Assembly: GCF_009882935.1 (NCBI RefSeq) | Contig: NZ_WTVA01000014.1 | Location: 1-64,000 of the forward strand | Length of the DNA stretch: 64,000 nucleotides | Reading direction: 5' to 3' | DNA from: Sneathiella chungangensis | Lineage (GTDB): Bacteria > Pseudomonadota > Alphaproteobacteria > Sneathiellales > Sneathiellaceae | Shown: positions 1-64,000 of the stretch, one piece after another | Layout of the letters: each line of letters begins with the position of its first letter | Position numbering within the stretch: position 1 is the stretch's first letter | Translations under genes and position numbers: made by a program | Notes under the pieces: generated by a model | The model's input: only the letters and a program-made list of their open reading frames with translations | Databases searched by the model: none | Told to the model about the DNA's origin: nothing

Positions 1-422
1 AAAGTCGTCATTCAACAACCCCGCCGCCCAGGCATCCCTTCTCAACAAATATACAATGTCAATCAATAACCGTCACAGACAAAAAGACCGGACAAAAAAA
101 ACGCCGCCGAACTTATCCTGACCTTCATCAGGCGTATCCGACTGCGTCGTTGCCCATCTTATATAGATATCCGGGCAACGCCGTCAACAGGTAATTTTAC
201 AAAAAAATGAAGACAGGATTATATCTTTAACACCCCCTTAATACAACTCTTATCTAATAGAAGAAACGGGCAATGGATTCGTCGTTACGCCCGGCTCAGC
301 AGGCCGCACGGCGGACAGGTCGATCCAGAATGATCGACTAATTATGAGAATTTGGAGTTGGAAAGATTTATCTGTTAAGGCATAAACAGAGAGAAAACAG
401 TAACACACAAGGCGATGCAGTA
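1..422. other. Non-coding stretch at the window edge
   Basis: No convincing gene is visible here in either strand. The only clear structure is a hairpin with 8-bp arms (CGTTGCCC at 148-155 and GGGCAACG at 173-180, 17-nt loop) without a T-run, which might end a gene lying left of the window. The stretch just before 423 is the upstream region of the rssA-like gene and lacks an obvious strong promoter or Shine-Dalgarno sequence. Confidence 0.5.
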
Positions 423-1331
423 ATGATACGGCCGAAAATCGGACTGGCGCTCGGCAGTGGTGTCGCGCGCGGCTGGGCGCATATCGGCGTTCTTCGCCGC
501 CTCGAGAAAGAGGGGTTCAAGCCCGACTATATCTGCGGCACCTCCATCGGCGCCCTCATTGGCGGCATGTATCTCGCCGGAAAACTCGATGACCTGGAAG
601 AATGGGCAAGAGGTCTCGGCAAATCCGGCCTGTTTCGCCTGCTTGACATCCGCCTTACCGGAGGCGGGCTGATTTCCGGATCCAAGCTGTTCACCCTCCT
701 CGAAGATACAATCGGAGATACGAGAATCGAGGATTTGCCCATTCCCTTCGCCGCCGTTACCACCGAACTTGGAACCGGCCACGAAATCTGGATCCGGGAA
801 GGAAATCTCGCCCAGGCCATCACGGCCTCCTATGCACTGCCGGGATTATTCTCGCCCCAAAAGATCGACGACCGATGGCTTATTGACGGCGCGCTTACGA
901 ATCCGGTTCCTGTTTCTGTCTGCCGCGCCCTCGGCGCACGGCTGGTAATCGCCGTCAACCTGAATGCCGATGTTTTCGGCATGACGAATATCGGGGAAAA
1001 TGAAGGCGATTTCGTTGTGGACGATAACGGCAAGAAAATGCGGGTGTTTCATGCGCGCTCCCCCCTTAATTTGATGAAGCACCGATTCTTCGACAAAACA
1101 GGCACCGAGCCCAGTATTTTTGGCGTCATGATGTCATCATTGAATATTGTTCAGGACCGTTTGAGCCGATCCCGCCTCGCCGGCGATCCGCCCGACATCA
1201 CGATCGCGCCCCGTCTCGCGCGCCATGGATTACTGGAATTCAACAAGGCCGCGGAAATGATCGTCGAAGGAGAGGCCGCGACCGAACGCTCCCTCACCTT
1301 CCTGAAACATGCACTGAATGTTCTTTCCTGA
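423..1331 (+). CDS. rssA: Patatin-like phospholipase, RssA type
   Basis: 302-residue serine lipid hydrolase of the patatin/NTE family. The glycine-rich oxyanion loop (LGSGVARGWAHIG, residues 10-22) is followed by the nucleophile elbow GTSIG with Ser41, and the second member of the catalytic dyad is Asp155 in the DGA motif. The whole chain lines up with E. coli RssA from memory, including the late stretch RLAGDPPDITIAPR. No signal peptide or membrane segment is visible, so it is probably cytoplasmic or peripheral. The physiological substrate of RssA proteins is not firmly known. It converges on the CBS gene with a 6-bp gap and is probably monocistronic. Confidence 0.9.
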   Translation: MIRPKIGLALGSGVARGWAHIGVLRRLEKEGFKPDYICGTSIGALIGGMYLAGKLDDLEEWARGLGKSGLFRLLDIRLTGGGLISGSKLFTLLEDTIGDTRIEDLPIPFAAVTTELGTGHEIWIREGNLAQAITASYALPGLFSPQKIDDRWLIDGALTNPVPVSVCRALGARLVIAVNLNADVFGMTNIGENEGDFVVDDNGKKMRVFHARSPLNLMKHRFFDKTGTEPSIFGVMMSSLNIVQDRLSRSRLAGDPPDITIAPRLARHGLLEFNKAAEMIVEGEAATERSLTFLKHALNVLS

Positions 1332-1337
1332 CGAGTT

Positions 1338-1769
1338 TCATCCGGTGGCGATATAGTCCCGCAGGGCCGCCGCTTCTCTCTCGACCTCGTCCATCCGACT
1401 TTTCACCACATCACCGATCGAGATAAATCCGGCAAGACTCCCGTCGTCCAGCACCGGCAAATGGCGAATGCGCTTCTCCGTCATCAGTGCCATGACATTG
1501 TCAATCGTCTCGGACGGTTTCGTCGTCACAAGATCGGCCGTCATCAGATCCCGAGCCTGAAGTTTCAGGCAGCCATCCCCGCTTTCACAGAGACCGCGCA
1601 CGATGTCCCGCTCGGAAAGAACCCCGCATAATTTTCCGGAACCATCGACAATCAGCACCGCGCCGATCCGCTTCTCACCAAGAATTTTCGATACAGCCGA
1701 AATGCTGTCGGAGGGGTCGGCCGTAATGACGTTATTCCCCTTTACTTTCAGAATACCCGCTACGTTCAT
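1338..1769 (-). CDS. CBS-domain pair protein
   Basis: 143-residue protein made almost entirely of two CBS motifs (about residues 7-60 and 75-130), each with the typical pattern ending in a G-V/F-(I/L)-S-x-(R/G)-D motif (GVLSERDIV and GFISIGDVV). Such stand-alone CBS pairs bind adenine nucleotides or related ligands and act as sensors; the partner here is unknown. The start at 1769 is chosen because AAGGAGGATCGCT directly precedes this ATG; a longer frame exists upstream but has no ribosome site and adds no family sequence. It converges with rssA. Confidence 0.85.
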   Translation of the reverse strand: MNVAGILKVKGNNVITADPSDSISAVSKILGEKRIGAVLIVDGSGKLCGVLSERDIVRGLCESGDGCLKLQARDLMTADLVTTKPSETIDNVMALMTEKRIRHLPVLDDGSLAGFISIGDVVKSRMDEVEREAAALRDYIATG

Positions 1770-1882
1770 AGCGATCCTCCTTCTGGCCTGCCGAAGGGCA
1801 TCCGCCAATAGAAATACTTTCGGTATTTCTAATGTATCAGATGGGGCGCTGCGACTCAAATATTACCGTAAAAATTAGGCAC

Positions 1883-2632
1883 TTAGGGAAATAATCCCAG
1901 ACCATCGTCTTCATCTCGGCCAGTCTCGGCGCGCGCAGGAGGGCCGATCACGATCGTCACCTCGCCTTTAATCTTCTGATCGGCGAATCCATCGGCAAGC
2001 TCGCCAAGCGCGCCGCGATGGATATTTTCGAATTTCTTGGTCAACTCGATACAGACCGCCGCCTGCCGTTCGCCGAGCACTTCATGGGCAATTTTGAGAA
2101 TTTTGCCCACGCGAAAAGGGGATTCGAAAAACACCAGCGCAGAGGGAGTTTCCGCAAATGCGGCAAACAATTTCCGTTGGCGGCCCGGCCGGCGCGGCAG
2201 GAATCCGAGAAAGGAAAAAGCGGGAATCGGAATTCCGGAGACAGTGAGCGCGGTAATAACAGCGCTCGGCCCGGGCAGAGCCACGACGTCATATCCAGCC
2301 TCGATTACCGCCGCGGCGGCGCGCTGCCCGGGGTCACTGATTCCCGGCGCGCCGGCATCGGATGTCAGCCCGACCGATTTCCCGTCGCGGAGGAGCGACA
2401 GGATTCGGCCGACGGCCCGATCCTCGTTATGGGCATGACAGGCGAAAATGATTGATGGGCTTGCCAGCGAATGCCGCTCATAGATTTTCCGGGTGTGACG
2501 CGTATCCTCGCACGCAAGCGCATCCACCGACTGGAGAATCCTGAGCGCCCGCAGCGAAATATCCTCAAGATTGCCGATCGGGGTCGGGATCAGGTATAGG
2601 GTCGGAACGCTGTCGTCTGATTGATCTGCCAT
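1883..2632 (-). CDS. rsmI: 16S rRNA 2'-O-ribose C1402 methyltransferase
   Basis: 249-residue SAM-dependent methyltransferase of the tetrapyrrole-methylase fold that methylates the ribose of C1402 in the decoding centre. Diagnostic stretches are LYLIPTPIGNLEDIS near the start, the motif ALACEDTRHTRKIY, TSDAGAPGISDPG and the ALPGPSAVITAL segment. The C-terminus ends soon after TIVIGPP, slightly shorter than the roughly 280 residues of many family members. The start at MADQS places the family-conserved LYLIPTPIGN about 11 residues in; a frame extension to 2701 would overlap the LysR gene. The often-linked yraN gene is not next to it. Confidence 0.92.
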   Translation of the reverse strand: MADQSDDSVPTLYLIPTPIGNLEDISLRALRILQSVDALACEDTRHTRKIYERHSLASPSIIFACHAHNEDRAVGRILSLLRDGKSVGLTSDAGAPGISDPGQRAAAAVIEAGYDVVALPGPSAVITALTVSGIPIPAFSFLGFLPRRPGRQRKLFAAFAETPSALVFFESPFRVGKILKIAHEVLGERQAAVCIELTKKFENIHRGALGELADGFADQKIKGEVTIVIGPPARAETGRDEDDGLGLFP

Positions 2633-2687
2633 ATGCCGGACTAACCATATTCCGGGGCGCGGCGCAACTTCCCAAGTCGAATAACTG

Positions 2688-3575
2688 TTACAGCGCCGCA
2701 AATATCTGCTGGCGGAGCCATCGGTTCACCGCTGTCTGATCCGCCGAAATATGCCAGTAGAGATACAGATCGAGCTTGGGAACTTCTAGGGGTAGTGGAA
2801 AGGTCCGGCAATCATACATTCGTGTCAGCTGCAGCGGGGCCGTGACGGCGAGATCAATCTCCTTGATCATATGAAAAGCCGCCTGGTAATGCTGCAATCG
2901 AACGGAGATCTGTCGGGACATCCCTTTTCTATCGAGTTCAATATCAACCAATCCCCCACCGCGCGACCGGGAGGAGACGAGAATATGGCTCATCGCCAGA
3001 TAATCGTCGATCGTGAGTGTGTGTTGCGTAGCCAACGGATGGTGTCGGCCAACAGCACAAACCTGATCGTCGGACATCAGCTTGTCATACATCAGTTGCG
3101 TATTGGCGAGCAGAGGGATATCAACCGCGAAATCAATTTCACCCAGCGACAACTTGCGGGGTATCGACCGGCGCGGAACATTGAAAGCCTGAATCTTCAT
3201 CACCGGCGCAAGGCGGCGCAGCCTTTCAACAAGCCGCGGCAACAATATTGTCTCACCGATATCGCCGATAGCGATGCGAACTGTCTTGTCGCTGAGCGCG
3301 GGATCGAATTCTTCCGCGGCGCTTATCCCGGATTGCAGCAGCCGAAGCGCCTGCCGCACCGGTCCTATCATTCTTTGCGCCATCGGCGTCGGATTCATCC
3401 TTTTGCCCGCATGAATGAACAATGGATCGTCCAGCCGGTCCCGCAACCGCGCCAATGCATTACTGACCGCCGGTTGCGTGACATTCAGCGTGCGCGCGGC
3501 AAGCGTCAGGTTTCCGTGCGTGTATATCGCCTCGAAAGTCAGGAAAAGATTGAGATCGAGATGGCTTAGCTGCAT
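2688..3575 (-). CDS. LysR-family transcriptional regulator
   Basis: 295-residue regulator. The N-terminal winged helix (residues 1-62, with LTLAARTLNVTQPAVSNALARLR) is followed by a periplasmic-binding-protein-like effector domain. Overall style (HLDLNLFLTFEAIY, PVRQALRLL) is that of the NodD/PcpR-like branch. It is divergent from the acyl-CoA dehydrogenase/thioesterase pair with about 115 bp between starts, so by the usual LysR logic it probably controls that pair in response to an acyl-CoA-related or aromatic ligand. This is inference from position only. The ATG lies beside an AT-rich inverted repeat that may be its operator. Confidence 0.85.
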   Translation of the reverse strand: MQLSHLDLNLFLTFEAIYTHGNLTLAARTLNVTQPAVSNALARLRDRLDDPLFIHAGKRMNPTPMAQRMIGPVRQALRLLQSGISAAEEFDPALSDKTVRIAIGDIGETILLPRLVERLRRLAPVMKIQAFNVPRRSIPRKLSLGEIDFAVDIPLLANTQLMYDKLMSDDQVCAVGRHHPLATQHTLTIDDYLAMSHILVSSRSRGGGLVDIELDRKGMSRQISVRLQHYQAAFHMIKEIDLAVTAPLQLTRMYDCRTFPLPLEVPKLDLYLYWHISADQTAVNRWLRQQIFAAL

Positions 3576-3579
3576 TCTT

Positions 3580-3595
3580 ATATTATAACTAATAT
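3580..3595. promoter_or_regulatory. Inverted repeat between LysR gene and acyl-CoA dehydrogenase
   Basis: ATATTA-TAAC-TAATAT, a perfect 6-bp inverted repeat with a 4-bp centre, lies 5 bp upstream of the LysR start codon in the divergent intergenic region. It contains the T-N11-A spacing expected of LysR sites. It could be the autoregulatory operator. AT-rich palindromes also arise by chance, hence the low confidence. Confidence 0.35.
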
Positions 3596-3690
3596 GAATA
3601 GTTTTTCATCATGTAAATAAATTTTTGTGATTTCTATATTGGGATTATCTTGTGGGCAGAAACATCTTTATTTCAAGAGGGATCACAGAG

Positions 3691-4902
3691 ATGAAATTTA
3701 CCTTCACCGAGAAAGTCGACGAGCTTGCGGGTCGTGTCGAAAACTTCATGAACGCCAATGTCTATCCGGCGGAAGAAGAATATTCGAATTACATCGAAAA
3801 CTCCGCCAATCGCTGGGTCATCCCCCCGGTGATGGAGGACCTCAAGAAGAAAGCGAAAGCAGAAGGCCTCTGGAACCTCTTCCTCGCGGAATTCGAGGAT
3901 TACGGCGCGGGATTGACTAATCTGGAATATGCGCCGCTGGCCGAAATTATGGGACGGTCATTGATCGGGTCTGAAGTCTTCAACTGTAGTGCGCCGGACA
4001 CGGGAAACATGGAAGTGCTGGCTCGCTACGGCACCCAGGCGCAGCGTGATGAATGGCTGGTGCCGCTGCTCAACGGCGAAATTCGTTCCGCATTTGCCAT
4101 GACGGAACCCGCTGTCGCCTCCTCGGACGCAACGAACGTCCAATGCACGATCGATAAGCAGGGCGATGAATATGTCATCAACGGAAGGAAATGGTGGACA
4201 TCCGGGGCGCCCGACCCGCGCTGCAAGATCATGATCGTCATGGGAAAAACCGATGTGAAAGCACCACGCCATTCCCAGCAATCGCAGATACTGGTCCCGG
4301 TGGATACCAAGGGTGTTACTATTGTCCGGCCGCTCAAGGTATTTGGCTCCGATGATGCGCCGCACGGTCATGCAGAAGTCCTGTTCGAGAATGTGCGCGT
4401 CCCGGTTTCCAACCTGATCGGCGGCGAAGGTGAAGGCTTTGCCATCGCCCAGGGGCGGTTGGGGCCGGGCCGAATTCACCATTGTATGCGGCTGATCGGC
4501 TGCGCCCAGCGGGCCTTGGAGTTGATGTGCGCACGCGCCGAAAATCGAGTAGCCTTCGGCAAAAAACTGAGCGAGCAAGGCTCTGTCCGCGAAGACATCG
4601 CCAAATCCATTTGCGAGATTGAGCAGGCGCGGCTCCTGACACTGAAAGCAGCCTCTCGCATGGATGACGTCTCCTACAAAGAAGCGCGCGACCTCATCGC
4701 CATGATCAAGATCGTCGCCCCGACCATGGCGCAAACCGTAATTGACCGGGCCATCCAGATCCATGGAGCGATGGGATTATCTCAGGACACGTTCCTTGCC
4801 GAAGCCTTCGCCTATGCGCGCACCGTTCGCCTCGCCGATGGGCCCGACCAGGTCCATATGTCGTCCCTCGGCAAGCAGATTGTTGGCCGCTATGCAGCCT
4901 GA
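3691..4902 (+). CDS. Acyl-CoA dehydrogenase (ACAD10/11-like)
   Basis: 403-residue FAD-dependent acyl-CoA dehydrogenase that would introduce an alpha-beta double bond into an acyl-CoA. Seen: an N-terminal helical domain, the middle beta-domain motif [16 protein letters not shown] (flavin/substrate contact), and the C-terminal helical domain with [14 protein letters not shown] and [14 protein letters not shown]. The [11 protein letters not shown] stretch is typical of the ACAD10/ACAD11 branch, which tends to act on long, branched or hydroxylated acyl chains; the real substrate is unknown. ATG 3691 is preceded by AAGAGGG. Its last 11 bases overlap the following thioesterase gene, indicating translational coupling. 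Confidence 0.9.
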
Positions 4903-5338
4903 CCATCCTGAAAAAGATGAAAAATCGGCGGGTCTGGCACGGCCCTCCGATTTTCTTCCGTCCCTGCCCTTCGTCAAAACTCATGGGGTGCGTCTGCTGG
5001 ACGACAGTCCCGGCCATATTGTCATCGAGGCACCGTTTCAGGAAGCGCTTTCGACGCCGCCAGATCTCTTTCCGGCATCCGTCGTCGGCACAATCGGCGA
5101 CATTGCGGCCGTGAGTTCCTGTCACTCCCTTCTTCCCAAAGGATGGGCCTGCGCAACACTCGACTTCACCGTCAAGATGACGGGCCAGGCCAGGGGGGAA
5201 AAGCTGATTGCACGCGGCCGCGTACTTCAGAACGGCCGCACACTTTCCGTCGGCGCGGCAGATATCTATTGCATCTCAGAGGAGGAGGAGAAACTCTGTG
5301 GCACGGTGATTGCCTCTACGCGGAACTTTCGCCTGTAG
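4892..5338 (+). CDS. PaaI-like hotdog thioesterase
   Basis: 148-residue single hotdog-fold protein of the PaaI/YbgC-like acyl-CoA thioesterase group. Seen: a central segment [25 protein letters not shown] corresponding to the catalytic helix region, then [38 protein letters not shown], the typical beta-strand run of the family. It would hydrolyse a CoA thioester, probably relieving or ending the pathway of the preceding acyl-CoA dehydrogenase, with which its start overlaps (ATG 4892, dehydrogenase stop 4900-4902). The substrate is not evident. Confidence 0.8.
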
Positions 5339-5343
5339 CGCAA

Positions 5344-5829
5344 TTACGCCGCGGACCGCCGACGGACGAGATACCGCTGCTCTCCCTCCAGAACCAATTC
5401 GCGCCGCTGGTTATGAATTGTTGAACGAACAGTCACGACGCCGGTCGTGCGTTGCTCTTTGAGCGCGGTAATCACCAGTTCCGGATAGACCGTATCGCCA
5501 TAATAGACCGGTCCCAGAAATTTCGATGACTGATCGATAAAGGCAATCAGGGATTCGCCGATGACATGCGGAAAAATACCCGCCCCCGACGCCGTCTGAA
5601 TAAGCACCTGAAATCCATGGGCCAGCAATTCCGGATGTCCCTGGGATTTGCAGTATTCGACATCATAATGGATGGGATGATTGTCGCCGGAGGCCGCCTG
5701 AAAGGCCGCGAAATTGGCATCCCTCAGCGTGCGGGAGGGAATGTAGAATTTCTGACCAATGGACAGGTCTTCAAAGTAGCTTGCTTCGGCAAACTTGTGA
5801 TTTTCCGGGTTAAATTGCTCGTCTGACAT
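5344..5829 (-). CDS. MaoC-like hotdog dehydratase
   Basis: 161-residue protein of the MaoC/R-specific enoyl-CoA hydratase family. It carries the family hallmark in the form FAAFQAASGDNHPIHYD (Asp/His pair used in hydration), followed by LLAHGFQVLIQTASG and a VYYGDTVYPELVI strand. A role in acyl-CoA hydration is likely; whether it serves the neighbouring dehydrogenase, which faces it, cannot be told. The start at MSDEQ is set by AGGCGAGGA just before the ATG; a longer frame to 5916 has no support. Confidence 0.82.
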   Translation of the reverse strand: MSDEQFNPENHKFAEASYFEDLSIGQKFYIPSRTLRDANFAAFQAASGDNHPIHYDVEYCKSQGHPELLAHGFQVLIQTASGAGIFPHVIGESLIAFIDQSSKFLGPVYYGDTVYPELVITALKEQRTTGVVTVRSTIHNQRRELVLEGEQRYLVRRRSAA

Positions 5830-5936
5830 TCCTCGCCTCGCTTGTTGATCAAGTCTTCTTTTTATATTGGCATTTATTTCACATCGCCTCTTCGCTATAG
5901 TTACGGGACATCCCATTCTAGCGCAAGGACCTATTC

Positions 5937-6404
5937 ATGAAGGGCGATACGTCAATTATCAAGCATCTAAACATCATCTTGAAAAACGAATTGACAGCCA
6001 TCAACCAATATTTTCTGCATGCGCGCATGCTGGAAGACTGGGGCCTCAAGGAACTTGGCGAGAAAGAATACGGCGAATCCATCGACGAGATGAAACACGC
6101 AGACAAGCTCGTCAAACGCATCCTTTTTCTGGAAGGCCTTCCCAACCTCCAAGACCTTGGGAAACTTCTTATCGGCGAAGATGTGAAAGAGATCATCGAA
6201 TGCGACCTAAAAATGGAACGGGTCGCCCATACTGATCTCAAGACGGCGATCAAGGATTGCGAAAGCAAACAGGATTATGTCTCCCGCGATCTACTGGTTG
6301 ATATTCTCGAATCGGAAGAGGAACATATCGACTGGCTGGAAACACAATTGGGCCTGATCGAGAAGATGGGCCTGCAGAATTACATACAGTCACAAACTTC
6401 CTGA
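5937..6404 (+). CDS. bfr: Bacterioferritin
   Basis: 155-residue haem-containing ferritin subunit (24-mer iron-storage shell). All expected ferroxidase ligands fall at the E. coli numbering: Glu18, Glu51, His54, Glu94, Glu127 and His130, and the haem-ligand Met52 is present. It therefore should be a fully active iron-oxidising, haem-binding subunit rather than a degraded partner. Shine-Dalgarno is weak (CAAGGACC). It is followed 120 bp downstream by its ferredoxin partner bfd, which appears to have its own promoter. Confidence 0.96.
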
Positions 6405-6455
6405 CGGATCTTTCACATAAGATTCTCATTCCCGCGCCATTGGCTTGCATTGCTA

Positions 6456-6491
6456 TTGACAATTATTCGCATATTTCCTATTTATTAGGAA
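6456..6491 (+). promoter_or_regulatory. bfd promoter with overlapping palindrome
   Basis: TTGACA (6456-6461, slightly offset copies possible by one base) and TATTTA (6479-6484) are separated by about 17 bp, a good housekeeping promoter. A perfect inverted repeat TTCCTA-TTTAT-TAGGAA at 6475-6491 covers the -10 box, so a bound repressor would block transcription. In an alphaproteobacterium a Fur-, Irr- or RirA-type iron regulator is the natural candidate, but the sequence does not match a consensus well enough to choose one. Confidence 0.55.
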
Positions 6492-6524
6492 TGATTGGCA
6501 TTTTTAAAAATGAGCGTGGGCTAA

Positions 6525-6716
6525 ATGTATATTTGTCTCTGTAACGGATTTACGGATCGGGATGTTAAAAGCGCCGTTGCCTCGGGCGCTCAGCGCTGTG
6601 CCAATGTCTATGAGTTGCTTGGGGCGGCCCCGCAATGCGCCAAATGTACGGTCCATATTCGGGAAATCATCCGCGAAACTGCGCAAACCGGTATGGGCAC
6701 AGCTGCCCGTCGGTAA
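6525..6716 (+). CDS. bfd: Bacterioferritin-associated ferredoxin
   Basis: 63-residue [2Fe-2S] protein that reduces the haem of bacterioferritin to mobilise stored iron. The four cluster cysteines are in the classic order, C4-x-C6 near the N-terminus and C38-x2-C41 in QCAKC, in the BFD-like fold. Length matches the 64-residue E. coli protein except for a short Ala/Arg tail. It lies 120 bp after bfr behind a promoter whose -10 box is covered by a palindrome, consistent with induction by iron starvation independent of bfr. Confidence 0.95.
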   Translation: MYICLCNGFTDRDVKSAVASGAQRCANVYELLGAAPQCAKCTVHIREIIRETAQTGMGTAARR

Positions 6717-6766
6717 TTCAACGGTCCGTCCATCACTGAATTTTCAGGAAAAAGCGAAGAAATTAC

Positions 6767-6787
6767 CCCCACCCCGATGGGGTGGGG
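6767..6787. terminator. Hairpin between convergent bfd and nitronate monooxygenase genes
   Basis: CCCCACCCC-GAT-GGGGTGGGG, a perfect 9-bp GC-rich stem with a 3-nt loop, sits between two converging genes. T-runs on either side are poor, so it may act as a bidirectional but imperfect terminator or as an RNA-end stabiliser. Confidence 0.55.
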
Positions 6788-6798
6788 ATATATTCAGT

Positions 6799-7770
6799 CT
6801 ACATGGCCTTATTATTAATTTCAGCCTTGGCCTGGGCATACTGTTCTTTTAAACGATCCACATATTCTTTTACGCTCGGCACGTCGTTGACGCTTCCGAT
6901 CCCCTGTCCGGATCCCCAAATATCCTTCCAGGCCTTCGATTTTCCGGTGCCACCGCTGCCGAAATTCATGCGGCTCTTGTCGGCACCCGGCAGGTTTTCC
7001 GGATCGAGCCCGGCCTTTACAACGCTCGGACGCAGATAATTTCCATGAACGCCCGTGAAGGTATTCGTATACATAATGTCTTCGCCGGTGCTCTCAACGA
7101 TCATGTTCTTGTATTCTTCGACGGCATTCGCTTCCTTGGTCGCGATGAAGGCGCTGCCCATATAGGCAAGGTCCGCGCCCATGGCCTGCGCCGACAGGAT
7201 TGAACGACCATTAGCGATCGCGCCGGAAAGGGCGATGGGTCCATCAAAAAACTGACGCACCTCCGAGACCAGCGCAAAAGGGCTGAGTCGACCCGCGTGA
7301 CCGCCCGCGCCCGCGCATACGAGAATGAGGCCATCGACACCAGCCTCCAGCGCCTTCTGGGCATGCCGGATTGTCGTCACGTCATGTAAAATAATGCCGC
7401 CGTAAGAGTGAATCGCATCAACGATCTCGTTCGGCGCCCTTAAGCTGGTAATGATGATGGGCACTTCATGCTTGACGCACAGGGCCACATCCTCCTCCAG
7501 CCGAGAGTTCGACACATGAACTATCTGGTTGACTGCGAATGGCGCGACTTTCTTGTCCAGGTTCGCCGCCGCATAATCCGCGAGTTCCTGTTTGATTTGG
7601 TAAAGCCATTCGTCAAGCTGGGAAATGGGGCGCGCATTAAGCGCAGGGAAGGATCCGACAATTCCCTCTTTGCATTGGGCAATCACCAATTCCGGCCCGG
7701 AAACGATAAACATCGGAGATGCAATAACCGGAAGAGATAAACGCCCTTCCAGAATGGCCGGCATTGACAT
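6799..7770 (-). CDS. Nitronate monooxygenase / 2-nitropropane dioxygenase-like flavoprotein
   Basis: 323-residue FMN-dependent TIM-barrel enzyme of the NMO/2-nitropropane dioxygenase superfamily. Seen: LPVIASPMFIVSGPELVIA at the N-terminus, LHDVTTIRHAQKALEAGVDGLILVCAGAGGHAG (FMN-phosphate region with the catalytic-type GGHAG motif), IALSGAIANGRSILSAQAMGADLAYMGSAFIAT and the C-terminal GSGQGIGSV. Family members oxidise nitronates or act as NADH-quinone or enoyl reductases, so the substrate is uncertain. The start at 7770 gives the family N-terminus; the frame continues upstream through a direct repeat that is unlikely to be coding. The upstream region holds a strong palindrome at 7910-7934. 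Confidence 0.85.
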   Translation of the reverse strand: MSMPAILEGRLSLPVIASPMFIVSGPELVIAQCKEGIVGSFPALNARPISQLDEWLYQIKQELADYAAANLDKKVAPFAVNQIVHVSNSRLEEDVALCVKHEVPIIITSLRAPNEIVDAIHSYGGIILHDVTTIRHAQKALEAGVDGLILVCAGAGGHAGRLSPFALVSEVRQFFDGPIALSGAIANGRSILSAQAMGADLAYMGSAFIATKEANAVEEYKNMIVESTGEDIMYTNTFTGVHGNYLRPSVVKAGLDPENLPGADKSRMNFGSGGTGKSKAWKDIWGSGQGIGSVNDVPSVKEYVDRLKEQYAQAKAEINNKAM

Positions 7771-7800
7771 TTGGAGACAAACTCCCGAATGATTTGAAAA

Positions 7801-7885
7801 TTTAGCCAGGCCTGGATCTTGCGCCCAGTTACCTGGCTTCAATTAGTTTAGCCTGGCTTGGATCTTCCGCCCATTTACCCGGCTC
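7801..7885. repeat. Imperfect 46-bp direct repeat
   Basis: Two adjacent copies begin with TTTAGCC at 7801 and 7847 (period 46). About 33 of the first 39 positions agree; shared blocks include TGGATCTT and the following CGCCCA. It lies directly upstream of the nitronate monooxygenase start. It could be a binding-site duplication or a replication slip; only two copies exist, so it is not a CRISPR or satellite array. Confidence 0.7.
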
Positions 7886-7909
7886 GAGGAATTATGTAGC
7901 AGGCTTTTT

Positions 7910-7934
7910 CAATAATGACAAATTGTCATTATTG
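7910..7934. promoter_or_regulatory. 25-bp perfect palindrome, candidate operator
   Basis: Perfect inverted repeat with 12-bp arms, CAATAATGACAA and TTGTCATTATTG, around a single central A. A further half-like TTGACAAAA overlaps its right end. It is AT-rich and has no terminator character. It lies about 140 bp upstream of the nitronate monooxygenase gene and 380 bp upstream of the PilZ gene. Length and symmetry fit a dimeric TetR- or MarR-type repressor; no such gene is adjacent. Confidence 0.6.
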
Positions 7935-8313
7935 ACAAAATTTCATTTTTTTTCTTCGCAACTGCAGCATTATTGCGAAAAATCTTTAAAAAACAGAATA
8001 TTATTACTTTCGGGTGAATATGAAAAAAATTTACACCTTCGGTTTCCATTTGCCATTTCGGCTCTAAATTCGCCTGCCAACGCACAAATTAGATATATTT
8101 GATTCTCTTTTGCACGGTGATTCATCGCACACCTCCGCGAAGTTCCGACGACTGGTAATTTATTCCGGCCATCGAGACAATCTTGCCTCCCGGATATACC
8201 GACCACCTCAATCATTCCAGGGCAATATCTTCAAAGCCGCAGAATTTTAAGGACTTTTCGCGGCGGAGCTTTTTGGCACAAAGACTGCAAGAGGGTTCAA
8301 GAGTTTACTTTAA

Positions 8314-8676
8314 ATGGAGATTGTTGTGCTGCAAGCTGAAATTTTGGAGCAATCGGTTGCGAACAGATTCGAAAAGCGCGGGGCGTTTCGCGTCTCTAAT
8401 CCTGTCCTGAGCGTCGAGATTGATGGTGCCCGCTTCTCAACGGAGAACTGGTCGCTGGACGGACTACTGCTCAATGGTGTTCCCGAACATGTCAAACTGG
8501 ATACGCCTGTTGAAGGTATTATCGGCCCCGTCGGCTCGCCGGAAATGTGTCGATTTGGCGGACGTATTGTGCGGCTGGACGAAAGCAAGATGACCACGGC
8601 GATCGAACTCGACGAAAAAAGTGCCGATGTCGCTGCGCTTTTGCCACTTTGGGTATTGAAATACGGCGCACGTTAG
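8314..8676 (+). CDS. PilZ-like domain protein
   Basis: 120-residue small protein. The N-terminal part has FEKRGAFRV (resembling the RxxxR c-di-GMP-binding motif region) and the following strand has ENWSLDGLLL, which resembles the (D/N)xSxxG motif. The rest gives short beta strands as in a PilZ barrel (GRIVRLDESKMTTAIELD). It probably binds cyclic di-GMP, although the first motif is not perfect (K-R-G-A-F-R). No operon partner: the next gene is the riboswitch-controlled sdaA. The exact start is uncertain because the Shine-Dalgarno is weak. Confidence 0.6.
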   Translation: MEIVVLQAEILEQSVANRFEKRGAFRVSNPVLSVEIDGARFSTENWSLDGLLLNGVPEHVKLDTPVEGIIGPVGSPEMCRFGGRIVRLDESKMTTAIELDEKSADVAALLPLWVLKYGAR

Positions 8677-8770
8677 ACCGGGCGCCAACATCATGCGCTT
8701 GACAAGACCGCCTTGCAATACCTAAGGTTGATCGGAAATCCGGTTATGACCGGTATTCCTTGATTATCCT

Positions 8771-8955
8771 GATGGGAGAGACCGGCCTGGCCGGCGCCGA
8801 AGGAGCAACCGCCCCGGAAACTCTCAGGCACATGTACCGTCGGGAAAGAGGGCTCTGGAGAGAATGCGGCGGCTGCGGTCGGACGCATCACCGAAGAGGT
8901 AAGCCGGAATTGGTTTGGCGTAATCTTTCAGGTATAGGGACAGAGGGGGCATCTA
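8771..8955 (+). ncRNA. Tandem glycine riboswitch
   Basis: Two glycine aptamers in tandem precede the serine dehydratase gene. Aptamer 1 (about 8771-8850) shows GGGAGAGACC, then GCCGAAGGAGCAACCGCCC and GAAACTCTCAGGCA. Aptamer 2 (about 8851-8955) shows GGGCTCTGGAGAGA, CACCGAAGAGGTAAGCC, ATCTTTCAGGTA and the typical closing GGGACAGAGGGGG. A TTGACA at 8699-8704 is a plausible -35 box about 70 bp upstream. Glycine binding normally turns expression on; a separate terminator hairpin is not obvious, so control may be at translation of the sdaA start about 50 nt downstream. Confidence 0.92.
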
Positions 8956-9001
8956 TCTAACGCATTGGCAACCATGCCAAAGTGAGAAAGGGTGCCTTGA
9001 T

Positions 9002-10474
9002 ATGACGAAAATCTCCAATTCCGGTCTCGGCAATGTCATGCCCGTCGTGCCGTCCAGACCTGCGGCGCCATCCGACCCCACGTCCCAACTCGACGTCAAT
9101 ATCAGTGTCACCGATCTCTACACGATTGGCATCGGCCCCTCGAGCTCCCACACGGTCGGACCGATGCGCGCGGCGAAGCGATTTGTCGATCGACTGGAAA
9201 CAGAAGGGCTGCTTGCATCAACCGGCCGTTTGCTCATCGAACTATACGGATCACTGGCGCTTACCGGCCATGGCCACGCGTCGGACATTGCCATTCTTCT
9301 CGGATTGAGCGGCAAGCGGCCGTCGACAATCGACCCGGAAGAGGTTCAGCCATTGGTAGCGCAGATAAGAGATAGCGGCAGAATCCTCCTAAACTGTCTT
9401 CACGAAATACCCTTTTATGAAGACCAGAACCTGCATTTCCTGAAAGATCAGCTCCTTCCCGAACATTCAAACGGCATGCGGTTTTACGCCTATAGCTCCG
9501 ACGGGGAAGAATTGTTCTGCCGGGATTATTTTTCGGTAGGAGGCGGCTATGTCGTCTCCCACAACGAAGGTGACCGGGCGGAGACCCGTGGGCATAACAT
9601 CACGCTTCCCTACCCTTTTACATCGGCGAAGGAGTTACTCGCCATGGGAAAGGAAAGCGGACTGAGCATTGCCGAAATGATGCTCGCCAATGAGGCAAGC
9701 TGGCGATCGGAGGAGGAGACCTTCAGCTTTCTCGACCAGGTGAATGACGCGATGATTGGCAGCATCAAACGCGGATGCGAAGGAAAAGGCATTTTACCGG
9801 GCGGCTTGAAGGTAAAGCGCCGCGCGAATGCGCTTTACCGTGAACTCATGGAAAACCCCGAAAAAGCGTCGCGGGATCCTCTGACCGTGCTCGACTGGGT
9901 GAACCTTTATGCGCTGGCCGTCAATGAGGAGAATGCAGCAGGCGGGCGGGTCGTTACCGCGCCGACAAATGGCGCGGCGGGCGTCATTCCGGCGGTCCTC
10001 AAATATTACCAGCGCTTCTGTCCGGGCGTGACCAAGGAAGGCACGCGGAATTTTCTGCTGACCGCGGCGGCAATCGGCGCCATTTACAAGAAAAGAGCCT
10101 CAATTTCCGCCGCCGAAATGGGCTGTCAGGGGGAAGTGGGCGTTGCCTGCTCGATGGCGGCCGGGGCCCTTACCGCGGTCCTGGGCGGCACCAACGAGCA
10201 GGTGGAAAACGCGGCGGAAATCGGCATGGAACATAATCTCGGCCTCACCTGCGATCCTATCGGCGGGCTCGTACAGATCCCCTGTATCGAACGCAACACC
10301 ATGGGCGCCATGAAGGCGATCAATGCCTGCCGGCTTGCGCTCTCCGGCGACGGCACACATGTCGTTTCGCTTGATGAAGTGATTGAAACCATGCGCCAGA
10401 CGGGCGTCGACATGCTCAGCAAGTACAAGGAAACCTCGCAGGGAGGCCTCGCGGTGAATGTCGTCGAATGCTGA
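9002..10474 (+). CDS. sdaA: L-serine dehydratase (ammonia-lyase), iron-sulfur type
   Basis: 490-residue single-chain enzyme deaminating L-serine to pyruvate and ammonia with a catalytic [4Fe-4S] cluster. The N-terminal beta domain starts with [24 protein letters not shown], and the C-terminal alpha domain carries [15 protein letters not shown] and the cysteine motifs [16 protein letters not shown] (near residue 375-385) and LTCDPIGG that bind the cluster. A roughly 30-residue Pro/Ser-rich N-terminal extension is unusual, and a later start is possible. A glycine riboswitch lies upstream, linking serine breakdown to glycine excess through serine hydroxymethyltransferase. Confidence 0.95.
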
Positions 10475-10478
10475 ACCT

Positions 10479-11330
10479 TCAGTCCTGACGCGTTAGCATC
10501 TTCTGGATATGAAGCGGCAGGGCGAAGGCGGCGAGATGAACTTCCGGCGTATAATAGTCCGTCGTGATTCCGGATTCCATATAACGTTCAGCAAGCTTTG
10601 ACAGACTTACTTTCCGGTGGTCCGTATCATCCGTCGCCCAACCGAAAGCCATAACGCCACCGACGTAACTCGGGATTGCCGCAAGGTAAAAGCTGACATC
10701 CCTGAACAGACCGCCCAGCCGGTCATAGCTTGTCCGGAGCTCGCTTTCCTGCACGTAAGGAACGCCGTTCTGGGTAATGATGATACCGCCCGCCGTCAGG
10801 CAGGACTTGCAGTCCCGGTAGAATTCCTCCGAATAGAGAACCTCGCCAGGCCCATGCGGATCTGTGCTGTCGATGATGATCACATCCCAACGCTGCTTGG
10901 CATCCTTGACGTATTTGCAGCCATCCGCAATGACGAGCTCTAACCTCGGATCGTCAAATGCCCCGCCGGAGACCGACGGCATATACTTCTTGCTAAGCTC
11001 GACGACCGACCGATCAATATCGACCATAGTAACTTCGATATTCTGATATTTCATGAACTGGCGGGCCGCGCCGCCGTCGCCACCACCGATGATCAATGCC
11101 CGGCGTACCCGCCCATGCGCCAACATCGGAACATGGACAAACATCTCATGATAGATGAATTCATCCTTCTCCGTCGTCTGGATAGCCCCGTCGAGGGACA
11201 TGACACGGCCAAACTGCTTGTTTTCGAAAATCATCAGGTCCTGCAGCTCAGTCTGCTCGCGATAAATCACCTCGTCGACCTTGAGCGCAAGATTAACGCC
11301 GGAATGCAGTCCCTCGTCAAACAGTCGCAT
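10479..11330 (-). CDS. speE: Spermidine synthase (polyamine aminopropyltransferase)
   Basis: 283-residue enzyme transferring the aminopropyl group of decarboxylated SAM to putrescine. Seen: LDGAIQTTEKDEFIYHEM (gatekeeper region), the nucleotide-binding GGGDGGAARQ, VDIDRSVVELSKKYMP, and the catalytic-loop IIIDSTDPHGPGEVLYSEEFY. The start at MRLFDEG is set by AAAAGGGGGATC upstream and by one-base overlap with the speD stop (TGATG), the classic coupling of the speD-speE operon; a 34-residue longer frame runs into speD and is rejected. Confidence 0.95.
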   Translation of the reverse strand: MRLFDEGLHSGVNLALKVDEVIYREQTELQDLMIFENKQFGRVMSLDGAIQTTEKDEFIYHEMFVHVPMLAHGRVRRALIIGGGDGGAARQFMKYQNIEVTMVDIDRSVVELSKKYMPSVSGGAFDDPRLELVIADGCKYVKDAKQRWDVIIIDSTDPHGPGEVLYSEEFYRDCKSCLTAGGIIITQNGVPYVQESELRTSYDRLGGLFRDVSFYLAAIPSYVGGVMAFGWATDDTDHRKVSLSKLAERYMESGITTDYYTPEVHLAAFALPLHIQKMLTRQD

Positions 11331-11743
11331 CAATTGACGATCCCCCTTTTGATTTCGTTCAGTTGCAGGGTTTCCGGCTTGAACGCCTCCTGCAACACGG
11401 CGACAGCCTTGTAGGGATCCGTTTTTCCGCACATAAAGATATCCAGCGCCATATAGCCCCGCTCCGGCCAGCTGTGAAAACTGATGTGGCTCTCGGCGAG
11501 CACCGCGACCCCTGAAAGGCCATTGGGCTCGAAAGCATGAATGTGAAAATGCAGCAATGTCGCGCCGGCTTCATCGATAGCGTGCCGCAACGTTGTCTCG
11601 ATCAATACCGGATCGTTGAAGCCGTCACCGCCCCACAGATCGATAATCAAATGAGTTCCGGCGAAGGTAAGTCCATCCTTATGGACGAAGTAATCAAGCC
11701 TGTCTTGTTCTGCTGCGATCATCTTACCGTCATTCTCGAGCAT
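11330..11743 (-). CDS. speD: S-adenosylmethionine decarboxylase proenzyme
   Basis: 137-residue proenzyme of the short bacterial class (SpeH-like). Self-cleavage before Ser85 in AESHISFHSWPE would make the pyruvoyl cofactor; FHIHAFEPNGLSGVAVLAESH and GYMALDIFMCG are family hallmarks including the catalytic His and Cys. It supplies decarboxylated SAM to the overlapping speE. An internal ATG at 11722 is an alternative start; the upstream one has a CGCGGGA purine stretch close by. Confidence 0.95.
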   Translation of the reverse strand: MLENDGKMIAAEQDRLDYFVHKDGLTFAGTHLIIDLWGGDGFNDPVLIETTLRHAIDEAGATLLHFHIHAFEPNGLSGVAVLAESHISFHSWPERGYMALDIFMCGKTDPYKAVAVLQEAFKPETLQLNEIKRGIVN

Positions 11744-11904
11744 TTTCCCGCGAATGCCTCCTTCAGTGCCATACCATAAGGTGCCGCGTTATCGCCGAGA
11801 CAGCCTGCAAGCGCAAGAAAAATTTGGTAACCCGGCTTGAGTTTCAAAGGCGGATCGGCGCAAGATGAGCCATGCGATGCGCAGGATATGAAGAGGCTAC
11901 AGAA

Positions 11905-12561
11905 ATGCCCGGCAAAACCATTGAACTCTTCAACTTCGAATTCAGTGTTTATGGCCGAATAGTCAAAATCATTCTGGCGGAAAAGAGAATCGCGTATGAC
12001 ACCCATCCGGTCAATCCCTTCGCTGACGATTTGCCGCGCAACTACCTCTCGATACATCCCTTCAAAAGAGTCCCCGCACTCCGGCATGGGGAATTCATTC
12101 TTTATGAGACAAACGCGATTACGCAGTATCTCGACGAGACTTTTTGCGGGCCGTCGATGCAGCCAGACAACGCGACCGAACGGGCCAAAATGCGGCAGAT
12201 CATTTCTATTATTGACAGTTATGGCTACATCCCGCTCGTGCGAAAAGTCTTTTCAGAACGCGTCTTCAAACCGGCGTTCGACGAAGAAACAAATGAAGCC
12301 ATTTTGTGCAAGGGCTTGGAAGAAAGCGCACCGGTATTGGCCGCTCTTGAAAATCTGGTATGCGATCTGGGATATATGGCGGCGGCGCACTATTCACTCG
12401 CCGATGCGCATGTCATCCCGATGATCGATTATTTTGTGATGGCCCCGGAAGGCGCCGCCATGTTCAACAACTATCCAAAACTGACCTTATGGTGGGATGG
12501 GGTAAAGGAGCGGCCCAGCACCATTTCTACAAGACCGGTTTTACTATCCGCAAAGGCGTAG
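11905..12561 (+). CDS. Glutathione S-transferase family protein
   Basis: 218-residue cytosolic GST-like protein: thioredoxin-fold N-domain (ELFNFEFSVYGRIVKIILAEK, with the Ser of SVYGR at the catalytic position, then KRVPALRHGEFILYETNAITQYLDE containing the cis-Pro and the ES/ET-N-A-I motif) and an all-helical C-domain with LADAHVIPMIDYF. GST-like genes are known neighbours of some box benzoyl-CoA clusters, where they may scavenge reactive epoxide; here it lies 400 bp from boxB on the opposite strand. Start at 11905 follows GAAGAGG. Confidence 0.88.
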   Translation: MPGKTIELFNFEFSVYGRIVKIILAEKRIAYDTHPVNPFADDLPRNYLSIHPFKRVPALRHGEFILYETNAITQYLDETFCGPSMQPDNATERAKMRQIISIIDSYGYIPLVRKVFSERVFKPAFDEETNEAILCKGLEESAPVLAALENLVCDLGYMAAAHYSLADAHVIPMIDYFVMAPEGAAMFNNYPKLTLWWDGVKERPSTISTRPVLLSAKA

Positions 12562-12630
12562 ACATCCAGATGCAAAAGTTGAAGATAGGCTCGATTTTGA
12601 TTGAGGAATTTTTACAGGTAGGAATTCGAC

Positions 12631-12942
12631 ATGCGTCTCATCAAGCCAACTGATTTTGAAGGTGAAAATCCCTGGGACGCACTGGATATCGAAAAGATAG
12701 CGAACGCCACAGTTCGCCTTCACTGGACAGACCAACCCTATATTTGGCATGTGAATGATGGTGCAGAAGTCTTCGTCCTGTTGGATGGCAGGGTCGATAT
12801 GCATGTAAGAGAGGACGGTCAGGAAAAAATTCTATCGCTTTCTCCCGGCGATATTTTCCATGCGGAAGCCGGCGATGAGCATAAAGCTGTCCCGCTTACG
12901 CTGGCCCGTATTCTGGTGATCGAGACTGAAGGGAGTATTTAA
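12631..12942 (+). CDS. Small cupin-domain protein
   Basis: 103-residue single cupin barrel. Motif 1 is WHVNDGAEVFVLLDGRVDMHV and motif 2 is LSPGDIFHAEAGDEHKAVP; His and Glu metal-ligand candidates are present. It could be a sensor, an isomerase or a small dioxygenase; nothing in the sequence decides. It has a good ribosome site (AGGTAGGA) and lies 69 bp after the GST gene, converging on boxB, so it may belong to the aromatic-acid cluster. Confidence 0.8.
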   Translation: MRLIKPTDFEGENPWDALDIEKIANATVRLHWTDQPYIWHVNDGAEVFVLLDGRVDMHVREDGQEKILSLSPGDIFHAEAGDEHKAVPLTLARILVIETEGSI

Positions 12943-12963
12943 CTCCCGGTATCAGAATTGCGC

Positions 12964-14388
12964 TTATTGCAAATGCACATATTCATATTCGACAGGCAAA
13001 TTGTTGATGCCGCGATCGGGGGCGGCGATCCAGCCCGCCATTTTCCCGGGTTCGGTTACCTGCTGCATCAAGCTATGAATATATGCCCGGTCGCTTTCTG
13101 ACGGGAGGAACTCGTCGTGACGGCGGTTGAATTCCGCCTCTGAAATGATCTCGCCATTCGGTGCGGTCGGCACGCCAGCCCAGGCGCCAATATTGCGGCG
13201 AAACCGGCTTGAGGGTAATTCAATCACAAAGTCGATACCTGACTTCTTGATCATCCGGTTCCAACGCGTGACGCCGACCATGCAATCCTTGATATAGGCG
13301 TTGCGCACCTGATCGTTGATTGCACTGCGAACGGCAACCTCCTCAATACGGACGCCGCCTTTTTCATCCGGCACTTCTATGTTCATAACCGAATCACGCG
13401 CGATATGGTCTTCATATCCTCGCTCGTCCGGCCGCCCCTTGATCCCATTGGCGAAGGTAATGGCCGCATTCGAGGAAATTTCCGCACCGAACAGATCCAT
13501 GCAGGAGGAGAACCAGAAATTTACAAAGCGCTTCAAAGTTGGCAAATCAATGACCCCCGCCTTCCGTAATACGGCCGGATCATCCGTTTTAAGTTCGTTC
13601 ATAATCTCCAGGGTTCGCCTGATGATCCGGCTGATCCCTGTCTCGCCCACATACATGTGATGGGCCTCCTCCGTCAGCATGAACTGACAGGTGCGTGCGA
13701 GGGGGTCAAAAGACGATTCGGCTAGGCATTTCAGCTGGTACTTCCCGTCTCGGTCCGTGAAATAGGTGAACATGAAGAAAGAAAGCCACTCGCTGATCGG
13801 CTCGTTAAAGGTGCCTAGAATACGCGGGTTGTCCTCGCTTCCCGAATGGCGCATCAGGAGATCCTCCGCCTCCTCCCGGCCGTCGCGGCCAAAATAGGCG
13901 TGCAGAAGATATACCATCGCCCAGAGATGGCGTCCCTCCTCCACATTGACCTGGAACAGGTTTCGCAAATCGAAAAGCGACGGGCAGGTTTGCCCAAGCA
14001 ATCTTTGTTGTTCGACGGAGGCAGGTTCCGTATCGCCCTGCGTCACGATCAGCCGGCGAAGGATAGACCGGTACTCGCCCGGAACCTGCTGCCAGACCGG
14101 TTTGCCGAAATCATCGCCAAAACCGATGGTGCGGTCTTTCTCCTGATCGGCAAGGAAGATGCCCCAACGATAATCCGGCATCTTCACCGCGCCGAAAGTC
14201 GCCCACCCCTTGGCATCGACGGAGGTCGCGGTGCGAAGATATACGTCGCTGGTCTGAAATCCCTCCGGCCCCAGTTCCTGCCACCAGTCCAGAAAACGGG
14301 GCTGCCAATGCTCCAGCGCACGCTGCAGGCGGCGGTCATTGCCAAGATCGACATTATTGGGGATTCGCTCCTGATAATTGATCGCCAT
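12964..14388 (-). CDS. boxB: Benzoyl-CoA 2,3-epoxidase, di-iron subunit BoxB
   Basis: 474-residue class I di-iron oxygenase that converts benzoyl-CoA to the 2,3-epoxide. The two carboxylate/His iron motifs are seen as NVEEGRHLWAMVYLL and LTEEAHHMYVGETG, separated by the segment NEPISEWLSFFMFTYFTDRDG. Length matches known BoxB proteins (about 475). ATG 14388 has AAAGGAGAGTATAGG in front, inside the end of boxC; a 52-residue longer frame is rejected. It is the second gene of a boxC-boxB operon. The reductase partner BoxA, usually adjacent, is not encoded in this window. Confidence 0.96.
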   Translation of the reverse strand: MAINYQERIPNNVDLGNDRRLQRALEHWQPRFLDWWQELGPEGFQTSDVYLRTATSVDAKGWATFGAVKMPDYRWGIFLADQEKDRTIGFGDDFGKPVWQQVPGEYRSILRRLIVTQGDTEPASVEQQRLLGQTCPSLFDLRNLFQVNVEEGRHLWAMVYLLHAYFGRDGREEAEDLLMRHSGSEDNPRILGTFNEPISEWLSFFMFTYFTDRDGKYQLKCLAESSFDPLARTCQFMLTEEAHHMYVGETGISRIIRRTLEIMNELKTDDPAVLRKAGVIDLPTLKRFVNFWFSSCMDLFGAEISSNAAITFANGIKGRPDERGYEDHIARDSVMNIEVPDEKGGVRIEEVAVRSAINDQVRNAYIKDCMVGVTRWNRMIKKSGIDFVIELPSSRFRRNIGAWAGVPTAPNGEIISEAEFNRRHDEFLPSESDRAYIHSLMQQVTEPGKMAGWIAAPDRGINNLPVEYEYVHLQ

Positions 14389-14389
14389 C

Positions 14390-16033
14390 CTATACTCTCC
14401 TTTTGTCAAATTCCGCTTTTGTGCCACTGCCGAACAGTTTGAGAGCACCTTTCTCACCAACTGCGTTGGGACGGTTAAAAATCCAGTTCTGCCAGGCGGA
14501 AAGCCGCCCGAATATTTTGGTTTCAGCTGTCTCGCGACCGCCAAATCTCAGGTTGGCCTCAAGCCCGGTGAGCGCATCTGGAGACAGGCTCGCCCGCTCT
14601 TCTATGAGAAGACGGATTTCCTCCTCCCAGTCGATGTCATCGGGAATGAAGGTCACCAATCCCTTTTCTTCGGCCTCGATCGCCCCGATCTTCTCGGCAA
14701 CCTGTTGCTTTAGAACATTAAGGACAGTCTCTTCTTCATAAAAGCGGCGGGCCAGGCGGGACATGCTGTTCACTGCCACATAGGCTCCGAAATTCATCGG
14801 ACTCAAGGCAATATGCGGGGGATTGCCGTCTTCTTCAGCGATGTCGAGCATGTAAATTCGATCGGCGGCAAGCGCAAGCTCATACAGCGTTCCTGCGAAA
14901 CAGGAGCCTTCCTCGACAAGCGCGAACAGACTGCGAGAAGAAACATCGAGGCGCGCTAGCGTGCGTCGCAACATGCCAATCACCTCTCGGACCAACCAAT
15001 CTTCCTGCTGCTCGGCGAGGATCGCATCGACCCGCAGAACATTATCGATATCACCCCGTGTCTTCAAAAGGATCGTTCCGATATCCTCGTTATTCGCGCG
15101 CAGCATCAGGATGGCATCATCCAGCTCGCGCGCCATGGCCAGAGGCCACCAGTTCGCACCTTCCTCATGGATCGTCTTGAGGGTATCGGCCATGTTGTTG
15201 TCCGGCGCAGAAACCGTCAAGGTCGCGCAACCAAGCGTCGCGTCAAGCGTGACATCGACATGACGGTAATGATATCCAAGATCGTCAATCTTTCTGGCCA
15301 GCGGCGGGAGGATAATACCCTCTGCCTGCTCTGGCCGGCGACTGTCGGCCGCCAGTTCCCTTGCGCGTTTCTTTACCTTCTCATCGAAGGAGTTGCGCGG
15401 CACGACTTCGTCAACCAGTCGCCAGTCTTTCGCCCGGCGCCCCCGCACGCCATCGGGATTGGTGCAGAAAACATCGGCAAGGTCATGGCGGACTTTTCGT
15501 TTGTCGGTGAGACGCGTAAGCCCTCCCGTCCCTGGAAGAACGCCAAGGAGCGGAACTTCCGGCAGGCTCACCGCGCTGGACCGGTCGTCAATCAGGAAGA
15601 TTTCATCGCAGGCAAGCGCAAGCTCATAGCCGCCGCCGGCTGTAGTCCCGTTGCAGGCGGCAAGGAACCTGATGCCGGAATAACGGCTCGAATCCTCGAT
15701 ACTATTGCGGGTTTCATTCGTGAATTTGCAAAAATTGACCTTCCATCCGTGAGACGATGTCCCAAGCATGTAAATATTCGCGCCAGCGCAGAACATTTTC
15801 TCCAGTCCACTGGTGATAACGACGGTACGAACCGTCGGATGCTCGAAGCGAATGCGCTGGAGCGCATCATGCAACTCAATGTCAACGCCAAGGTCATAGG
15901 AGTTGAGCTTGAGCTGATAACCGGGGACGAGCCCGCCGTCTTCGTCAACGGCCAGCGTGAGTGTCGCAACGGGGCCGTCGACAGACAGGCGCCAATGGCG
16001 ATAGTTGTCTGGATGCCGGTCAAACGTAATCAT
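14390..16033 (-). CDS. boxC: 2,3-epoxybenzoyl-CoA dihydrolase BoxC
   Basis: 547-residue enzyme of the crotonase superfamily that opens the ring of 2,3-epoxybenzoyl-CoA, giving 3,4-dehydroadipyl-CoA semialdehyde and formate. Seen: MFCAGANIYMLGTSSHGWKVNFCKFTNETRN, LAACNGTTAGGGYELALACDEIFL and LPEVPLLGVLPGTGGLTRLTDKRKVRHD, which identify BoxC, then a second crotonase-like half with EEGSCFAGTLYELALAADRIY. ATG 16033 is taken; an in-frame TTG at 16048 would add five residues. The stop TAG is one base before the boxB ATG. The upstream region includes a TTGACA-like -35 (complement of 16093-16098) inside the end of boxR, so the operon may have its own promoter. Confidence 0.96.
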   Translation of the reverse strand: MITFDRHPDNYRHWRLSVDGPVATLTLAVDEDGGLVPGYQLKLNSYDLGVDIELHDALQRIRFEHPTVRTVVITSGLEKMFCAGANIYMLGTSSHGWKVNFCKFTNETRNSIEDSSRYSGIRFLAACNGTTAGGGYELALACDEIFLIDDRSSAVSLPEVPLLGVLPGTGGLTRLTDKRKVRHDLADVFCTNPDGVRGRRAKDWRLVDEVVPRNSFDEKVKKRARELAADSRRPEQAEGIILPPLARKIDDLGYHYRHVDVTLDATLGCATLTVSAPDNNMADTLKTIHEEGANWWPLAMARELDDAILMLRANNEDIGTILLKTRGDIDNVLRVDAILAEQQEDWLVREVIGMLRRTLARLDVSSRSLFALVEEGSCFAGTLYELALAADRIYMLDIAEEDGNPPHIALSPMNFGAYVAVNSMSRLARRFYEEETVLNVLKQQVAEKIGAIEAEEKGLVTFIPDDIDWEEEIRLLIEERASLSPDALTGLEANLRFGGRETAETKIFGRLSAWQNWIFNRPNAVGEKGALKLFGSGTKAEFDKRRV

Positions 16034-16094
16034 GGGTGCGCGATCCAATTTTATGAAATATAGTTATCCTACCTAATATGCACTTTAATTCATG

Positions 16095-17012
16095 TCAAGC
16101 AGTTTGCCGCTCGTTCAACTTGAGTAGACCTCCCACCACTTGCCTCAAATCCTCCAAGCTCTCCTCGACCGTCCGGCCCGACGTATTGCAAGTGGCGTCG
16201 GCCCGGCTGTACAGGGGCGTCCTTGCGGAGAGGATCTGCTTAAGATCCGCCATCGCCTCGCGATTACCGACCATCGGGCGCATGTCGCCCTGGGCGACAA
16301 CCCGGGACATATGCTCTTCCGGCCGCGCGCACAGCCAGATCACATGCGTGCGCCGCAAGAGAAGGGAGAAAGTCTGCTCGTCAGCGACAATACTTCCGCC
16401 GGTGGCGATCACCACCTCGTCCTGATTGGTGACGATATCCGTAAGGCAGCGGTGCTCCAGCCGCCTGAAGGAGGGCTGCCCGGCAAGCGAGAAAATTTCA
16501 TCAAGGCCGGCACCGAATTCTTTTTCGATCCGTTTATTGAGTTCAATAAAGCCATATCCCAACTTCTCGGCGAGACGCGCGCCAAGTGTCGATTTTCCGG
16601 CCCCGCGAAGACCGATCAGGGCAATCCGGCGACCCTTCGCCGCATCTTCGGACTTCGCCAGCCGCTCGCGAATAACGCCGATTGCGATGGCCAGCTGATC
16701 CGACGGCAGCCGCTTCGCGAGCTGATAGAGCCCCCTCATTTCCGGGCTGAGCTGATCACCGACGGCGACGAGGTCGATCAACGTCATGTCCATCGCGGCG
16801 GCAATCTGCCGGAGGACCAACATGGAGGCATTTCCCTCACCCGATTCCAACTTGGCGAGATATCGCTCCGACACCCCGGAGTCGCGGGCAAGTATTCGGC
16901 GCGTCATGCCCCGCTTGGCTCTGGCCGCCCGGACATGAGCTCCCAGCTCCGAAAGAAAATCGCCAGCCTGACCACTCTCCCGTCGCGAGCTCTCAAGTGA
17001 CACCTTGCTCAT
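16095..17012 (-). CDS. boxR: BoxR/BzdR-type regulator (XRE HTH fused to shikimate-kinase-like domain)
   Basis: 305-residue fusion. Residues about 20-80 are an XRE helix-turn-helix (LGAHVRAARAKRGMTRRILARDSGVSERYLAKLESGEGNASM); residues about 125-295 are a shikimate-kinase-like domain with P-loop IGLRGAGKSTLGARLAEKLG. This architecture is that of BzdR/BoxR of Azoarcus, repressors that release DNA on binding benzoyl-CoA. It lies upstream of boxC on the same strand and is divergent from the flavodoxin-benzoate ligase run, so it probably controls both. Single TGCA tetramers occur in both upstream regions (near 16078 and 17053), but I cannot show a paired operator. Confidence 0.93.
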   Translation of the reverse strand: MSKVSLESSRRESGQAGDFLSELGAHVRAARAKRGMTRRILARDSGVSERYLAKLESGEGNASMLVLRQIAAAMDMTLIDLVAVGDQLSPEMRGLYQLAKRLPSDQLAIAIGVIRERLAKSEDAAKGRRIALIGLRGAGKSTLGARLAEKLGYGFIELNKRIEKEFGAGLDEIFSLAGQPSFRRLEHRCLTDIVTNQDEVVIATGGSIVADEQTFSLLLRRTHVIWLCARPEEHMSRVVAQGDMRPMVGNREAMADLKQILSARTPLYSRADATCNTSGRTVEESLEDLRQVVGGLLKLNERQTA

Positions 17013-17107
17013 TTGTTTCTCACCGCCATTTGATCATTATCTGCTGGACAAAATGCATTATATTTCCTATTTCGTCATTTGAGTAGTTGTTTTTGGAGAA
17101 AAGCGAT

Positions 17108-17572
17108 TTGCCGGATCAAATTAAAATCCTCGTTAGCACGATGACGGGAACCGCAGAGCTTGTGGCTGAAGAAATTGCCGACGCGTTTACGGCCAAAGGG
17201 CAGAAATCCGAAATTTTGCTGATGGATGATCTTGATGCCGAAGTTCTGGCAAACGGCTCCGCTTTTATAATATGCACCTCGACTTACGGGCAGGGCGACG
17301 TGCCGGACAACGGACAAGCCTTCATGGAGAACCTGAATTCTCTGGCCCCCGATCTTTCAGGCATTAAATACGGTGTTTTCGCGCTCGGAGACCTGACCTA
17401 TCATCAGACATTCTGCAACGCGGGCAATTTGTTTGACGCGGCCTTTCAGAAATTCGGCGCACAGCGCATCGGGCAAATCATGCGCCATGATGCCTCTTCA
17501 GGAGAACTACCGGAAGATTGCGCCGCCGAGTGGGCGGAGGAATGGCTCGAGGAGCTCGTGGCAACAGCGTAG
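17108..17572 (+). CDS. Short-chain flavodoxin (MioC-like) in the box cluster
   Basis: 154-residue FMN-binding flavodoxin. The first strand and phosphate loop are KILVSTMTGTAELVAEEIA; ICTSTYGQGDVPDNGQAF and VFALGDLTYHQTFCNAG are the 50s and 90s loops that hold the flavin ring, giving a short-chain MioC/CysJ-like flavodoxin. No ATG fits: the start is TTG 17108, with TTGGAGAAA nine bases upstream. It is divergent from boxR and precedes benzoate-CoA ligase. With no boxA nearby, it is the obvious candidate electron carrier to BoxB; that is inference, not family knowledge. Confidence 0.85.
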   Translation: MPDQIKILVSTMTGTAELVAEEIADAFTAKGQKSEILLMDDLDAEVLANGSAFIICTSTYGQGDVPDNGQAFMENLNSLAPDLSGIKYGVFALGDLTYHQTFCNAGNLFDAAFQKFGAQRIGQIMRHDASSGELPEDCAAEWAEEWLEELVATA

Positions 17573-17677
17573 GATCGCGGCAGGACATGCTTGCCGAAGA
17601 GCCCGATAAAAATATAAACTATTCCGGCGCGCAAAAAACAACAACACGTTGGCGCCGGTATTCTTGGGAGGAATGGG

Positions 17678-19231
17678 ATGGCCATCGGAACCGACGCGGC
17701 GGGAGAATTCAATGCAGCCGTCGACCTAATCGACCATAATCTGACGGCAGGGCGCGGACAGAAGCCCGCCGTTATCGATAGATCGGGCGCGCACAGCTAT
17801 CAGGAACTGAGCGACAACATCAATCGATTTGCCAACGCATTGAAGCAGCTCGGCATCCAACAGGAACAACGCATTATCCTCTGCCTCAATGACACGGTCG
17901 ATTTTCCCATCTGCTTTCTGGGTGCGATCAAAGCGGGCATTATTCCGGTACCCATAAACACGCGTTTCACCGCAAAAGACTATGCATTTATTCTCGACGA
18001 CAGCAGTGCTGTTGCCCTTATTGTTTCGGACGACCTGCTTGCCGGATTCGAGAGCCATCTGAAATCCCATCCCGCTCTCAGGCATGTCATCGTCTCCGGT
18101 AGCAATAGCGCAGGACATGACTCCCTTTCGGATATGATTGCAGGGCAAAAGCCGGAATTCGAACCGGCCAGAACGATGCGGGACGCCATGTGTTTCTGGC
18201 TCTATACATCCGGCACGACGGGAATGCCCAAGGGGACCGTTCACTTGCACGGGAGCATGCGCGCGACGGCCGAACTTTATGCGAAGGAAACCGTCGGCAT
18301 CCGGGAGGATGACGTGACATTCTCGGCAGCGAAACTATTCTTTGCTTACGGTCTCGGCAATGGCCTCAGCTTTCCCTTTTCAGTGGGCGCGACCGCCATT
18401 CTTCTCGACGGACCGCCGACGCCCGACGCCGTATGCAACATACTTAGAAATCAGGCACCGACAATTTTTTACGGGGTGCCGACGCTTTTCGGAATGTTGC
18501 TCGCAAGTGGTCTTTTGCCAAAACCGGGGGAGCATCGCCTGCGCTTTTGCACGTCAGCGGGAGAGGCCCTGCCTGCAGAACTTCTCGCGCGCTGGCAAGA
18601 GCAGGTCGGCGTCGATATCCTGGACGGCATCGGCAGCACGGAAATGCTGCATATCTTTCTTTCGAACAGGCCGGGCGATGTCCGGCCGGGCTCTACCGGC
18701 AAGCCTGTGAAAGGATATGATATCCGGCTCACCGACGATGATGGACATCCCGTCAAACCCGGCGAGATGGGCGCGCTTGAAATTTCCGGGCCGTCGAGCG
18801 GCCTGATGTACTGGAACCGGCGCGAAAAAAGCCTCGAAACTTTTCAGGGCCCCTGGACCCGCGCCGGAGATAAATACAGGCAGGATGAAGACGGCTATTA
18901 CATTTATTGCGGCCGTACAGACGATATGCTGAAAGTCGGTGGCATCTATGTCTCGCCCTTCGAGGTCGAGGCCGCCCTCATCGAACATGAGGCAGTTTTG
19001 GAAGCCGCTGTCGTCGGCAAGGCCGACGCCGACAAGCTGATCAAACCGAAAGCGGTAATTGTGGCCAAGGAGAAAAATTTCGACGCGGATGCCTTGGGCA
19101 TGGAACTGAAACAATTCGTGAAAGATCGGCTCGCCGCGTTTAAATATCCGCGATGGATCGAATTTGTCGATGAACTCCCCAAAACAGCGACCGGGAAAAT
19201 CCAGCGGTTCAAACTTCGTGAACCGGAATAG
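17678..19231 (+). CDS. bclA: Benzoate-CoA ligase
   Basis: 517-residue ANL-superfamily ligase that activates benzoate through benzoyl-AMP to benzoyl-CoA. Motifs: the P-loop-like YTSGTTGMPKGTVH, GIGSTEMLHIFLSN (A5, aromatic-acid ligase signature), GRTDDMLKVGGIYVSPFEVE (A8 hinge) and the catalytic lysine in PKTATGKIQRFKLRE (A10). The STEMLHIFLSNRPGDVRPGSTG stretch is typical of benzoate/4-hydroxybenzoate-CoA ligases. A strong TGGGAGGAATGGG precedes the ATG. It lies between the flavodoxin and an MFS transporter in an apparent rightward operon that feeds BoxB/BoxC. Confidence 0.94.
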   Translation: MAIGTDAAGEFNAAVDLIDHNLTAGRGQKPAVIDRSGAHSYQELSDNINRFANALKQLGIQQEQRIILCLNDTVDFPICFLGAIKAGIIPVPINTRFTAKDYAFILDDSSAVALIVSDDLLAGFESHLKSHPALRHVIVSGSNSAGHDSLSDMIAGQKPEFEPARTMRDAMCFWLYTSGTTGMPKGTVHLHGSMRATAELYAKETVGIREDDVTFSAAKLFFAYGLGNGLSFPFSVGATAILLDGPPTPDAVCNILRNQAPTIFYGVPTLFGMLLASGLLPKPGEHRLRFCTSAGEALPAELLARWQEQVGVDILDGIGSTEMLHIFLSNRPGDVRPGSTGKPVKGYDIRLTDDDGHPVKPGEMGALEISGPSSGLMYWNRREKSLETFQGPWTRAGDKYRQDEDGYYIYCGRTDDMLKVGGIYVSPFEVEAALIEHEAVLEAAVVGKADADKLIKPKAVIVAKEKNFDADALGMELKQFVKDRLAAFKYPRWIEFVDELPKTATGKIQRFKLREPE

Positions 19232-19237
19232 ACCGCA

Positions 19238-20461
19238 ATGACGAACTGGACAGCGGGGCAGAAATGGCGTTCCGTGCTTCTGCTTGCGTTATGCCAAGTC
19301 ATGGCTCTCTCGCTCTGGTTTTCGGCGACCGCCGTCATTCCGATCCTGAAATCGCAATATGGATTGAGCGGCCTGCAGGCGTCTTTATTTTCAAGCGCGG
19401 TTGCTATCGGGTTTGTGAGCGGCACCCTGGTCAGCGCAGTCCTGAGCCTCGCCGATCGCATTCCCCCCAGAACCTTCTTTGCGTCCGCGGCTCTGATCGC
19501 GGCGAGTGCAAATCTCGCAATTATCTTTTTCGACCCTACCTCCGCAATTGTCGTTGTCTTTCGCTTTATCACTGGCGTCTGCATGGCGGGCATTTATCCG
19601 GTCGGGATGAAAATGGTCTCAACCTGGGCAAAGCGGGATACCGGCCTTCTCGTTGGCCTTCTGGTCGGCGCGCTCACGATCGGCAGCGCCTTTCCGCATA
19701 TTCTTAATCTCCTTGATACCAGCGGCCTTGACTGGAAACTGACCCTGATGACGAGCAGTCTTCTTGCGGTGGGCGCAAGCGGCCTAATCGCCTTCGTCAC
19801 TCTTGGAAGCGACATGCCGAAAGCACCGCCGTTTGACCCTTCCCTCGCCTTTTATGCCTGGACATACAAACCTCTCCGTCTCGCCAATTTCGGTTATTTC
19901 GGCCATATGTGGGAACTCTATGCCATGTGGGCGTGGATCGGCCTTTTTCTGTTCGAAAGCTTCCGCATCAGCAACCTGGAAAACGGCCAATTCTTTGCCA
20001 ACCTCGGCACATTCGCGACGATCGCTGCTGGCGGACTGGGGAGCCTGATTGCCGGCCTCGCAGCAGATCGCTTCGGTCGGACAACAGTCACGATCACCGC
20101 CATGGCGTTCAGCGGGACATGTTCGGTGGCCGTCGGTTTCCTCTTCGGCGGCTCCCCCCTCCTGCTGATCCTCGTTTGCCTCATCTGGGGGATATCGATC
20201 GTCGCCGACTCCGCGCAATTTTCAACCTGCATAATCGAACTCAGCCCGAGAAACATGATTGGCACCATGCTGACCATCCAGACATGCATCGGCTTTCTGA
20301 TCAGCCTGGCGACCATTCATCTGATCCCGCTTTTTATCGATTTGCTAAGCTGGCACTATGCCTTTGCTCCGCTTGCTATTGGCCCGCTGCTCGGGGTTAT
20401 CGCGATGGCGAAACTCCGTGCCCAGCCGGAGGCGATGTCCCTGGCAAATGGCCATCGATAA
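19238..20461 (+). CDS. MFS transporter, probably aromatic acid uptake
   Basis: 407-residue integral membrane protein with about 12 hydrophobic helices. The motif-A loop between helices 2 and 3 is LADRIPPRTFF and its repeat between helices 8 and 9 is AGLAADRFGRTTVT. It starts 6 bp after the benzoate-CoA ligase stop, so the two are translated from one message. By position benzoate or a related acid is the likely substrate; the sequence is not the classic BenK/PcaK type, so this is inferred. Confidence 0.82.
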   Translation: MTNWTAGQKWRSVLLLALCQVMALSLWFSATAVIPILKSQYGLSGLQASLFSSAVAIGFVSGTLVSAVLSLADRIPPRTFFASAALIAASANLAIIFFDPTSAIVVVFRFITGVCMAGIYPVGMKMVSTWAKRDTGLLVGLLVGALTIGSAFPHILNLLDTSGLDWKLTLMTSSLLAVGASGLIAFVTLGSDMPKAPPFDPSLAFYAWTYKPLRLANFGYFGHMWELYAMWAWIGLFLFESFRISNLENGQFFANLGTFATIAAGGLGSLIAGLAADRFGRTTVTITAMAFSGTCSVAVGFLFGGSPLLLILVCLIWGISIVADSAQFSTCIIELSPRNMIGTMLTIQTCIGFLISLATIHLIPLFIDLLSWHYAFAPLAIGPLLGVIAMAKLRAQPEAMSLANGHR

Positions 20462-20547
20462 ACCCGTTGACGGCAGCAGGGTTGATTTTGACGTGAAGAA
20501 AGCCAAATACAACAGTGTTAACGGGCGCGCATTTTTAGGGGAATATC

Positions 20548-21033
20548 ATGATCAAGGGACTTCATCACAACGCCTACCGGTGCCGGAACTCTGAAGAAAC
20601 GCGAAAATTCTATGAGGATTTTCTGGGCCTTCCCCTTGCCGACGCCCTTTCGATCAGCGAATCGAAGACAGGTCGACGGACGGATGTTCTCCACACATTC
20701 TACCGCATGGACGACGGATCGTTTCTTGCTTTCTTCGAAGCGCCTGATCAGGAATTCGAATTCAAGGATCAGCACGACTATGACCTCCACATCGCGCTGG
20801 AGGTGGATATGGACAGCCTTCACAAGATGTTCGCCAAAGGCAAGGAAATGGGCATCGAAACCCGCGGCATCTCCGATCACAAATCGATCCATTCGATTTA
20901 CTTCCGCGATCCGAACGGCTATGTGATCGAACTGACCGCAAAAATTCCCGAAAAAACGCCGGATCCGGAAACTGCCGCCGCAAAGGCTCATGAACTGCTG
21001 AAGAAATGGAATTCGGAACACGCCGCCGCGTAA
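20548..21033 (+). CDS. VOC-superfamily (glyoxalase/dioxygenase-fold) protein
   Basis: 161-residue vicinal-oxygen-chelate protein with paired beta-alpha-beta modules. Candidate metal ligands are His6 in IKGLHHNAYRC, the His of DLHIALEVD and the Glu of GYVIELTAK. About 25 C-terminal residues form a charged helical tail. It has a good ribosome site (TTTAGGGGAATATC) and follows the MFS gene by 86 bp on the same strand, so it may be the last gene of the benzoate operon. Whether it is a dioxygenase, lyase or binding protein cannot be decided. Confidence 0.8.
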   Translation: MIKGLHHNAYRCRNSEETRKFYEDFLGLPLADALSISESKTGRRTDVLHTFYRMDDGSFLAFFEAPDQEFEFKDQHDYDLHIALEVDMDSLHKMFAKGKEMGIETRGISDHKSIHSIYFRDPNGYVIELTAKIPEKTPDPETAAAKAHELLKKWNSEHAAA

Positions 21034-21125
21034 AATAATCTGTTTGACCGCATTTAAGGTTGTCCGACGCTCCGTTTTACAAATAAATTGTGCGTCGGGG
21101 ACAATCTGACCCTGAGGAGAGATTT

Positions 21126-21653
21126 ATGCGGTTTGGGCGGCTCGGTATTCTTGGACTATCTGTCGGCATCTTTATGGCTGCGACTGCGACCGCTTCCGCG
21201 AAGCAGGACAAGTACGTAGGCTATTACTATCCTGCTCCGACAGAGATTGAAATTTATTGTGCCCGGGTCCCGCCGCTGCCGAATATTGACAAGCGCCGCC
21301 GCGTGGGGTTCGTTATCGGCATAAAAGAAGGAATGGTGGCAAAACCATATGAGTCAGCCTATGCCGTCTTCGCGAAGGGCGGCGATTCCCGAAAATTGAT
21401 CATCGTTGCCAAAACAGATGGACATCTTAAGACCATTTACAGGGTCCGGGCACTTCTCGCGGATCTCACTAACAGCGCCCGAACGACCCCGATCTTTGAA
21501 GAAAGCGGCGCTTTGGAGAATTTGACTTTTCTGGACCTACTCACGCTGCTCGGGTTCGAGAGCATAACCGTTAGTGACGGCGACAGTTTCACGCATCAGA
21601 TTGAAATGCGCCAACAGACGGCGGATAAATGCGTGCCGCAACCCCTTGATTAA
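21126..21653 (+). CDS. Exported hypothetical protein
   Basis: 175-residue protein of no family I recognise. It starts with a clear signal peptide (MRFGRLGILGLSVGIFMAA, then an AxA-type site TASA before KQDKY). The mature part is short, mixed alpha/beta, with two cysteines (IYCARVPP and DKCVPQP) that could pair in the periplasm. The GAGGAGAGATTT ribosome site fixes the ATG at 21126. Its stop overlaps the stop of the opposing small exported gene by 4 bp. Confidence 0.7.
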   Translation: MRFGRLGILGLSVGIFMAATATASAKQDKYVGYYYPAPTEIEIYCARVPPLPNIDKRRRVGFVIGIKEGMVAKPYESAYAVFAKGGDSRKLIIVAKTDGHLKTIYRVRALLADLTNSARTTPIFEESGALENLTFLDLLTLLGFESITVSDGDSFTHQIEMRQQTADKCVPQPLD

Positions 21654-21985
21654 TAATGCGGAATTCCTGGGATGCGGCATTCGCCGCTTGTGTACATCGA
21701 CGCGATGGCGCAACTCTCAGGCAACCGCACGGTCAGATTGCCCCGGCATTTTTTAAAACTCACCCAGCCGTTGAGCTCTTCAGATCCTTCGGTCGCCGCA
21801 GACCCCTGACTGGTGACAATATAGGTGACCCGCGCAGCCCCAAGTGCTTCAATATCAAGCTTCTCAAGCTCTTTTTCGACAACCCCGGCACAGCCGGTTT
21901 CGCGCCAGTCTTCCGCGAACGCCAATTGGACGGAGTTTGTCGTGGCCACCAGAAATCCGATAAAAAGAAGCATCTTCATTTTCAT
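21650..21985 (-). CDS. Small exported hypothetical protein
   Basis: 111-residue protein with an N-terminal signal peptide (MKMKMLLFIGFLVATTNSV, cleavage probably after LAFA). The mature part has four cysteines (GCAG, KKCRG, ESCAI, GECRI), as expected for a disulfide-bonded periplasmic protein. AAAGGAGCCGCGG precedes the chosen ATG at 21985. No family is recognised. It converges with the preceding exported gene, overlapping stop codon to stop codon. Confidence 0.65.
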   Translation of the reverse strand: MKMKMLLFIGFLVATTNSVQLAFAEDWRETGCAGVVEKELEKLDIEALGAARVTYIVTSQGSAATEGSEELNGWVSFKKCRGNLTVRLPESCAIASMYTSGECRIPGIPHY

Positions 21986-22102
21986 TTGCCGCGGCTCCTT
22001 TTGCCTCATTTCGACGGTTTTTCGCACGATTAATCATGGCCTTTGTCCCAAGCTATGCTGTAGAATTCACCAGAATGCAACAACCATAAAAAAGGAAAAA
22101 AC

Positions 22103-22417
22103 ATGCAACCAGTCAATGTGATCGCCATTATCACCGCAAAACCCGGTAAGCGGGATGCCGTGCTTGCCGCCTTCAAGGACAATGTTCCGGCTGTTCATGC
22201 GGAAAAAGGCTGTATCGAATATAATGCCGTCATTGATATGGAAGGCATCGGGGGATTTCAGGCAAAACTCGGGGAGAACAGTTTCGCGGTGATCGAGAAA
22301 TGGGAAAGCATGGACGCCCTGATGGCGCATGCCGTTTCCGATCATATGAAAGCCTACGGCGCCAAAACAAAGGATATGTTGGAGAGCCGGACAATCCATG
22401 TTTTAACGCCGGCCTGA
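22103..22417 (+). CDS. ABM-domain protein (antibiotic biosynthesis monooxygenase fold)
   Basis: 104-residue protein with the dimeric alpha/beta-barrel ABM fold: VNVIAIITAKPGKRDAVLAAF at the start, PAVHAEKGCIEYNAVID, then FAVIEKWESMDALMAHAVSDHM, the typical family strand-helix. Members include quinol monooxygenases such as YgiN and haem- or quinone-handling proteins. The function here is unknown. The AAAAAAGGAAAAAAC leader gives a good start. The gene ends 10 bp before the large exported protein and probably shares its message. Confidence 0.85.
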   Translation: MQPVNVIAIITAKPGKRDAVLAAFKDNVPAVHAEKGCIEYNAVIDMEGIGGFQAKLGENSFAVIEKWESMDALMAHAVSDHMKAYGAKTKDMLESRTIHVLTPA

Positions 22418-22427
22418 CCGGGATCAC

Positions 22428-24497
22428 ATGCGTCGCCGGACAAAAATACTGATCCAAGCGGCGCTCTGCGCAACGGCTTTAACCCTCCCTATTTCGGGGG
22501 CGGCGGAGGAAAAGAAAACTTCGCCGTCCGCCGCGCAACCAGCATTCACTGTCTTTGACGCGCCCGCCTTGTCCCGAATGCTGAGCGTGGTGTTCAGCTC
22601 GCTCGGCGCCGGACGCTTTGAAGACGCCGAACAAGGAATGCGCGAGATTATCGGCCGTTATCCGGATCAGCCACAGAATTACTACTTACTCGCGACCATT
22701 CTCTCGACACGCAATAACATCAAGGGTTCTCTCGAAGCACTTTCCCTCGCGATCGACAAGGGGTTTGGAAATGCCGGAATGCTCCAGAAAGATCCCAATT
22801 TGAAAGCGGCACGGGCGGACCCGGCCTTTCAGGAACTGGCTGAGAAAATTATCCAGAAGCAGGCTACGGCACCGCGGGGGGACGGACATCGGACGGCGCC
22901 ATCACCCCTGCGGGATGGAACGGCACTTGTCAGCCTCGACAACACATTATGGGTCCCGAGATTTCATATATTGCTGAGCCGCTTCGACGTCGACCGGCAA
23001 GAGCCGAGGAGCGCGAAGGTTCAAATCGGCAACAGTCCCGTGACTGAGCAGCTAAATGTCTGGTTCCAACAAGGGAAGGCGGCCGGGAATTCAGGAGACC
23101 TTTACGATAACCGGGACCGCCAGCATTCAACTCTATGGCCGGACGACTACCCCCAGTTGAGCTTCATCCGATACGGCGAAGAGGCCATGCGGTCCTCGAT
23201 CGATTATGGGCTGAACGACGTCATCCTCTATAATGCCGTCACGTTCGGCAATTCATCCACCGCCATAACAATGGGCCCGTTTTGGCGCAGTCAGGCCAGA
23301 CTCGGGCTTACCCAGCCATCCGGTATTGGAAAGCTGTTCCTGCAGTATATTCGCAATCATCTTTACATCTATCCCGCAGTGACGGATTACGGAGAAACGC
23401 ATGGCGATGTACTGACGGCAAATACACCCTACGTAATTATTTCTGACGGAAAATCCGGGTCTGACCTGCCATTTTTAAACGCCATTGCCAGCATCCTCGC
23501 GGCATTCAGGCCGGACGTAAAAGACTACCTGAAAGCGCAGAACCTGATTGCGCCGACAGTCCAGATGATCTTTCGTGCTGGCCAGAAACCGGTTCATGGC
23601 GCAGAGGATTATCTTACCTACACGGCGCATCCGCCGGTTTTCAGCAGTCTCAATATCGATCTTTTCAAGATGATCGAGATCGCCCAGAATCTCGAAATCC
23701 CCAATATTCCACCGATGGTCGAGCTCGAGGTAATTGGCGAGAGCGAACCCCGGAAGGGTATTGACGACTTCAGCAGTTTCCGCGCGGAAACATTGCACGA
23801 TACACCGGGCGCGATTACCCGGGCGATCCGCTCGACCGCCTATGGGAAGGCTATAACGATCAGCGCGGAAAAAACCAAGATGCCTGAGGGTCAGACGCTT
23901 ACCTACCACTGGGTCGTTCTGCGCGGCGATGCGGAGATAATAACCATTTCGCCGAAAAACGAGACCGGAAGCATCGTTGAAATCACGGTTCCATGGCATG
24001 ATCCGTTTTATGCGCCAGAGCGACCGGATATCAAATCCAGCCGGGTAGAAATCGGCGCATTCGTGCATAATGGCCACCATTATTCGGCGCCCGCATTTAT
24101 CAATTTCCTCTTTCCCGCCAATCAACGTCGCGAATATAACGCGAATAACCAGATTGTCCTGATTGATCACAATGATCCTGCAATCCAGTCACGCTACGCC
24201 GATCCGCAGATTTTTGTACGCCGCAACTGGAAGGACGAATATCGCTATGACATTGACGGAAATCTTCTGGGCTGGCGACGGAGCATCGGTGGCAGTTCAG
24301 AGGAATTTACACGTGATGGCGCAAGGATTTCGGAGCGGGACGCCTACGGACGGCCCGTTGTCGCGGAAATCATGAGATATGCTGTTGCGAAGGACAGCGA
24401 GGGTCTTCCGGTGATGGAACCGCAAGGAACGAACCAATTCCTTCAATATGGATATATGGACGCGACAGACCGGATCGGCTCGTCGCGCCCGAAATAA
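22428..24497 (+). CDS. Large exported protein of unknown function with N-terminal TPR-like segment
   Basis: 689-residue protein with a signal peptide (about residues 1-25, ISGAAEEK at the likely cleavage site). Residues about 45-130 look like two tetratricopeptide-type helical pairs (FSSLGAGRFEDAEQGMREII; YYLLATILSTRNNIKGSLEALSLAIDKGF). The middle 350 residues match nothing I know. Residues about 480-545 resemble a PKD/Ig-like beta domain (TYHWVVLRGDAEIITISP). The end is rich in Asp, Arg and Tyr with an RDGARISERDAYGRP segment. It is probably periplasmic or surface-exposed and may be co-transcribed with the ABM gene. Confidence 0.7.
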   Translation: MRRRTKILIQAALCATALTLPISGAAEEKKTSPSAAQPAFTVFDAPALSRMLSVVFSSLGAGRFEDAEQGMREIIGRYPDQPQNYYLLATILSTRNNIKGSLEALSLAIDKGFGNAGMLQKDPNLKAARADPAFQELAEKIIQKQATAPRGDGHRTAPSPLRDGTALVSLDNTLWVPRFHILLSRFDVDRQEPRSAKVQIGNSPVTEQLNVWFQQGKAAGNSGDLYDNRDRQHSTLWPDDYPQLSFIRYGEEAMRSSIDYGLNDVILYNAVTFGNSSTAITMGPFWRSQARLGLTQPSGIGKLFLQYIRNHLYIYPAVTDYGETHGDVLTANTPYVIISDGKSGSDLPFLNAIASILAAFRPDVKDYLKAQNLIAPTVQMIFRAGQKPVHGAEDYLTYTAHPPVFSSLNIDLFKMIEIAQNLEIPNIPPMVELEVIGESEPRKGIDDFSSFRAETLHDTPGAITRAIRSTAYGKAITISAEKTKMPEGQTLTYHWVVLRGDAEIITISPKNETGSIVEITVPWHDPFYAPERPDIKSSRVEIGAFVHNGHHYSAPAFINFLFPANQRREYNANNQIVLIDHNDPAIQSRYADPQIFVRRNWKDEYRYDIDGNLLGWRRSIGGSSEEFTRDGARISERDAYGRPVVAEIMRYAVAKDSEGLPVMEPQGTNQFLQYGYMDATDRIGSSRPK

Positions 24498-24503
24498 GGT
24501 CGG

Positions 24504-25277
24504 TTAGAATCCGATATGGGAACCACCATCGATGGAAAGATGCTGCCCGGTGATGTAGCTTGACGCATCCGAGAGCAGGAAACAAACGCCTTTCACGACC
24601 TCTTCCGGCGTCGAGAAACGTTGCAGCACCACTTGCGCCATGTAGGTATCACGGAACTTGTCGGACCGGATTGTTTCCGTCATTTCCGTCTCGACGACAC
24701 CGAAACAGACACTGTTGACCCGAATATTATGACGTCCCCATTCCTTCGCCGCACTCATGGTGATGCCCAGAACCCCTGATTTCGCCGCGCCATAGTTGAT
24801 CTGCCCGACGGTGCCCCGGCGACCGGCAACGGACGAAATATTGACGATCGCCCCGGGATTCTCTTCGCCGTCCTTTACACGCTCGATCATATGCCGACCG
24901 ACAGCCTGCAAGCAGTAAAAAACACCGCTAAGATTGACATCAATAACCTGCTGCCAGGTCTCGACCGGCATCTTGTTGATCATTGCGGCCCGGACAATAC
25001 CGGCATTGTTTATCAATCCATGGACAGCTCCATTCGATGCGACGGATTTGGCAACCATGTCCTGCACAAATCCGGGGTCGGCGACACTGCCGACATAGAT
25101 TTCGGCATTTCCCGCTCCGAGCTTGTCGGCAACGGCTTCAAGTTTGTCGCCTTGCAGATCTACGAGAATGGCGCGCCCTCCAAGATCGACGATTAGTTTC
25201 GCCGCCGCCTCGCCGACGCCCTGCCCCGCGCCGGTGACAATGATATTGCGCCCCTCTAACGACATAGGATTAATCAT
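24504..25277 (-). CDS. Short-chain dehydrogenase/reductase (FabG-like)
   Basis: 257-residue classical SDR. The NAD(P) site is VTGAGQGVGEAAAK, with VDLQ after the second strand favouring NAD; LINNAGI and the catalytic Ser-Tyr-Lys (VNISSVAG ... INYGAAKSG) are intact, and SIDGG closes the chain. It would act on a 3-hydroxyacyl-CoA or similar alcohol. It is the last of three leftward genes with a Zn-ribbon/OB protein and a thiolase-fold protein, 35 bp after the former, suggesting one acyl-CoA or steroid-side-chain type pathway. Confidence 0.88.
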   Translation of the reverse strand: MINPMSLEGRNIIVTGAGQGVGEAAAKLIVDLGGRAILVDLQGDKLEAVADKLGAGNAEIYVGSVADPGFVQDMVAKSVASNGAVHGLINNAGIVRAAMINKMPVETWQQVIDVNLSGVFYCLQAVGRHMIERVKDGEENPGAIVNISSVAGRRGTVGQINYGAAKSGVLGITMSAAKEWGRHNIRVNSVCFGVVETEMTETIRSDKFRDTYMAQVVLQRFSTPEEVVKGVCFLLSDASSYITGQHLSIDGGSHIGF

Positions 25278-25312
25278 AACATTCCTCTTGTTCTTAAAAT
25301 TGGTATTAAAAA

Positions 25313-25708
25313 TCAGACGGGTTCGAACATCGGCACCGGCGGTCCATCGCCTTCAGTATCGACGATGCAAAGTTTTACCTCCTGCCCGATCGCCAGGCGG
25401 TCCAGATCACAATTGACGATATTGGTCATCATCGAGATATCGGTCCCCGCGAGCGTGACATAAGCAATCGCATAGGGCTCAGGCACCGCCCGGAACACAC
25501 TATAGGAATAGATTTTTCCGCGGCCGTCACTTTCCTTGAAGTAGGTATCATCACTGCCGCAATGAGGGCAGAAAGACCGCGGGTAGTGATGTGCCGCCTC
25601 GCATGTGCGGCAGTGTTTCACGAGAAGTTTTCCGTCACGGAGGCCCTCCCAATAAGGGCGCGTTTCCTCTTCGACATGCGGGGCGGGTATGGTTCTTTTG
25701 TCTGACAT
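25313..25708 (-). CDS. DUF35 Zn-ribbon/OB-fold protein
   Basis: 131-residue acyl-CoA-associated protein: a rubredoxin-like zinc ribbon with Cys33, Cys36, Cys47 and Cys50 (HCRTCEAAHHYPRSFCPHC), then an OB-fold (GKIYSYSVFRAVPEPYAIAYVTL). Such proteins are obligate partners of thiolase-fold enzymes, for example in archaeal HMG-CoA synthase complexes and in the Ltp2-ChsH2 steroid aldolase. Its ATG overlaps the thiolase stop by one base (TAATG), so the pair is coupled. Confidence 0.9.
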   Translation of the reverse strand: MSDKRTIPAPHVEEETRPYWEGLRDGKLLVKHCRTCEAAHHYPRSFCPHCGSDDTYFKESDGRGKIYSYSVFRAVPEPYAIAYVTLAGTDISMMTNIVNCDLDRLAIGQEVKLCIVDTEGDGPPVPMFEPV

Positions 25709-26880
25709 TATTCTACCCTTTCCAGAATCACTGTGCCTGCCGCATGCCGGGTCCCAAGAGAGCCGCCGGTACCATGAGCGAGTGCCAGATCGCAATTTGC
25801 GACCTGCACGGCAGGATGAGCTTCCCCCCGCAGTTGCCGGACCGCCTCGATTACTTTCGTGATGCCACCGCGATTACCCGGATGATTGTTGCACAGGCCG
25901 CCGCCATCCGTATTGAAGGGAAGCTTGCCAACACCGGAAATAAGATTTCCATCAGAGACAAATTTTCCGCCCTCGCCCTTGGCGCAGAAGCCGAGATCTT
26001 CAAGCTGGATCAAGACGGTGATTGTGAAGCTGTCATAGATGGACGCATATTTGATATCGGACGGCCTCACGCCGGCTTCCGCGAAAGCCGCGGGTCCGGA
26101 GGCTGCCGCCGCTGAATAGGTCAGGTCGACACGGCCACCCATCTGATGCTTGGGCGCCTCGCCCGCGCCGATAATCCTGACTTTCGGCCGATCAAGTTTC
26201 GCGGCAATTTCCGGCGCAACAACAACAAGCGCGCCACCGCCGTCGCTGATAACGCAGCAATCCAACCGGTGAAGCGGATCGGCGATCACGGGTGACCCAA
26301 TCACATCTTCGACCGTAACAACCTTTTGCAGCATGGCATTTGGATTATGCTGCGCGTGATGAGACGCGGCCACCTTGATCCAGGCAAGCTGCTCGCTGGT
26401 GGTGCCGAATTCGTACATGTGGCGATGGGCACACATGGCGTAGTTATTGACGATGGTCGGTCCAAACGGCAATTCGAACGCCACGTCCGGCGAATCATTT
26501 CCGTAGTTGCGCGGTTTGGTGCCCGTCGCCTCGCCGGAGGAGCGGGGCTTGCCCGCCAATGTGATGAGCGCGATCTTGCATTTACCTTCCGCAATCGCCT
26601 GCGCCGCATGGGCGACATGAATGACGTAGGAGGAGCCGCCGGTTTCCGTCGTATCGATATGGCGAAGCTTCAACCCCATGTAATCGATCATGGAAAGTCC
26701 GCCGAGGCCGGGCGCATCGCCCGCGCAGAAATATCCGTCGACGTCGTCTTTCGTCAGACCGGCGTCTTCCAGCGCTCCTTTGGCCACCTCAGCATGAAGT
26801 TGTGCAAGTGATTTGTCAGCCGCCTTTCGCGTCGGATGCTCATATGCTCCGGCGATATAGGCCTTTCCCTTGAGGGTCAT
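25708..26880 (-). CDS. SCP-x/Ltp2-like thiolase-fold enzyme without the usual nucleophilic cysteine
   Basis: 390-residue thiolase-superfamily protein. The general fold is clear (AYIAGAYEHPTRKA, LEDAGLTKDDVDGYFCAG, HRLDCCVISDGGGALVV, IYDSFTITVLIQLEDLGFC, FNTDGGGLCNNHPGNRGG). At the position where true thiolases have the acylated Cys, this protein reads TETGGSSYVIHVAHAA (Ser83-Ser84), so normal thiolysis is doubtful. The IYDSFT tyrosine and coupling to a DUF35 partner recall Ltp2-type retro-aldolases. Start 26880 is chosen by AAAGGTAAA and the family N-terminus. Confidence 0.8.
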   Translation of the reverse strand: MTLKGKAYIAGAYEHPTRKAADKSLAQLHAEVAKGALEDAGLTKDDVDGYFCAGDAPGLGGLSMIDYMGLKLRHIDTTETGGSSYVIHVAHAAQAIAEGKCKIALITLAGKPRSSGEATGTKPRNYGNDSPDVAFELPFGPTIVNNYAMCAHRHMYEFGTTSEQLAWIKVAASHHAQHNPNAMLQKVVTVEDVIGSPVIADPLHRLDCCVISDGGGALVVVAPEIAAKLDRPKVRIIGAGEAPKHQMGGRVDLTYSAAAASGPAAFAEAGVRPSDIKYASIYDSFTITVLIQLEDLGFCAKGEGGKFVSDGNLISGVGKLPFNTDGGGLCNNHPGNRGGITKVIEAVRQLRGEAHPAVQVANCDLALAHGTGGSLGTRHAAGTVILERVE

Positions 26881-27004
26881 GAGAAATTTACCTTTGTTAT
26901 TATTATCCACACCTTTGCGGCATGTTTGGGCGGCAAGCGTAGCAAAGCGCGGACGCACATTCAACGATATAATATGAAGGCCGGGCGTCATGTCCCGGGG
27001 ATAG

Positions 27005-27041
27005 AAAAAGCCGGGGGAAACAATGTCTCTACCCCGGCTTT
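27005..27041 (-). terminator. Rho-independent terminator of the tRNA gene
   Basis: Perfect 10-bp stem, AAAGCCGGGG (27007-27016) with CCCCGGCTTT (27032-27041). Read on the minus strand it starts right after the tRNA 3' end and runs into a T-rich tail (TTTTTC). Confidence 0.8.
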
Positions 27042-27045
27042 AAAA

Positions 27046-27122
27046 TGGTGGCTCCTCCCAGACTCGAACTGGGGACACATGGATTATGATTCCACCGCTC
27101 TAACCAACTGAGCTAAGGAGCC
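27046..27122 (-). tRNA. tRNA-Met (CAT), elongator type
   Basis: A 77-nt cloverleaf with encoded CCA. Acceptor GGCTCCT pairs with AGGAGCC; D-stem GCTC/GAGC; anticodon stem GTGGA/TCCAT with loop ATCATAA (anticodon CAT); T-stem CCCAG/CTGGG with TTCGAGT loop. The regular first acceptor pair (G-C) and the absence of three consecutive G-C pairs in the anticodon stem argue against the initiator; a CAT tRNA for Ile (lysidine) is possible but the sequence is closer to elongator tRNA-Met. Confidence 0.95.
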
Positions 27123-27211
27123 GGAACAGACTGATACGGCTGTCGCCAACGGCGCGCCGAAGCCCGGTTTTTAGGTTTTTTAGAATGTCCTGTCAAGCGG
27201 GGAAATGACAA

Positions 27212-28360
27212 TTATAACGCCTGTTGAAACGCGGTTTCCGTCAACTTTAGCGGGGCTTCAGTCCCGGCAATCCAGCCACCGCCGAGAAGCCGGTCCCCTT
27301 TATACATGACACAGGCCTGTCCCGCGGAAACGCCGGGCTCCGGCATCTGCAGATGAACTTCCGCCCAGCCATCCAACGCGCCAAACACAGTCGCCGCCAC
27401 AGGTTCGGCAGTTGAACGGATCTTAACGAATACGTCCGCCCCGTCCAGACCCAGCGGAAGGTCGCCAATCCAGTTCACCTCCCGCAAGGTGAGTTTAGAG
27501 ACAAGCAAGGCTTCCTGGGGGCCAACAACGACACGGTTACGATCCGGATCAATGCGCACGACATAAAGCGGGCTTCCCGTGGCGATGCCAAGCCCGCGGC
27601 GCTGCCCAATGGTATAATTGATAATTCCTGAATGCCGTCCAAGGATACTGCCATCAAGATCGACGATATCGCCCGGCACGGCCGAGCCGGGACGCAGGCG
27701 TTCGATGACTTTCGCGTAGTCGCCATTCGGAACGAAGCAGATATCCTGGCTTTCGGGCTTTGCCGCAACGGCAAGATTATATTTTTCGGCCAGGGCGCGT
27801 GTTTCATCCTTGGTCAGATCGCCAAGCGGGAAGCGTAAAAAATCCGCCTGTTCCTGCGTCGTCGCAAACAGAAAATAGCTCTGGTCCTTAACGGCATTCC
27901 GGCCGCGGAAAAGCAGCGCTTTGCCGCCTGCCTCGTCACGGCGCAAGTAATGGCCGGTCGCCAGGGCGGACGCACCCAGATCCTGCGCGGTTTCGAGGAG
28001 GTCGCGGAATTTGACCGTCTGGTTACAGCGGACGCAGGGCACAGGTGTTTCCCCGCGAAGATAACTGTCGGCGAATTCGTCCATTACGCTGTCCCGGAAA
28101 CGGCTTTCGTAGTCGAGGACATAATGCGGAATACCGATCGCTTCGGCCACCCGGCGGGCATCGTGAATATCCTGACCGGCGCAGCAGGCGCCTTTTTTCT
28201 GGATCGCGGCGCCGTGGTCGTAAAGCTGCAACGTGATGCCAACCACGTCGTAGCCCTGATCCTTCAATAGCGCAGCCGTGACCGAGCTGTCGACGCCGCC
28301 AGACATGGCAACGACAATGCGCGTATCCTCGGGTGCTGCGTCAAATCCAAGTGAATTCAT
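27212..28360 (-). CDS. mnmA: tRNA-specific 2-thiouridylase
   Basis: 382-residue enzyme that thiolates U34 of Lys, Glu and Gln tRNAs. ATP-pyrophosphatase P-loop [11 protein letters not shown]; catalytic Cys pair in [14 protein letters not shown] and [13 protein letters not shown]; the C-terminal beta domain includes [16 protein letters not shown] and [35 protein letters not shown] 28360 is used; the frame extends three codons further to a TTG. It is transcribed in the same direction as the tRNA 90 bp further on. Confidence 0.96.
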
Positions 28361-28418
28361 GGCGGGCAATATAGAGTGCGCCGCCTAATATGCAAGCGCG
28401 CTTATACGCACGGCGACC

Positions 28419-29378
28419 CTAGAGGAAGTTGAGCAGGCTCATCCGGTTGATTGCGCTGAGGACGCTATAGGACGTTTCCAATGCGAATTCCCGCTGATTG
28501 AGGTTGGATATGGCTTCGGCCGCATCGACATCCTGAATATCGCTGATGAAAACCTTCGTCTGGTTGATCTGCTGCGTCAACACCTCGGTCGCATCTTCCA
28601 TGGTGCGCTGGTTAAGACCATTGGCACCGCGGAATCCGGCGATGCTATCCAGCATAGTTTCGAGGCTTGCAATCTCACCCACAAGAAAATCCTGATCTTC
28701 CTGAGTAAGCGGCGATCCGAAGCTGTTTGACGGGCCTGTCGGTAAAGGCGCAGTCGTCGGAACCGTGCCATTGGCCCAAAGGGCAAGTCGCTGCAGCGAG
28801 GTCATGATTTCCAGACCAATGTCATCGGCGAGCACACCGACTTCAAGCGTCCGGTTTTCATCGATGCGGACGGACGCCTTGAGATCATTGTTCTGGAAAA
28901 TATCCGTTGGCGGTTCCGCCGCCGCCATCAGGTCATTTATCGACGTGATGCCCACCGGCGGAACATCGCTGTTTGAGCCGGCGAACAGATACCCTTCCGT
29001 ATTCTGGCTGTTGAGGAAGTTCAGGATTGTCTCGAACGCCCCTTCGATCGTGCCGTAAAGACCCTGGGGTGACGCCGTATTGATCGTCGACATCACCGCG
29101 GACAGGACATCGCCGCCCGCATTTTCCATTCCGGCCAGCGCCTGGTCATACTGAGCAAGGCGGCTCATCACCTTGCCATTATTCGCTTCATGCTGCTCCA
29201 GTCGGGAAAGCAGTGACTTTGCACCCGCAAGGTTGGAAACATCCATATGGATGTCTTTGTAATACTCCGCGACATGGCCGGTGGAAACTTGGCGCTGAGC
29301 GTCTGCCAGCTTCGACTGGCTCCTCAGCATTTCATTGATGAGTGTTTGGCTCTGCTGAAACGTCGAAATGCGTGTCAT
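28419..29378 (-). CDS. flgL: Flagellar hook-filament junction protein FlgL
   Basis: 319-residue hook-associated protein 3. Terminal heptad-rich flagellin-like segments are conserved: ISTFQQSQTLINEMLRSQSKLADAQRQVSTG at the N-terminus and AISNLNQREFALETSYSVLSAINRMSLLNFL at the C-terminus. The middle is a short variable domain (GYLFAGSNSDVPPV). It is exported by the flagellar type III system, so no signal peptide. It follows flgK by 10 bp and shares its sigma-54 promoter. Confidence 0.94.
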   Translation of the reverse strand: MTRISTFQQSQTLINEMLRSQSKLADAQRQVSTGHVAEYYKDIHMDVSNLAGAKSLLSRLEQHEANNGKVMSRLAQYDQALAGMENAGGDVLSAVMSTINTASPQGLYGTIEGAFETILNFLNSQNTEGYLFAGSNSDVPPVGITSINDLMAAAEPPTDIFQNNDLKASVRIDENRTLEVGVLADDIGLEIMTSLQRLALWANGTVPTTAPLPTGPSNSFGSPLTQEDQDFLVGEIASLETMLDSIAGFRGANGLNQRTMEDATEVLTQQINQTKVFISDIQDVDAAEAISNLNQREFALETSYSVLSAINRMSLLNFL

Positions 29379-29388
29379 GGCTCTTCTC

Positions 29389-31485
29389 CTAAACGAGATT
29401 GATCAGGACGTCATACATCTCTCGCGCGGTCGTAATAATCCGCGCGGAGGCGTTATAGGCGTTCTGATAGACGATGAGATTGGACAGTTCCTCATCCATA
29501 TTAACTCCGGAAACTTCCTGCATCCGGTTTTGAAATTCATTGGTCAACGCGGCGCGGTCGCTCTGCAGGCTCTCCGCCCGGGCGGCATCCAGACCGGATT
29601 TGGCGAGGATCTGCGCCGCGTAATCGCCAAGAGATACAGTTGATCCCGTCAGTCCGCCGATGGTATCGAACGCGACGGATTGCGTTGCAAGATTCTGAAA
29701 AGCGAGCGCTCCCCGGTTGTCGGCGGACGTCAACGCCGGCGTACCGGACGGATCGATCATGGCGGTTGCGAGCTGCTGCGGATTTCCGTTGATTGCCGGG
29801 TCCACCATAAATTCAAGACCCGCGTCGGAGGGATATTTAAGACCGACGCCAAACATTTCCGAAAAACTCACACCAGTCGCGCCACGGTCCGACGTATCGG
29901 AAAGAACATTGATCTTGTAATTTCCAAACCCGGACGCATTGTTGAGAACAAGCGCGCCGTTGGCATCCAGAGATGCTGTCGTATAGGGGCCAATGCCGCC
30001 ATTAATAGCATTGACGACATCGGTCATCGTTCCGCCGATCGCCCCGAAATCCAGCGTCATCGAAATCGGCTGCTCTCCATTCGGACCAATGAATTCAAGC
30101 ATGGCCGTCCCGGTGAACCCATGAGCATCGCCCGCCGCAAGTCCGGTGTCATATGACGAATTGATCTTCGTGCTGACCAGATTGTTCATACCGAAGAAAT
30201 GGGCAAATCCACGGCCGCCTCTCTCAGACGGATTGGCCGTTTCCTGGCCGATTCCGATACCCGCCGCACCCCCTTGCGCGGTCATGGTCAGAGCGCCGTT
30301 GGTCAGCGTAAGCGTTCCGGCACCCAGCGCGCCATTCACTTCGGCAATCACATCGGCCATCGTCGTCGTCCCGGGGTTATCGAAATCGACGGTGTAGGAT
30401 GCGACAATATTGTTGTTGGCATCGAAGCTGTAGAAGGTCGCCTGACCGGTAAATCCATGCGCATCCGTCGCCAAGACGCCCGTATTGCCACCCGTCATTA
30501 CGGACGGCGGCGGAACGGAAATATTGGCATTATGAACGGCATTGAACTGTTCCGCGACGCCCGCAGCCAACGCGCCGATCTGCGCGGCAAGGTTCGGCAA
30601 TTCCATATTGCGCATGTCGAGCCAACCACGCAGCGACCCGCTTTGCAGCTCAGGATCGAGAGGAAGGCCCGTGGCCGCTATCGTTTTGCTTTCCGTGTCG
30701 TAAACATTCAGTGTCACTTGACCGAAAACCGTCTCGCTCGTGACCTGCGCGGCCGGCGAATAAACGAGCTGGCGCGGCTGAAAATCGAGAAGCTGCTGCC
30801 CGGCATCGGTAACGACCGCGATCGCCCCGTCGGACATGGCATAGGTTTTGATGTCGATGACCTTGGAGATTTCCGAGAGCGCCTGATCCCGCTGATCCAG
30901 GAGTTCGCCGACGGGCTGATTGCTCTGGACACCGGATTTGATTTCAAGATTCAGTTCGTGAATACGCAATATGGCGTCATTGACCGTTTCGATCTCCTTG
31001 GCGATATGGTTGTCCGCTTCCTTACGAAGGGACTGTATCTTCGTCAGGAGGCGATCCGTCTCAATACCGAAATTGGCGATCTCGTCCAGCGCGGCTGTGC
31101 GCGATACAGCCATCGTCGGATCAATCGTAAGCGCCGCGAAGGCGGAATTGAGGCTGTCCAGCTTGCCAGTCAAGGAGTTGTTTTCCGCCGGATCACCTAG
31201 CAAAGACTGCAGTTGGTTATAGATCTGTGACATCGCCTTGTACTGTTCAGATCCGGCGGTCGCCAGCCGAAGCTCCTTGGCAATGAATTCATCCGTAATG
31301 CGCCGCACTTCGGAAATTTCAACACCGGTCCCTATTCCGTTCAGCGCAATGGCGCTGTATTCAACAGTTTTCCGCGCATAGCCTTCCGTCTGGACATTGG
31401 CGATGTTCGTTGATGTGACATTGAGTGCTGTCTGGTGCGCCAGCATTGCACTGATACCGGAGTTCAAGATTGCATTCAGGCTCAT
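29389..31485 (-). CDS. flgK: Flagellar hook-filament junction protein FlgK with duplicated insert domain
   Basis: 698-residue hook-associated protein 1, longer than the roughly 550 residues of E. coli FlgK. Conserved ends are present: the rod-type N-terminus (GISAMLAHQTALNVTSTNIANVQTEGYARK) and the C-terminus (VSGVNMDEELSNLIVYQNAYNASARIITTAREMYDVLINLV). The extra length is explained by a repeated domain of about 110 residues starting at DAHGFTG near residues 337 and 449. Each copy has a (T)LDFG/VDFD strand and an MxDVxxxxNG helix. It heads the flgK-flgL operon. Confidence 0.94.
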   Translation of the reverse strand: MSLNAILNSGISAMLAHQTALNVTSTNIANVQTEGYARKTVEYSAIALNGIGTGVEISEVRRITDEFIAKELRLATAGSEQYKAMSQIYNQLQSLLGDPAENNSLTGKLDSLNSAFAALTIDPTMAVSRTAALDEIANFGIETDRLLTKIQSLRKEADNHIAKEIETVNDAILRIHELNLEIKSGVQSNQPVGELLDQRDQALSEISKVIDIKTYAMSDGAIAVVTDAGQQLLDFQPRQLVYSPAAQVTSETVFGQVTLNVYDTESKTIAATGLPLDPELQSGSLRGWLDMRNMELPNLAAQIGALAAGVAEQFNAVHNANISVPPPSVMTGGNTGVLATDAHGFTGQATFYSFDANNNIVASYTVDFDNPGTTTMADVIAEVNGALGAGTLTLTNGALTMTAQGGAAGIGIGQETANPSERGGRGFAHFFGMNNLVSTKINSSYDTGLAAGDAHGFTGTAMLEFIGPNGEQPISMTLDFGAIGGTMTDVVNAINGGIGPYTTASLDANGALVLNNASGFGNYKINVLSDTSDRGATGVSFSEMFGVGLKYPSDAGLEFMVDPAINGNPQQLATAMIDPSGTPALTSADNRGALAFQNLATQSVAFDTIGGLTGSTVSLGDYAAQILAKSGLDAARAESLQSDRAALTNEFQNRMQEVSGVNMDEELSNLIVYQNAYNASARIITTAREMYDVLINLV

Positions 31486-31695
31486 GACAGTTGCTCCAAA
31501 GCAGGAAGGGTCGTGGGGGTCGATACGGAAAAATCGCCCTCAGCATGGCAAAACATTCCGAGCGAAATTTCCCGATTGACAGCAGAGCCGTTTCGGAAAT
31601 CTCGCATAACCTTTTGTTTTTCAGTACTTTTTCTCATATTCTCTTGATGTCCGGATAAACCGTTTTGTCACCAAATTCTAATTTCGCCTTATATA

Positions 31696-31714
31696 GAAGC
31701 AATTATGGTGCCAA
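31696..31714 (-). promoter_or_regulatory. Sigma-54 promoter of flgK-flgL
   Basis: On the minus strand the sequence reads TTGGCACCATAATTGCTT, a near-perfect match to TGGCAC-N5-TTGCT with the invariant GG and GC ten bases apart. Transcription would begin about 12 bp further left, giving an untranslated leader of about 200 nt before flgK. Confidence 0.88.
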
Positions 31715-31930
31715 CTTGGATTGGCTCATTCCTCCCACTCTTTATATATCGATGGACGCCATGAACGAATTGCGTAGGTGATGGAGCCATCCCCCGTAAA
31801 CATTGAAGGCGGCAATTTTGTCTTACCTGGGTGGAAAGCCGCCGCGCAAACCGGATAATTTTTCCCCGTCGGTGATAATCCGATATTTATAAACTATTGT
31901 TTTATATATGTTTTTCATATTTTGTAAAAC

Positions 31931-31946
31931 TGGCCCGTTCTTTGCT
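31931..31946 (+). promoter_or_regulatory. Sigma-54 promoter of fliK-flgD-flgE
   Basis: CTGGCCCGTTCTTTGCTTA matches TGGCaCg-N4-TTGCT with one mismatch (C for A); GG at 31932-31933 and GC at 31944-31945 are correctly ten bases apart. It is about 60 bp upstream of the fliK start. Confidence 0.85.
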
Positions 31947-32006
31947 TATTTTACAGCGAGCAAGCCGCGCCTTGCGGCAACACAATAACAGAACGAGAGA
32001 CGAGCC

Positions 32007-33566
32007 ATGGATGTTGGGCAGATACTGGGAACGACGACAGAGCCGCCGCGCCGCGACAACGAGACGCGCCGGGACGACGGCGAGGAATTTGCAAATTTCC
32101 TGAACGAGCCCGCAGCGAAAAACGATCCTCCCGCGAGAAAGGACGCGGCCGATCCTGCACCTGCCGAAACGCCGGCGAAGGAGTCGTCCGATAATCATAA
32201 TTCCGCGGCCGAAAAGCCGACGCATAAAGAAGCCTCCACCGAGACCGGCAAGACAACCGATGCAGCGTCTCCTGCGGACTCTACAAAGACGCAAGACCCC
32301 TCCTCCACGACGAAGGGCACCGCTGAAACCTCCTCTGTGGCCGCTACTGACGCGTCGGTCCTGCCGACACCTCCGGCGGCGGCGGCAACATCTGCGAACA
32401 ACAACGCACCTGCCGCTACGGCAAACCCGGTCGCCACGGCAGCACAGGGCCAGCTGTATGGCGCGGGCACGGGTGAAGACGTTCCTAACTCGGTCGAGGC
32501 AGCGAAAGCCAACGGAGCCGCAACAGAGTCGGTCAAGAAGCCCGAGACCGCTGGAAGTGAGACGAAGAAGGCGGAAGCCGCCGTGACGAATTCCGGCCTG
32601 GCGCCTGCGGCGTCAAATCAGACCGAACCGGCAAAATCATCCAAGACGACTACCGCATCGCCAACAGCCGGCAATGAGAAAGCAGCGGTCACGGCCTCAT
32701 CAGAAACACAAACGGCCGTGGCGCCGACAAAGGCCCTTGACGTTGTCCGGGCGGAAGCCGCCGCAAAGATGAGTGAGAAGGACATCCTGTCGGCGAAAAT
32801 TGCGGAAATGCTTCAGGATGGTAAAGGCAAGATCAGCCTGACCGCAACAAAGCAGCAGCAAAGTTTCCAGTCAGCCCTCGCCAGCAGCACCAACCTGGTG
32901 ACCGCCTCCATGACAAATAATCCGGCATCTTCGGGCGTGAATGCTGCGTCCTTCGCGTCGGCGGACGTTGAGACCGCGACGCCACAGGCAATGCAGGGCA
33001 TTTCCACTGGTGCGCATGGCGTTTCGGCTGACGGTACAAATCCGTCGATGCCGGCCGTGCCTACCGGCTCAGTTCAGGGCGTCGATGCGACCGCGGCAAA
33101 TAATGCCAGCCAAGCCGCCAATGCAGCGCGCACTACTGCCCATTTGCCGGTTGCCGAACAGATTTCCACCCATATCAGCGCCGCCATCAAGGAAGGGCAT
33201 GATCGGATTAAGATCAGTTTGCATCCATCCGAACTTGGGCGCGTTGAAGTCAAGCTCGATATCGGTCATGACGGACGCGTTCTTGCGGTTGTCTCAGTCG
33301 ACAAGCAGGAGACACTCGATCTGTTGCAGCGCGATGCACGCAGCCTGGAGCGGGCGCTTCAGGATGCCGGTTTTGACACAGGCTCCAATAGCCTCAACTT
33401 CGGTCTTCGCCAAAACGGGCAGGACAGCCAAGGTGAGGGACGGAACTTTGCAAATTACGGTCTTCCGGCTGACGACAACGGCGACAACGGCGTGATGTCC
33501 GATATGCCGTTGCAGGCAATCGGAAACAGGTCAAATACCGACGGCGGCCTCGATATCCAGGTTTAG
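32007..33566 (+). CDS. fliK: Flagellar hook-length control protein FliK
   Basis: 519-residue protein. The first 390 residues are a low-complexity Ala/Thr/Pro/Lys-rich stretch, as in the ruler part of FliK proteins. The last 130 contain the conserved FliK C-terminal domain (EQISTHISAAIKEGHDRIKISLHPSELGRVEVKLDIGHDGRVLAVVSV, then ARSLERALQDAGF), which switches export specificity at FlhB. The first gene after the sigma-54 promoter and followed by flgD and flgE, the hook genes whose product it measures. Confidence 0.9.
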   Translation: MDVGQILGTTTEPPRRDNETRRDDGEEFANFLNEPAAKNDPPARKDAADPAPAETPAKESSDNHNSAAEKPTHKEASTETGKTTDAASPADSTKTQDPSSTTKGTAETSSVAATDASVLPTPPAAAATSANNNAPAATANPVATAAQGQLYGAGTGEDVPNSVEAAKANGAATESVKKPETAGSETKKAEAAVTNSGLAPAASNQTEPAKSSKTTTASPTAGNEKAAVTASSETQTAVAPTKALDVVRAEAAAKMSEKDILSAKIAEMLQDGKGKISLTATKQQQSFQSALASSTNLVTASMTNNPASSGVNAASFASADVETATPQAMQGISTGAHGVSADGTNPSMPAVPTGSVQGVDATAANNASQAANAARTTAHLPVAEQISTHISAAIKEGHDRIKISLHPSELGRVEVKLDIGHDGRVLAVVSVDKQETLDLLQRDARSLERALQDAGFDTGSNSLNFGLRQNGQDSQGEGRNFANYGLPADDNGDNGVMSDMPLQAIGNRSNTDGGLDIQV

Positions 33567-33611
33567 ATAATTAATAGAATGAATTGATTTCCAGAAAGTG
33601 AGTATAGAATC

Positions 33612-34304
33612 ATGACGGAAATAACCTCCACGTCCCAGCTTCAACAGAGCGCCGCCGCGACGGCGCAAACGAACCTGGCCAGCAATTTCGATGACTTCCT
33701 GACGTTGCTGACGACACAGCTGACCCATCAGGATCCGCTCAACCCAACGGACTCGACCGAATTTACCAACCAATTGGTGAATTTCACGAACGTCGAGCAG
33801 TCGATCGCAACCAACCAGAATCTGGAAGCGCTTGTTAAACTCGAGCAGATGTCGCAGCAGAATTTGATGGGCGCGACAATGATCAATTATCTCGGCAAGT
33901 CTATCGGCACCAATCTGAATGTGTCCGCGCTAAGCGATGGCGAGGCGACCTGGAACATCGATCTTGGCAGCGCGGCAGCCACCGTGAAGTATGATATTTA
34001 TAGTCAGGATGGCTCGATCGTCTATTCCGAAACGACGGAAGGCGCCCCGTCGGGCGAACAGCAGTATCACTGGGACGGCGTCAAGTCGAATGGCACTCCG
34101 GCGGACGATGGCGCTTATTATCTCGTCGTGACGGCGGAAACCGCTGGCGGCAATGATGTCAGCGTCGGCTACAGCTTCGAAGGCATTGCGACAAGCGTCG
34201 AAACTGTCAATGGCGAACCCGTCATGAAGGTCGGCGATGTGCCGATCGGCCTTGGCTACATCATTTCCGTAACACAACCGAAGACAACAGAACCGTCCGC
34301 TTGA
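33612..34304 (+). CDS. flgD: Flagellar hook capping protein FlgD
   Basis: 230-residue scaffold protein that caps the growing hook. Conserved N-terminus DDFLTLLTTQLTHQDPLNPTDSTEFTNQLVNFTNVEQSIATNQNLE; the C-terminal part forms the FlgD Ig-like/tudor segment (GEQQYHWDGVKSNGTPADDGAYYLVVTAE). Second gene of the fliK-flgD-flgE group, 46 bp after fliK. Confidence 0.94.
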   Translation: MTEITSTSQLQQSAAATAQTNLASNFDDFLTLLTTQLTHQDPLNPTDSTEFTNQLVNFTNVEQSIATNQNLEALVKLEQMSQQNLMGATMINYLGKSIGTNLNVSALSDGEATWNIDLGSAAATVKYDIYSQDGSIVYSETTEGAPSGEQQYHWDGVKSNGTPADDGAYYLVVTAETAGGNDVSVGYSFEGIATSVETVNGEPVMKVGDVPIGLGYIISVTQPKTTEPSA

Positions 34305-34366
34305 CCGCGGCCAACCCAATACGCCTTCGCCACGCATAAGGCGGGCGGTAATATAGGAGAGAGAAA

Positions 34367-35689
34367 ATGAGTTTAACAGCAGCAATGTTTTCCGGTGTCT
34401 CGGGACTGGCCGCGCAATCTACGGCGATGGCGACCATCTCGGATAATATTTCGAATACGAACACGATTGGTTACAAAGGCACCAATGCGATCTTCTCGAC
34501 CCTCGTGACGGAGAGCGCGACCGACACCACCTATTCCGCGGGCGGTGTTCTCGTTCATCCGCGTGCGCAGATTGATCAGCAGGGCCTGATCACGGCATCT
34601 GATTCAACAACCCATATGGCGATTGCCGGTGATGGTTTCTTCGTTGTGTCGACAACCGCCGATCCGACCTCTTCGGGCGGCAACTATGTCTATACACGCG
34701 CGGGCACCTTCGAGCCGGATGCAACAGGCCTGCTGCGCAACGCGCAAGGATACTATCTGCAAGGCTGGGAAATAGACCCGGATGGCAATATTCCCGCCAA
34801 CCAGTCAGACCTGGCGGCGCTGTCTCCGGTTAATATCACGGGACTTACCGGTAACGCCGAAGCCACTTCGACTATTAACCTGAAGGCCAACCTTTCGTCC
34901 GACCAGACCACATACGGCGCGGGCTATGTCGCCGGTGACATGACCAATGGAACCGTCGACCCACATTTTGTTCGCTCCTTCCAGGTTTATGACAGCATGG
35001 GATCTGCTCACAGCATCACCTTTAACTTCCTCCGGACGGGGTCAGGCGGGACGCCGAATGAATGGACGGTCGAAATTACGTCGGACATTGATGGTGACGG
35101 TAATGAGGACATGCTGTCTTCGGATATCGTCGCTTTTAACTCAGATGGATCATTGGATGCGGGTTCAACAACCCTTTCAAACACGGTCACGATCCCCTGG
35201 ACCGCTGCCCTGGGCATTGATACCCCGCAGGCGATTACGTTGAACTTTGGTACAGATGGTCAGTCAGACGGCTTCACCCAGTTTGCCTCCAACTCCGAGC
35301 TCGTTTCCTCGGAAGTGAACGGCGCGCTGTTCGGTGCCTTTAATTCGGTGTTCATCGATGAAGAAGGCACGGTGATCGCGAAATTCGATAATGGTACGTC
35401 GAAGGAGATCTACAAAATTCCGGTCGCTACTTTCGCCAATCCGAATGGGCTGACGAACCGCGACGGCAACGCCTATGACGAAACGCCAGAATCCGGAACC
35501 TTCACTCTGCGTGAAGCAACATTAGGCGGCGCCGGCAAGATTATCTCGTCCGCTACTGAAGCCTCTACGGTCGATATCGCGGAGGAATTCACCCGTATGA
35601 TCATCACGCAGCGTTCCTATTCGGCGGCGGGCAAGATCATCACAACTGCAGATGAAATGCTGGAAGAGCTGATCCGCTTGAAGCGATAG
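34367..35689 (+). CDS. flgE: Flagellar hook protein FlgE
   Basis: 440-residue structural subunit of the hook. The N-terminus (MSLTAAMFSGVSGLAAQSTAMATISDNISNTNTIGYKGT) and C-terminus (VDIAEEFTRMIITQRSYSAAGKIITTADEMLEELIRLKR) are the axial-protein helices; the middle holds variable surface domains with Asp/Gly-rich repeats (DIDGDGNEDML). A good TAGGAGAGAG precedes the ATG. A 6-bp stem-loop lies in the 62-bp gap after flgD. It is followed by a 13-bp-armed hairpin and sciP. Confidence 0.95.
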   Translation: MSLTAAMFSGVSGLAAQSTAMATISDNISNTNTIGYKGTNAIFSTLVTESATDTTYSAGGVLVHPRAQIDQQGLITASDSTTHMAIAGDGFFVVSTTADPTSSGGNYVYTRAGTFEPDATGLLRNAQGYYLQGWEIDPDGNIPANQSDLAALSPVNITGLTGNAEATSTINLKANLSSDQTTYGAGYVAGDMTNGTVDPHFVRSFQVYDSMGSAHSITFNFLRTGSGGTPNEWTVEITSDIDGDGNEDMLSSDIVAFNSDGSLDAGSTTLSNTVTIPWTAALGIDTPQAITLNFGTDGQSDGFTQFASNSELVSSEVNGALFGAFNSVFIDEEGTVIAKFDNGTSKEIYKIPVATFANPNGLTNRDGNAYDETPESGTFTLREATLGGAGKIISSATEASTVDIAEEFTRMIITQRSYSAAGKIITTADEMLEELIRLKR

Positions 35690-35709
35690 TAAAAACTAGG
35701 TCTGGATAA

Positions 35710-35753
35710 TTATCTTCATGGCCGGAAATTTCCCTTTCTTGCCATGAAGATAA
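35710..35753 (+). terminator. Long hairpin between flgE and sciP
   Basis: Perfect 13-bp inverted repeat TTATCTTCATGGC (35710-35722) and GCCATGAAGATAA (35741-35753) with an 18-nt loop, 21 bp after the flgE stop. There is no T-run, so it is not a standard terminator. It could end or protect the flgE message, or be an operator for sciP. Confidence 0.5.
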
Positions 35754-35840
35754 AATTAACCAACCTCATTAGCTGTTTGTTAAATCGAAGAGCATATGAT
35801 CTCAGTTCAAGACAAAACGTAAGTATGAGGTAGTGTGCAG

Positions 35841-36140
35841 ATGCAGTCGCAAATGGACCGCAAGGTAAATCGGATAATTGGTCTGGATGGTCAGCCAATG
35901 ACGATTCATGATCTGCCGCCAAAGGACACCAAGAGATGGGTGATCCGGCGGAAGGCTGAAGTTGTCGCCGCTGTTCGTGGCGGGCTTATCAGTCTGGACG
36001 ATGCTTGCCGGCGTTATACGCTCTCTGTGGAAGAATTCCTGTCCTGGCAGAAAGCGATCGACAAACATGGCCTGCCGGGTCTTCGGACTACCCGGATACA
36101 GGATTACCGTCCCAATGAGTCCGTTTATAAAAATGACTAG
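35841..36140 (+). CDS. sciP: CtrA antagonist SciP (DUF1153)
   Basis: 99-residue helix-turn-helix protein. The core LPPKDTKRWVIRRKAEVVAAVRGGLISLDDACRRYTLSVEEFLSWQKAIDKHGLPGLRTTRIQDYR is nearly identical to Caulobacter SciP, which binds CtrA at promoters and blocks CtrA-driven transcription in G1. ATG 35841 is favoured over GTG 35835 because GAGG lies ten bases upstream. It has a strong terminator behind it and sits between flgE and fliF, as in Caulobacter. Upstream a TTAACC half-site for CtrA is present at 35755-35760. Confidence 0.95.
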   Translation: MQSQMDRKVNRIIGLDGQPMTIHDLPPKDTKRWVIRRKAEVVAAVRGGLISLDDACRRYTLSVEEFLSWQKAIDKHGLPGLRTTRIQDYRPNESVYKND

Positions 36141-36167
36141 TTAAGTCACTCATTAAGCCCTTTTCAA

Positions 36168-36200
36168 AAAAGCCCGGCCTTGTACCGGGCTTTTATTTTT
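36168..36200 (+). terminator. Terminator after sciP
   Basis: AAAAGCCCGG-CCTTGTA-CCGGGCTTTT followed by ATTTTTT: a 10-bp stem, 7-nt loop and T-run. It would isolate sciP from the fliF operon. Confidence 0.9.
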
Positions 36201-36260
36201 TACCCAAAGCCCCGGACGTTGACGAGTTAGCGGCGCAGTTTCGAAAATGCCGCAAAAATG

Positions 36261-36319
36261 GGGTAGGCAAAAATTTCCACCTACCCGGCAAATTTTGCCT
36301 GCCGTTAACCAGTTGTTTA
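36261..36319 (+). promoter_or_regulatory. fliF upstream region with two palindromes and a CtrA box
   Basis: In order: inverted repeat GGGTAGG (36261-36267) with CCTACCC (36280-36286); palindrome GGCAAA-T-TTTGCC (36287-36299); and TTAACCAGTTGTTTA (36305-36319), a CtrA site of the form TTAA-N7-TTAA with one mismatch. CtrA control of the fliF operon is established in Caulobacter. The CtrA box lies about 70 bp upstream of the fliF start. The two palindromes may bind other regulators. Confidence 0.6.
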
Positions 36320-36386
36320 TCTCCTCCCAGTATCTTTCATGAAGTGGAATAAATTTTACGCATATTTTAATTGAGTGGGGCACCCC

Positions 36387-38084
36387 GTGAACGGATTAAG
36401 CCAGCTTCTTCAGAGTTTGGGAACAGTAAGGGTCATCATACTTGGTGGCGTTGCGGTTGGACTGATTGCTTTGATCATGTTGATGGCCACCCGCATCAGC
36501 AGCCCGGATTACGCATTGCTTTACGGCGGACTGGAGCCAGCGGACTCGGCGGCGATCGTTTCAAAGCTTGAGGCCGACAATATCCCTTTCCAGGTTTCCG
36601 CCAACGGACGCGACGTCCTTATCCCGGATGAGCAGGTGGCTCTGGTTCGCCTGAAGATGGCGGAAGCCGGTCTGCCGACAGGCGGCTCCGTCGGCTATGA
36701 AATCTTCGACAATTCTGACACCTTCGGCACGACCAGCTTCGTTCAGAATGTTAATTTCGTCCGCGCCCTCGAAGGGGAACTTGCCCGCACCATCCGCGCA
36801 TTGAATAACGTCTCTGCGGCACGCGTGCATCTGGTTCTGCCCAAGCGCGAGGTTTTCAGCCGCGACAAGAGAGAGGCAAGCGCGTCCATTGTCCTGAAGC
36901 TAAACGGCCGCGGGCGTCTGACAGACGACCAGATTGCCGCCATCCAGCATATGACCGCCTCCGCCGTTCCTTCCTTGTCACCATCGCATATCTCCATCGT
37001 TGATGAAAACGGCAACCTGTTGGCGCGGGGTGATGGCAAGGAAACACCGGGCACCGGCTTCAGCTCACAAAATGATTTCAAGCGGATTGCCTATGAAAGC
37101 CGCCTGAAGGAACAGATCGAGCAGCTCCTTGAGAAATCGCTGGGTACCGGAAATGTCCGGGCCGAGGTCAGTGCCGTCATGGATTTCGATCAGCGTACAA
37201 TACAATCGGAAACCTACGACCCTGACAGCCAGGTCGTTCGGTCCTCGCAACTGGTGGAAGAGAACAGCACCTCGAACGAGGGAATTTCCAACGATCCGGC
37301 CGTATCGGTCGCGAATAATCTACCCGAGGCGGGAGCCGACAACGGCGCCGGTTCAAGCTCCAAAAACGCGGCGTCCCGTACGGAAGAAACCGTCAACTAC
37401 GAGATTTCCAAAACGGTGACGACAGAGGTACGCGAAAGCGGGCCTGTGCGGCGCCTGACTGTCGCGGTCCTGGTGAATGGCCGCACCGAAGTCGCCGCAG
37501 ACGGAACACGGAGTTACCAGTCTCTCGATGACGCCGCTCTCGCCCAGGTCAGCCGCCTTGTAAAATCTACCATCGGCTTCGATGAGGAACGTGGCGATGT
37601 CGTCGAAGTCGTCAACATGCCATTCGTCGAAGTCATCGACAGTTTCTCTGACGAGGAAATCATCACCGACGAGATCTTCATGGGTCTGACCAAGTCGGAC
37701 CTCTTCAAAATGGGCGAAATGGGCGTTCTGGTCATTGTTGCGATCCTGGCGTTGCTCCTGGTTGTACGGCCGCTATTAAACCGCGCGCTTGCCGTGGGCG
37801 GCGCAACACCGGCGCTTGCCGCCCCCGGTGGCGGCGCAGCAACCGCTGCCGCCCTTCCCGGTGGGGGCGCTGTACCAGCAATCGGACATAGTCAAAGCCA
37901 GGCCGCCGGAGGCGAGGGCGCGCCCAGATCCGAAACCCTCAACGAAGTTGATAGTCTGATCGACATCGACAAGGTCGACGGTCAGGTCAAAACCTCCGCC
38001 TTGAACAAGGTCAGTGAAATTGTCGACAAGCATCCGGATGAAGCAATTTCCATTCTTCGAAGCTGGCTCTATCACGACGCATAA
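36387..38084 (+). CDS. fliF: Flagellar MS-ring protein FliF
   Basis: 565-residue inner-membrane ring protein. The first membrane helix is about residues 15-37 ([20 protein letters not shown]), the periplasmic ring-building motifs follow ([56 protein letters not shown]), the second membrane helix is near 440-460 ([19 protein letters not shown]), and the cytoplasmic tail ends in [22 protein letters not shown], which binds FliG. GTG 36387 is chosen over GTG 36375 because GGGG lies six bases before it. First gene of a long operon. Confidence 0.95.
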
Positions 38085-38098
38085 GGGAACGTCATTCC

Positions 38099-39112
38099 AT
38101 GGTTATCAATGATGCAAAATATCTAAACGGACCCGACAAGGCCGCCATCATGATGCTGGCGCTCGGCGACGAGCATACCAAGGAGCTTTGGACGCGCCTT
38201 GATGAAGAGGAAATCAAGGAGATTTCCCAGGCGATGTCCAATCTCGGTTCGGTTTCTTCCAGTGTCATGGAGGCCCTGTTCGTGGAATTCGCGAGCAAGA
38301 TTTCCTCGACGGGAAACATCGTCGGCAGCTATGAGGCGACAGAACGCCTGCTGATGAAAGCGCTGTCCGGCGACCGGGTCGAAGGCATTATGGAGGAAAT
38401 CCGTGGCCCCGCCGGCCGCACCATGTGGGACAAGCTCGCAAATGTGAACGAGCAGGTCCTCGCCAATTATCTCAAGAATGAATATCCGCAGACTGTCGCC
38501 GTGGTGATGAGTAAAATCAATCCGGGCCATGCGGCCAAGGTTCTTTCCACCCTGCCGGAAGATTTCTCCCTTGAGGTGGTCAACCGGATGCTGCAGATGG
38601 AATCGGTGCAAAAGGAAGTTCTCGACAAGATCGAGGACACTCTTCGCAGCGAATTCATGAGCAATCTTGCGAAAACCAACAAGCGCGACAGCCACGAAAT
38701 GATGGCGGAAATTTTCAACAATTTCGACCGCAATACCGAAGGGCGGTTTATTTCTGCCCTGGAAGAGCGGAACCGGGATTCAGCTGAGAAAATCAAGGCA
38801 TTGATGTTCACCTTCGAAGACCTTCTCAAGCTCGATCCGGCGGGCGTGCAGACCCTGCTTCGCAACGTCGACAAGGAACGCCTGGGCATCTGCCTTAAAG
38901 GCGCGTCGGAAAGCCTGCGCGATCTCTTCTTCACCAATATGTCGGAACGTGCCGCCAAGATCCTGCGCGAGGACATGGAGGCAATGGGCCCGGTTCGCCT
39001 GAGGGATGTCGATGAGGCGCAGATGGAGATCGTCAACATTGCCAAGGAACTCGCCGACAACGGCGAAATCATGCTCGCTGACAGTGGCGGCGAAGACGAA
39101 CTTATTTACTAG
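38099..39112 (+). CDS. fliG: Flagellar motor switch protein FliG
   Basis: 337-residue rotor protein of the C-ring. Typical FliG parts: N-domain ([23 protein letters not shown]) that binds FliF, middle domain with [26 protein letters not shown], and C-domain with the charged torque helix ([47 protein letters not shown]). AAGGGAA precedes the ATG, 14 bp after fliF. Confidence 0.96.
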
Positions 39113-39113
39113 G

Positions 39114-39812
39114 ATGCAATCCCAAATGGCAGTAACCAACAGATTTCTGTTCGATACCGAATTCGGTTCCGAAAGCGCCTCCCGAAAGGCGGCGGCGAAG
39201 CCTGTCGAGCGCGAAGAAGCCGTTTTCACGGAAAGTGACATCGCCGCGCTCAAGGCTGAGGCTTTTGAGAACGGCGTTCGCGAAGGACAGGGTCGGTCTC
39301 TCGAAGGCATTGAAACCGCCATTGCCGGCACCATGGGCACGATCAGTCATCAGCTCAAGCAGCTTCTCGACACCCATGACGCAAAAATCAACACTCTCAA
39401 ACAGGAAGCCGCAAGCCTGGCATTGGTGTTGGCGTCAAAGCTTGCACCGGCGCTGATAGAACTGGCGCCTGACATGGAAGTGCGAAAGCTGATTGAAGAA
39501 TGCCTTGCCGATCTGCATGACGAACCGCGTATCGTCATCCGGGCAAATGACGACATCTGTCAGCGAATTGCAGAAAAAATAGATGACATCACGAGCCGGG
39601 CCGGCTTCCAGGGAAATATTATTCTGCTGCCCGATGACGAGGCGGCCGCCGGCGATTGCCGGGTTGAATGGGCTGATGGCGGGACGGAACGGCGCCTGAG
39701 CGATATTCAGCATCGTCTCGACGAAGTGATTTCCCGCTTCATCCGTTCCGCCGGCCCACAGCAGAAAAACACAGCGGATCATTTGGATCAGCCGATAGCT
39801 GATCAGGTTTAA
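39114..39812 (+). CDS. fliH: Flagellar assembly protein FliH (FlbE-like)
   Basis: 232-residue regulator of the FliI ATPase, in the place that flbE has in the Caulobacter fliF operon. Seen: a weakly conserved N-terminus, a Glu/Ala/Arg-rich helix with GxxxG-like spacing (KAEAFENGVREGQGRSLEG, 75-110) and a C-terminal domain with LALVLASKLAPALIELAPDMEVRKLIEECLADL and RVEWADGGTERR, both typical of FliH/YscL. The start may be ATG 39114 or ATG 39126; both lie just after the fliG stop with little ribosome site. Confidence 0.85.
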   Translation: MQSQMAVTNRFLFDTEFGSESASRKAAAKPVEREEAVFTESDIAALKAEAFENGVREGQGRSLEGIETAIAGTMGTISHQLKQLLDTHDAKINTLKQEAASLALVLASKLAPALIELAPDMEVRKLIEECLADLHDEPRIVIRANDDICQRIAEKIDDITSRAGFQGNIILLPDDEAAAGDCRVEWADGGTERRLSDIQHRLDEVISRFIRSAGPQQKNTADHLDQPIADQV

Positions 39813-39823
39813 GGAGTAAGAAC

Positions 39824-40213
39824 GTGGCAGATGATGAAGAACTCGATCTAGAGGATCTTGGCAAAACACCGGCACCGGAAACGGATGTAGCAATCGCGGA
39901 TGACGGCGCGGACGACAACGTCGTCGGCAGCTTCAACGCGGAGGAGGATACCGAGATCGCCCGCACGGCGGCCGACCTTGAGGCCGTCTTCGATATTCCG
40001 GTTCATGTTACCGCCGTACTCGGCAAGTCGCGGATGCGTGTCAGCCAGCTTCTCAAGCTTGGTCGTGGCGCCGTGATTGAACTTGACCGCAAGGTCGGCG
40101 AGGCCATCGATATTTATGTCAACAACCGGCTGGTTGCCCGTGGTGAAGTCGTTGTCGTGGAAGACCGCTTGGGCGTGACCATGACGGAAATCATCAAGGC
40201 GGATCGCCGCTAG
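39824..40213 (+). CDS. fliN: Flagellar motor switch protein FliN
   Basis: 129-residue C-ring protein. The acidic N-terminal 45 residues are a variable linker; the SpoA-fold domain follows (FDIPVHVTAVLGKSRMRVSQLLKLGRGAVIELDRKVGEAIDIYVNNRLVARGEVVVVEDRLGVTMTEII). AAGGAGTAAGAAC gives a clear ATG. fliM is not in this window. Confidence 0.95.
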   Translation: MADDEELDLEDLGKTPAPETDVAIADDGADDNVVGSFNAEEDTEIARTAADLEAVFDIPVHVTAVLGKSRMRVSQLLKLGRGAVIELDRKVGEAIDIYVNNRLVARGEVVVVEDRLGVTMTEIIKADRR

Positions 40214-40227
40214 AAACGGATATCGCA

Positions 40228-41004
40228 GTGAGTAAAATTGATTTAGCAACGGTTCTGGGTCTGTTCGGCAGCTTTACGCTGGTTACCGGCGCCGTGCTGC
40301 TTGGCGGCTCGATCGGCTCATTCTTCAATTTGCCGTCGGTTCTGCTGGTGCTCGGCGGAACCTTCCTTGTGACGACCATCAGCTTTTCTCTGAACGATGT
40401 TATCCGGGCGCAAAAGCTGATTTTGAACACTCTGTTCACGCGCAACATGACGCCGGATTTCGCCGCCTATTCCATGCTCGATCTTGCCGACAAATGTCGC
40501 GGCAAGGGTGTATTGCATTTGCAGAATTACCTGCAATCTCTCGAGGCCGAAAGCTTCCAGCGGAAATCTCTGCAACTCGTGGTCGACGGTCTCCCGGCGG
40601 AAGAGGTAAACCGCATCTTGCAAAATGACCTGAATGGTATGATTGCGCGACATAATTCCTGCTCCGGCGTCCTTCGCAAGGCCGCCGAGGTTGCGCCGGC
40701 CATGGGTCTTATCGGAACGCTTGTCGGCCTGGTTCAAATGCTCGGCAATCTGAATGATCCTTCTAGCATTGGCCCCGCAATGGCCGTGGCGTTGCTCACC
40801 ACCTTTTACGGCGCAGTCCTTGCCAATATGTTCTTCAACCCGCTGGCATCGAAGCTCGAACGCAACTCCGCCGAAGAGGTGTTGCTGAACCGGGTGTTCA
40901 TGCTTGGTGCCGCGTCAATCGGACGGCAGGAAAATCCGCGCCGCCTTGAAATGTTGTTAAATACCCTGCTGCCGCCCGCAAGCCGCGTGCAGTACTACAG
41001 TTAA
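40228..41004 (+). CDS. MotA/PomA-type stator protein inside the fliF operon
   Basis: 258-residue inner-membrane protein of the MotA/TolQ/ExbB proton-channel family: helices near residues 8-30, 34-53, 155-177 and 187-210; the cytoplasmic loop 55-150 is rich in charged residues; the conserved AAEVAPAMGLIGTLVGLVQML and FYGAVLANMFFNPLASKLE stretches are present, and the end (IGRQENPRRLEMLLNTLLPP) is of the PomA type. GTG start at 40228. No motB follows, so it must pair with a MotB encoded elsewhere. In Caulobacter the operon goes directly from fliN to flbD. Confidence 0.88.
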   Translation: MSKIDLATVLGLFGSFTLVTGAVLLGGSIGSFFNLPSVLLVLGGTFLVTTISFSLNDVIRAQKLILNTLFTRNMTPDFAAYSMLDLADKCRGKGVLHLQNYLQSLEAESFQRKSLQLVVDGLPAEEVNRILQNDLNGMIARHNSCSGVLRKAAEVAPAMGLIGTLVGLVQMLGNLNDPSSIGPAMAVALLTTFYGAVLANMFFNPLASKLERNSAEEVLLNRVFMLGAASIGRQENPRRLEMLLNTLLPPASRVQYYS

Positions 41005-41024
41005 GTCTTTAGGAGAGTAAGTCG

Positions 41025-42395
41025 ATGAGGTTGCTTATAATTGGTTCCCTGAATGGTCAAATTGGCGCCGCCAGCCAGATCGCAATGTCGCGTGGCGCCA
41101 AGGTCAGCCAAGTGGACGATATCGAGATGGCGATGGCATCCTTGCGTGCGGGCAAAGGCGCGGATATGGCTATGATCGATGTCAACCTGCCTATTCGGAA
41201 CTTGGTCTCCATGCTCGCCAGCGAGCGGATCAATCTTCCCGTGATTGCCTGCGGCGTGAATACGGATGCCACAGCGGCCGCGAACGCGATCCGGGCCGGC
41301 GCCAAAGAATTTCTGCCGCTGCCCCCCGATCCGGAACTGATTGCCGCCGTTCTTGAAGCGGTATCGCAGGAAAACAACAAACTTGTCTTTGCCGATCCGA
41401 CGATGAAAGACGTCGTTTCCCTTGCCGAACAGATTGCCCCCTCATCGGCGTCTGTTTTGATAAATGGCGAAACGGGAACCGGCAAGGAAGTGATGGCAAG
41501 TTATCTACATACGCACAGCAACCGTGCGGATAAGCCCTTCGTCTGCGTCAACTGCGCTGCAATTCCGGAAAACCTCCTCGAATCCGAGCTGTTCGGCCAC
41601 GAAAAGGGAGCCTTTACCGGCGCAATCGCACGCCGCGTCGGCAAGTTTGAGGAAGCGAACGGCGGCACGCTTCTTCTGGACGAAATCAGCGAAATGGACA
41701 TCCAGCTTCAGGCGAAACTGCTGCGCGCCATCCAGGAAAAAATGATCGACCGTGTTGGCGGCACGAAGCCGGTACCCGTCGACATCCGCATCATAGCAAC
41801 ATCCAACCGCGATCTTGCGGAGGCCGTTGCCGAGAAAACTTTCCGCGAAGACCTGCTCTTCCGGTTGAACGTCGTGACGCTCAAAATCCCTCCTCTTCGC
41901 GAGCGACCGGTTGACATTGATGTCCTGTCCCGTCATTTCGCGAAGAAATACTCCGAGTCGAACGGACTCAGCGAACGCAAAATCGATGAGACTGCCATGG
42001 CCAAACTGAAAGCCAATCCATGGAGGGGTAACGTGCGGGAACTTGAAAACACGATACATCGTGCGGTTCTTCTCTGTCAGGGCGATGTGATCACCGGCGA
42101 TGCAATCTTGATGCCCGACGGATCGGCAACCCCATCCGGACAAGCCGGGGCCACAGCAAATATTGCGATCAACGGCGCCGCCGCAACCGGGGCACTTGTG
42201 GGCCGTAAGGTCGCGGATGTGGAAAAGGATCTCATTTTGAATACGCTGGATCACTGCTTTGGCAACCGGACCCATGCCGCCAACATTCTCGGCATTTCCA
42301 TACGCACTCTGCGCAACAAGTTGAAACTCTATTCCGATGACGGCGTAGACGTGCCGGCGGCGGCCGGTGAAAACCGGTATCAGGCACGCGCCTGA
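41025..42395 (+). CDS. flbD: Sigma-54-dependent flagellar activator FlbD
   Basis: 456-residue enhancer-binding protein. The N-terminal 120 residues have the shape of a receiver with Asp52, but the acidic pair near the start is absent (IIGSLNGQ), so phosphorylation is doubtful; FlbD is known to need FliX instead. The AAA+ domain has Walker A GETGTGKE, the sigma-54 loop ELFGHEKGAFTGA and Walker B GGTLLLDEIS. The C-terminal Fis-type HTH is THAANILGISIRTLRNKL. It probably activates the two sigma-54 promoters at 31.7 and 31.9 kb. Confidence 0.93.
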   Translation: MRLLIIGSLNGQIGAASQIAMSRGAKVSQVDDIEMAMASLRAGKGADMAMIDVNLPIRNLVSMLASERINLPVIACGVNTDATAAANAIRAGAKEFLPLPPDPELIAAVLEAVSQENNKLVFADPTMKDVVSLAEQIAPSSASVLINGETGTGKEVMASYLHTHSNRADKPFVCVNCAAIPENLLESELFGHEKGAFTGAIARRVGKFEEANGGTLLLDEISEMDIQLQAKLLRAIQEKMIDRVGGTKPVPVDIRIIATSNRDLAEAVAEKTFREDLLFRLNVVTLKIPPLRERPVDIDVLSRHFAKKYSESNGLSERKIDETAMAKLKANPWRGNVRELENTIHRAVLLCQGDVITGDAILMPDGSATPSGQAGATANIAINGAAATGALVGRKVADVEKDLILNTLDHCFGNRTHAANILGISIRTLRNKLKLYSDDGVDVPAAAGENRYQARA

Positions 42396-42431
42396 ATTAC
42401 AGTAGCATCAAACCTTGGAAAGTCGTCGTAA

Positions 42432-44546
42432 ATGAGTGAAACCCAATCAACAGCAGAAGCCTCGCGGGGAGGCAACGAACTTCTGCATAGGTTCACGCAA
42501 ATTGTCGGAAGAAGCGATATCGGTCTTGCACTCGGTGTTGTCTGCATCCTGATTGTTCTGATCCTGCCGATGCCCAGCTGGCTGCTGGATTTCAGCCTGG
42601 CCATTTCCATCACCTTCTCGGTGGTGATCCTGATGACCTGCCTGTTTATCTCGAAGCCACTGGATTTCAGCTCCTTCCCGACCGTTCTGCTGATTGCGAC
42701 GATGTTGCGTCTCGCGCTCAACCTCGCCTCTACACGATTGATCCTTTCCGAAGGACATACCGGTCCCGAAGCGGCTGGCCATGTGATCGAAGCCTTCGGC
42801 AGCTTCGTGATGGGCGGAAATTTCGTGATCGGCATTATCGTATTCTCGATCCTGGTGCTCGTGAATTTCGTAGTCATCACCAAGGGTTCCGGACGTATCG
42901 CCGAAGTCGCGGCCCGCTTCTCACTGGATGCCATGCCCGGCAAGCAAATGGCAATCGATGCCGACCTGTCCGCCGGAATGATCAATGAAGATACGGCCCG
43001 CAAGCGGCGCAAGGACCTCGAGGATGAGAGCGGTTTCTTCGGCGCAATGGACGGTGCATCCAAGTTCGTCCGCGGCGACGCCATCGCCGGCCTGCTGATT
43101 ACCTTCATCAATATTATCGGCGGCATCATTATCGGCGTCGCCCAGGAAGGCATGACCTTCGCCGCCGCCGCCGACAGCTATACGCTGCTCACCGTCGGTG
43201 ACGGTCTCGTCAGCCAGGTTCCGGCCCTGATCGTTTCTGTCGCCGCCGGCCTGCTGGTGTCGCGCGGCGGTGTCATCGGAACGACGGACAAAGCGCTGCT
43301 TGGCCAACTTGGCGGTTATCCCCGTGCCCTCGGCGTCAGCTCCTTCCTGCTCGTCGGCCTGTCGTTGCTGCCTGGCGTTCCCATGATCCCCTTCATGATC
43401 CTGGCTGGTGGCATCGGCTATTCCGCCTTCGTTCTCAATCGACGGCAGGAAACCAAACTGGTTGAGGAAGAACAGCTGAAACTGGAGAGCAAGAAAGCCG
43501 CGGTGCCGGCAGAAGAGCCAATTTCCTCTGCGCTTGCCATCGACGATCTGCGCCTCGAACTCGGCTACGGACTTCTCTCGCTGATCAATGATACGGAGGG
43601 GTATCGCCTGACCGACCAGATAAAGGCGCTGCGCCGCCAGATCGCAAGCGAGATGGGTTTCGTCATGCCGAGCGTGCGCATCCTCGATAACATGCAGCTG
43701 CCGGCGAACAACTACCTGGTTCGCGTCAAGGAGGTCGAGGCTGGCGCCGGTGACGTGCGGCCCAACAATCTCCTGATTATGGATCCGCAAGGACAGCATA
43801 TCGATCTGCCGGGCGAGGAAACGGTAGAGCCGACATTCGGTCTGCCGGCGGTCTGGGTCGATACGGGCCAGCGCGAAGAGGCATCGTTCCGCGGTTACAC
43901 GATCGTTGATCCGGCAACTGTGATCACGACGCATCTGACCGAGATCCTGAAGGATCACATGCCGGACCTGCTCTCCTACGCCGAAACGCAGAAACTGCTC
44001 GACGACCTGCCAAGCGTCAACCAAAAGCTTATCGCCGATTTGATCCCGAGCCATATCTCGGTAAGCGGTGTTCAGCGTATCTTGCAGAATCTGCTTTCCG
44101 AGCGCGTCTCCATCCGCGACCTTCCGACAATTCTGGAAGGCATTTCGGAGGCAACCGGATATTCGCAAAATATCAACATCATTACGGAACATGTTCGCGC
44201 GCGGCTGTCCCGGCAGATTTCTGCTGTCAATACCGCCGACGATGGCTATATCCCGCTCATCACCCTGTCTCCGCAATGGGAGCAGAATTTTGCCAACGCC
44301 ATTATTGGTCAGGGCGATGACCGTCAGCTTTCCATGGCGCCAAGCCAGCTTCAGGAATTTATTGCTAGGGTGAGAGACGTGTTCGATACCCTGGCTAATC
44401 AGGGGCATAATCCGGTCATGCTGACTAGCCCGGCGATCCGTCCCTATGTGCGGTCGATTATCGAACGGTTCCGCCCGTCAACAGTCGTGATGTCGCAGAA
44501 TGAAATTCATCCCAAGGCCAGACTCAAAACTCTGGCGCAGGTTTGA
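42432..44546 (+). CDS. flhA: Flagellar type III export gate protein FlhA
   Basis: 704-residue export gate subunit: about eight membrane helices in residues 25-320 with the FHIPEP-type signature region (RFSLDAMPGKQMAIDADLSAGMINEDTARKRRKDLEDESGFFGAMDGASKFVRGDAIAG), and a cytoplasmic domain from about 350 (LGYGLLSLINDTEGYRLTDQIKALRRQIASEMGFVMPSVRILDN) that docks substrates and chaperones. It precedes flhF by 12 bp in the same operon. Confidence 0.97.
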   Translation: MSETQSTAEASRGGNELLHRFTQIVGRSDIGLALGVVCILIVLILPMPSWLLDFSLAISITFSVVILMTCLFISKPLDFSSFPTVLLIATMLRLALNLASTRLILSEGHTGPEAAGHVIEAFGSFVMGGNFVIGIIVFSILVLVNFVVITKGSGRIAEVAARFSLDAMPGKQMAIDADLSAGMINEDTARKRRKDLEDESGFFGAMDGASKFVRGDAIAGLLITFINIIGGIIIGVAQEGMTFAAAADSYTLLTVGDGLVSQVPALIVSVAAGLLVSRGGVIGTTDKALLGQLGGYPRALGVSSFLLVGLSLLPGVPMIPFMILAGGIGYSAFVLNRRQETKLVEEEQLKLESKKAAVPAEEPISSALAIDDLRLELGYGLLSLINDTEGYRLTDQIKALRRQIASEMGFVMPSVRILDNMQLPANNYLVRVKEVEAGAGDVRPNNLLIMDPQGQHIDLPGEETVEPTFGLPAVWVDTGQREEASFRGYTIVDPATVITTHLTEILKDHMPDLLSYAETQKLLDDLPSVNQKLIADLIPSHISVSGVQRILQNLLSERVSIRDLPTILEGISEATGYSQNINIITEHVRARLSRQISAVNTADDGYIPLITLSPQWEQNFANAIIGQGDDRQLSMAPSQLQEFIARVRDVFDTLANQGHNPVMLTSPAIRPYVRSIIERFRPSTVVMSQNEIHPKARLKTLAQV

Positions 44547-44558
44547 GGGCGGCAATAG

Positions 44559-45671
44559 ATGCGGATAAAAACCTATACAGCCCAAACCATGGAAAAGGCC
44601 ATCAGCAAGCTGCGCTTGGAAATGGGACCTGAAGCCATCATTCTTTCGAGCCAGAACACCGAAACCGGAGAAGTTCAGCTTACGGCGGCGATCGAACAGA
44701 TTGAGACCCGCGCGCCGTCGAACGTCAATAGCTGGGCGGCGGACTGGGACAGGGACTGGAAGATCGAAGCAAGCCGACCGGAGCAGAAAAATCTCAAAAG
44801 CGGGTCAAACGGTAATGTCGTGGTCGACATGCCGACCTCTCCTCATGCAGCAAAACCCGCGGAGATAAAGATCACACCGAAAATGGAATCCCTTGTGCAG
44901 TCCATGGCCTATCACGGGATCCCGACGCGGCTTGCCGAAAAACTCTGTCGATCGGCTCTCGCCGTTGAGACGGAGGATACCGAAATGGCGCTCGCGGCCG
45001 CCCTGGACAGCCATTTCAAATACTCATCCCGCATTTCGGATCGCACGGCACCCATGATGCTGGTCGGACCGCCCGGCGTCGGCAAGACCATCACAATCGC
45101 GAAATTTGCCGCCACCGCGAAAATGGAGGGCCGCCGCGTCCATATCATCACGACGGATACCAGCCGTGCCGGCGCGGTTGAGCAGCTTAAGGCCTATACG
45201 GATATTCTCGGGTTCGAGCTTAATGTGGCGGAAACACCTGAGCAGCTTAAGTCGCTCTTGCGTCAAGATAAACTGCCGGATGGCGCGGATATCCTGATCG
45301 ACTCAGGCGGTGTCAATGTTTACGACGAAGATGAGATTACCAGTCTCACACGGAATATTGTGGCCGCAAAAGCAGAGCCGGTCGCCGTTCTCGCAGCCGG
45401 TACTGATACGGCGGAAATGAGCGATACCGCAGAAGGTTTCGCAACACTTGGCGCACGGCGCATGATTATAACGCGGCTTGACACCACACGCCGTTACGGC
45501 GGGGTTTTCACGGCGGCGCATACCGCCAAACTCAGCTTCTCCTATGCAAGCGTATCTTCATCCGTCGCCACCGGACTTCACACAATCAATCCGGTAAACC
45601 TGGCCCGGCTTCTGCTCAGAGACCCGACCAGATCCGAAGTCGGCAAGGAATTTGACAAGGTAAAATCATGA
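44559..45671 (+). CDS. flhF: Flagellar SRP-like GTPase FlhF
   Basis: 370-residue GTPase that sets the polar position and number of flagella. The N-terminal B domain (MRIKTYTAQTMEKAISKLRLEMGPEAIILSS) activates FlhG; the NG domain has P-loop VGPPGVGKTITIAKFA, TTDTSRAGAVEQLKAY and ITRLDTTRRYGG. The last bases overlap the flhG start (ATGA, 45668-45671), giving a tightly coupled flhF-flhG pair as is usual for polarly flagellated bacteria. Confidence 0.94.
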   Translation: MRIKTYTAQTMEKAISKLRLEMGPEAIILSSQNTETGEVQLTAAIEQIETRAPSNVNSWAADWDRDWKIEASRPEQKNLKSGSNGNVVVDMPTSPHAAKPAEIKITPKMESLVQSMAYHGIPTRLAEKLCRSALAVETEDTEMALAAALDSHFKYSSRISDRTAPMMLVGPPGVGKTITIAKFAATAKMEGRRVHIITTDTSRAGAVEQLKAYTDILGFELNVAETPEQLKSLLRQDKLPDGADILIDSGGVNVYDEDEITSLTRNIVAAKAEPVAVLAAGTDTAEMSDTAEGFATLGARRMIITRLDTTRRYGGVFTAAHTAKLSFSYASVSSSVATGLHTINPVNLARLLLRDPTRSEVGKEFDKVKS

Positions 45672-46477
45672 TCCAGACTGAAACCCCCCTTCGCAACCGG
45701 CCACAGAGGCATCCCGCCACAAAGGAAGCCGGAAATAATCTGATCACGATTGCCTCGGGCAAGGGCGGCGTCGGCAAGACCGTTCTCGCGGTCAGCCTCA
45801 CCCAGGCGCTTGCAAAAGCCGGAAAGAAAGTTCTGCTTTTTGATGGCGATGTGGGTCTTGCCAATGTCGACATACAACTCGGCATCATGCCCGAGCGCGA
45901 CCTTGCGACGGTGGTAACCGGCGAAATGGCGCTGAAGGACGTTATTTTTGACTGCGCGGAAGGCGGGTTCGATCTGATCGCCGGACGTTCCGGTTCCGGT
46001 TCGCTCGGCGCCCTGTCCGTTCCGGACCTCAAAAAAATTCGAGAAGATCTCGCGGCCCTTGGCGAAAGCTACGACTACATCATTCTCGATCTCGGCGCCG
46101 GCATCGACGATGCTGTCAGGACCCTGTCCAACGGGTTGGGACCGAAACTGGTGGTGACGACCGGCGATCCGACGTCCCTTACCGATGCCTATGCCTATAT
46201 AAAAGTCACCTCCCAGCTATCGCCTGGTGCCGATTTGCGCATTCTTGTCAACATGGCCAAATCGATGGCCGAAGGACAGAAAATCTATGACAAGCTGTTG
46301 AGCGCCTGCCGGAACTTCCTTCATATAGAACCGCCGCTTGCGGGGATTGTTGAAATTGATGAAAAAGTTTCAAGCGCGATCCGCGCGCAGGCCGGGCTTA
46401 TGACGCGATATCCGAACAGCCGCGCCGCGGGCTCCGTCGATGATCTCGCCCGATACATTATCAAGGAGACTGCATAG
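45668..46477 (+). CDS. flhG: MinD-like ATPase FlhG (FleN)
   Basis: 269-residue deviant-Walker ATPase that limits flagellar number. Seen: an N-terminal DQAGxLR-like region is weak (QTETPLRNRPQ), Walker A ASGKGGVGKTVLAVSL, FDGDVGLANVDIQLGI, and DYIILDLGAGIDDAVR. A C-terminal amphipathic helix (SVDDLARYIIKE) may bind membrane. It overlaps flhF by 4 bp. Confidence 0.93.
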   Translation: MIQTETPLRNRPQRHPATKEAGNNLITIASGKGGVGKTVLAVSLTQALAKAGKKVLLFDGDVGLANVDIQLGIMPERDLATVVTGEMALKDVIFDCAEGGFDLIAGRSGSGSLGALSVPDLKKIREDLAALGESYDYIILDLGAGIDDAVRTLSNGLGPKLVVTTGDPTSLTDAYAYIKVTSQLSPGADLRILVNMAKSMAEGQKIYDKLLSACRNFLHIEPPLAGIVEIDEKVSSAIRAQAGLMTRYPNSRAAGSVDDLARYIIKETA

Positions 46478-46494
46478 CAATGCAGTAGCATGAC

Positions 46495-48288
46495 ATGAGT
46501 GGTTTGCGCTCAACTTCTGGCGTCCCGCCGGCTCTGGCCGGAACGGCGACATCACCGTCCAGCGGTCAGGGACCTGTCGCCCCGGCAAGTCCCGCGACTC
46601 CGGCAGGACAGGAGAGCGGATTGCCGGCCGGAACCGCGCCCCCGAAGGCCGCCGCGCCGGTGCTCAGCGAAGACATGCTTGTCAACGCCATCGTCATGGC
46701 AAAGTCGACAAGTGAAAATGTGATTTTGCACACCGCGTTCGGCAACTTCCGAATTACCACGCCAACGCCGCTGACCGTCGGCAGCCATATCGTTTTTGAA
46801 GTGACGGAGCTGCAGGATATCATAATGGCTCGGCTGCTTGTCTTGAATGGCAAAGACCTTGCGCCGCCTCTGGAAGTACGGCTTTTGCCAACCGTCGAAA
46901 AAGCGCTCTCTACCGCTGAGGGTTATATTAAGGCGGGGCAACTGCATCCGGCCGAGCTGAAATCGGGATTGCAAAATCTGACTGCGGCTATTTCTCCCGG
47001 CGTGAAAAGCGGCCCGGAACCGACAGCCCAAGGCACGCCGGCACAGACCACGTCTTCGGCGGCTACGCTTCCTCCGTCGCCCAAAAATGCGACTCTCGTT
47101 GCGCCGAATGGCGCGACCGGCGTTCAGGCGGATAGTGCGCCTCGCGCAAATCCGCAAGGACTTGCCGTTTATCAGCGGTATCATAGCCCGTCTCTGACGC
47201 CAGCTAAGGGTCATACTACCGGCTCTCCGGCGACAGGACAGGGACCGGCCGCGGCACCAAACCAAATATTTGAAGCAGAGATATTCAGCGCGCGGGCAAG
47301 GGAATCCGCCGGGAACGCAACAGATCGAATCTCGCTCGCTTCGGGCGAAAAAATCAACCTTATCGTCCGCCCACAACAATCGGGCGGCACATTGCAGCCA
47401 CGCGGGGATATATTTCAGGGAACCGTCATCGCACTCGCAAGGATGCCGAATAGTAACGGCTTTTCGCGGGTTACACTGCAAACGCCGATGGGTATGATTT
47501 CGTACAACACGTCGGCACCGCCGACGGCCGGAACAAATGTTCAGTTCGCCATCGCCGACGAGATTGCCGTTTTTCCCCTACCGGGATCGGAAATCCAGCA
47601 GCCCGGTGCGCACCAGCCAAAGCTCGCGCTTATGGGCGAATGGCATAATCTGCGCGAGGCGTTAAATTTGGTCGCGCGGCAAGATCCTATCGTGGCCCAG
47701 ACCGTCATTAGCCAGATGATGCCGCAGGCAAATGCGCAGCTGTCAAATGCCCTTCTCTTCTTTATGGCGGCCCTCAATCTCGGCTCGATCGAGAAATGGC
47801 TGGGCCAGGAATTTACGCAGGCGCTGCGGGCGGCCGGCCGCACGCCGTTACTGCAAGCTCTCGATGACGATTTCTCGACATTTTCCAGGTTGCAAAACGA
47901 GGCGGGCGGACAGGATTGGAAGAGCCTCAACTTTCCTTTCTTCGACGGCTCGAACCTTCGTCAGGTGCGCATGTTCTATCGTCAGCGCCAAGGTAACGAC
48001 GACATGGTCGCAGGCGAGGAAACGACCCGTTTCGTCATTGAACTCAATCTTTCAAAATCGGGTCAGATGCAGCTTGACGGTCTGTTCAAAAGACAACAGT
48101 TTAATCTGGCGATCCGGAGCCATAAAGATGTCCCGGAGGACATGCGGCTTCATATCGGCAAGTTGTTCAATGAACATATGGAAATTTCCGGCCTGAAAGG
48201 GCAGCTCATCTTCAAGACGACAACCCCCTTCCCCATTGATCCTCTCGCCGAATGGGAAAGGGGGAATGAGCCTGAAAGTCAGGCCTAA
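46495..48288 (+). CDS. Second FliK-like protein downstream of flhG
   Basis: 597-residue protein with a Pro/Ala/Gly/Thr-rich N-terminal half (long unordered stretches at residues 1-60 and 160-260), an ordered middle and a C-terminal segment [61 protein letters not shown], whose strand pattern resembles the FliK C-terminal core. Position after flhF-flhG supports a flagellar role. It is distinct from the fliK at 32.0 kb. A role in hook-length or export control is only inferred. It overlaps the opposing yjbR gene by 4 bp. Confidence 0.65.
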
Positions 48289-48638
48289 ATACCAAGCTCC
48301 TTCCGCACAGCCTTTGTCAGCTTGGCGCTGATAATCGTATATGCCTCCCTGATATACAGCTTGATATCTTCGTCGGTCATGGCGTCCGCCGAGGTGATTT
48401 GAACCCATTTGGCGCGGGCAAGATAGGGTGCGGGAATGATCCCCTCCTGCTCGACAAGAATGGCATAGGCCAGATCGCTGCATTTAAAGCTGATTTTTTC
48501 CGTCTCTCCCGCTCCCCAATGCGAGCATATAGCGAAAATCTTCCCTCCGATCTTCCAGACGGACGCATTCCCCCATTGCACAACATTTGTGGCCGCCGGG
48601 AGGGTTTCGCAAAAACTATCAAATTCAGTCCGGGTCAT
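48285..48638 (-). CDS. MmcQ/YjbR-family protein
   Basis: 117-residue cysteine-light small protein of the MmcQ/YjbR family (DNA-binding-like fold, unknown function). Family features are the N-terminal [68 protein letters not shown] and the C-terminal [16 protein letters not shown] helix. A strong GGGGGAGGAAAAG ribosome site supports the start. Confidence 0.85.
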
Positions 48639-48770
48639 AATTCACTTTTCCTCCCCCTGCAGAGCATTTTGCAGATAAATTCATCTTTCGCCACTCAACA
48701 TTCGATCTTGATAGATCGCGGCCGCTACGCCATATTCGCGAGCAAATTCGAAACTATTGGAAATCAGAAA

Positions 48771-49676
48771 ATGTTTGTCGTCGCCGCGCTCTATAAATTT
48801 GTAGCCCTGCCCGACTACGAGGAACTGCAGGGCAAGCTGCTCGACCTCTGCCAGCGAAATGGCATTCAAGGAACACTTCTACTTGCCGAAGAGGGTATCA
48901 ACGGCACAGTCTCCGGAACGCGCGAGGCGATTGACGCGCTCCTCGGATTTCTCAAGGCCGATACCCGTTTCAAAGACCTGCAGCACAAGGAAGCGCTCTA
49001 CGAAAAGCAGCCATTTTACCGGATGAAGGTCCGCCTAAAGAAAGAGATCGTGACCCTCGGGGCACCGGGACTCAATCCGCGTGAGGCCGTCGGCACCTAT
49101 GTCAAACCGAAAGACTGGGACAGCCTTATCAGTGAGCCGGACATCTTGTTGATCGATACGCGCAACGACTATGAAGTGGAAGTCGGGACCTTCAGGGGCG
49201 CCATCAATCCGGAGACCAAAACCTTTCGCGAGTTCAAGAAATTTGTCGAGGAAAAACTCGATCCGGTTCGCGACAAGAAAATCGCCATGTTTTGCACAGG
49301 TGGCATTCGCTGTGAAAAATCGACATCCTACCTCCTCTCGAAAGGGTTCGAGAATGTCTATCACCTGGAAGGCGGCATCCTGCAGTATCTTGAAGAAGTT
49401 CCGAAAAAGAACAGCAGTTGGGAAGGCGAATGCTTCGTCTTTGACCAGCGGGTGACCGTCAATCACGACCTTGAAAAAGGGTCTTATGATCAATGCTACG
49501 CCTGCCGCTACCCAATTACCGAAGAGGAAAAGGCCTCGCCGCTTTATATCGAGGGCGTGTCTTGCCCGCGTTGCCATGACAGCCTGAGCCCGGATCAGAA
49601 AAAGCGGTTTGCAGATCGTCAGAAACAGATCAGGCTCGCGAAAGAGCGCAACGAAATCCATATCGGCAGCAAGTAA
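48771..49676 (+). CDS. trhO: tRNA uridine-34 hydroxylase, rhodanese type
   Basis: 301-residue TrhO/YceA enzyme that hydroxylates U34 of certain tRNAs using oxygen on the route to 5-(carboxy)methoxyuridine. The N-terminal acylphosphatase-like domain ([26 protein letters not shown]) is followed by a rhodanese domain with catalytic Cys175 in [12 protein letters not shown], and a C-terminal part with [15 protein letters not shown] and CPRCHDSL, possibly a zinc site. ATG 48771 after TTGGAAATCAGAAA is chosen; the frame extends 124 codons upstream into the yjbR region without support. It is not obviously related to flagella. Confidence 0.9.
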
Positions 49677-49773
49677 CAGCCCCTGCGCCGCGGTTATGGG
49701 GATGCTGACCTGATCAGTTTCTTTAAGGGGCGCAGGGCAAATGGATCGGATGTAAAGAAAATAGCCGAAAGAG

Positions 49774-50196
49774 CTATTTCATGCCGCTTTTTCGCCGATG
49801 CAGCTCGATGGCGATTTCATCCAGGCCCATCTGTTCGATCCGGTTACGCTCGTATTTCTCCCGAACCCCGCGTGCATCTAATGCGACCTGATATTTCTTG
49901 AGTTCCTGATAGCAATCCGACACCTCATCATTAAGTTCGGCAATCTTGCTATCCACCTCCTCAATGCTGGCCCTTATATTGTCCCGTTTTTGCTTGGCTG
50001 CCGCGGCATAATTTGCGAATGAAAATCCGACCTCAGGATTGCTCCCCGCCACTTCCTGCTCTTTTTTCTGCTCCTCTTCCAACGTCCGAAGCTGTTTGAC
50101 GAATTCCGCCCGCAGACTTTCGAAATCGGCAAGTTCGCGCCGCTTTTCATCGAGCTTCCATTTATGGACCCGGATTAGATTTTGTAATCCCTTCAT
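49774..50196 (-). CDS. fliJ: Flagellar export chaperone FliJ
   Basis: 140-residue nearly all-helical coiled-coil protein, with charged heptad-like regions (LIRVHKWKLDEKRRELADFESLRAEFVKQLRTLEEEQKKEQEV; RDNIRASIEEVDSKIAELNDEVSDCYQELKKYQ). Sequence conservation in FliJ is low; the call rests on the coiled-coil shape, length and the position 35 bp downstream of fliI. It would act as the stalk linking FliI to FlhA. Confidence 0.85.
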   Translation of the reverse strand: MKGLQNLIRVHKWKLDEKRRELADFESLRAEFVKQLRTLEEEQKKEQEVAGSNPEVGFSFANYAAAAKQKRDNIRASIEEVDSKIAELNDEVSDCYQELKKYQVALDARGVREKYERNRIEQMGLDEIAIELHRRKSGMK

Positions 50197-50231
50197 TTTC
50201 TTTCTGCCGTTGTTGCGTCAGGCATGCAGCA

Positions 50232-51563
50232 TCACGCGGTTTCAAGTTCCGGATGCCGCTCCAGAATCTCGGATAGCGCCGCAAAGCACTCTGGAAGGCT
50301 GGTTCTTTCCTGCTTCCCCTGGCTCATGAATTCCTCCAGCATGGGGAAAAAATGTATAGCCTCATCCACCAGCGGATCGGTCCCGCGCCGGTAGGCGCCA
50401 AGTCGGATCATCTCGGCCATATCCTCATAGGTTGCCAGATATTGCTTCGCTTTCGTAATAATCGCGTTCTCTTCGTCAGTATTGCATCCGGGCATCGTCC
50501 GTGAGATGGACTTGAGCACATTGATAGCGGGATAGCGGCCGCGCTCGGCGATTTGCCGCTCCATCACGATATGACCATCCAAAATGCCGCGAACTGCATC
50601 CGCCACAGGCTCATTATGGTCGTCGCCTTCGACAAGCACGGTGAAAAGACCGGTAATGCTTCCTTTTCCGGCCCCCGGCCCTGCGCGCTCAAGCAGTTTC
50701 GGCAATTCGCTGAAGACAGTAGGCGTATAGCCCTTGCTTGTTGGCGGCTCTCCGCCGGACAGACCAATATCCCGTTGCGCCATTGCAAAGCGTGTGACGC
50801 TGTCCATAAGACAGAGAACGTCATTTTCCCGGTCGCGAAAATATTCAGCGAGAGATAGCGTAAGATAAGCCGCCTGCCGGCGCATCAGCGCGGATTCATC
50901 CGACGTTGCCACAACAACGATGCTTTTTTTCAATCCTTCTACACCAAGGTCGTCCTTGATAAATTCCTGAACCTCGCGACCGCGTTCGCCGATCAGGCCG
51001 ATCACATTGATGTCCGCCGCGGTATTCCGGGCCAACATCGAAAAAAGAACGGACTTTCCAACACCTGATCCGGCGAAAATGCCCATGCGCTGGCCACGGC
51101 AGCACGTTATAAATGCGTTCAATGCCCTGACGCCGAGATCAATCTTCTCTCCCACCCGCTGACGCGCATGCGCGGGTGGCGGCGCATTCCGAAATGGAAC
51201 GGGCTCACTCCCGGCGGTGAGGGGCGGCCCACCATCAATAGGTTCGCCCATGGCGTTTACGACACGCCCCAGCCAGCTTGCATTCGGATAAACGACGGGA
51301 TCCCGCTCGGCAATTTCCGCCTTGCAGCCGATGCCGATGCCTTCCAGCGCGCCAAAGGGCATCAACAAGGCACGCTCGTCACGAAATCCCACGACCTCGC
51401 ATTTAACACGGCCGCCATCACGGGCGCGGAGATTAACCCGGCTGCCGATACTCAAATGTCTCTGGATCCCACCGATTTCGACCAGCAAGCCCTGAATTGC
51501 GGCCACACGGCCATAATATTGAGACGTTGGAACCCGGTTAATTTCTGAAATTATATTTTGCAC
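50232..51563 (-). CDS. fliI: Flagellum-specific ATPase FliI
   Basis: 443-residue ATPase of the F1-beta-like type III export family. P-loop [76 protein letters not shown] and [30 protein letters not shown] are family signatures. GTG start 51563 with GGAG eight bases upstream. It is divergent from ctrA across a 188-bp region. Confidence 0.96.
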
Positions 51564-51591
51564 GAATGACGCTCCGCCGGTCCTTTTATAC

Positions 51592-51612
51592 TAACCAAGA
51601 AATCGTTGGTTA
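51592..51612. promoter_or_regulatory. Palindrome between fliI and ctrA
   Basis: TAACCAA-GAAATCG-TTGGTTA, perfect 7-bp arms with a 7-bp centre, followed by AG. Its arms contain TTAACC/GGTTAA-like CtrA half-site elements, but spacing differs from the normal site. It lies 29 bp upstream of the fliI start. Confidence 0.4.
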
Positions 51613-51695
51613 AGCCATTGTGCCCGATACAATTTAATGTTTCGTAAATGCCGTAAACCGAAGTTAATAAAGATAGTTAATTTTTATCTTTTGTT

Positions 51696-51715
51696 TTAAC
51701 TAATTGTTAAGTTAA
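51696..51715. promoter_or_regulatory. CtrA box upstream of ctrA
   Basis: TTAACTAATTGTTAA (51696-51710) is an exact TTAA-N7-TTAA CtrA site, with a further TTAA at 51712-51715. It is about 40-55 bp upstream of the ctrA start and would allow autoregulation, as known in Caulobacter; it may also serve the divergent fliI. Confidence 0.8.
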
Positions 51716-51751
51716 GTTATTAATAATAGTTGCGTTCAGGAGGTACAATAT

Positions 51752-52453
51752 ATGCGGGTACTATTGATAGAAGACGATAGCTCTATGGCTCGTGGCATCG
51801 AATTGATGCTGAGCGCAGAGGGCCTTAATGTTTACACGACCGACCTCGGTGAAGAGGGCGTGGATCTCGGTAAACTCTACGACTACGACATTATTATACT
51901 GGATTTGGGCCTGCCTGACATGTCAGGTTACGACGTCTTGAAAAAGCTTCGTACGGCTAAGGTATCAACGCCCATTCTCATCCTGTCCGGAATGTCCGAA
52001 CCTGATGATAAGGTTAAAGGATTGGGCTTCGGCGCGGATGATTACCTGACCAAGCCTTTTAATAAAGATGAACTTGTTGCACGTATTCATGCAATCGTTC
52101 GTCGGTCAAAAGGACATGCGCAATCGACGATCCAGACCGGTAAACTTACCGTCAACCTGGATTCCAAATCTGTCGAGGTCAGCGGCCAGAGACTGCATCT
52201 GACCGGCAAGGAATACGGCATGCTGGAACTTCTCAGCCTGCGCAAGGGAACGACACTCACGAAGGAAATGTTCCTCAACCACCTCTATGGGGGTATGGAC
52301 GAGCCGGAACTCAAGATTATCGACGTTTTCGTCTGTAAACTTCGCAAAAAGCTTGCGGCGGCAACCGCCGGAGACAACTATATCGAAACGGTCTGGGGCC
52401 GCGGTTATGTCCTGCGCGACCCTGATGAAAGCCTGCAGGCCAAAGCAAGCTAG
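51752..52453 (+). CDS. ctrA: Cell-cycle response regulator CtrA
   Basis: 233-residue OmpR-family response regulator. Receiver with Asp51 ([24 protein letters not shown]) and a winged-helix domain ([54 protein letters not shown]) that is almost invariant in alphaproteobacterial CtrA. CAGGAGGT gives a strong start. The chain ends in QAKAS, without the two terminal alanines recognised by ClpXP in Caulobacter CtrA. ChpT, its phosphodonor, is encoded 6 kb away. Confidence 0.97.
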
Positions 52454-52488
52454 GCATCGCTCAGCGAGAAAAAATAGAAGACAAATTA

Positions 52489-52519
52489 AACCCCGCGGAA
52501 CATCAAATTCCGCGGGGTT
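52489..52519. terminator. Bidirectional terminator between ctrA and cheR
   Basis: Perfect 12-bp stem AACCCCGCGGAA / TTCCGCGGGGTT with a 7-nt loop, flanked by short T-rich stretches on both sides, between two converging genes. Confidence 0.85.
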
Positions 52520-52585
52520 CAATTTTCTCAGGTTCGACTATCTTAACCGCAATCAAATGCGAAATCGCATCCGACGACTGGCGCC

Positions 52586-53422
52586 TTAACTGGCTGCTGC
52601 CATCAGGCCGCCCTTGACGGAGGTATAAACGCCGCGCTGTCCGTCGACTGGTTTAAAGCTGTCGCAGATACCGAGAACGGTCTCGGCGCCGCCGAGGAAC
52701 AACGCCCCGTCTTCCGCCAGAATGTTATGCACCTGATCGAGCACCTTGCCTTTTGTCGGCTGGTCGAAATAGATCAATACGTTGCGGCAGAAAACAACAT
52801 CGAACTGCCCCATGCCTCCAAGGTCCTCAAGAAGGTTTTTGGGCGCAAATTTCACCATCGCGCGGATCGAGCTGTCGATCTGCCACATCTCGCCGACCTG
52901 CTGGAAATGTTTCATCAGCAGTTGAATTGGCAGGCCGCGCTGTACCTCAAACTGGGAATACAGCCCCGCCTTCGCCTTCTCGAGCACTTCTGTAGAGATG
53001 TCGGTTGCCAGAATTTCGACACGCCAGCCGGCCATTTTGGCCGCCTCTTCCTTGAGCAGCATGGCGATTGAGTAAGGTTCCTGCCCAGTCGAACAGGCCG
53101 CAGTCCAGATCCGAAGGGATTTCTTGGCCGCGCGCGCTTTCAGAAGCTGCGGCAGCACCACATCACGGAAAATATCAAACGGCTTCGTATCACGGAAGAA
53201 GAATGTCTCATTTGTCGTCATCGCTTCGGTGATTTCGTTGAGCAACCGCTCGTCCTGCGTGCGGCGCACTTCGTCGGCAAGCGCCTCCAGACTCTCAAGT
53301 CCGCGACGGCGGGCCAATGGCACCAGTCGGCTTTCGAGCAGATAAACTTTTTCCTCGGTCAGAACGAGACCGGAACGCGACTTGACGATTTCTCCGAAAA
53401 GCTGGAAGTCCTGGCTGTTCAT
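52586..53422 (-). CDS. cheR: Chemotaxis protein methyltransferase CheR
   Basis: 278-residue SAM-dependent methyltransferase that methylates chemoreceptor glutamates. N-domain FGEIVKSRSGLVLTEEKVYLLESRLVPLARR; MTTNETFFFRD motif; SAM site LRIWTAACSTGQEPYSIAMLL; ILATDIS and FDVVFCRNVLIYFD. The start at MNSQDF overlaps the cheB stop by 4 bp (ATGA). Last gene of the cheA-cheW-cheY-cheB-cheR run. Confidence 0.96.
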   Translation of the reverse strand: MNSQDFQLFGEIVKSRSGLVLTEEKVYLLESRLVPLARRRGLESLEALADEVRRTQDERLLNEITEAMTTNETFFFRDTKPFDIFRDVVLPQLLKARAAKKSLRIWTAACSTGQEPYSIAMLLKEEAAKMAGWRVEILATDISTEVLEKAKAGLYSQFEVQRGLPIQLLMKHFQQVGEMWQIDSSIRAMVKFAPKNLLEDLGGMGQFDVVFCRNVLIYFDQPTKGKVLDQVHNILAEDGALFLGGAETVLGICDSFKPVDGQRGVYTSVKGGLMAAAS

Positions 53423-54585
53423 GCGGGCCTCCCCATAATTACATTTTCGATCGCGCCGGTAATGTCCTGCAAGGGCAACACCTTGTTGCACAGGCCTGCG
53501 GACGCAACCGCCCCCGGCATTCCCCAAACCACACTTGTTTCTTCATCCTGACCAATCACCACTGCTCCTGACTCCGCAAGTTTTCTGCATCCATCCAGCC
53601 CATCATGCCCCATACCCGTCAGTATCACTGTCAACACATGCGCGCCGAAGACGGCCTGCAGGCTTCGCAGCATAGGATCAACGGAAGGGCGGCAATAATT
53701 CTCCGGCGGTTCCTGATTAAGCCTAATAACAGGCACCGCGCCTTCATTAACAACAGTCATATGCCAATCACCAGGTGCGACATAGACACGATTATCAAGA
53801 ACTTTTTCGCCATCTTTCGCTTCCATACAGTCCTTGTCATATATCTTGTTCAGATGCTCAGCCAGGATAGCCGTAAAAGTTCCCGGCATATGCTGCGTGA
53901 TAAAAACTGGCAGGGTCGTTTTTCCTTTAAGCGCCTCGAACAGCTTGAAAAGCGCCTGTGGCCCCCCGGTGGAGGCGCCGATGGCGATCACCTTGGGCGA
54001 CGGAATTGTCTTGAAGGGGCGCAGGACAATGGGAGCTTTCGCGCCGATGACCACCCGCGGCTTACGTTCCGTTTGGACCGGCTTCAAGGCCGGACGGGCG
54101 GCAACCTTACCGGCGGCCCGATCCCGCGTTCGCCGCGTCGCGCCAAGGGCCTTGATTTTCTCAACCAGTCCTCGCTGGAAAATTTCCTTCTCGTCCACGA
54201 CGCGCGTCGATTCCGGTTTGGCGATGTAATCTGCGGCGCCCATGGAAAGCGCCTTCAAGCTGACATCGGCATTTCGCCGCGTCAGGGTGGATGCCATAAT
54301 TATCTGTACATCGGGATCCAGCTTGACCAATCTCGGCAAGGCCGTCAGCCCGTCCATTTCAGGCATTTCGATATCGAGGATAACCAGCTCCGGTCGCGCG
54401 CGTTCGAACTCCCGCAGCGCCATGACGCCATTGCTGGCGATTGCAACAACCTCAATCTCTTTTTCCGCCTCCAACCATCTGGAGAGGAAGCCGCGGATAA
54501 CCGCGGAATCATCGACGATCATCACCCTGTAGGGATTGCTGACCGCCCTTTCCGGCCGTGTCACTATGGTATCAGCCTGGATCAC
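53419..54585 (-). CDS. cheB: Chemotaxis protein-glutamate methylesterase CheB
   Basis: 388-residue receiver-effector fusion. Receiver with Asp71 (LVILDIEMPEMDG) and catalytic domain with the Ser-His-Asp triad in IGASTGGPQAL, VFITQHMPGTFT and TGMGHDGLDG. It has an N-terminal extension of about 18 residues and a long basic linker. GTG start 54585 with AGGAG upstream, one base after the cheY stop. Confidence 0.96.
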   Translation of the reverse strand: MIQADTIVTRPERAVSNPYRVMIVDDSAVIRGFLSRWLEAEKEIEVVAIASNGVMALREFERARPELVILDIEMPEMDGLTALPRLVKLDPDVQIIMASTLTRRNADVSLKALSMGAADYIAKPESTRVVDEKEIFQRGLVEKIKALGATRRTRDRAAGKVAARPALKPVQTERKPRVVIGAKAPIVLRPFKTIPSPKVIAIGASTGGPQALFKLFEALKGKTTLPVFITQHMPGTFTAILAEHLNKIYDKDCMEAKDGEKVLDNRVYVAPGDWHMTVVNEGAVPVIRLNQEPPENYCRPSVDPMLRSLQAVFGAHVLTVILTGMGHDGLDGCRKLAESGAVVIGQDEETSVVWGMPGAVASAGLCNKVLPLQDITGAIENVIMGRPA

Positions 54586-54951
54586 CTAGAGAACTCCTAC
54601 CTGAGAGAATTTGGCCTCGATAATCGCCCTGTCGAAGGGTTTCATAATATATTCGTTGGCGCCCGCAGAAATCGCTTCACGGATATGCGCCATATCATTT
54701 TCCGTCGTGCAGAAGATAACGACCGGCTGGTCGCCATTTTCCGAGCTGCGAAGAGTCCTGAGAAAGTCAATTCCGTTCATTACCGGCATATTCCAGTCGA
54801 GCAAGATGACGTCGGGCATCTTCTCCTGACAGGTCGTCAATGCTCCCTTTCCATCTTCGGCTTCCAGAATTCCAAAGCTCAGATCCTCCAATATCCGCCG
54901 GGCAACCATGCGGACGACTTTGGAATCATCAACAATCAGACATGATGGCAT
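54586..54951 (-). CDS. cheY: Chemotaxis response regulator CheY
   Basis: 121-residue stand-alone receiver. Asp8-Asp9, phospho-acceptor Asp52 (DVILLDWNMPVMNG), Thr in FCTTEND and Lys in IMKPFD complete the active site. It lies between cheW and cheB. It probably binds FliM when phosphorylated by CheA, though some alphaproteobacterial CheY-like proteins act as phosphate sinks. Confidence 0.94.
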   Translation of the reverse strand: MPSCLIVDDSKVVRMVARRILEDLSFGILEAEDGKGALTTCQEKMPDVILLDWNMPVMNGIDFLRTLRSSENGDQPVVIFCTTENDMAHIREAISAGANEYIMKPFDRAIIEAKFSQVGVL

Positions 54952-54970
54952 TAAACTTCTCCGTTTTTTC

Positions 54971-55426
54971 TTATGCTGCGATGGTTGAATTGCCAGCGAA
55001 ATCCAGCAAGCGTTCTATCTGCAGAACCACTAGCAGCTTTTTCTCGAGGCGATAGACGCCGCCGGATATTTCCTTCCAGCAGGAATCCAGGGTTACGGGC
55101 GTCGGTTGTAACTCATTCATATCGAGGCTGAGCACCTCTCCCACATTATCGATCATGAGGCTATACGGTTCCCCCTGATGCTCAACGACGATGCTCATGC
55201 CGTCTTCGTCATTTTCTAGCTCCGGAAGCCCAAGCCGTTTGCGCACGTCGATGGCGGTTACAATGCGTCCGCGCAGGTTAAGCGCGCCGGCAACTTCCGC
55301 CGGTGCAAGTGGAATTTTCGTCAGTTTGAGACCGCGAAGAACGTCATGGACCTCAAGTACCGGAATTCCGAAAAGCTGATCCGCGATCAAAATCGTTACA
55401 TAATCTTGCATGTTGCTGGGCGTCAT
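54971..55426 (-). CDS. cheW: Chemotaxis coupling protein CheW
   Basis: 151-residue SH3-like coupling protein that links chemoreceptors to CheA: YVTILIADQLFGIPVLEVHDVLRGLKLTKIPLAPAEVAGALNLRGRIVTAIDVRKRLGL and SLMIDNVGEVLSL are typical. Its start overlaps the cheA stop by 4 bp (ATGA). Confidence 0.94.
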   Translation of the reverse strand: MTPSNMQDYVTILIADQLFGIPVLEVHDVLRGLKLTKIPLAPAEVAGALNLRGRIVTAIDVRKRLGLPELENDEDGMSIVVEHQGEPYSLMIDNVGEVLSLDMNELQPTPVTLDSCWKEISGGVYRLEKKLLVVLQIERLLDFAGNSTIAA

Positions 55427-58152
55427 TTTGAACTTCCACTTGCTTTAAGGGTCTGCGTCAGCGCGGACATCAAAGAGTCCCGATCGAATTTAGCGACATA
55501 GTCAGAGAAGCCCACGGCGCGGCCACGATCAAAATCATCCGGGGACGTGTGGGACGAGAGCGCGACAATCGGAGTTTCATTCCACCGGTCATCGCCTTTG
55601 ATCTCCTCCGCGAAGGTGAACCCGTCCATTCCCGGCATCTCGATATCGCTGATGATGATGTCGAAATTCTCACCGGAATCCCTCTTCTTCAATGCATCGA
55701 CACCATTTTCCGCCGTTGATACGTCATATCCGGCGGTTTTCAGGAGCGGGACAAGCATATTTCGGAAAAAGGGGCTGTCGTCGACTAGAAGGATTTTCTG
55801 TTTGTCGCTGCCCTGACCGAAAGGTCGGGTTTCGTTGCCGCCGAACCAGTTGCCGAAACATTTCTGCAGACAGTACCCGACATCGACGATATCGGTCGCC
55901 TTACCACGGATGACGGCGCTGCCGACGAAGCCGTCCCGCTCCGAAATCATTTCAACATCGAGATAGTCTTCAACGATATCGACAATCTCATCTACAACGA
56001 GGCCCATCGTGCGGTCGTGATCGCTGAACACAAGTACCGGCTGGCGGCCTTCTTCAACGATCGTGACGTTGTCATCGATGGTCGTCAGTGGCATAAGCTG
56101 GCCACGATACTGGACCACTTTCTTGCCGTTTGCTTCTTCAATGGACGCGACATCAATTTCTTCAAGACGGGCGACAAGCGAGAGCGGCACGGCTTTGGGA
56201 TCCTTGCCACCGGCCCGGAAGACGAGAAGCGCAATTTTGTCTTCCTGCTTGAGTGTCTGGTTGGTCTCCTCTTTTTCCCGGCTGCTATCGGAGTTCACGA
56301 CCGCATCGCCGGAGACGGCGGCTATACCGTTCGGATCGAGGATCATGATCACACTTCCGTCGCCCAGGATAGTGTTGCCTGAGAAAATCGAGAGATTCTT
56401 GAGTATTGGCGCAATGGGCTTAACGACGATTTCCTCGGTATCAAATACCCGGTCGACAACGATGCCAAAGACAAAGCTGGCCACCTGGATGACAACAATA
56501 AACTCCTCGGCGCCCTTTACTTCACTCTGGTCGGCCACTTCGTCGGCCGCCGTCTCAAGCCGCATGATTTCATTCAGATGAACCAGTGGCAGCAGATGAT
56601 CGCGCAGGCGCAGAACCGGAGAATCGTTGATCATCTCAATTGTATGATCGCTGCTGTTGTTCGTTGATGCCCGAACCAGCTCGAGAACACTGGTCTGCGG
56701 GATTGCGAAGCGCTCGCCGCAACATTCGACAATCAGCGCTGATACGATCGCAAGGGTAAGCGGAATCTTGATTGTGAACGTCGAGCCGTGCCCCTCTTCA
56801 GAGGTAAGCGCAATCGTGCCGCCGATCTTTTCGATGTTCGACCGGACAACATCCATACCGACGCCGCGCCCGGAAACATTTGTGATCTTCTCAGCGGTCG
56901 AGAAACCGGCACGCATGATGAAGTTCTGGATCTGCTGCTTGCTCATCCCTTCAAGTTCGGATTCACTCGCAAGGCCATTCTCGATGACCTTCTTCTTGAT
57001 TTTCTCACTGTTAAGGCCACGGCCGTCATCGGATATCTTGATGATGATGTGGCCGCCCTCGTGAAACGCCTCAAGAATGATCTTGCCGGTTTCCGGCTTG
57101 CCTGACGCGGTGCGGTCCTTCGGCATTTCCAGCCCATGGTCGGCCGAATTGCGAACCATATGAGTAAGCGGGTCCTTAATCAGCTCAAGGACCTGCCGGT
57201 CGAGTTCCGTCTCCGCGCCATGCATGACCAGGTCAATTTTCTTGCCCAGTTCATGGCCGAGATCACGAACGATACGCGGTAGTTTCGACCATGCATTACC
57301 GATCGGCTGCATGCGGGTTTTCATCAACCCTTCCTGCAGTTCCGTCGTTACGTGGCTGAGCCGCTGCAAGGGGACAGTAAACTCGTTGTCGTCCATCCCG
57401 CGGACCATCTGAAGGAGCTGGTTTCGGGTCAGGACAAGTTCACTGACCATTGTCATCAGATTTTCCAGCATCTGCACGTTCACGCGAATACTCTGATTGG
57501 CGATGCTCGATTCCTTCGCCGCGCGCTCGGCTGCCGGCTTTGCCGTTTCCGATGCATCGTCTTCTTTCTTTTCAACCGCGGGCTCCGGCAATTCGTCCGG
57601 TCCTTCGGCGGCCTGGAAAGCGGCTTCAAGTTCTTCAAGAGATACTTCGCCAGGACGCAGCTCTTCATCCGGCCCTTCAGCAGCCTGGAATGCGGCTTCC
57701 AATTCTTCTTCGGATACCTTCCCCGCAGGAATATCTTCTTCTGTTTTCGCAACAGGCGCTGCCTCGGCGGAAGAGGTTCCGAAGGCAACATCATTTAGGC
57801 GGGCGATCAGGTCGGCATCGTTACCGGCCGGTTCTTCTTCCGTCTCTTCGATCGTCGCCAGAATATCCTTGATGACATCCATGGCTTCCAGGATGATCGT
57901 CACGACGTCGGCAGTCACCGTCAGTTCCTTGTCGCGGATCTTGCCAAGGACGTTTTCGCCGGCATGCGCGACCGCCTCGAGCCGCGGAAGACCGAGAAAG
58001 CCGCAAGTGCCCTTTATCGTATGAACAAGGCGAAAAATATTGTCGATTTGGCTTTCGTCGCTCGGATCCTGCTCCAGAACAACGAGAGACGCGTCAACTA
58101 TGCCTATGCTTTCGTTGGTTTCCGTAAGAAATTCACTTAGAAGATCGTCCAT
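55423..58152 (-). CDS. cheA: Chemotaxis histidine kinase CheA with C-terminal receiver
   Basis: 909-residue hybrid CheA. HPt domain with His44 (FRLVHTIKGTCGFLG), an acidic linker with two near-identical 24-residue repeats (residues 144-191), dimerisation P3 (IRVNVQMLENLMTMVSELVLTRNQLLQMV), ATPase P4 (HMVRNSADHGLE, ISDDGRGLN, GRGVGMDVVRSNI), CheW-like P5, a further CheW-like segment (about 650-770), and a receiver domain at the end (ILLVDDSPFFRNM ... DIIISDIEMPGMDGF). A typical P2 is not obvious. The ATG at 58152 after GCGGGGAA is preferred to GTG 58164. Confidence 0.94.
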   Translation of the reverse strand: MDDLLSEFLTETNESIGIVDASLVVLEQDPSDESQIDNIFRLVHTIKGTCGFLGLPRLEAVAHAGENVLGKIRDKELTVTADVVTIILEAMDVIKDILATIEETEEEPAGNDADLIARLNDVAFGTSSAEAAPVAKTEEDIPAGKVSEEELEAAFQAAEGPDEELRPGEVSLEELEAAFQAAEGPDELPEPAVEKKEDDASETAKPAAERAAKESSIANQSIRVNVQMLENLMTMVSELVLTRNQLLQMVRGMDDNEFTVPLQRLSHVTTELQEGLMKTRMQPIGNAWSKLPRIVRDLGHELGKKIDLVMHGAETELDRQVLELIKDPLTHMVRNSADHGLEMPKDRTASGKPETGKIILEAFHEGGHIIIKISDDGRGLNSEKIKKKVIENGLASESELEGMSKQQIQNFIMRAGFSTAEKITNVSGRGVGMDVVRSNIEKIGGTIALTSEEGHGSTFTIKIPLTLAIVSALIVECCGERFAIPQTSVLELVRASTNNSSDHTIEMINDSPVLRLRDHLLPLVHLNEIMRLETAADEVADQSEVKGAEEFIVVIQVASFVFGIVVDRVFDTEEIVVKPIAPILKNLSIFSGNTILGDGSVIMILDPNGIAAVSGDAVVNSDSSREKEETNQTLKQEDKIALLVFRAGGKDPKAVPLSLVARLEEIDVASIEEANGKKVVQYRGQLMPLTTIDDNVTIVEEGRQPVLVFSDHDRTMGLVVDEIVDIVEDYLDVEMISERDGFVGSAVIRGKATDIVDVGYCLQKCFGNWFGGNETRPFGQGSDKQKILLVDDSPFFRNMLVPLLKTAGYDVSTAENGVDALKKRDSGENFDIIISDIEMPGMDGFTFAEEIKGDDRWNETPIVALSSHTSPDDFDRGRAVGFSDYVAKFDRDSLMSALTQTLKASGSSK
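57580..57723 (-). repeat. Two 72-bp tandem repeats inside cheA
   Basis: Two copies of a 24-residue acidic unit, GKVSEEELEAAFQAAEGPDE and GEVSLEELEAAFQAAEGPDE plus four linker residues each, at 57652-57723 and 57580-57651. DNA is also very similar, so duplication is recent or actively kept. Confidence 0.85.
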
Positions 58153-58237
58153 TTCCCCGCGCACTTTCAGTATCTTTAGATGAGATTCAGGAAGGCAATA
58201 TCCCTGAAATTTTCAGATACAGAATGCAGGATATAGG

Positions 58238-58252
58238 TTAACAAGCGGTTAC
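58238..58252. promoter_or_regulatory. CtrA-like box upstream of cheA
   Basis: TTAACAAGCGGTTAC matches TTAA-N7-TTAA with one mismatch, in the 227-bp gap between chpT and cheA, about 90 bp upstream of the cheA start. The gap is AT-rich with no gene. A cheA promoter under CtrA control would be consistent. Confidence 0.5.
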
Positions 58253-58379
58253 GGATTACGCGGTTTAAGCCGTTTTTTTTAGCCTAAAATCACAATTTCT
58301 AAAATTTTAAATATCGATATTCAATGCAGGAATAATCAATTAAATAGGGATTCAAAATTAAATCAATTTCAATTCTGGA

Positions 58380-59018
58380 TTATTTTGAGCGCACGGCGAG
58401 GACGACCCGGTTTTCTTCCACCTCCCGAATTTCGAGAGCCGCATCATTGTTTGCACAAAGCGCCATTAGATACTGCACGCCAACATTCTGCGCCGTCAGT
58501 GCTTCCTCGCTATATCCATTCTGGAGTATTTCTGTGACATCCTCTCGCAGCACGGCACGCGGTCCTTCTGCGCGAAAAACGAAGGTCCAGCCTGTGTCCG
58601 ATATATCACCCGCCACCGTAATCTCCCCCCCACGCGGAAGCGCGCCGGCGGCAACAACAAGCAGGTTACAGAGTATCTTGATAACGTCTTTTGGCAGAAG
58701 TTCCGCGCCGCCCGCACTGTCCGGCCAATCCAGCCTGACTTTCCCATAGGACATCAGATCTCGGCTGAGGCTTCGTGCGTCCCGAATGGACACTTCCTGA
58801 CCCATGCCGCCTGCGAGCCCGAACGCGAGACGATAGAATTGCAGCCGCGCCGAAGCCTCACCTGCACTTTCGCTGACAAGCTTCAGCGCCTCGGCGCGCA
58901 TATCCTCATTGCCATCATCGCTGACGAGTTCTATACCGTTACAAACCGCGCCGATGGGACCGATAACATCATGGCAGAGTTTAGAGCTCATCATCGAGGC
59001 AAGTTTCAGGTCAATCAT
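58380..59018 (-). CDS. chpT: Histidine phosphotransferase ChpT
   Basis: 212-residue phosphotransferase that passes phosphate from CckA to CtrA and CpdR. The N-terminal helical hairpin has His16 (ASMMSSKLCHDVIGPIGAVCNGIELV); the C-terminal part is a degenerate ATPase-like fold (LPKDVIKILCNLLVVAAGALPRGGEITV). GGAGAGAAG precedes the ATG at 59018; a 41-residue longer frame lacks support. It lies upstream of cheA on the same strand and may be part of one message with the chemotaxis genes. Confidence 0.93.
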   Translation of the reverse strand: MIDLKLASMMSSKLCHDVIGPIGAVCNGIELVSDDGNEDMRAEALKLVSESAGEASARLQFYRLAFGLAGGMGQEVSIRDARSLSRDLMSYGKVRLDWPDSAGGAELLPKDVIKILCNLLVVAAGALPRGGEITVAGDISDTGWTFVFRAEGPRAVLREDVTEILQNGYSEEALTAQNVGVQYLMALCANNDAALEIREVEENRVVLAVRSK

Positions 59019-59139
59019 CTTCTCTCCAAAATCCGCGGTTTGCGGTACGCTACAAAAATGGAACAACCTTTGTCGGATGCACAACAATTTGATAGAGTGA
59101 ATATGCAACAATCTTGTCTGCCATGTTAAGAGAAAAATC

Positions 59140-59343
59140 ATGCTAGCTCGGTTTTCACCCGGTCAGTATGTCCGTCATCCGCAGGAGCCGGACTGGGGCA
59201 TCGGACAGGTTCAGTCGTCGGTCGCGGACCGCGTCACGGTGAATTTTACGCATGCCGGCAAGCAAATGATAATCGTCAGCGTGGTTGATCTCGTGGTCAT
59301 AAGCGACGAAGAGGCGCAGCGGGATCAAGATCGCCGGAATTAG
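59140..59343 (+). CDS. DUF3553 small protein
   Basis: 67-residue protein with the DUF3553 pattern: F-x-P-G-x-x-V-R-H-P ... D-W-G-I-G-Q-V-Q, then VTVNFTHAGKQMI. The fold resembles a small SH3-like barrel of the kind found in CarD-like or UvrD C-terminal domains, which bind RNA polymerase or DNA repair partners. Its function is unknown. It is divergent from chpT and 17 bp before the formate dehydrogenase genes. Confidence 0.8.
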   Translation: MLARFSPGQYVRHPQEPDWGIGQVQSSVADRVTVNFTHAGKQMIIVSVVDLVVISDEEAQRDQDRRN

Positions 59344-59359
59344 GCTGGAGGACCATAGG

Positions 59360-61069
59360 ATGTCAGCAGGGAAAACGCTATTTGCTGTTCCAAAAGCGCC
59401 AGGCAAGGGTGGGCGCAGGGCGCGCTACCAGAAAAAAGGACGTCAGGTCGATCCGGCCGCCGCACGGGAAATCACGGCCTTACTGGGGGACCGATCCCGG
59501 CAAAAGGATCTGTTGATCGAGCATTTGCACCTTATCCAGGATACATACGGATATTTATCCGCCCCGCATCTGACCGCCCTTGCCGCTGAAATGCGGATGG
59601 CCTTGGCGGAAGTCTATGAAGTGGCGACTTTTTATCACAATTTCACAGTTGTGAAGGAAGGCGACGCAGCCCCGGCGGCAATAACCATCAAGGTCTGCGA
59701 TAGCCTGAGTTGCGAATTGGCCGGTGCAATGAAGCTGAAACAGGAACTGGCGGGAAAATATGGCGCCACCGTCCATGTCACTCACGGCGCCTGCATGGGC
59801 CGCTGCGCGGAAGCGCCAGTTGTTCGCCTCAAGGATCACTATGTCGGTGATGCGACCGTCGGCGCCGTAGATGACATGATTGAAGCCGTAAAGAAAGACG
59901 CCCCTGTTCCTATCCCTGACTATACATCGTTTGATGACTACAAGGCGGCCGGGGGTTTTGCCGTCCATGCCAGACTGCGCGCCGGCGATCTGGTCTCCGA
60001 TACAATCATCGACGCATTGAACGAGGGTAGTCATCGCGGGCTTGGTGGCGCAGGCTTTCCGCACGCCCTAAAGCTCAACTCCGTGTTATCGGTTCCGAGC
60101 CCGCGCTATATGGCGGTCAATGCCGATGAGAGCGAACCGGGCACTTTCAAGGATCGGTATTTCATGAACAGAAATCCCTACCAGTTTCTGGAAGGGATGC
60201 TGATTGCGGCGGAAATCGTCGAAGCAGAGAAAATTTATATTTTCCTTCGCGATGAATATCCTGAAACGGCGAGAATTCTTGCTGACGCCATCGAAAAACT
60301 GAAAATCGAAAAGCTCGATGGCGGCCGGCAAATCTTTCTTCGTCGGGGTGCTGGCGCCTATATCTGCGGCGAGGAAAGCGCGATGCTGGAAAGCATCGAG
60401 GGCAAGCGAGGGCTCCCCCGTCACAAGCCGCCCTTCCCGGCTCATGTCGGGCTTTTTGGACAGCCAACCCTCATCAATAATGTCGAAACCCTTTACTGGC
60501 TGCCGGAGATTATCCACAAAGGACCGGAATGGTTCAAAAAAGGCGGTCGTCACGGGAGCAAGGGCTTCAGAAGTTTCTCCCTTTCGGGTCACGTGAAGAA
60601 ACCGGGCGTTTATATCACGCCTGCCGGGATTACTGCCCAGGAACTGATCGACGAGTTTGGCGGCGGCATGAAAGACGGCCATAAATTCCGCGCGTATCTG
60701 CCGGGCGGCGCGTCCGGTGGACTGCTCCCCGCGTCGATGGCGGATATCCCGCTTGATTTCGGCACGCTCGAGAAGCATGGCTGTTTCATCGGCTCGGCTG
60801 CCGTCATTGTCATTTCGGACAAGAATGACCTCAAAATGGTCGCCCGCAACCTGATGCGCTTCTTCGAAGATGAAAGCTGCGGTCAATGTACCCCCTGCCG
60901 GGCAGGCACGGAGAAAGCGCTCAAGCTGATGGAGGCGGAGCATTGGGATCGTGAATTGCTGACCGAGCTCAGTACGGTGATGCGCGATGCCTCGATCTGC
61001 GGTCTTGGTCAGGCAGCGCCCAATGGCCTGATGTCGATCCTCAAACATTTTCCGGAGGAGGTGCAATGA
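59360..61069 (+). CDS. NAD-dependent formate dehydrogenase beta subunit (NuoE-NuoF fusion)
   Basis: 569-residue NADH-side subunit. Residues about 30-185 are NuoE-like with a [2Fe-2S] site (KVCDSLSCELAG ... HGACMGRCAEAP). From about 215 it is NuoF-like: FMN site RGLGGAGFPHALKL, NAD-binding region GAGAYICGEESAMLESIEGKRGLPRHKPP, and the [4Fe-4S] ligands SCGQCTPCRAGTEKAL with SICGLGQAAPN. This fused form is that of the soluble formate dehydrogenase FDH1 of Methylobacterium. CTGGAGGACCATAGG gives the start. It overlaps the alpha gene by 4 bp. Confidence 0.93.
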   Translation: MSAGKTLFAVPKAPGKGGRRARYQKKGRQVDPAAAREITALLGDRSRQKDLLIEHLHLIQDTYGYLSAPHLTALAAEMRMALAEVYEVATFYHNFTVVKEGDAAPAAITIKVCDSLSCELAGAMKLKQELAGKYGATVHVTHGACMGRCAEAPVVRLKDHYVGDATVGAVDDMIEAVKKDAPVPIPDYTSFDDYKAAGGFAVHARLRAGDLVSDTIIDALNEGSHRGLGGAGFPHALKLNSVLSVPSPRYMAVNADESEPGTFKDRYFMNRNPYQFLEGMLIAAEIVEAEKIYIFLRDEYPETARILADAIEKLKIEKLDGGRQIFLRRGAGAYICGEESAMLESIEGKRGLPRHKPPFPAHVGLFGQPTLINNVETLYWLPEIIHKGPEWFKKGGRHGSKGFRSFSLSGHVKKPGVYITPAGITAQELIDEFGGGMKDGHKFRAYLPGGASGGLLPASMADIPLDFGTLEKHGCFIGSAAVIVISDKNDLKMVARNLMRFFEDESCGQCTPCRAGTEKALKLMEAEHWDRELLTELSTVMRDASICGLGQAAPNGLMSILKHFPEEVQ

Positions 61070-63804
61070 GCGATCACGTCACTTTCGAGCTGGATGGCAA
61101 GACGGTCACGGCAGAGGCCGGGCAATCCATTTGGGATGTCGCCAAACGCGAAGGTACCTTGATCCCTCATCTCTGTCATTCGGACCGTATCGGCTTTGAA
61201 GCGGACGGAAATTGCCGGGCCTGCATGGTCGAAATCGAGGGCGAGCGCGTTCTCGCCGCCAGTTGCATTCGTCAACCGACCGACGGCATGAAGGTACGCA
61301 CCGCGACGGAGCGTGCCGAAAAATCCCGCAAGATGGTGATGGAGCTGCTGATTGCCGATCAACCTGATCGCGCCACGTCCTACGATAAAGACAGTCATTT
61401 CTGGAAAATGGCGGATCAGCAGCATATTGCACCGAGCCGCTTCCCGTCCCGCGAAATGCCGGCGGAGGATCTTTCCCATCCTGCCATGGCGGTCAATCTC
61501 GACGCCTGCATCAACTGCAATCTTTGCGTCCGCGCCTGTCGGGATGTGCAGGTTAACGACGTCATCGGCATGGCGGGCCGCGGCGCGCATTCCAAAATCG
61601 TCTTTGATTTTGATGATCCCATGGGAAATAGCACCTGTGTCGGCTGCGGTGAATGCGTTCAGGCCTGCCCAACCGGCGCATTGCTTGAAAAGTCGGTTCT
61701 GGGTGATCACCGAATAGATCGCGAGGTCAACAGTGTTTGCCCCTTCTGCGGCGTCGGCTGCCAGCTTACCTTCAAGATACGTGACGATAAAATCCTCTTT
61801 GCCGATGGCCGCAATGGTCCCGCCAATGAAGAACGGCTCTGTATCAAGGGACGTTTCGGCTTCGATTATATCCATAATCCGGATCGCTTGACGGTACCGC
61901 TTATCCGCAAGGAAGGTGTGGCAAAGGCCGATGTGGCCAACCTCGACCCCGCCAATCCCTACACCCACTTCCGTGAAGCAAGCTGGGAAGAGGCGCTGGA
62001 CGTCGCCGCAAACGGGTTGAAGAAAGTACGGGACACAAAAGGCGGTAACGCTTTGGCCGGCTTCGGCTCTGCCAAAGGCTCGAACGAGGAAGCCTATCTC
62101 TTTCAGAAACTGGTGCGGACCGGCTTCGGCACCAATAACGTGGATCACTGCACGCGGCTCTGTCACGCGTCTTCCGTCGCGGCACTCCTCGAGACCGTTG
62201 GCTCGGGCGCGGTCTCGGCACCATTTAACGAGGCCGAAAACGCCGACGTCATCATGGTCATCGGCTCCAACCCCACCGTTAATCATCCGGTCGCCGCCAC
62301 GTTTTTCAAGAATGCCGCCAAGAAGGGGGCCAAGCTGATCATTGTCGATCCGCGCGGACAGGCGCTTTCCCGCCACGCCACCTATATGCTGCAGGAAAAG
62401 CCCGGCACCGATGTTGCGCTGCTCAATTCCATCATGCATGTGATCGTCGCGGACGGATTAACGGATGAGACCTACATTAAGGAACATACGGAAAATTTTA
62501 ACGCGCTGTGCGCTCACCTGAAGGACTTCAGCCCCGAAGCCATGGAAGCTGTCACGGGCATCGACCCCGCAATCATCCGGGAGGTTGCCCATGTTTTCGC
62601 CAAAGCGAAGGCCGCGATTATCTTCTGGGGCATGGGCATCAGCCAGCATGTGCATGGCACCGATAATTCGCGCTGTCTGATCAGCCTCTCTCTGATGACA
62701 GGACAGGTCGGACGACCGGGCACGGGCCTTCATCCCTTGCGTGGGCAGAACAATGTGCAGGGTGCCTCCGACGTCGCGCTGATCCCGATGTTTTTGCCCG
62801 ATTACCAATCGGTGGAAGATCCGGTTATTCGCGAAAAATTCGAGAAATTCTGGGGCGCGTCGCTTGACCCGAAGAAGGGCCTTACCGTGGTCGAGATTAC
62901 CGAGGCCATCCATAAGGGTGAGATCAACGCCATGTATATCATGGGCGAGAACCCGGCGATGTCGGATCCCAATGTCAACCATGCCCGCGAAGCGCTCTCG
63001 ATGCTCGACCATCTGGTGGTGCAGGACCTGTTCCTCACGGAAACGGCCGCCTATGCCGATGTGGTCCTGCCCGCCTCCGCCTGGCCTGAAAAAGACGGCA
63101 CCGTCACCAATACCAACCGGCAGGTGCAGATGGGCCGCGCGGCCGTTCCAATGCCGGGAGAGGCGCGTCAGGATCTCTGGATCATACAGGAAATTGCCCG
63201 GCGACTCGGCCTCAACTGGAACTACAGTCACCCGAAAGATGTATTCGCGGAGATGACGCAGGCAATGCACAGCATCCGCGGCATCAGTTGGGATCGGCTG
63301 GAGGCCGAAGATGCCGTCATCTATCCCTGCGAAAGCCCGGGAGATCCGGGTCAGCCGCTGATCTTCACGAAGGATTTTCCGACCGCGAACGGCCTTGGGA
63401 AATTCGTACCGGCGAGCCTGATCTCACCGGATGAGATACCGGATGCGGAATTCCCGGTTGTCCTGACGACCGGTCGATTGTTGGAACATTGGCATACGGG
63501 TTCGATGACCCGCCGCTCGCAAGTCCTGGATGCGGTAGAGCCCGAACCCATCGTCCATATGCCGCCCGTCATGATCGAGGAGCTGGGCGCGAAAGCCGGC
63601 GATCTGGTGACCGTCCGCTCCCGTCGTGGTGAAATCGACATACGCGTACGGGCCGACGGCGCGGTGCAGAACGGCATGATTTTTATCCCCTTCTGCTATG
63701 CCGAAGCGGCCGTTAACCTGCTGACAAACGACGCGCTTGACCCTTTCGGAAAAATCGCGGAAGTTAAATTCTGCGCCGTAAATGTCGAAAGGAAGTCCGC
63801 CTGA
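61066..63804 (+). CDS. NAD-dependent formate dehydrogenase alpha subunit
   Basis: 912-residue molybdo- or tungstoenzyme oxidising formate to CO2. N-terminal [2Fe-2S] ferredoxin domain (PHLCHSDRIGFEADGNCRACMVEIEG), then a NuoG-like two-cluster ferredoxin part (ACINCNLCVRACRDVQ; CVGCGECVQACPTG), a further [4Fe-4S] at CPFCGVGCQLTFKI, and the bis-pterin domain with catalytic Cys366-His367 in DHCTRLCHASS, so cysteine rather than selenocysteine. GMGISQHVHGTDNSRCLISL and GRPGTGLHPLRGQNNVQGA are typical of FdhF-like enzymes. Formate released by BoxC could be one of its substrates. Confidence 0.94.
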   Translation: MSDHVTFELDGKTVTAEAGQSIWDVAKREGTLIPHLCHSDRIGFEADGNCRACMVEIEGERVLAASCIRQPTDGMKVRTATERAEKSRKMVMELLIADQPDRATSYDKDSHFWKMADQQHIAPSRFPSREMPAEDLSHPAMAVNLDACINCNLCVRACRDVQVNDVIGMAGRGAHSKIVFDFDDPMGNSTCVGCGECVQACPTGALLEKSVLGDHRIDREVNSVCPFCGVGCQLTFKIRDDKILFADGRNGPANEERLCIKGRFGFDYIHNPDRLTVPLIRKEGVAKADVANLDPANPYTHFREASWEEALDVAANGLKKVRDTKGGNALAGFGSAKGSNEEAYLFQKLVRTGFGTNNVDHCTRLCHASSVAALLETVGSGAVSAPFNEAENADVIMVIGSNPTVNHPVAATFFKNAAKKGAKLIIVDPRGQALSRHATYMLQEKPGTDVALLNSIMHVIVADGLTDETYIKEHTENFNALCAHLKDFSPEAMEAVTGIDPAIIREVAHVFAKAKAAIIFWGMGISQHVHGTDNSRCLISLSLMTGQVGRPGTGLHPLRGQNNVQGASDVALIPMFLPDYQSVEDPVIREKFEKFWGASLDPKKGLTVVEITEAIHKGEINAMYIMGENPAMSDPNVNHAREALSMLDHLVVQDLFLTETAAYADVVLPASAWPEKDGTVTNTNRQVQMGRAAVPMPGEARQDLWIIQEIARRLGLNWNYSHPKDVFAEMTQAMHSIRGISWDRLEAEDAVIYPCESPGDPGQPLIFTKDFPTANGLGKFVPASLISPDEIPDAEFPVVLTTGRLLEHWHTGSMTRRSQVLDAVEPEPIVHMPPVMIEELGAKAGDLVTVRSRRGEIDIRVRADGAVQNGMIFIPFCYAEAAVNLLTNDALDPFGKIAEVKFCAVNVERKSA

Positions 63805-63805
63805 A

Positions 63806-64000
63806 ATGTCCGACGATCTGAAGAGAAGAACAACTGTCGGAATTATCCAGACGGGACGTGTAGGCGGGTCGCTTGGCGTCAAGTACGGTGAGTATCCGGA
63901 TATGTTCATGGCGCTGTTCAAGGACGAACCTTTCGACTACGTCACCTACCCCGCCATAGACAAAAAGCTGCCCAAGCATCCGCTTGAATGCGACGCTTGG
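63806..64000 (+). CDS. Class I glutamine-amidotransferase-like protein, truncated by window end
   Basis: The first 65 codons of a gene starting 1 bp after the formate dehydrogenase alpha stop. The visible sequence VGIIQTGRVGGSLGVKYGEYPDMFMALF and the following FDYVTYPAIDKKLPKHPLECDAW match the N-terminus of GMP-synthase-like class I amidotransferase domains; the catalytic Cys lies outside the window. Close spacing suggests operon membership, but a link to formate metabolism is not established. Confidence 0.7.
   Translation, partial: MSDDLKRRTTVGIIQTGRVGGSLGVKYGEYPDMFMALFKDEPFDYVTYPAIDKKLPKHPLECDAW

Follow-up and report, generated by a model that had tools for sequence, protein, structure and literature searches.

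We found that the aerobic benzoyl-CoA (box) locus of Sneathiella chungangensis encodes a flavodoxin and that no BoxA could be found in the genome. We consider it likely that this locus represents a BoxA-independent form of the pathway in which the flavodoxin feeds BoxB with the help of an FprA-type reductase. In the described pathway BoxB takes two electrons from BoxA, an NADPH/FAD/[4Fe-4S] reductase, and BoxB is the sole enzyme needing reduction within the recurrent set of boxC, boxB, boxR and the ligase gene. Electrons would instead pass from NADPH to an FprA-type (adrenodoxin-reductase-like) flavoenzyme, on to the flavodoxin and from there to BoxB, such that a dedicated short-chain flavodoxin, whose gene sits between boxR and that of the ligase, would give BoxB two electrons in place of BoxA. 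A preliminary description of the locus had suggested a flavodoxin-fed pathway of this kind. It is supported by the gene content, the failure to find BoxA genome-wide, the intact active site of BoxB, the linkage of the flavodoxin gene across bacteria and the separate branches of BoxB, while we infer the direction of electron transfer and its partners.

Composition of the box locus

The window analyzed here is a stretch of 64,000 nucleotides (positions 1 to 64,000 of contig NZ_WTVA01000014.1) from a member of the order Sneathiellales within the class Alphaproteobacteria. Its box locus is summarized in Table 1. The genes for BoxC dihydrolase and benzoate-CoA ligase share one cluster with boxB, all three above the cut-offs of their NCBIfam profiles, and the regulator, transporter, GST, cupin and VOC genes that had been described from the sequence are likewise present by NCBIfam and Pfam, the cupin falling slightly below its cut-off. 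The profile matched by the regulator carries the name "anaerobic benzoate catabolism transcriptional regulator." Judged from gene position alone, the MFS transporter possibly carries benzoate.

Table 1. Features of the box locus, with positions in the window
Feature	Position	Strand	Evidence
GST-like protein, accessory	11872..12561	+	GST_N_3 60.5 bits, above Pfam cut-off
Small cupin, accessory	12631..12942	+	Cupin_2 26.4 bits, slightly below Pfam cut-off 27.2
boxB, diiron benzoyl-CoA 2,3-epoxidase, flavodoxin-linked branch	12964..14388	-	TIGR03225 765.5 bits (cut-off 499.1)
boxC	14390..16048	-	TIGR03222 913 bits (cut-off 712.3)
boxR-type regulator (HTH + shikimate-kinase-like domain)	16095..17012	-	NF006015 374.5 bits (cut-off 204); HTH_3, SKI
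Divergent intergenic region, boxR / flavodoxin gene	17013..17107	.	Sequence; GGAG at 17095-17098
Short-chain flavodoxin, proposed BoxB electron donor	17108..17572	+	PF00258 102.5 bits, above Pfam cut-off
Benzoate-CoA ligase	17678..19231	+	TIGR02262 758.4 bits (cut-off 375.25)
MFS transporter	19238..20461	+	MFS_1 92.8 bits, above Pfam cut-off
Glyoxalase/VOC-family protein, accessory	20548..21033	+	PF00903 35 bits, above Pfam cut-off

For BoxB, a start at the ATG at 14388 is more likely than the longer frame opening with TTG. The protein matches the BoxB structure 3per with 678.7 bits, all six iron ligands are retained and the substrate residues are intact; the six ligands are invariant in all 177 BoxB sequences compared. 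By its sequence, the window BoxB is an ordinary diiron epoxidase with an intact active site. The locus shares the BoxB, BoxC, BoxR-type regulator and ligase families, and identical iron ligands, with the box pathway of Azoarcus (Aromatoleum) evansii, from which it differs in having a flavodoxin gene in the cluster and no BoxA.

Search for BoxA

The preliminary description had noted that no gene in the window has the architecture of BoxA, and a profile that we made from 13 BoxA sequences indeed matched nothing there, even at E=10. A search of the whole genome, named beforehand as a possible refutation, returned nothing above the cut-off: the best genome-wide match to TIGR03224 reached 41.5 bits against a cut-off of 459.2, which speaks against the alternative of a boxA elsewhere in the genome.

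The flavodoxin encoded next to boxR

The longest frame of the flavodoxin gene opens at 17087, with an in-frame TTG at 17108, nine bases after GGAG. We therefore place the start probably at 17108 rather than 17087, which bears out the short flavodoxin with a TTG start reported between boxR and the ligase gene. An AlphaFold model of the protein (pLDDT 85.4) has cindoxin (4oxx) as its best PDB match, and by sequence cindoxin ranks second. All 10 aligned rows share the segment T18-E24 (TMTGTAE) without change, and we take this segment to be the FMN phosphate loop. By its Flavodoxin_1 domain, modelled fold and FMN-loop motif, the window protein is a short-chain flavodoxin. Fourteen NCBIfam families of named flavodoxins match it (MioC, PRK08105, FldA, CysJ and others), none of them at its cut-off; the closest are PRK08105 (119.5 bits, cut-off 160) and MioC (112 bits, cut-off 158).

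Distribution of flavodoxin and BoxA

We asked how the two partners are distributed among BoxB types. Within Sneathiellales, all 13 genomes with the window type of BoxB have the flavodoxin and none has BoxA above the cut-off, while the flavodoxin is found in 0 of 8 genomes with the other type and BoxA in 6 of 8; p values for these contrasts carry no correction for kinship. The remaining two (G009 and G016, the latter only 66% complete) have boxB followed directly by boxR, and in neither was BoxA found or a flavodoxin present, which shows that absence of BoxA need not be accompanied by a flavodoxin.

On a BoxB tree of 177 rows, the 75 rows of the window branch comprise 54 with flavodoxin, 1 with BoxA, 8 with neither and 12 unassigned; the other 102 rows comprise 7, 40, 40 and 15, respectively. 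Only two changes between the flavodoxin and BoxA states are required on this tree; an independent-pair test, for which supported branches offered only 6 pairs, too few for significance, was not significant. Ten alignment columns set the two BoxB groups apart. Thus, the expected co-occurrence of a flavodoxin neighbor with boxA loss holds on the BoxB tree as well as within the order. In 53 of 53 loci with a flavodoxin in the stretch, its gene and boxR are transcribed divergently, at a distance of at most 600 bp. Departures from the pattern were found within the window branch: four genomes of one family (G079, G200, G295 and G371) have neither BoxA nor flavodoxin genome-wide, three loci (L140, L146 and L167) have no flavodoxin within the locus stretch examined, and in G087 a window-type BoxB adjoins BoxA. 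Two MAG loci (L139 and L142) carry both modules, as a tandem boxB(I)-boxA-boxB(II) plus flavodoxin. The layout is also carried by records not labelled as MAGs, which are probably cultured strains. Polaromonas sp. A23 and Sneathiella sp. HT1-7 are examples that have it and in which BoxA was not found. Among plasmid records, 11 have BoxB at E<=1e-50, with up to 60% identity, and 83 have a flavodoxin match, all below 60% identity and none above 46% among the 25 listed.

Across the class sample, BoxA is above its cut-off in 13 of the 81 genomes with BoxB. A flavodoxin of at least 150 bits is present in 33 of these 81 genomes vs 6 of 304 without BoxB above the cut-off. By the same thresholds 38 of the 81 have neither partner, and in one of these (G253) a partial BoxA lies close to the end of a contig. 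Families f56, f75 and f102 and the myxobacterial loci are examples of BoxB lacking both partners. Exclusion between BoxA and strong flavodoxins, linked or not, is not significant among the 81 genomes (p=0.22). When only box-linked flavodoxins are counted, a category defined after looking at the data, p=0.003, rising to as much as 0.05 under stricter counts, which were used because in G087 the flavodoxin gene sits at the edge of a contig, where linkage cannot be told. Genome-wide exclusion is therefore weaker across the class and depends on counting box-linked flavodoxins only.

Candidate reductase

In 13 of the 53 flavodoxin loci, fprA lies behind boxB on the same strand. One such reductase (L138) scores 220.2 bits against FprA of Mycobacterium tuberculosis (1lqt) and 210 bits against adrenodoxin reductase (1cjc). 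The known partners of these two enzymes are iron-sulfur ferredoxins, whereas the partner proposed here is a flavodoxin. The window genome encodes two FprA-type relatives (at C12 and C15), both outside the box locus, and one of them would be the reductase in this organism.

The preliminary description had proposed that a housekeeping ferredoxin-NADP reductase feeds the flavodoxin. We found only two PF00175 proteins in the window genome. One is PaaE (499.6 bits, cut-off 420.8), the other a BenC-like reductase; a plain Fpr-type donor was accordingly dropped in favor of the FprA family, which is favored since PaaE and the BenC-like protein are the sole PF00175 proteins while fprA trails boxB in other loci. 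Given that linkage, an FprA-type reductase most likely reduces the flavodoxin. Outside the order, FprA is present in 23 of 27 flavodoxin genomes vs 2 of 11 BoxA genomes, both of which carry an unlinked flavodoxin; it was not found at E 1e-50 in the other 4 of the 27. Within Sneathiellales FprA is no marker of the flavodoxin type, being present in 22 of 25 genomes regardless of BoxB type.

Discussion

Could a BoxA gene have been missed, through an assembly gap or strong divergence? The window genome is split over 15 contigs and a highly divergent BoxA could escape the profiles used. However, the assembly is 99.98% complete, no BoxA exceeds the cut-off in any of 13 related genomes, while in 6 of 8 sister genomes this search did recover BoxA next to boxB; on the whole-genome search and the relatives' lack of BoxA we discarded this explanation as very improbable. 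It is just as implausible that the cluster is a relic decaying after boxA loss. Besides boxA, a boxD-type dehydrogenase was not found in the window, as judged by a single aldehyde-dehydrogenase query from a BoxA locus that we ourselves labelled BoxD-type, but the reading frames are open, the iron ligands are invariant and the layout is common to Alpha- and Betaproteobacteria and to MAGs titled Gammaproteobacteria and Acidobacteriaceae.

A further explanation, which we regard as unlikely, is that BoxB draws on a redox protein with another job in the cell, be it PaaE from the phenylacetate pathway, the BenC-like reductase or some general ferredoxin, and that the box flavodoxin is otherwise employed or acts only as a helper. 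Both reductases are encoded in the window genome, 38 of the 81 class genomes with BoxB have neither partner, and G009 and G016 lack both a boxA behind boxB and a flavodoxin. Such sharing would leave unexplained why the flavodoxin gene is divergent from boxR in every one of the 53 loci, why the flavodoxin is tied to one BoxB branch and why fprA sits in the same locus in 13 of them. Moreover, PaaE serves its own complex, and BoxA is described as without direct similarity to PaaE (PMC4498308).

Returning to the flavodoxin as donor, a dedicated flavodoxin-like donor is known for another oxygenase. Cindoxin feeds the monooxygenase P450cin (PMC9687028) and is the closest solved fold to the window protein. 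The cindoxin/cindoxin reductase/P450cin system targets a heme P450, whereas the window flavodoxin is proposed to serve a diiron epoxidase, and there is no sign of shared ancestry beyond the flavodoxin family. In the phenylacetyl-CoA epoxidase PaaABCE, the PaaA subunit is related to BoxB, has a diiron center and likewise acts on a CoA ester (PMC4498308). Unlike the window BoxB, PaaABCE is multi-subunit and fed by PaaE with its [2Fe-2S] domain. A PaaA-like protein, such as that of L226, is paired with a paralogous flavodoxin in 4 of 6 loci examined, and at least three loci lie near phenylacetate-type genes. We tentatively suggest that diiron epoxidases that receive electrons from a flavodoxin and act on CoA esters of aromatic acids form a general class, in which the window-type BoxB would be one branch and the PaaA-like proteins, which could replace PaaABCE, a second, with NADPH-FprA-flavodoxin-epoxidase modules moving between bacteria as units; this idea is somewhat doubtful.

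The absence of BoxA beside boxB is already in print, for the Paraburkholderia xenovorans LB400 chromosome and for ligase homologues with incomplete context; there such clusters are read as an incomplete pathway aided by a second cluster, and the main text does not use the word flavodoxin (PMC10803450). We found no paper in the open-licence PMC literature that joins boxA, boxB, benzoyl-CoA and flavodoxin, and the two papers with flavodoxin and box or benzoyl-CoA terms place flavodoxin in other contexts. A genome survey put aside ligase homologues lacking boxA or boxB as incomplete context (PMC10803450). Applied to the class sample, this criterion would discard the majority of genomes with BoxB, since BoxA is above the cut-off in just 13 of 81.

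A flavodoxin donor has no iron-sulfur cluster and could suit iron-poor or oxygen-rich settings. That a large BoxB branch usually has no BoxA gene and has its own linked flavodoxin suggests that the box pathway, a common route of pollutant degradation, is often wired in an undescribed way.

The box cluster and the absence of boxA

The box cluster in the window (table) combines boxB and boxC with genes for a BoxR-type regulator, a flavodoxin and a benzoate-CoA ligase. Sequence alignment indicates that the BoxB of the window, a diiron benzoyl-CoA 2,3-epoxidase, retains the complete set of iron ligands described from the A. evansii structure (Glu120, Glu150, His153, Asp211, Glu240 and His243; PMC5489048), and these six residues are invariant in 177 of 177 aligned BoxB sequences. 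The flavodoxin gene most likely begins at the TTG given in the table, preceded by GGAG nine bases upstream, which agrees with the start codon proposed in the preliminary description. A query drawn from a BoxA locus detected no BoxD-type dehydrogenase in positions 1-64000. Strong matches (>400 bits) among flavodoxin loci are limited to L176, L228 and L273; L108 and L130, also in the match list, are further stretches from the genomes of L228 and L273.

Coordinates of box-cluster features and of other flavodoxin genes
Feature	Location	Strand or remark
GST-like gene, small cupin, boxB, boxC, BoxR-type regulator, flavodoxin, benzoate-CoA ligase, MFS transporter, VOC protein	window, 11872-21033	
boxC, boxB, boxR	within 11872-21033	minus
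flavodoxin, ligase, transporter, VOC gene	within 11872-21033	opposite to boxC-boxB-boxR
Flavodoxin start (TTG), most likely	17108	
Second flavodoxin, then FprA-type gene	window genome, contig C15; L217:5850-7581	
Paralogous flavodoxin and PaaA-like protein	L226:6042-7475	
Paralogous flavodoxin and PaaA-like protein	L227:5655-7041	
Paralogous flavodoxin and PaaA-like protein	L312:6208-7500	
Paralogous flavodoxin and PaaA-like protein	L313:1372-2907	

The window was reported to lack boxA, and both the BoxA profile TIGR03224 and our own profile built from 13 BoxA sequences bear this out. The alternative that boxA lies elsewhere in the genome did not survive a TIGR03224 search of the whole assembly (3.81 Mb, 15 contigs, 99.98% complete), in which nothing reached the cut-off of 459.2 bits and only three weak matches appeared, one to the reductase part (41.5 bits) and two small and ferredoxin-like. 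The 41.5-bit protein is a BenC-like reductase that itself falls below the BenC cut-off.

Flavodoxin and BoxA across the order and class

We searched all 25 available genomes of the order Sneathiellales, 22 of which contain BoxB: 13 of the window type (758-775 bits), eight of another type (892-918 bits) and one from a sister genus (851 bits). The two types are unlike in gene order and surroundings (locus L225 compared with the window). The flavodoxin occurs in 13/13 window-type, 0/8 other-type and 1/1 sister-genus genomes, whereas BoxA exceeds its cut-off in 0/13, 6/8 and 0/1, respectively. In 12 of the 13 window-type genomes the flavodoxin shares the boxB contig and lies a few kb off; in G014 it is on a separate contig. 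Both flavodoxin and BoxA are absent from the three genomes without BoxB. The expectation that the flavodoxin tracks boxA loss in relatives holds in the order, with two genomes contrary to the pattern: G009 (99% complete) and G016 (66%) carry other-type BoxB, yet neither BoxA over the cut-off nor the flavodoxin, and boxB is followed directly by boxR at their loci (L219, L220).

Across the class, BoxB exceeds its cut-off in 81 of 385 genomes, and BoxA in 13 of these 81 (10 of 76, plus G002, G005 and G015); G253 has a partial BoxA match (415.9 bits) close to a contig end. At a threshold of 150 bits, a flavodoxin occurs in 33/81 genomes with BoxB versus 6/304 without BoxB over the cut-off, and none of these six lies beside boxR, boxB or boxC, as judged by eye in stretches of which one spans only 3.3 kb. 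Mutual exclusion with BoxA depends on which flavodoxins are counted: it is not significant when any strong flavodoxin is counted (3/13 BoxA genomes versus 30/68 others, p=0.22) and is significant for flavodoxins near boxB or adjoining boxR (0/13 versus 29/68, p=0.003), a criterion set post hoc, with 3 of the 29 calls (G209, G316, G393) made from contig coordinates alone and several others from boxR recognised by eye. Stricter counts gave p values from 0.007 to 0.05. In G087, a BoxA genome, the flavodoxin borders a contig end, and whether it is linked to box genes cannot be told. Absence of BoxA is thus common in the class sample, and the flavodoxin covers fewer than half of the cases.

Linkage and inheritance

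Where the stretch around boxB includes a flavodoxin (53 loci), the gene is in every case divergent from boxR at less than 600 bp (44-472 bp); in 32 of these loci it also lies within 1 kb of the ligase gene. BoxB and flavodoxin distances are correlated over flavodoxin loci (Mantel r 0.85, 0/2000 permutations as high), as expected for genes travelling together.

A BoxA search that covered 50 genomes behind the named loci (of 80) found matches above the cut-off in seven, belonging to L139, L142, L162, L167, L172, L181 and L183. At L139, and likewise at L142, one locus has the gene order boxC-boxB(type I)-boxA-boxB(type II), and upstream of it lie boxR and a divergent flavodoxin; L167 shares the boxB-boxA-boxB arrangement, with a stretch that contains no flavodoxin. 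As L162 and L172 are flavodoxin loci, their two genomes hold BoxA elsewhere too. The myxobacterial or deltaproteobacterial boxB-boxC loci L181, L183, L184 and L186 show neither BoxA nor flavodoxin in the stretch, and the genomes of L181 and L183 carry BoxA elsewhere.

We built a FastTree phylogeny of BoxB (177 distinct rows, taken from the order, the class and the 80 named loci). Each row was labelled by the genes in the stretch surrounding its boxB; a few labels were assigned by hand, and four of the stretches were longer than the others. The window branch (75 rows, support 96) holds 54 rows with flavodoxin, one with BoxA, eight with neither and 12 undetermined; the remaining 102 rows hold 7, 40, 40 and 15, respectively. 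Among the window-branch rows labelled neither or undetermined, the flavodoxin adjoins boxR away from the boxB stretch in G399, G031 and G328, and L150 matches only weakly, at 34 bits. A genome-wide search found neither flavodoxin nor BoxA in four window-branch genomes (G079, G200, G371 and G295, whose BoxB sequence is identical to L147). Flavodoxin versus BoxA requires two changes on the tree, and the supported independent contrasts, only six pairs, are not significant; the tree thus points to co-inheritance of one module more than to many separate swaps.

A candidate reductase

An FprA-family gene, encoding an adrenodoxin-reductase-like flavoenzyme, lies behind boxB on the same strand, 3-2113 bp off, in 13/53 flavodoxin loci; the L138 protein scores 220.2 bits against FprA (1lqt) and 210 against adrenodoxin reductase. 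L140 and L272 have fprA and no flavodoxin in the stretch. FprA was found at E<=1e-50 in 55 of 78 chosen genomes. Outside the order, in groups assigned by the analyst, it occurs in 23/27 genomes with a strong flavodoxin (that of G116 is not box-linked), 2/11 BoxA genomes (G253 and G087 among the 11; the positive pair, G219 and G311, also have an unlinked flavodoxin) and 8/15 whose box locus has neither gene (some of the 15 contain a weaker flavodoxin match in another place). Within the order, 22/25 genomes have it regardless of BoxB type, the three negatives being 56-66% complete.

The window genome has two FprA relatives, one on contig C12 and one on C15, where it comes straight after a second flavodoxin (46% identical) outside the box cluster. 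In L301 and L302 (G107 and G221, no BoxB), the flavodoxin lies within a few kb of an FprA-like gene and beside transporter genes, as named by eye, with no obvious target enzyme.

A possible electron donor of BoxB

The box enzymes themselves are familiar, and clusters lacking BoxA have appeared in the literature before. A survey describes 13 ligase homologues that lack a BoxA or a BoxB gene, as well as the BoxA-less chromosomal cluster of P. xenovorans LB400, which it takes to be incomplete; the main text of this survey does not use the word flavodoxin (PMC10803450). BoxB and BoxC are also reported for a SAR324 genome, in a paper whose main text does not name boxA (PMC4782131), and boxBC is named in UBA5794 actinobacteria (PMC12008989). 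The open-licence literature, from which subscription papers are mostly missing, yielded no account in which a flavodoxin serves as BoxB donor.

The window flavodoxin falls short of the cut-off of every named flavodoxin family in NCBIfam. Its AlphaFold model from 10 sequences (mean pLDDT 85.4) has cindoxin as best PDB match (4oxx, E 2.1e-12, TM 0.80), and cindoxin ranks second by sequence. A paralogous flavodoxin adjoins a PaaA-like diiron protein in four of the six loci checked, L314 and L315 being the exceptions; that of L226 scores 78 bits to PaaA (cut-off 280), and phenylacetate-type genes, named by eye, lie near the pairs of L226, L227 and L312.

Cindoxin receives electrons from an NADPH-dependent reductase and hands them on to P450cin (PMC9687028), a precedent for a dedicated flavodoxin serving a monooxygenase, like the role proposed here. 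NADPH would reduce an FprA-type flavoenzyme, which may reduce the flavodoxin, which in turn could reduce the diferric site of BoxB; BoxB would then epoxidise benzoyl-CoA ahead of ring opening by BoxC. It is plausible that another electron carrier has taken the place of BoxA.
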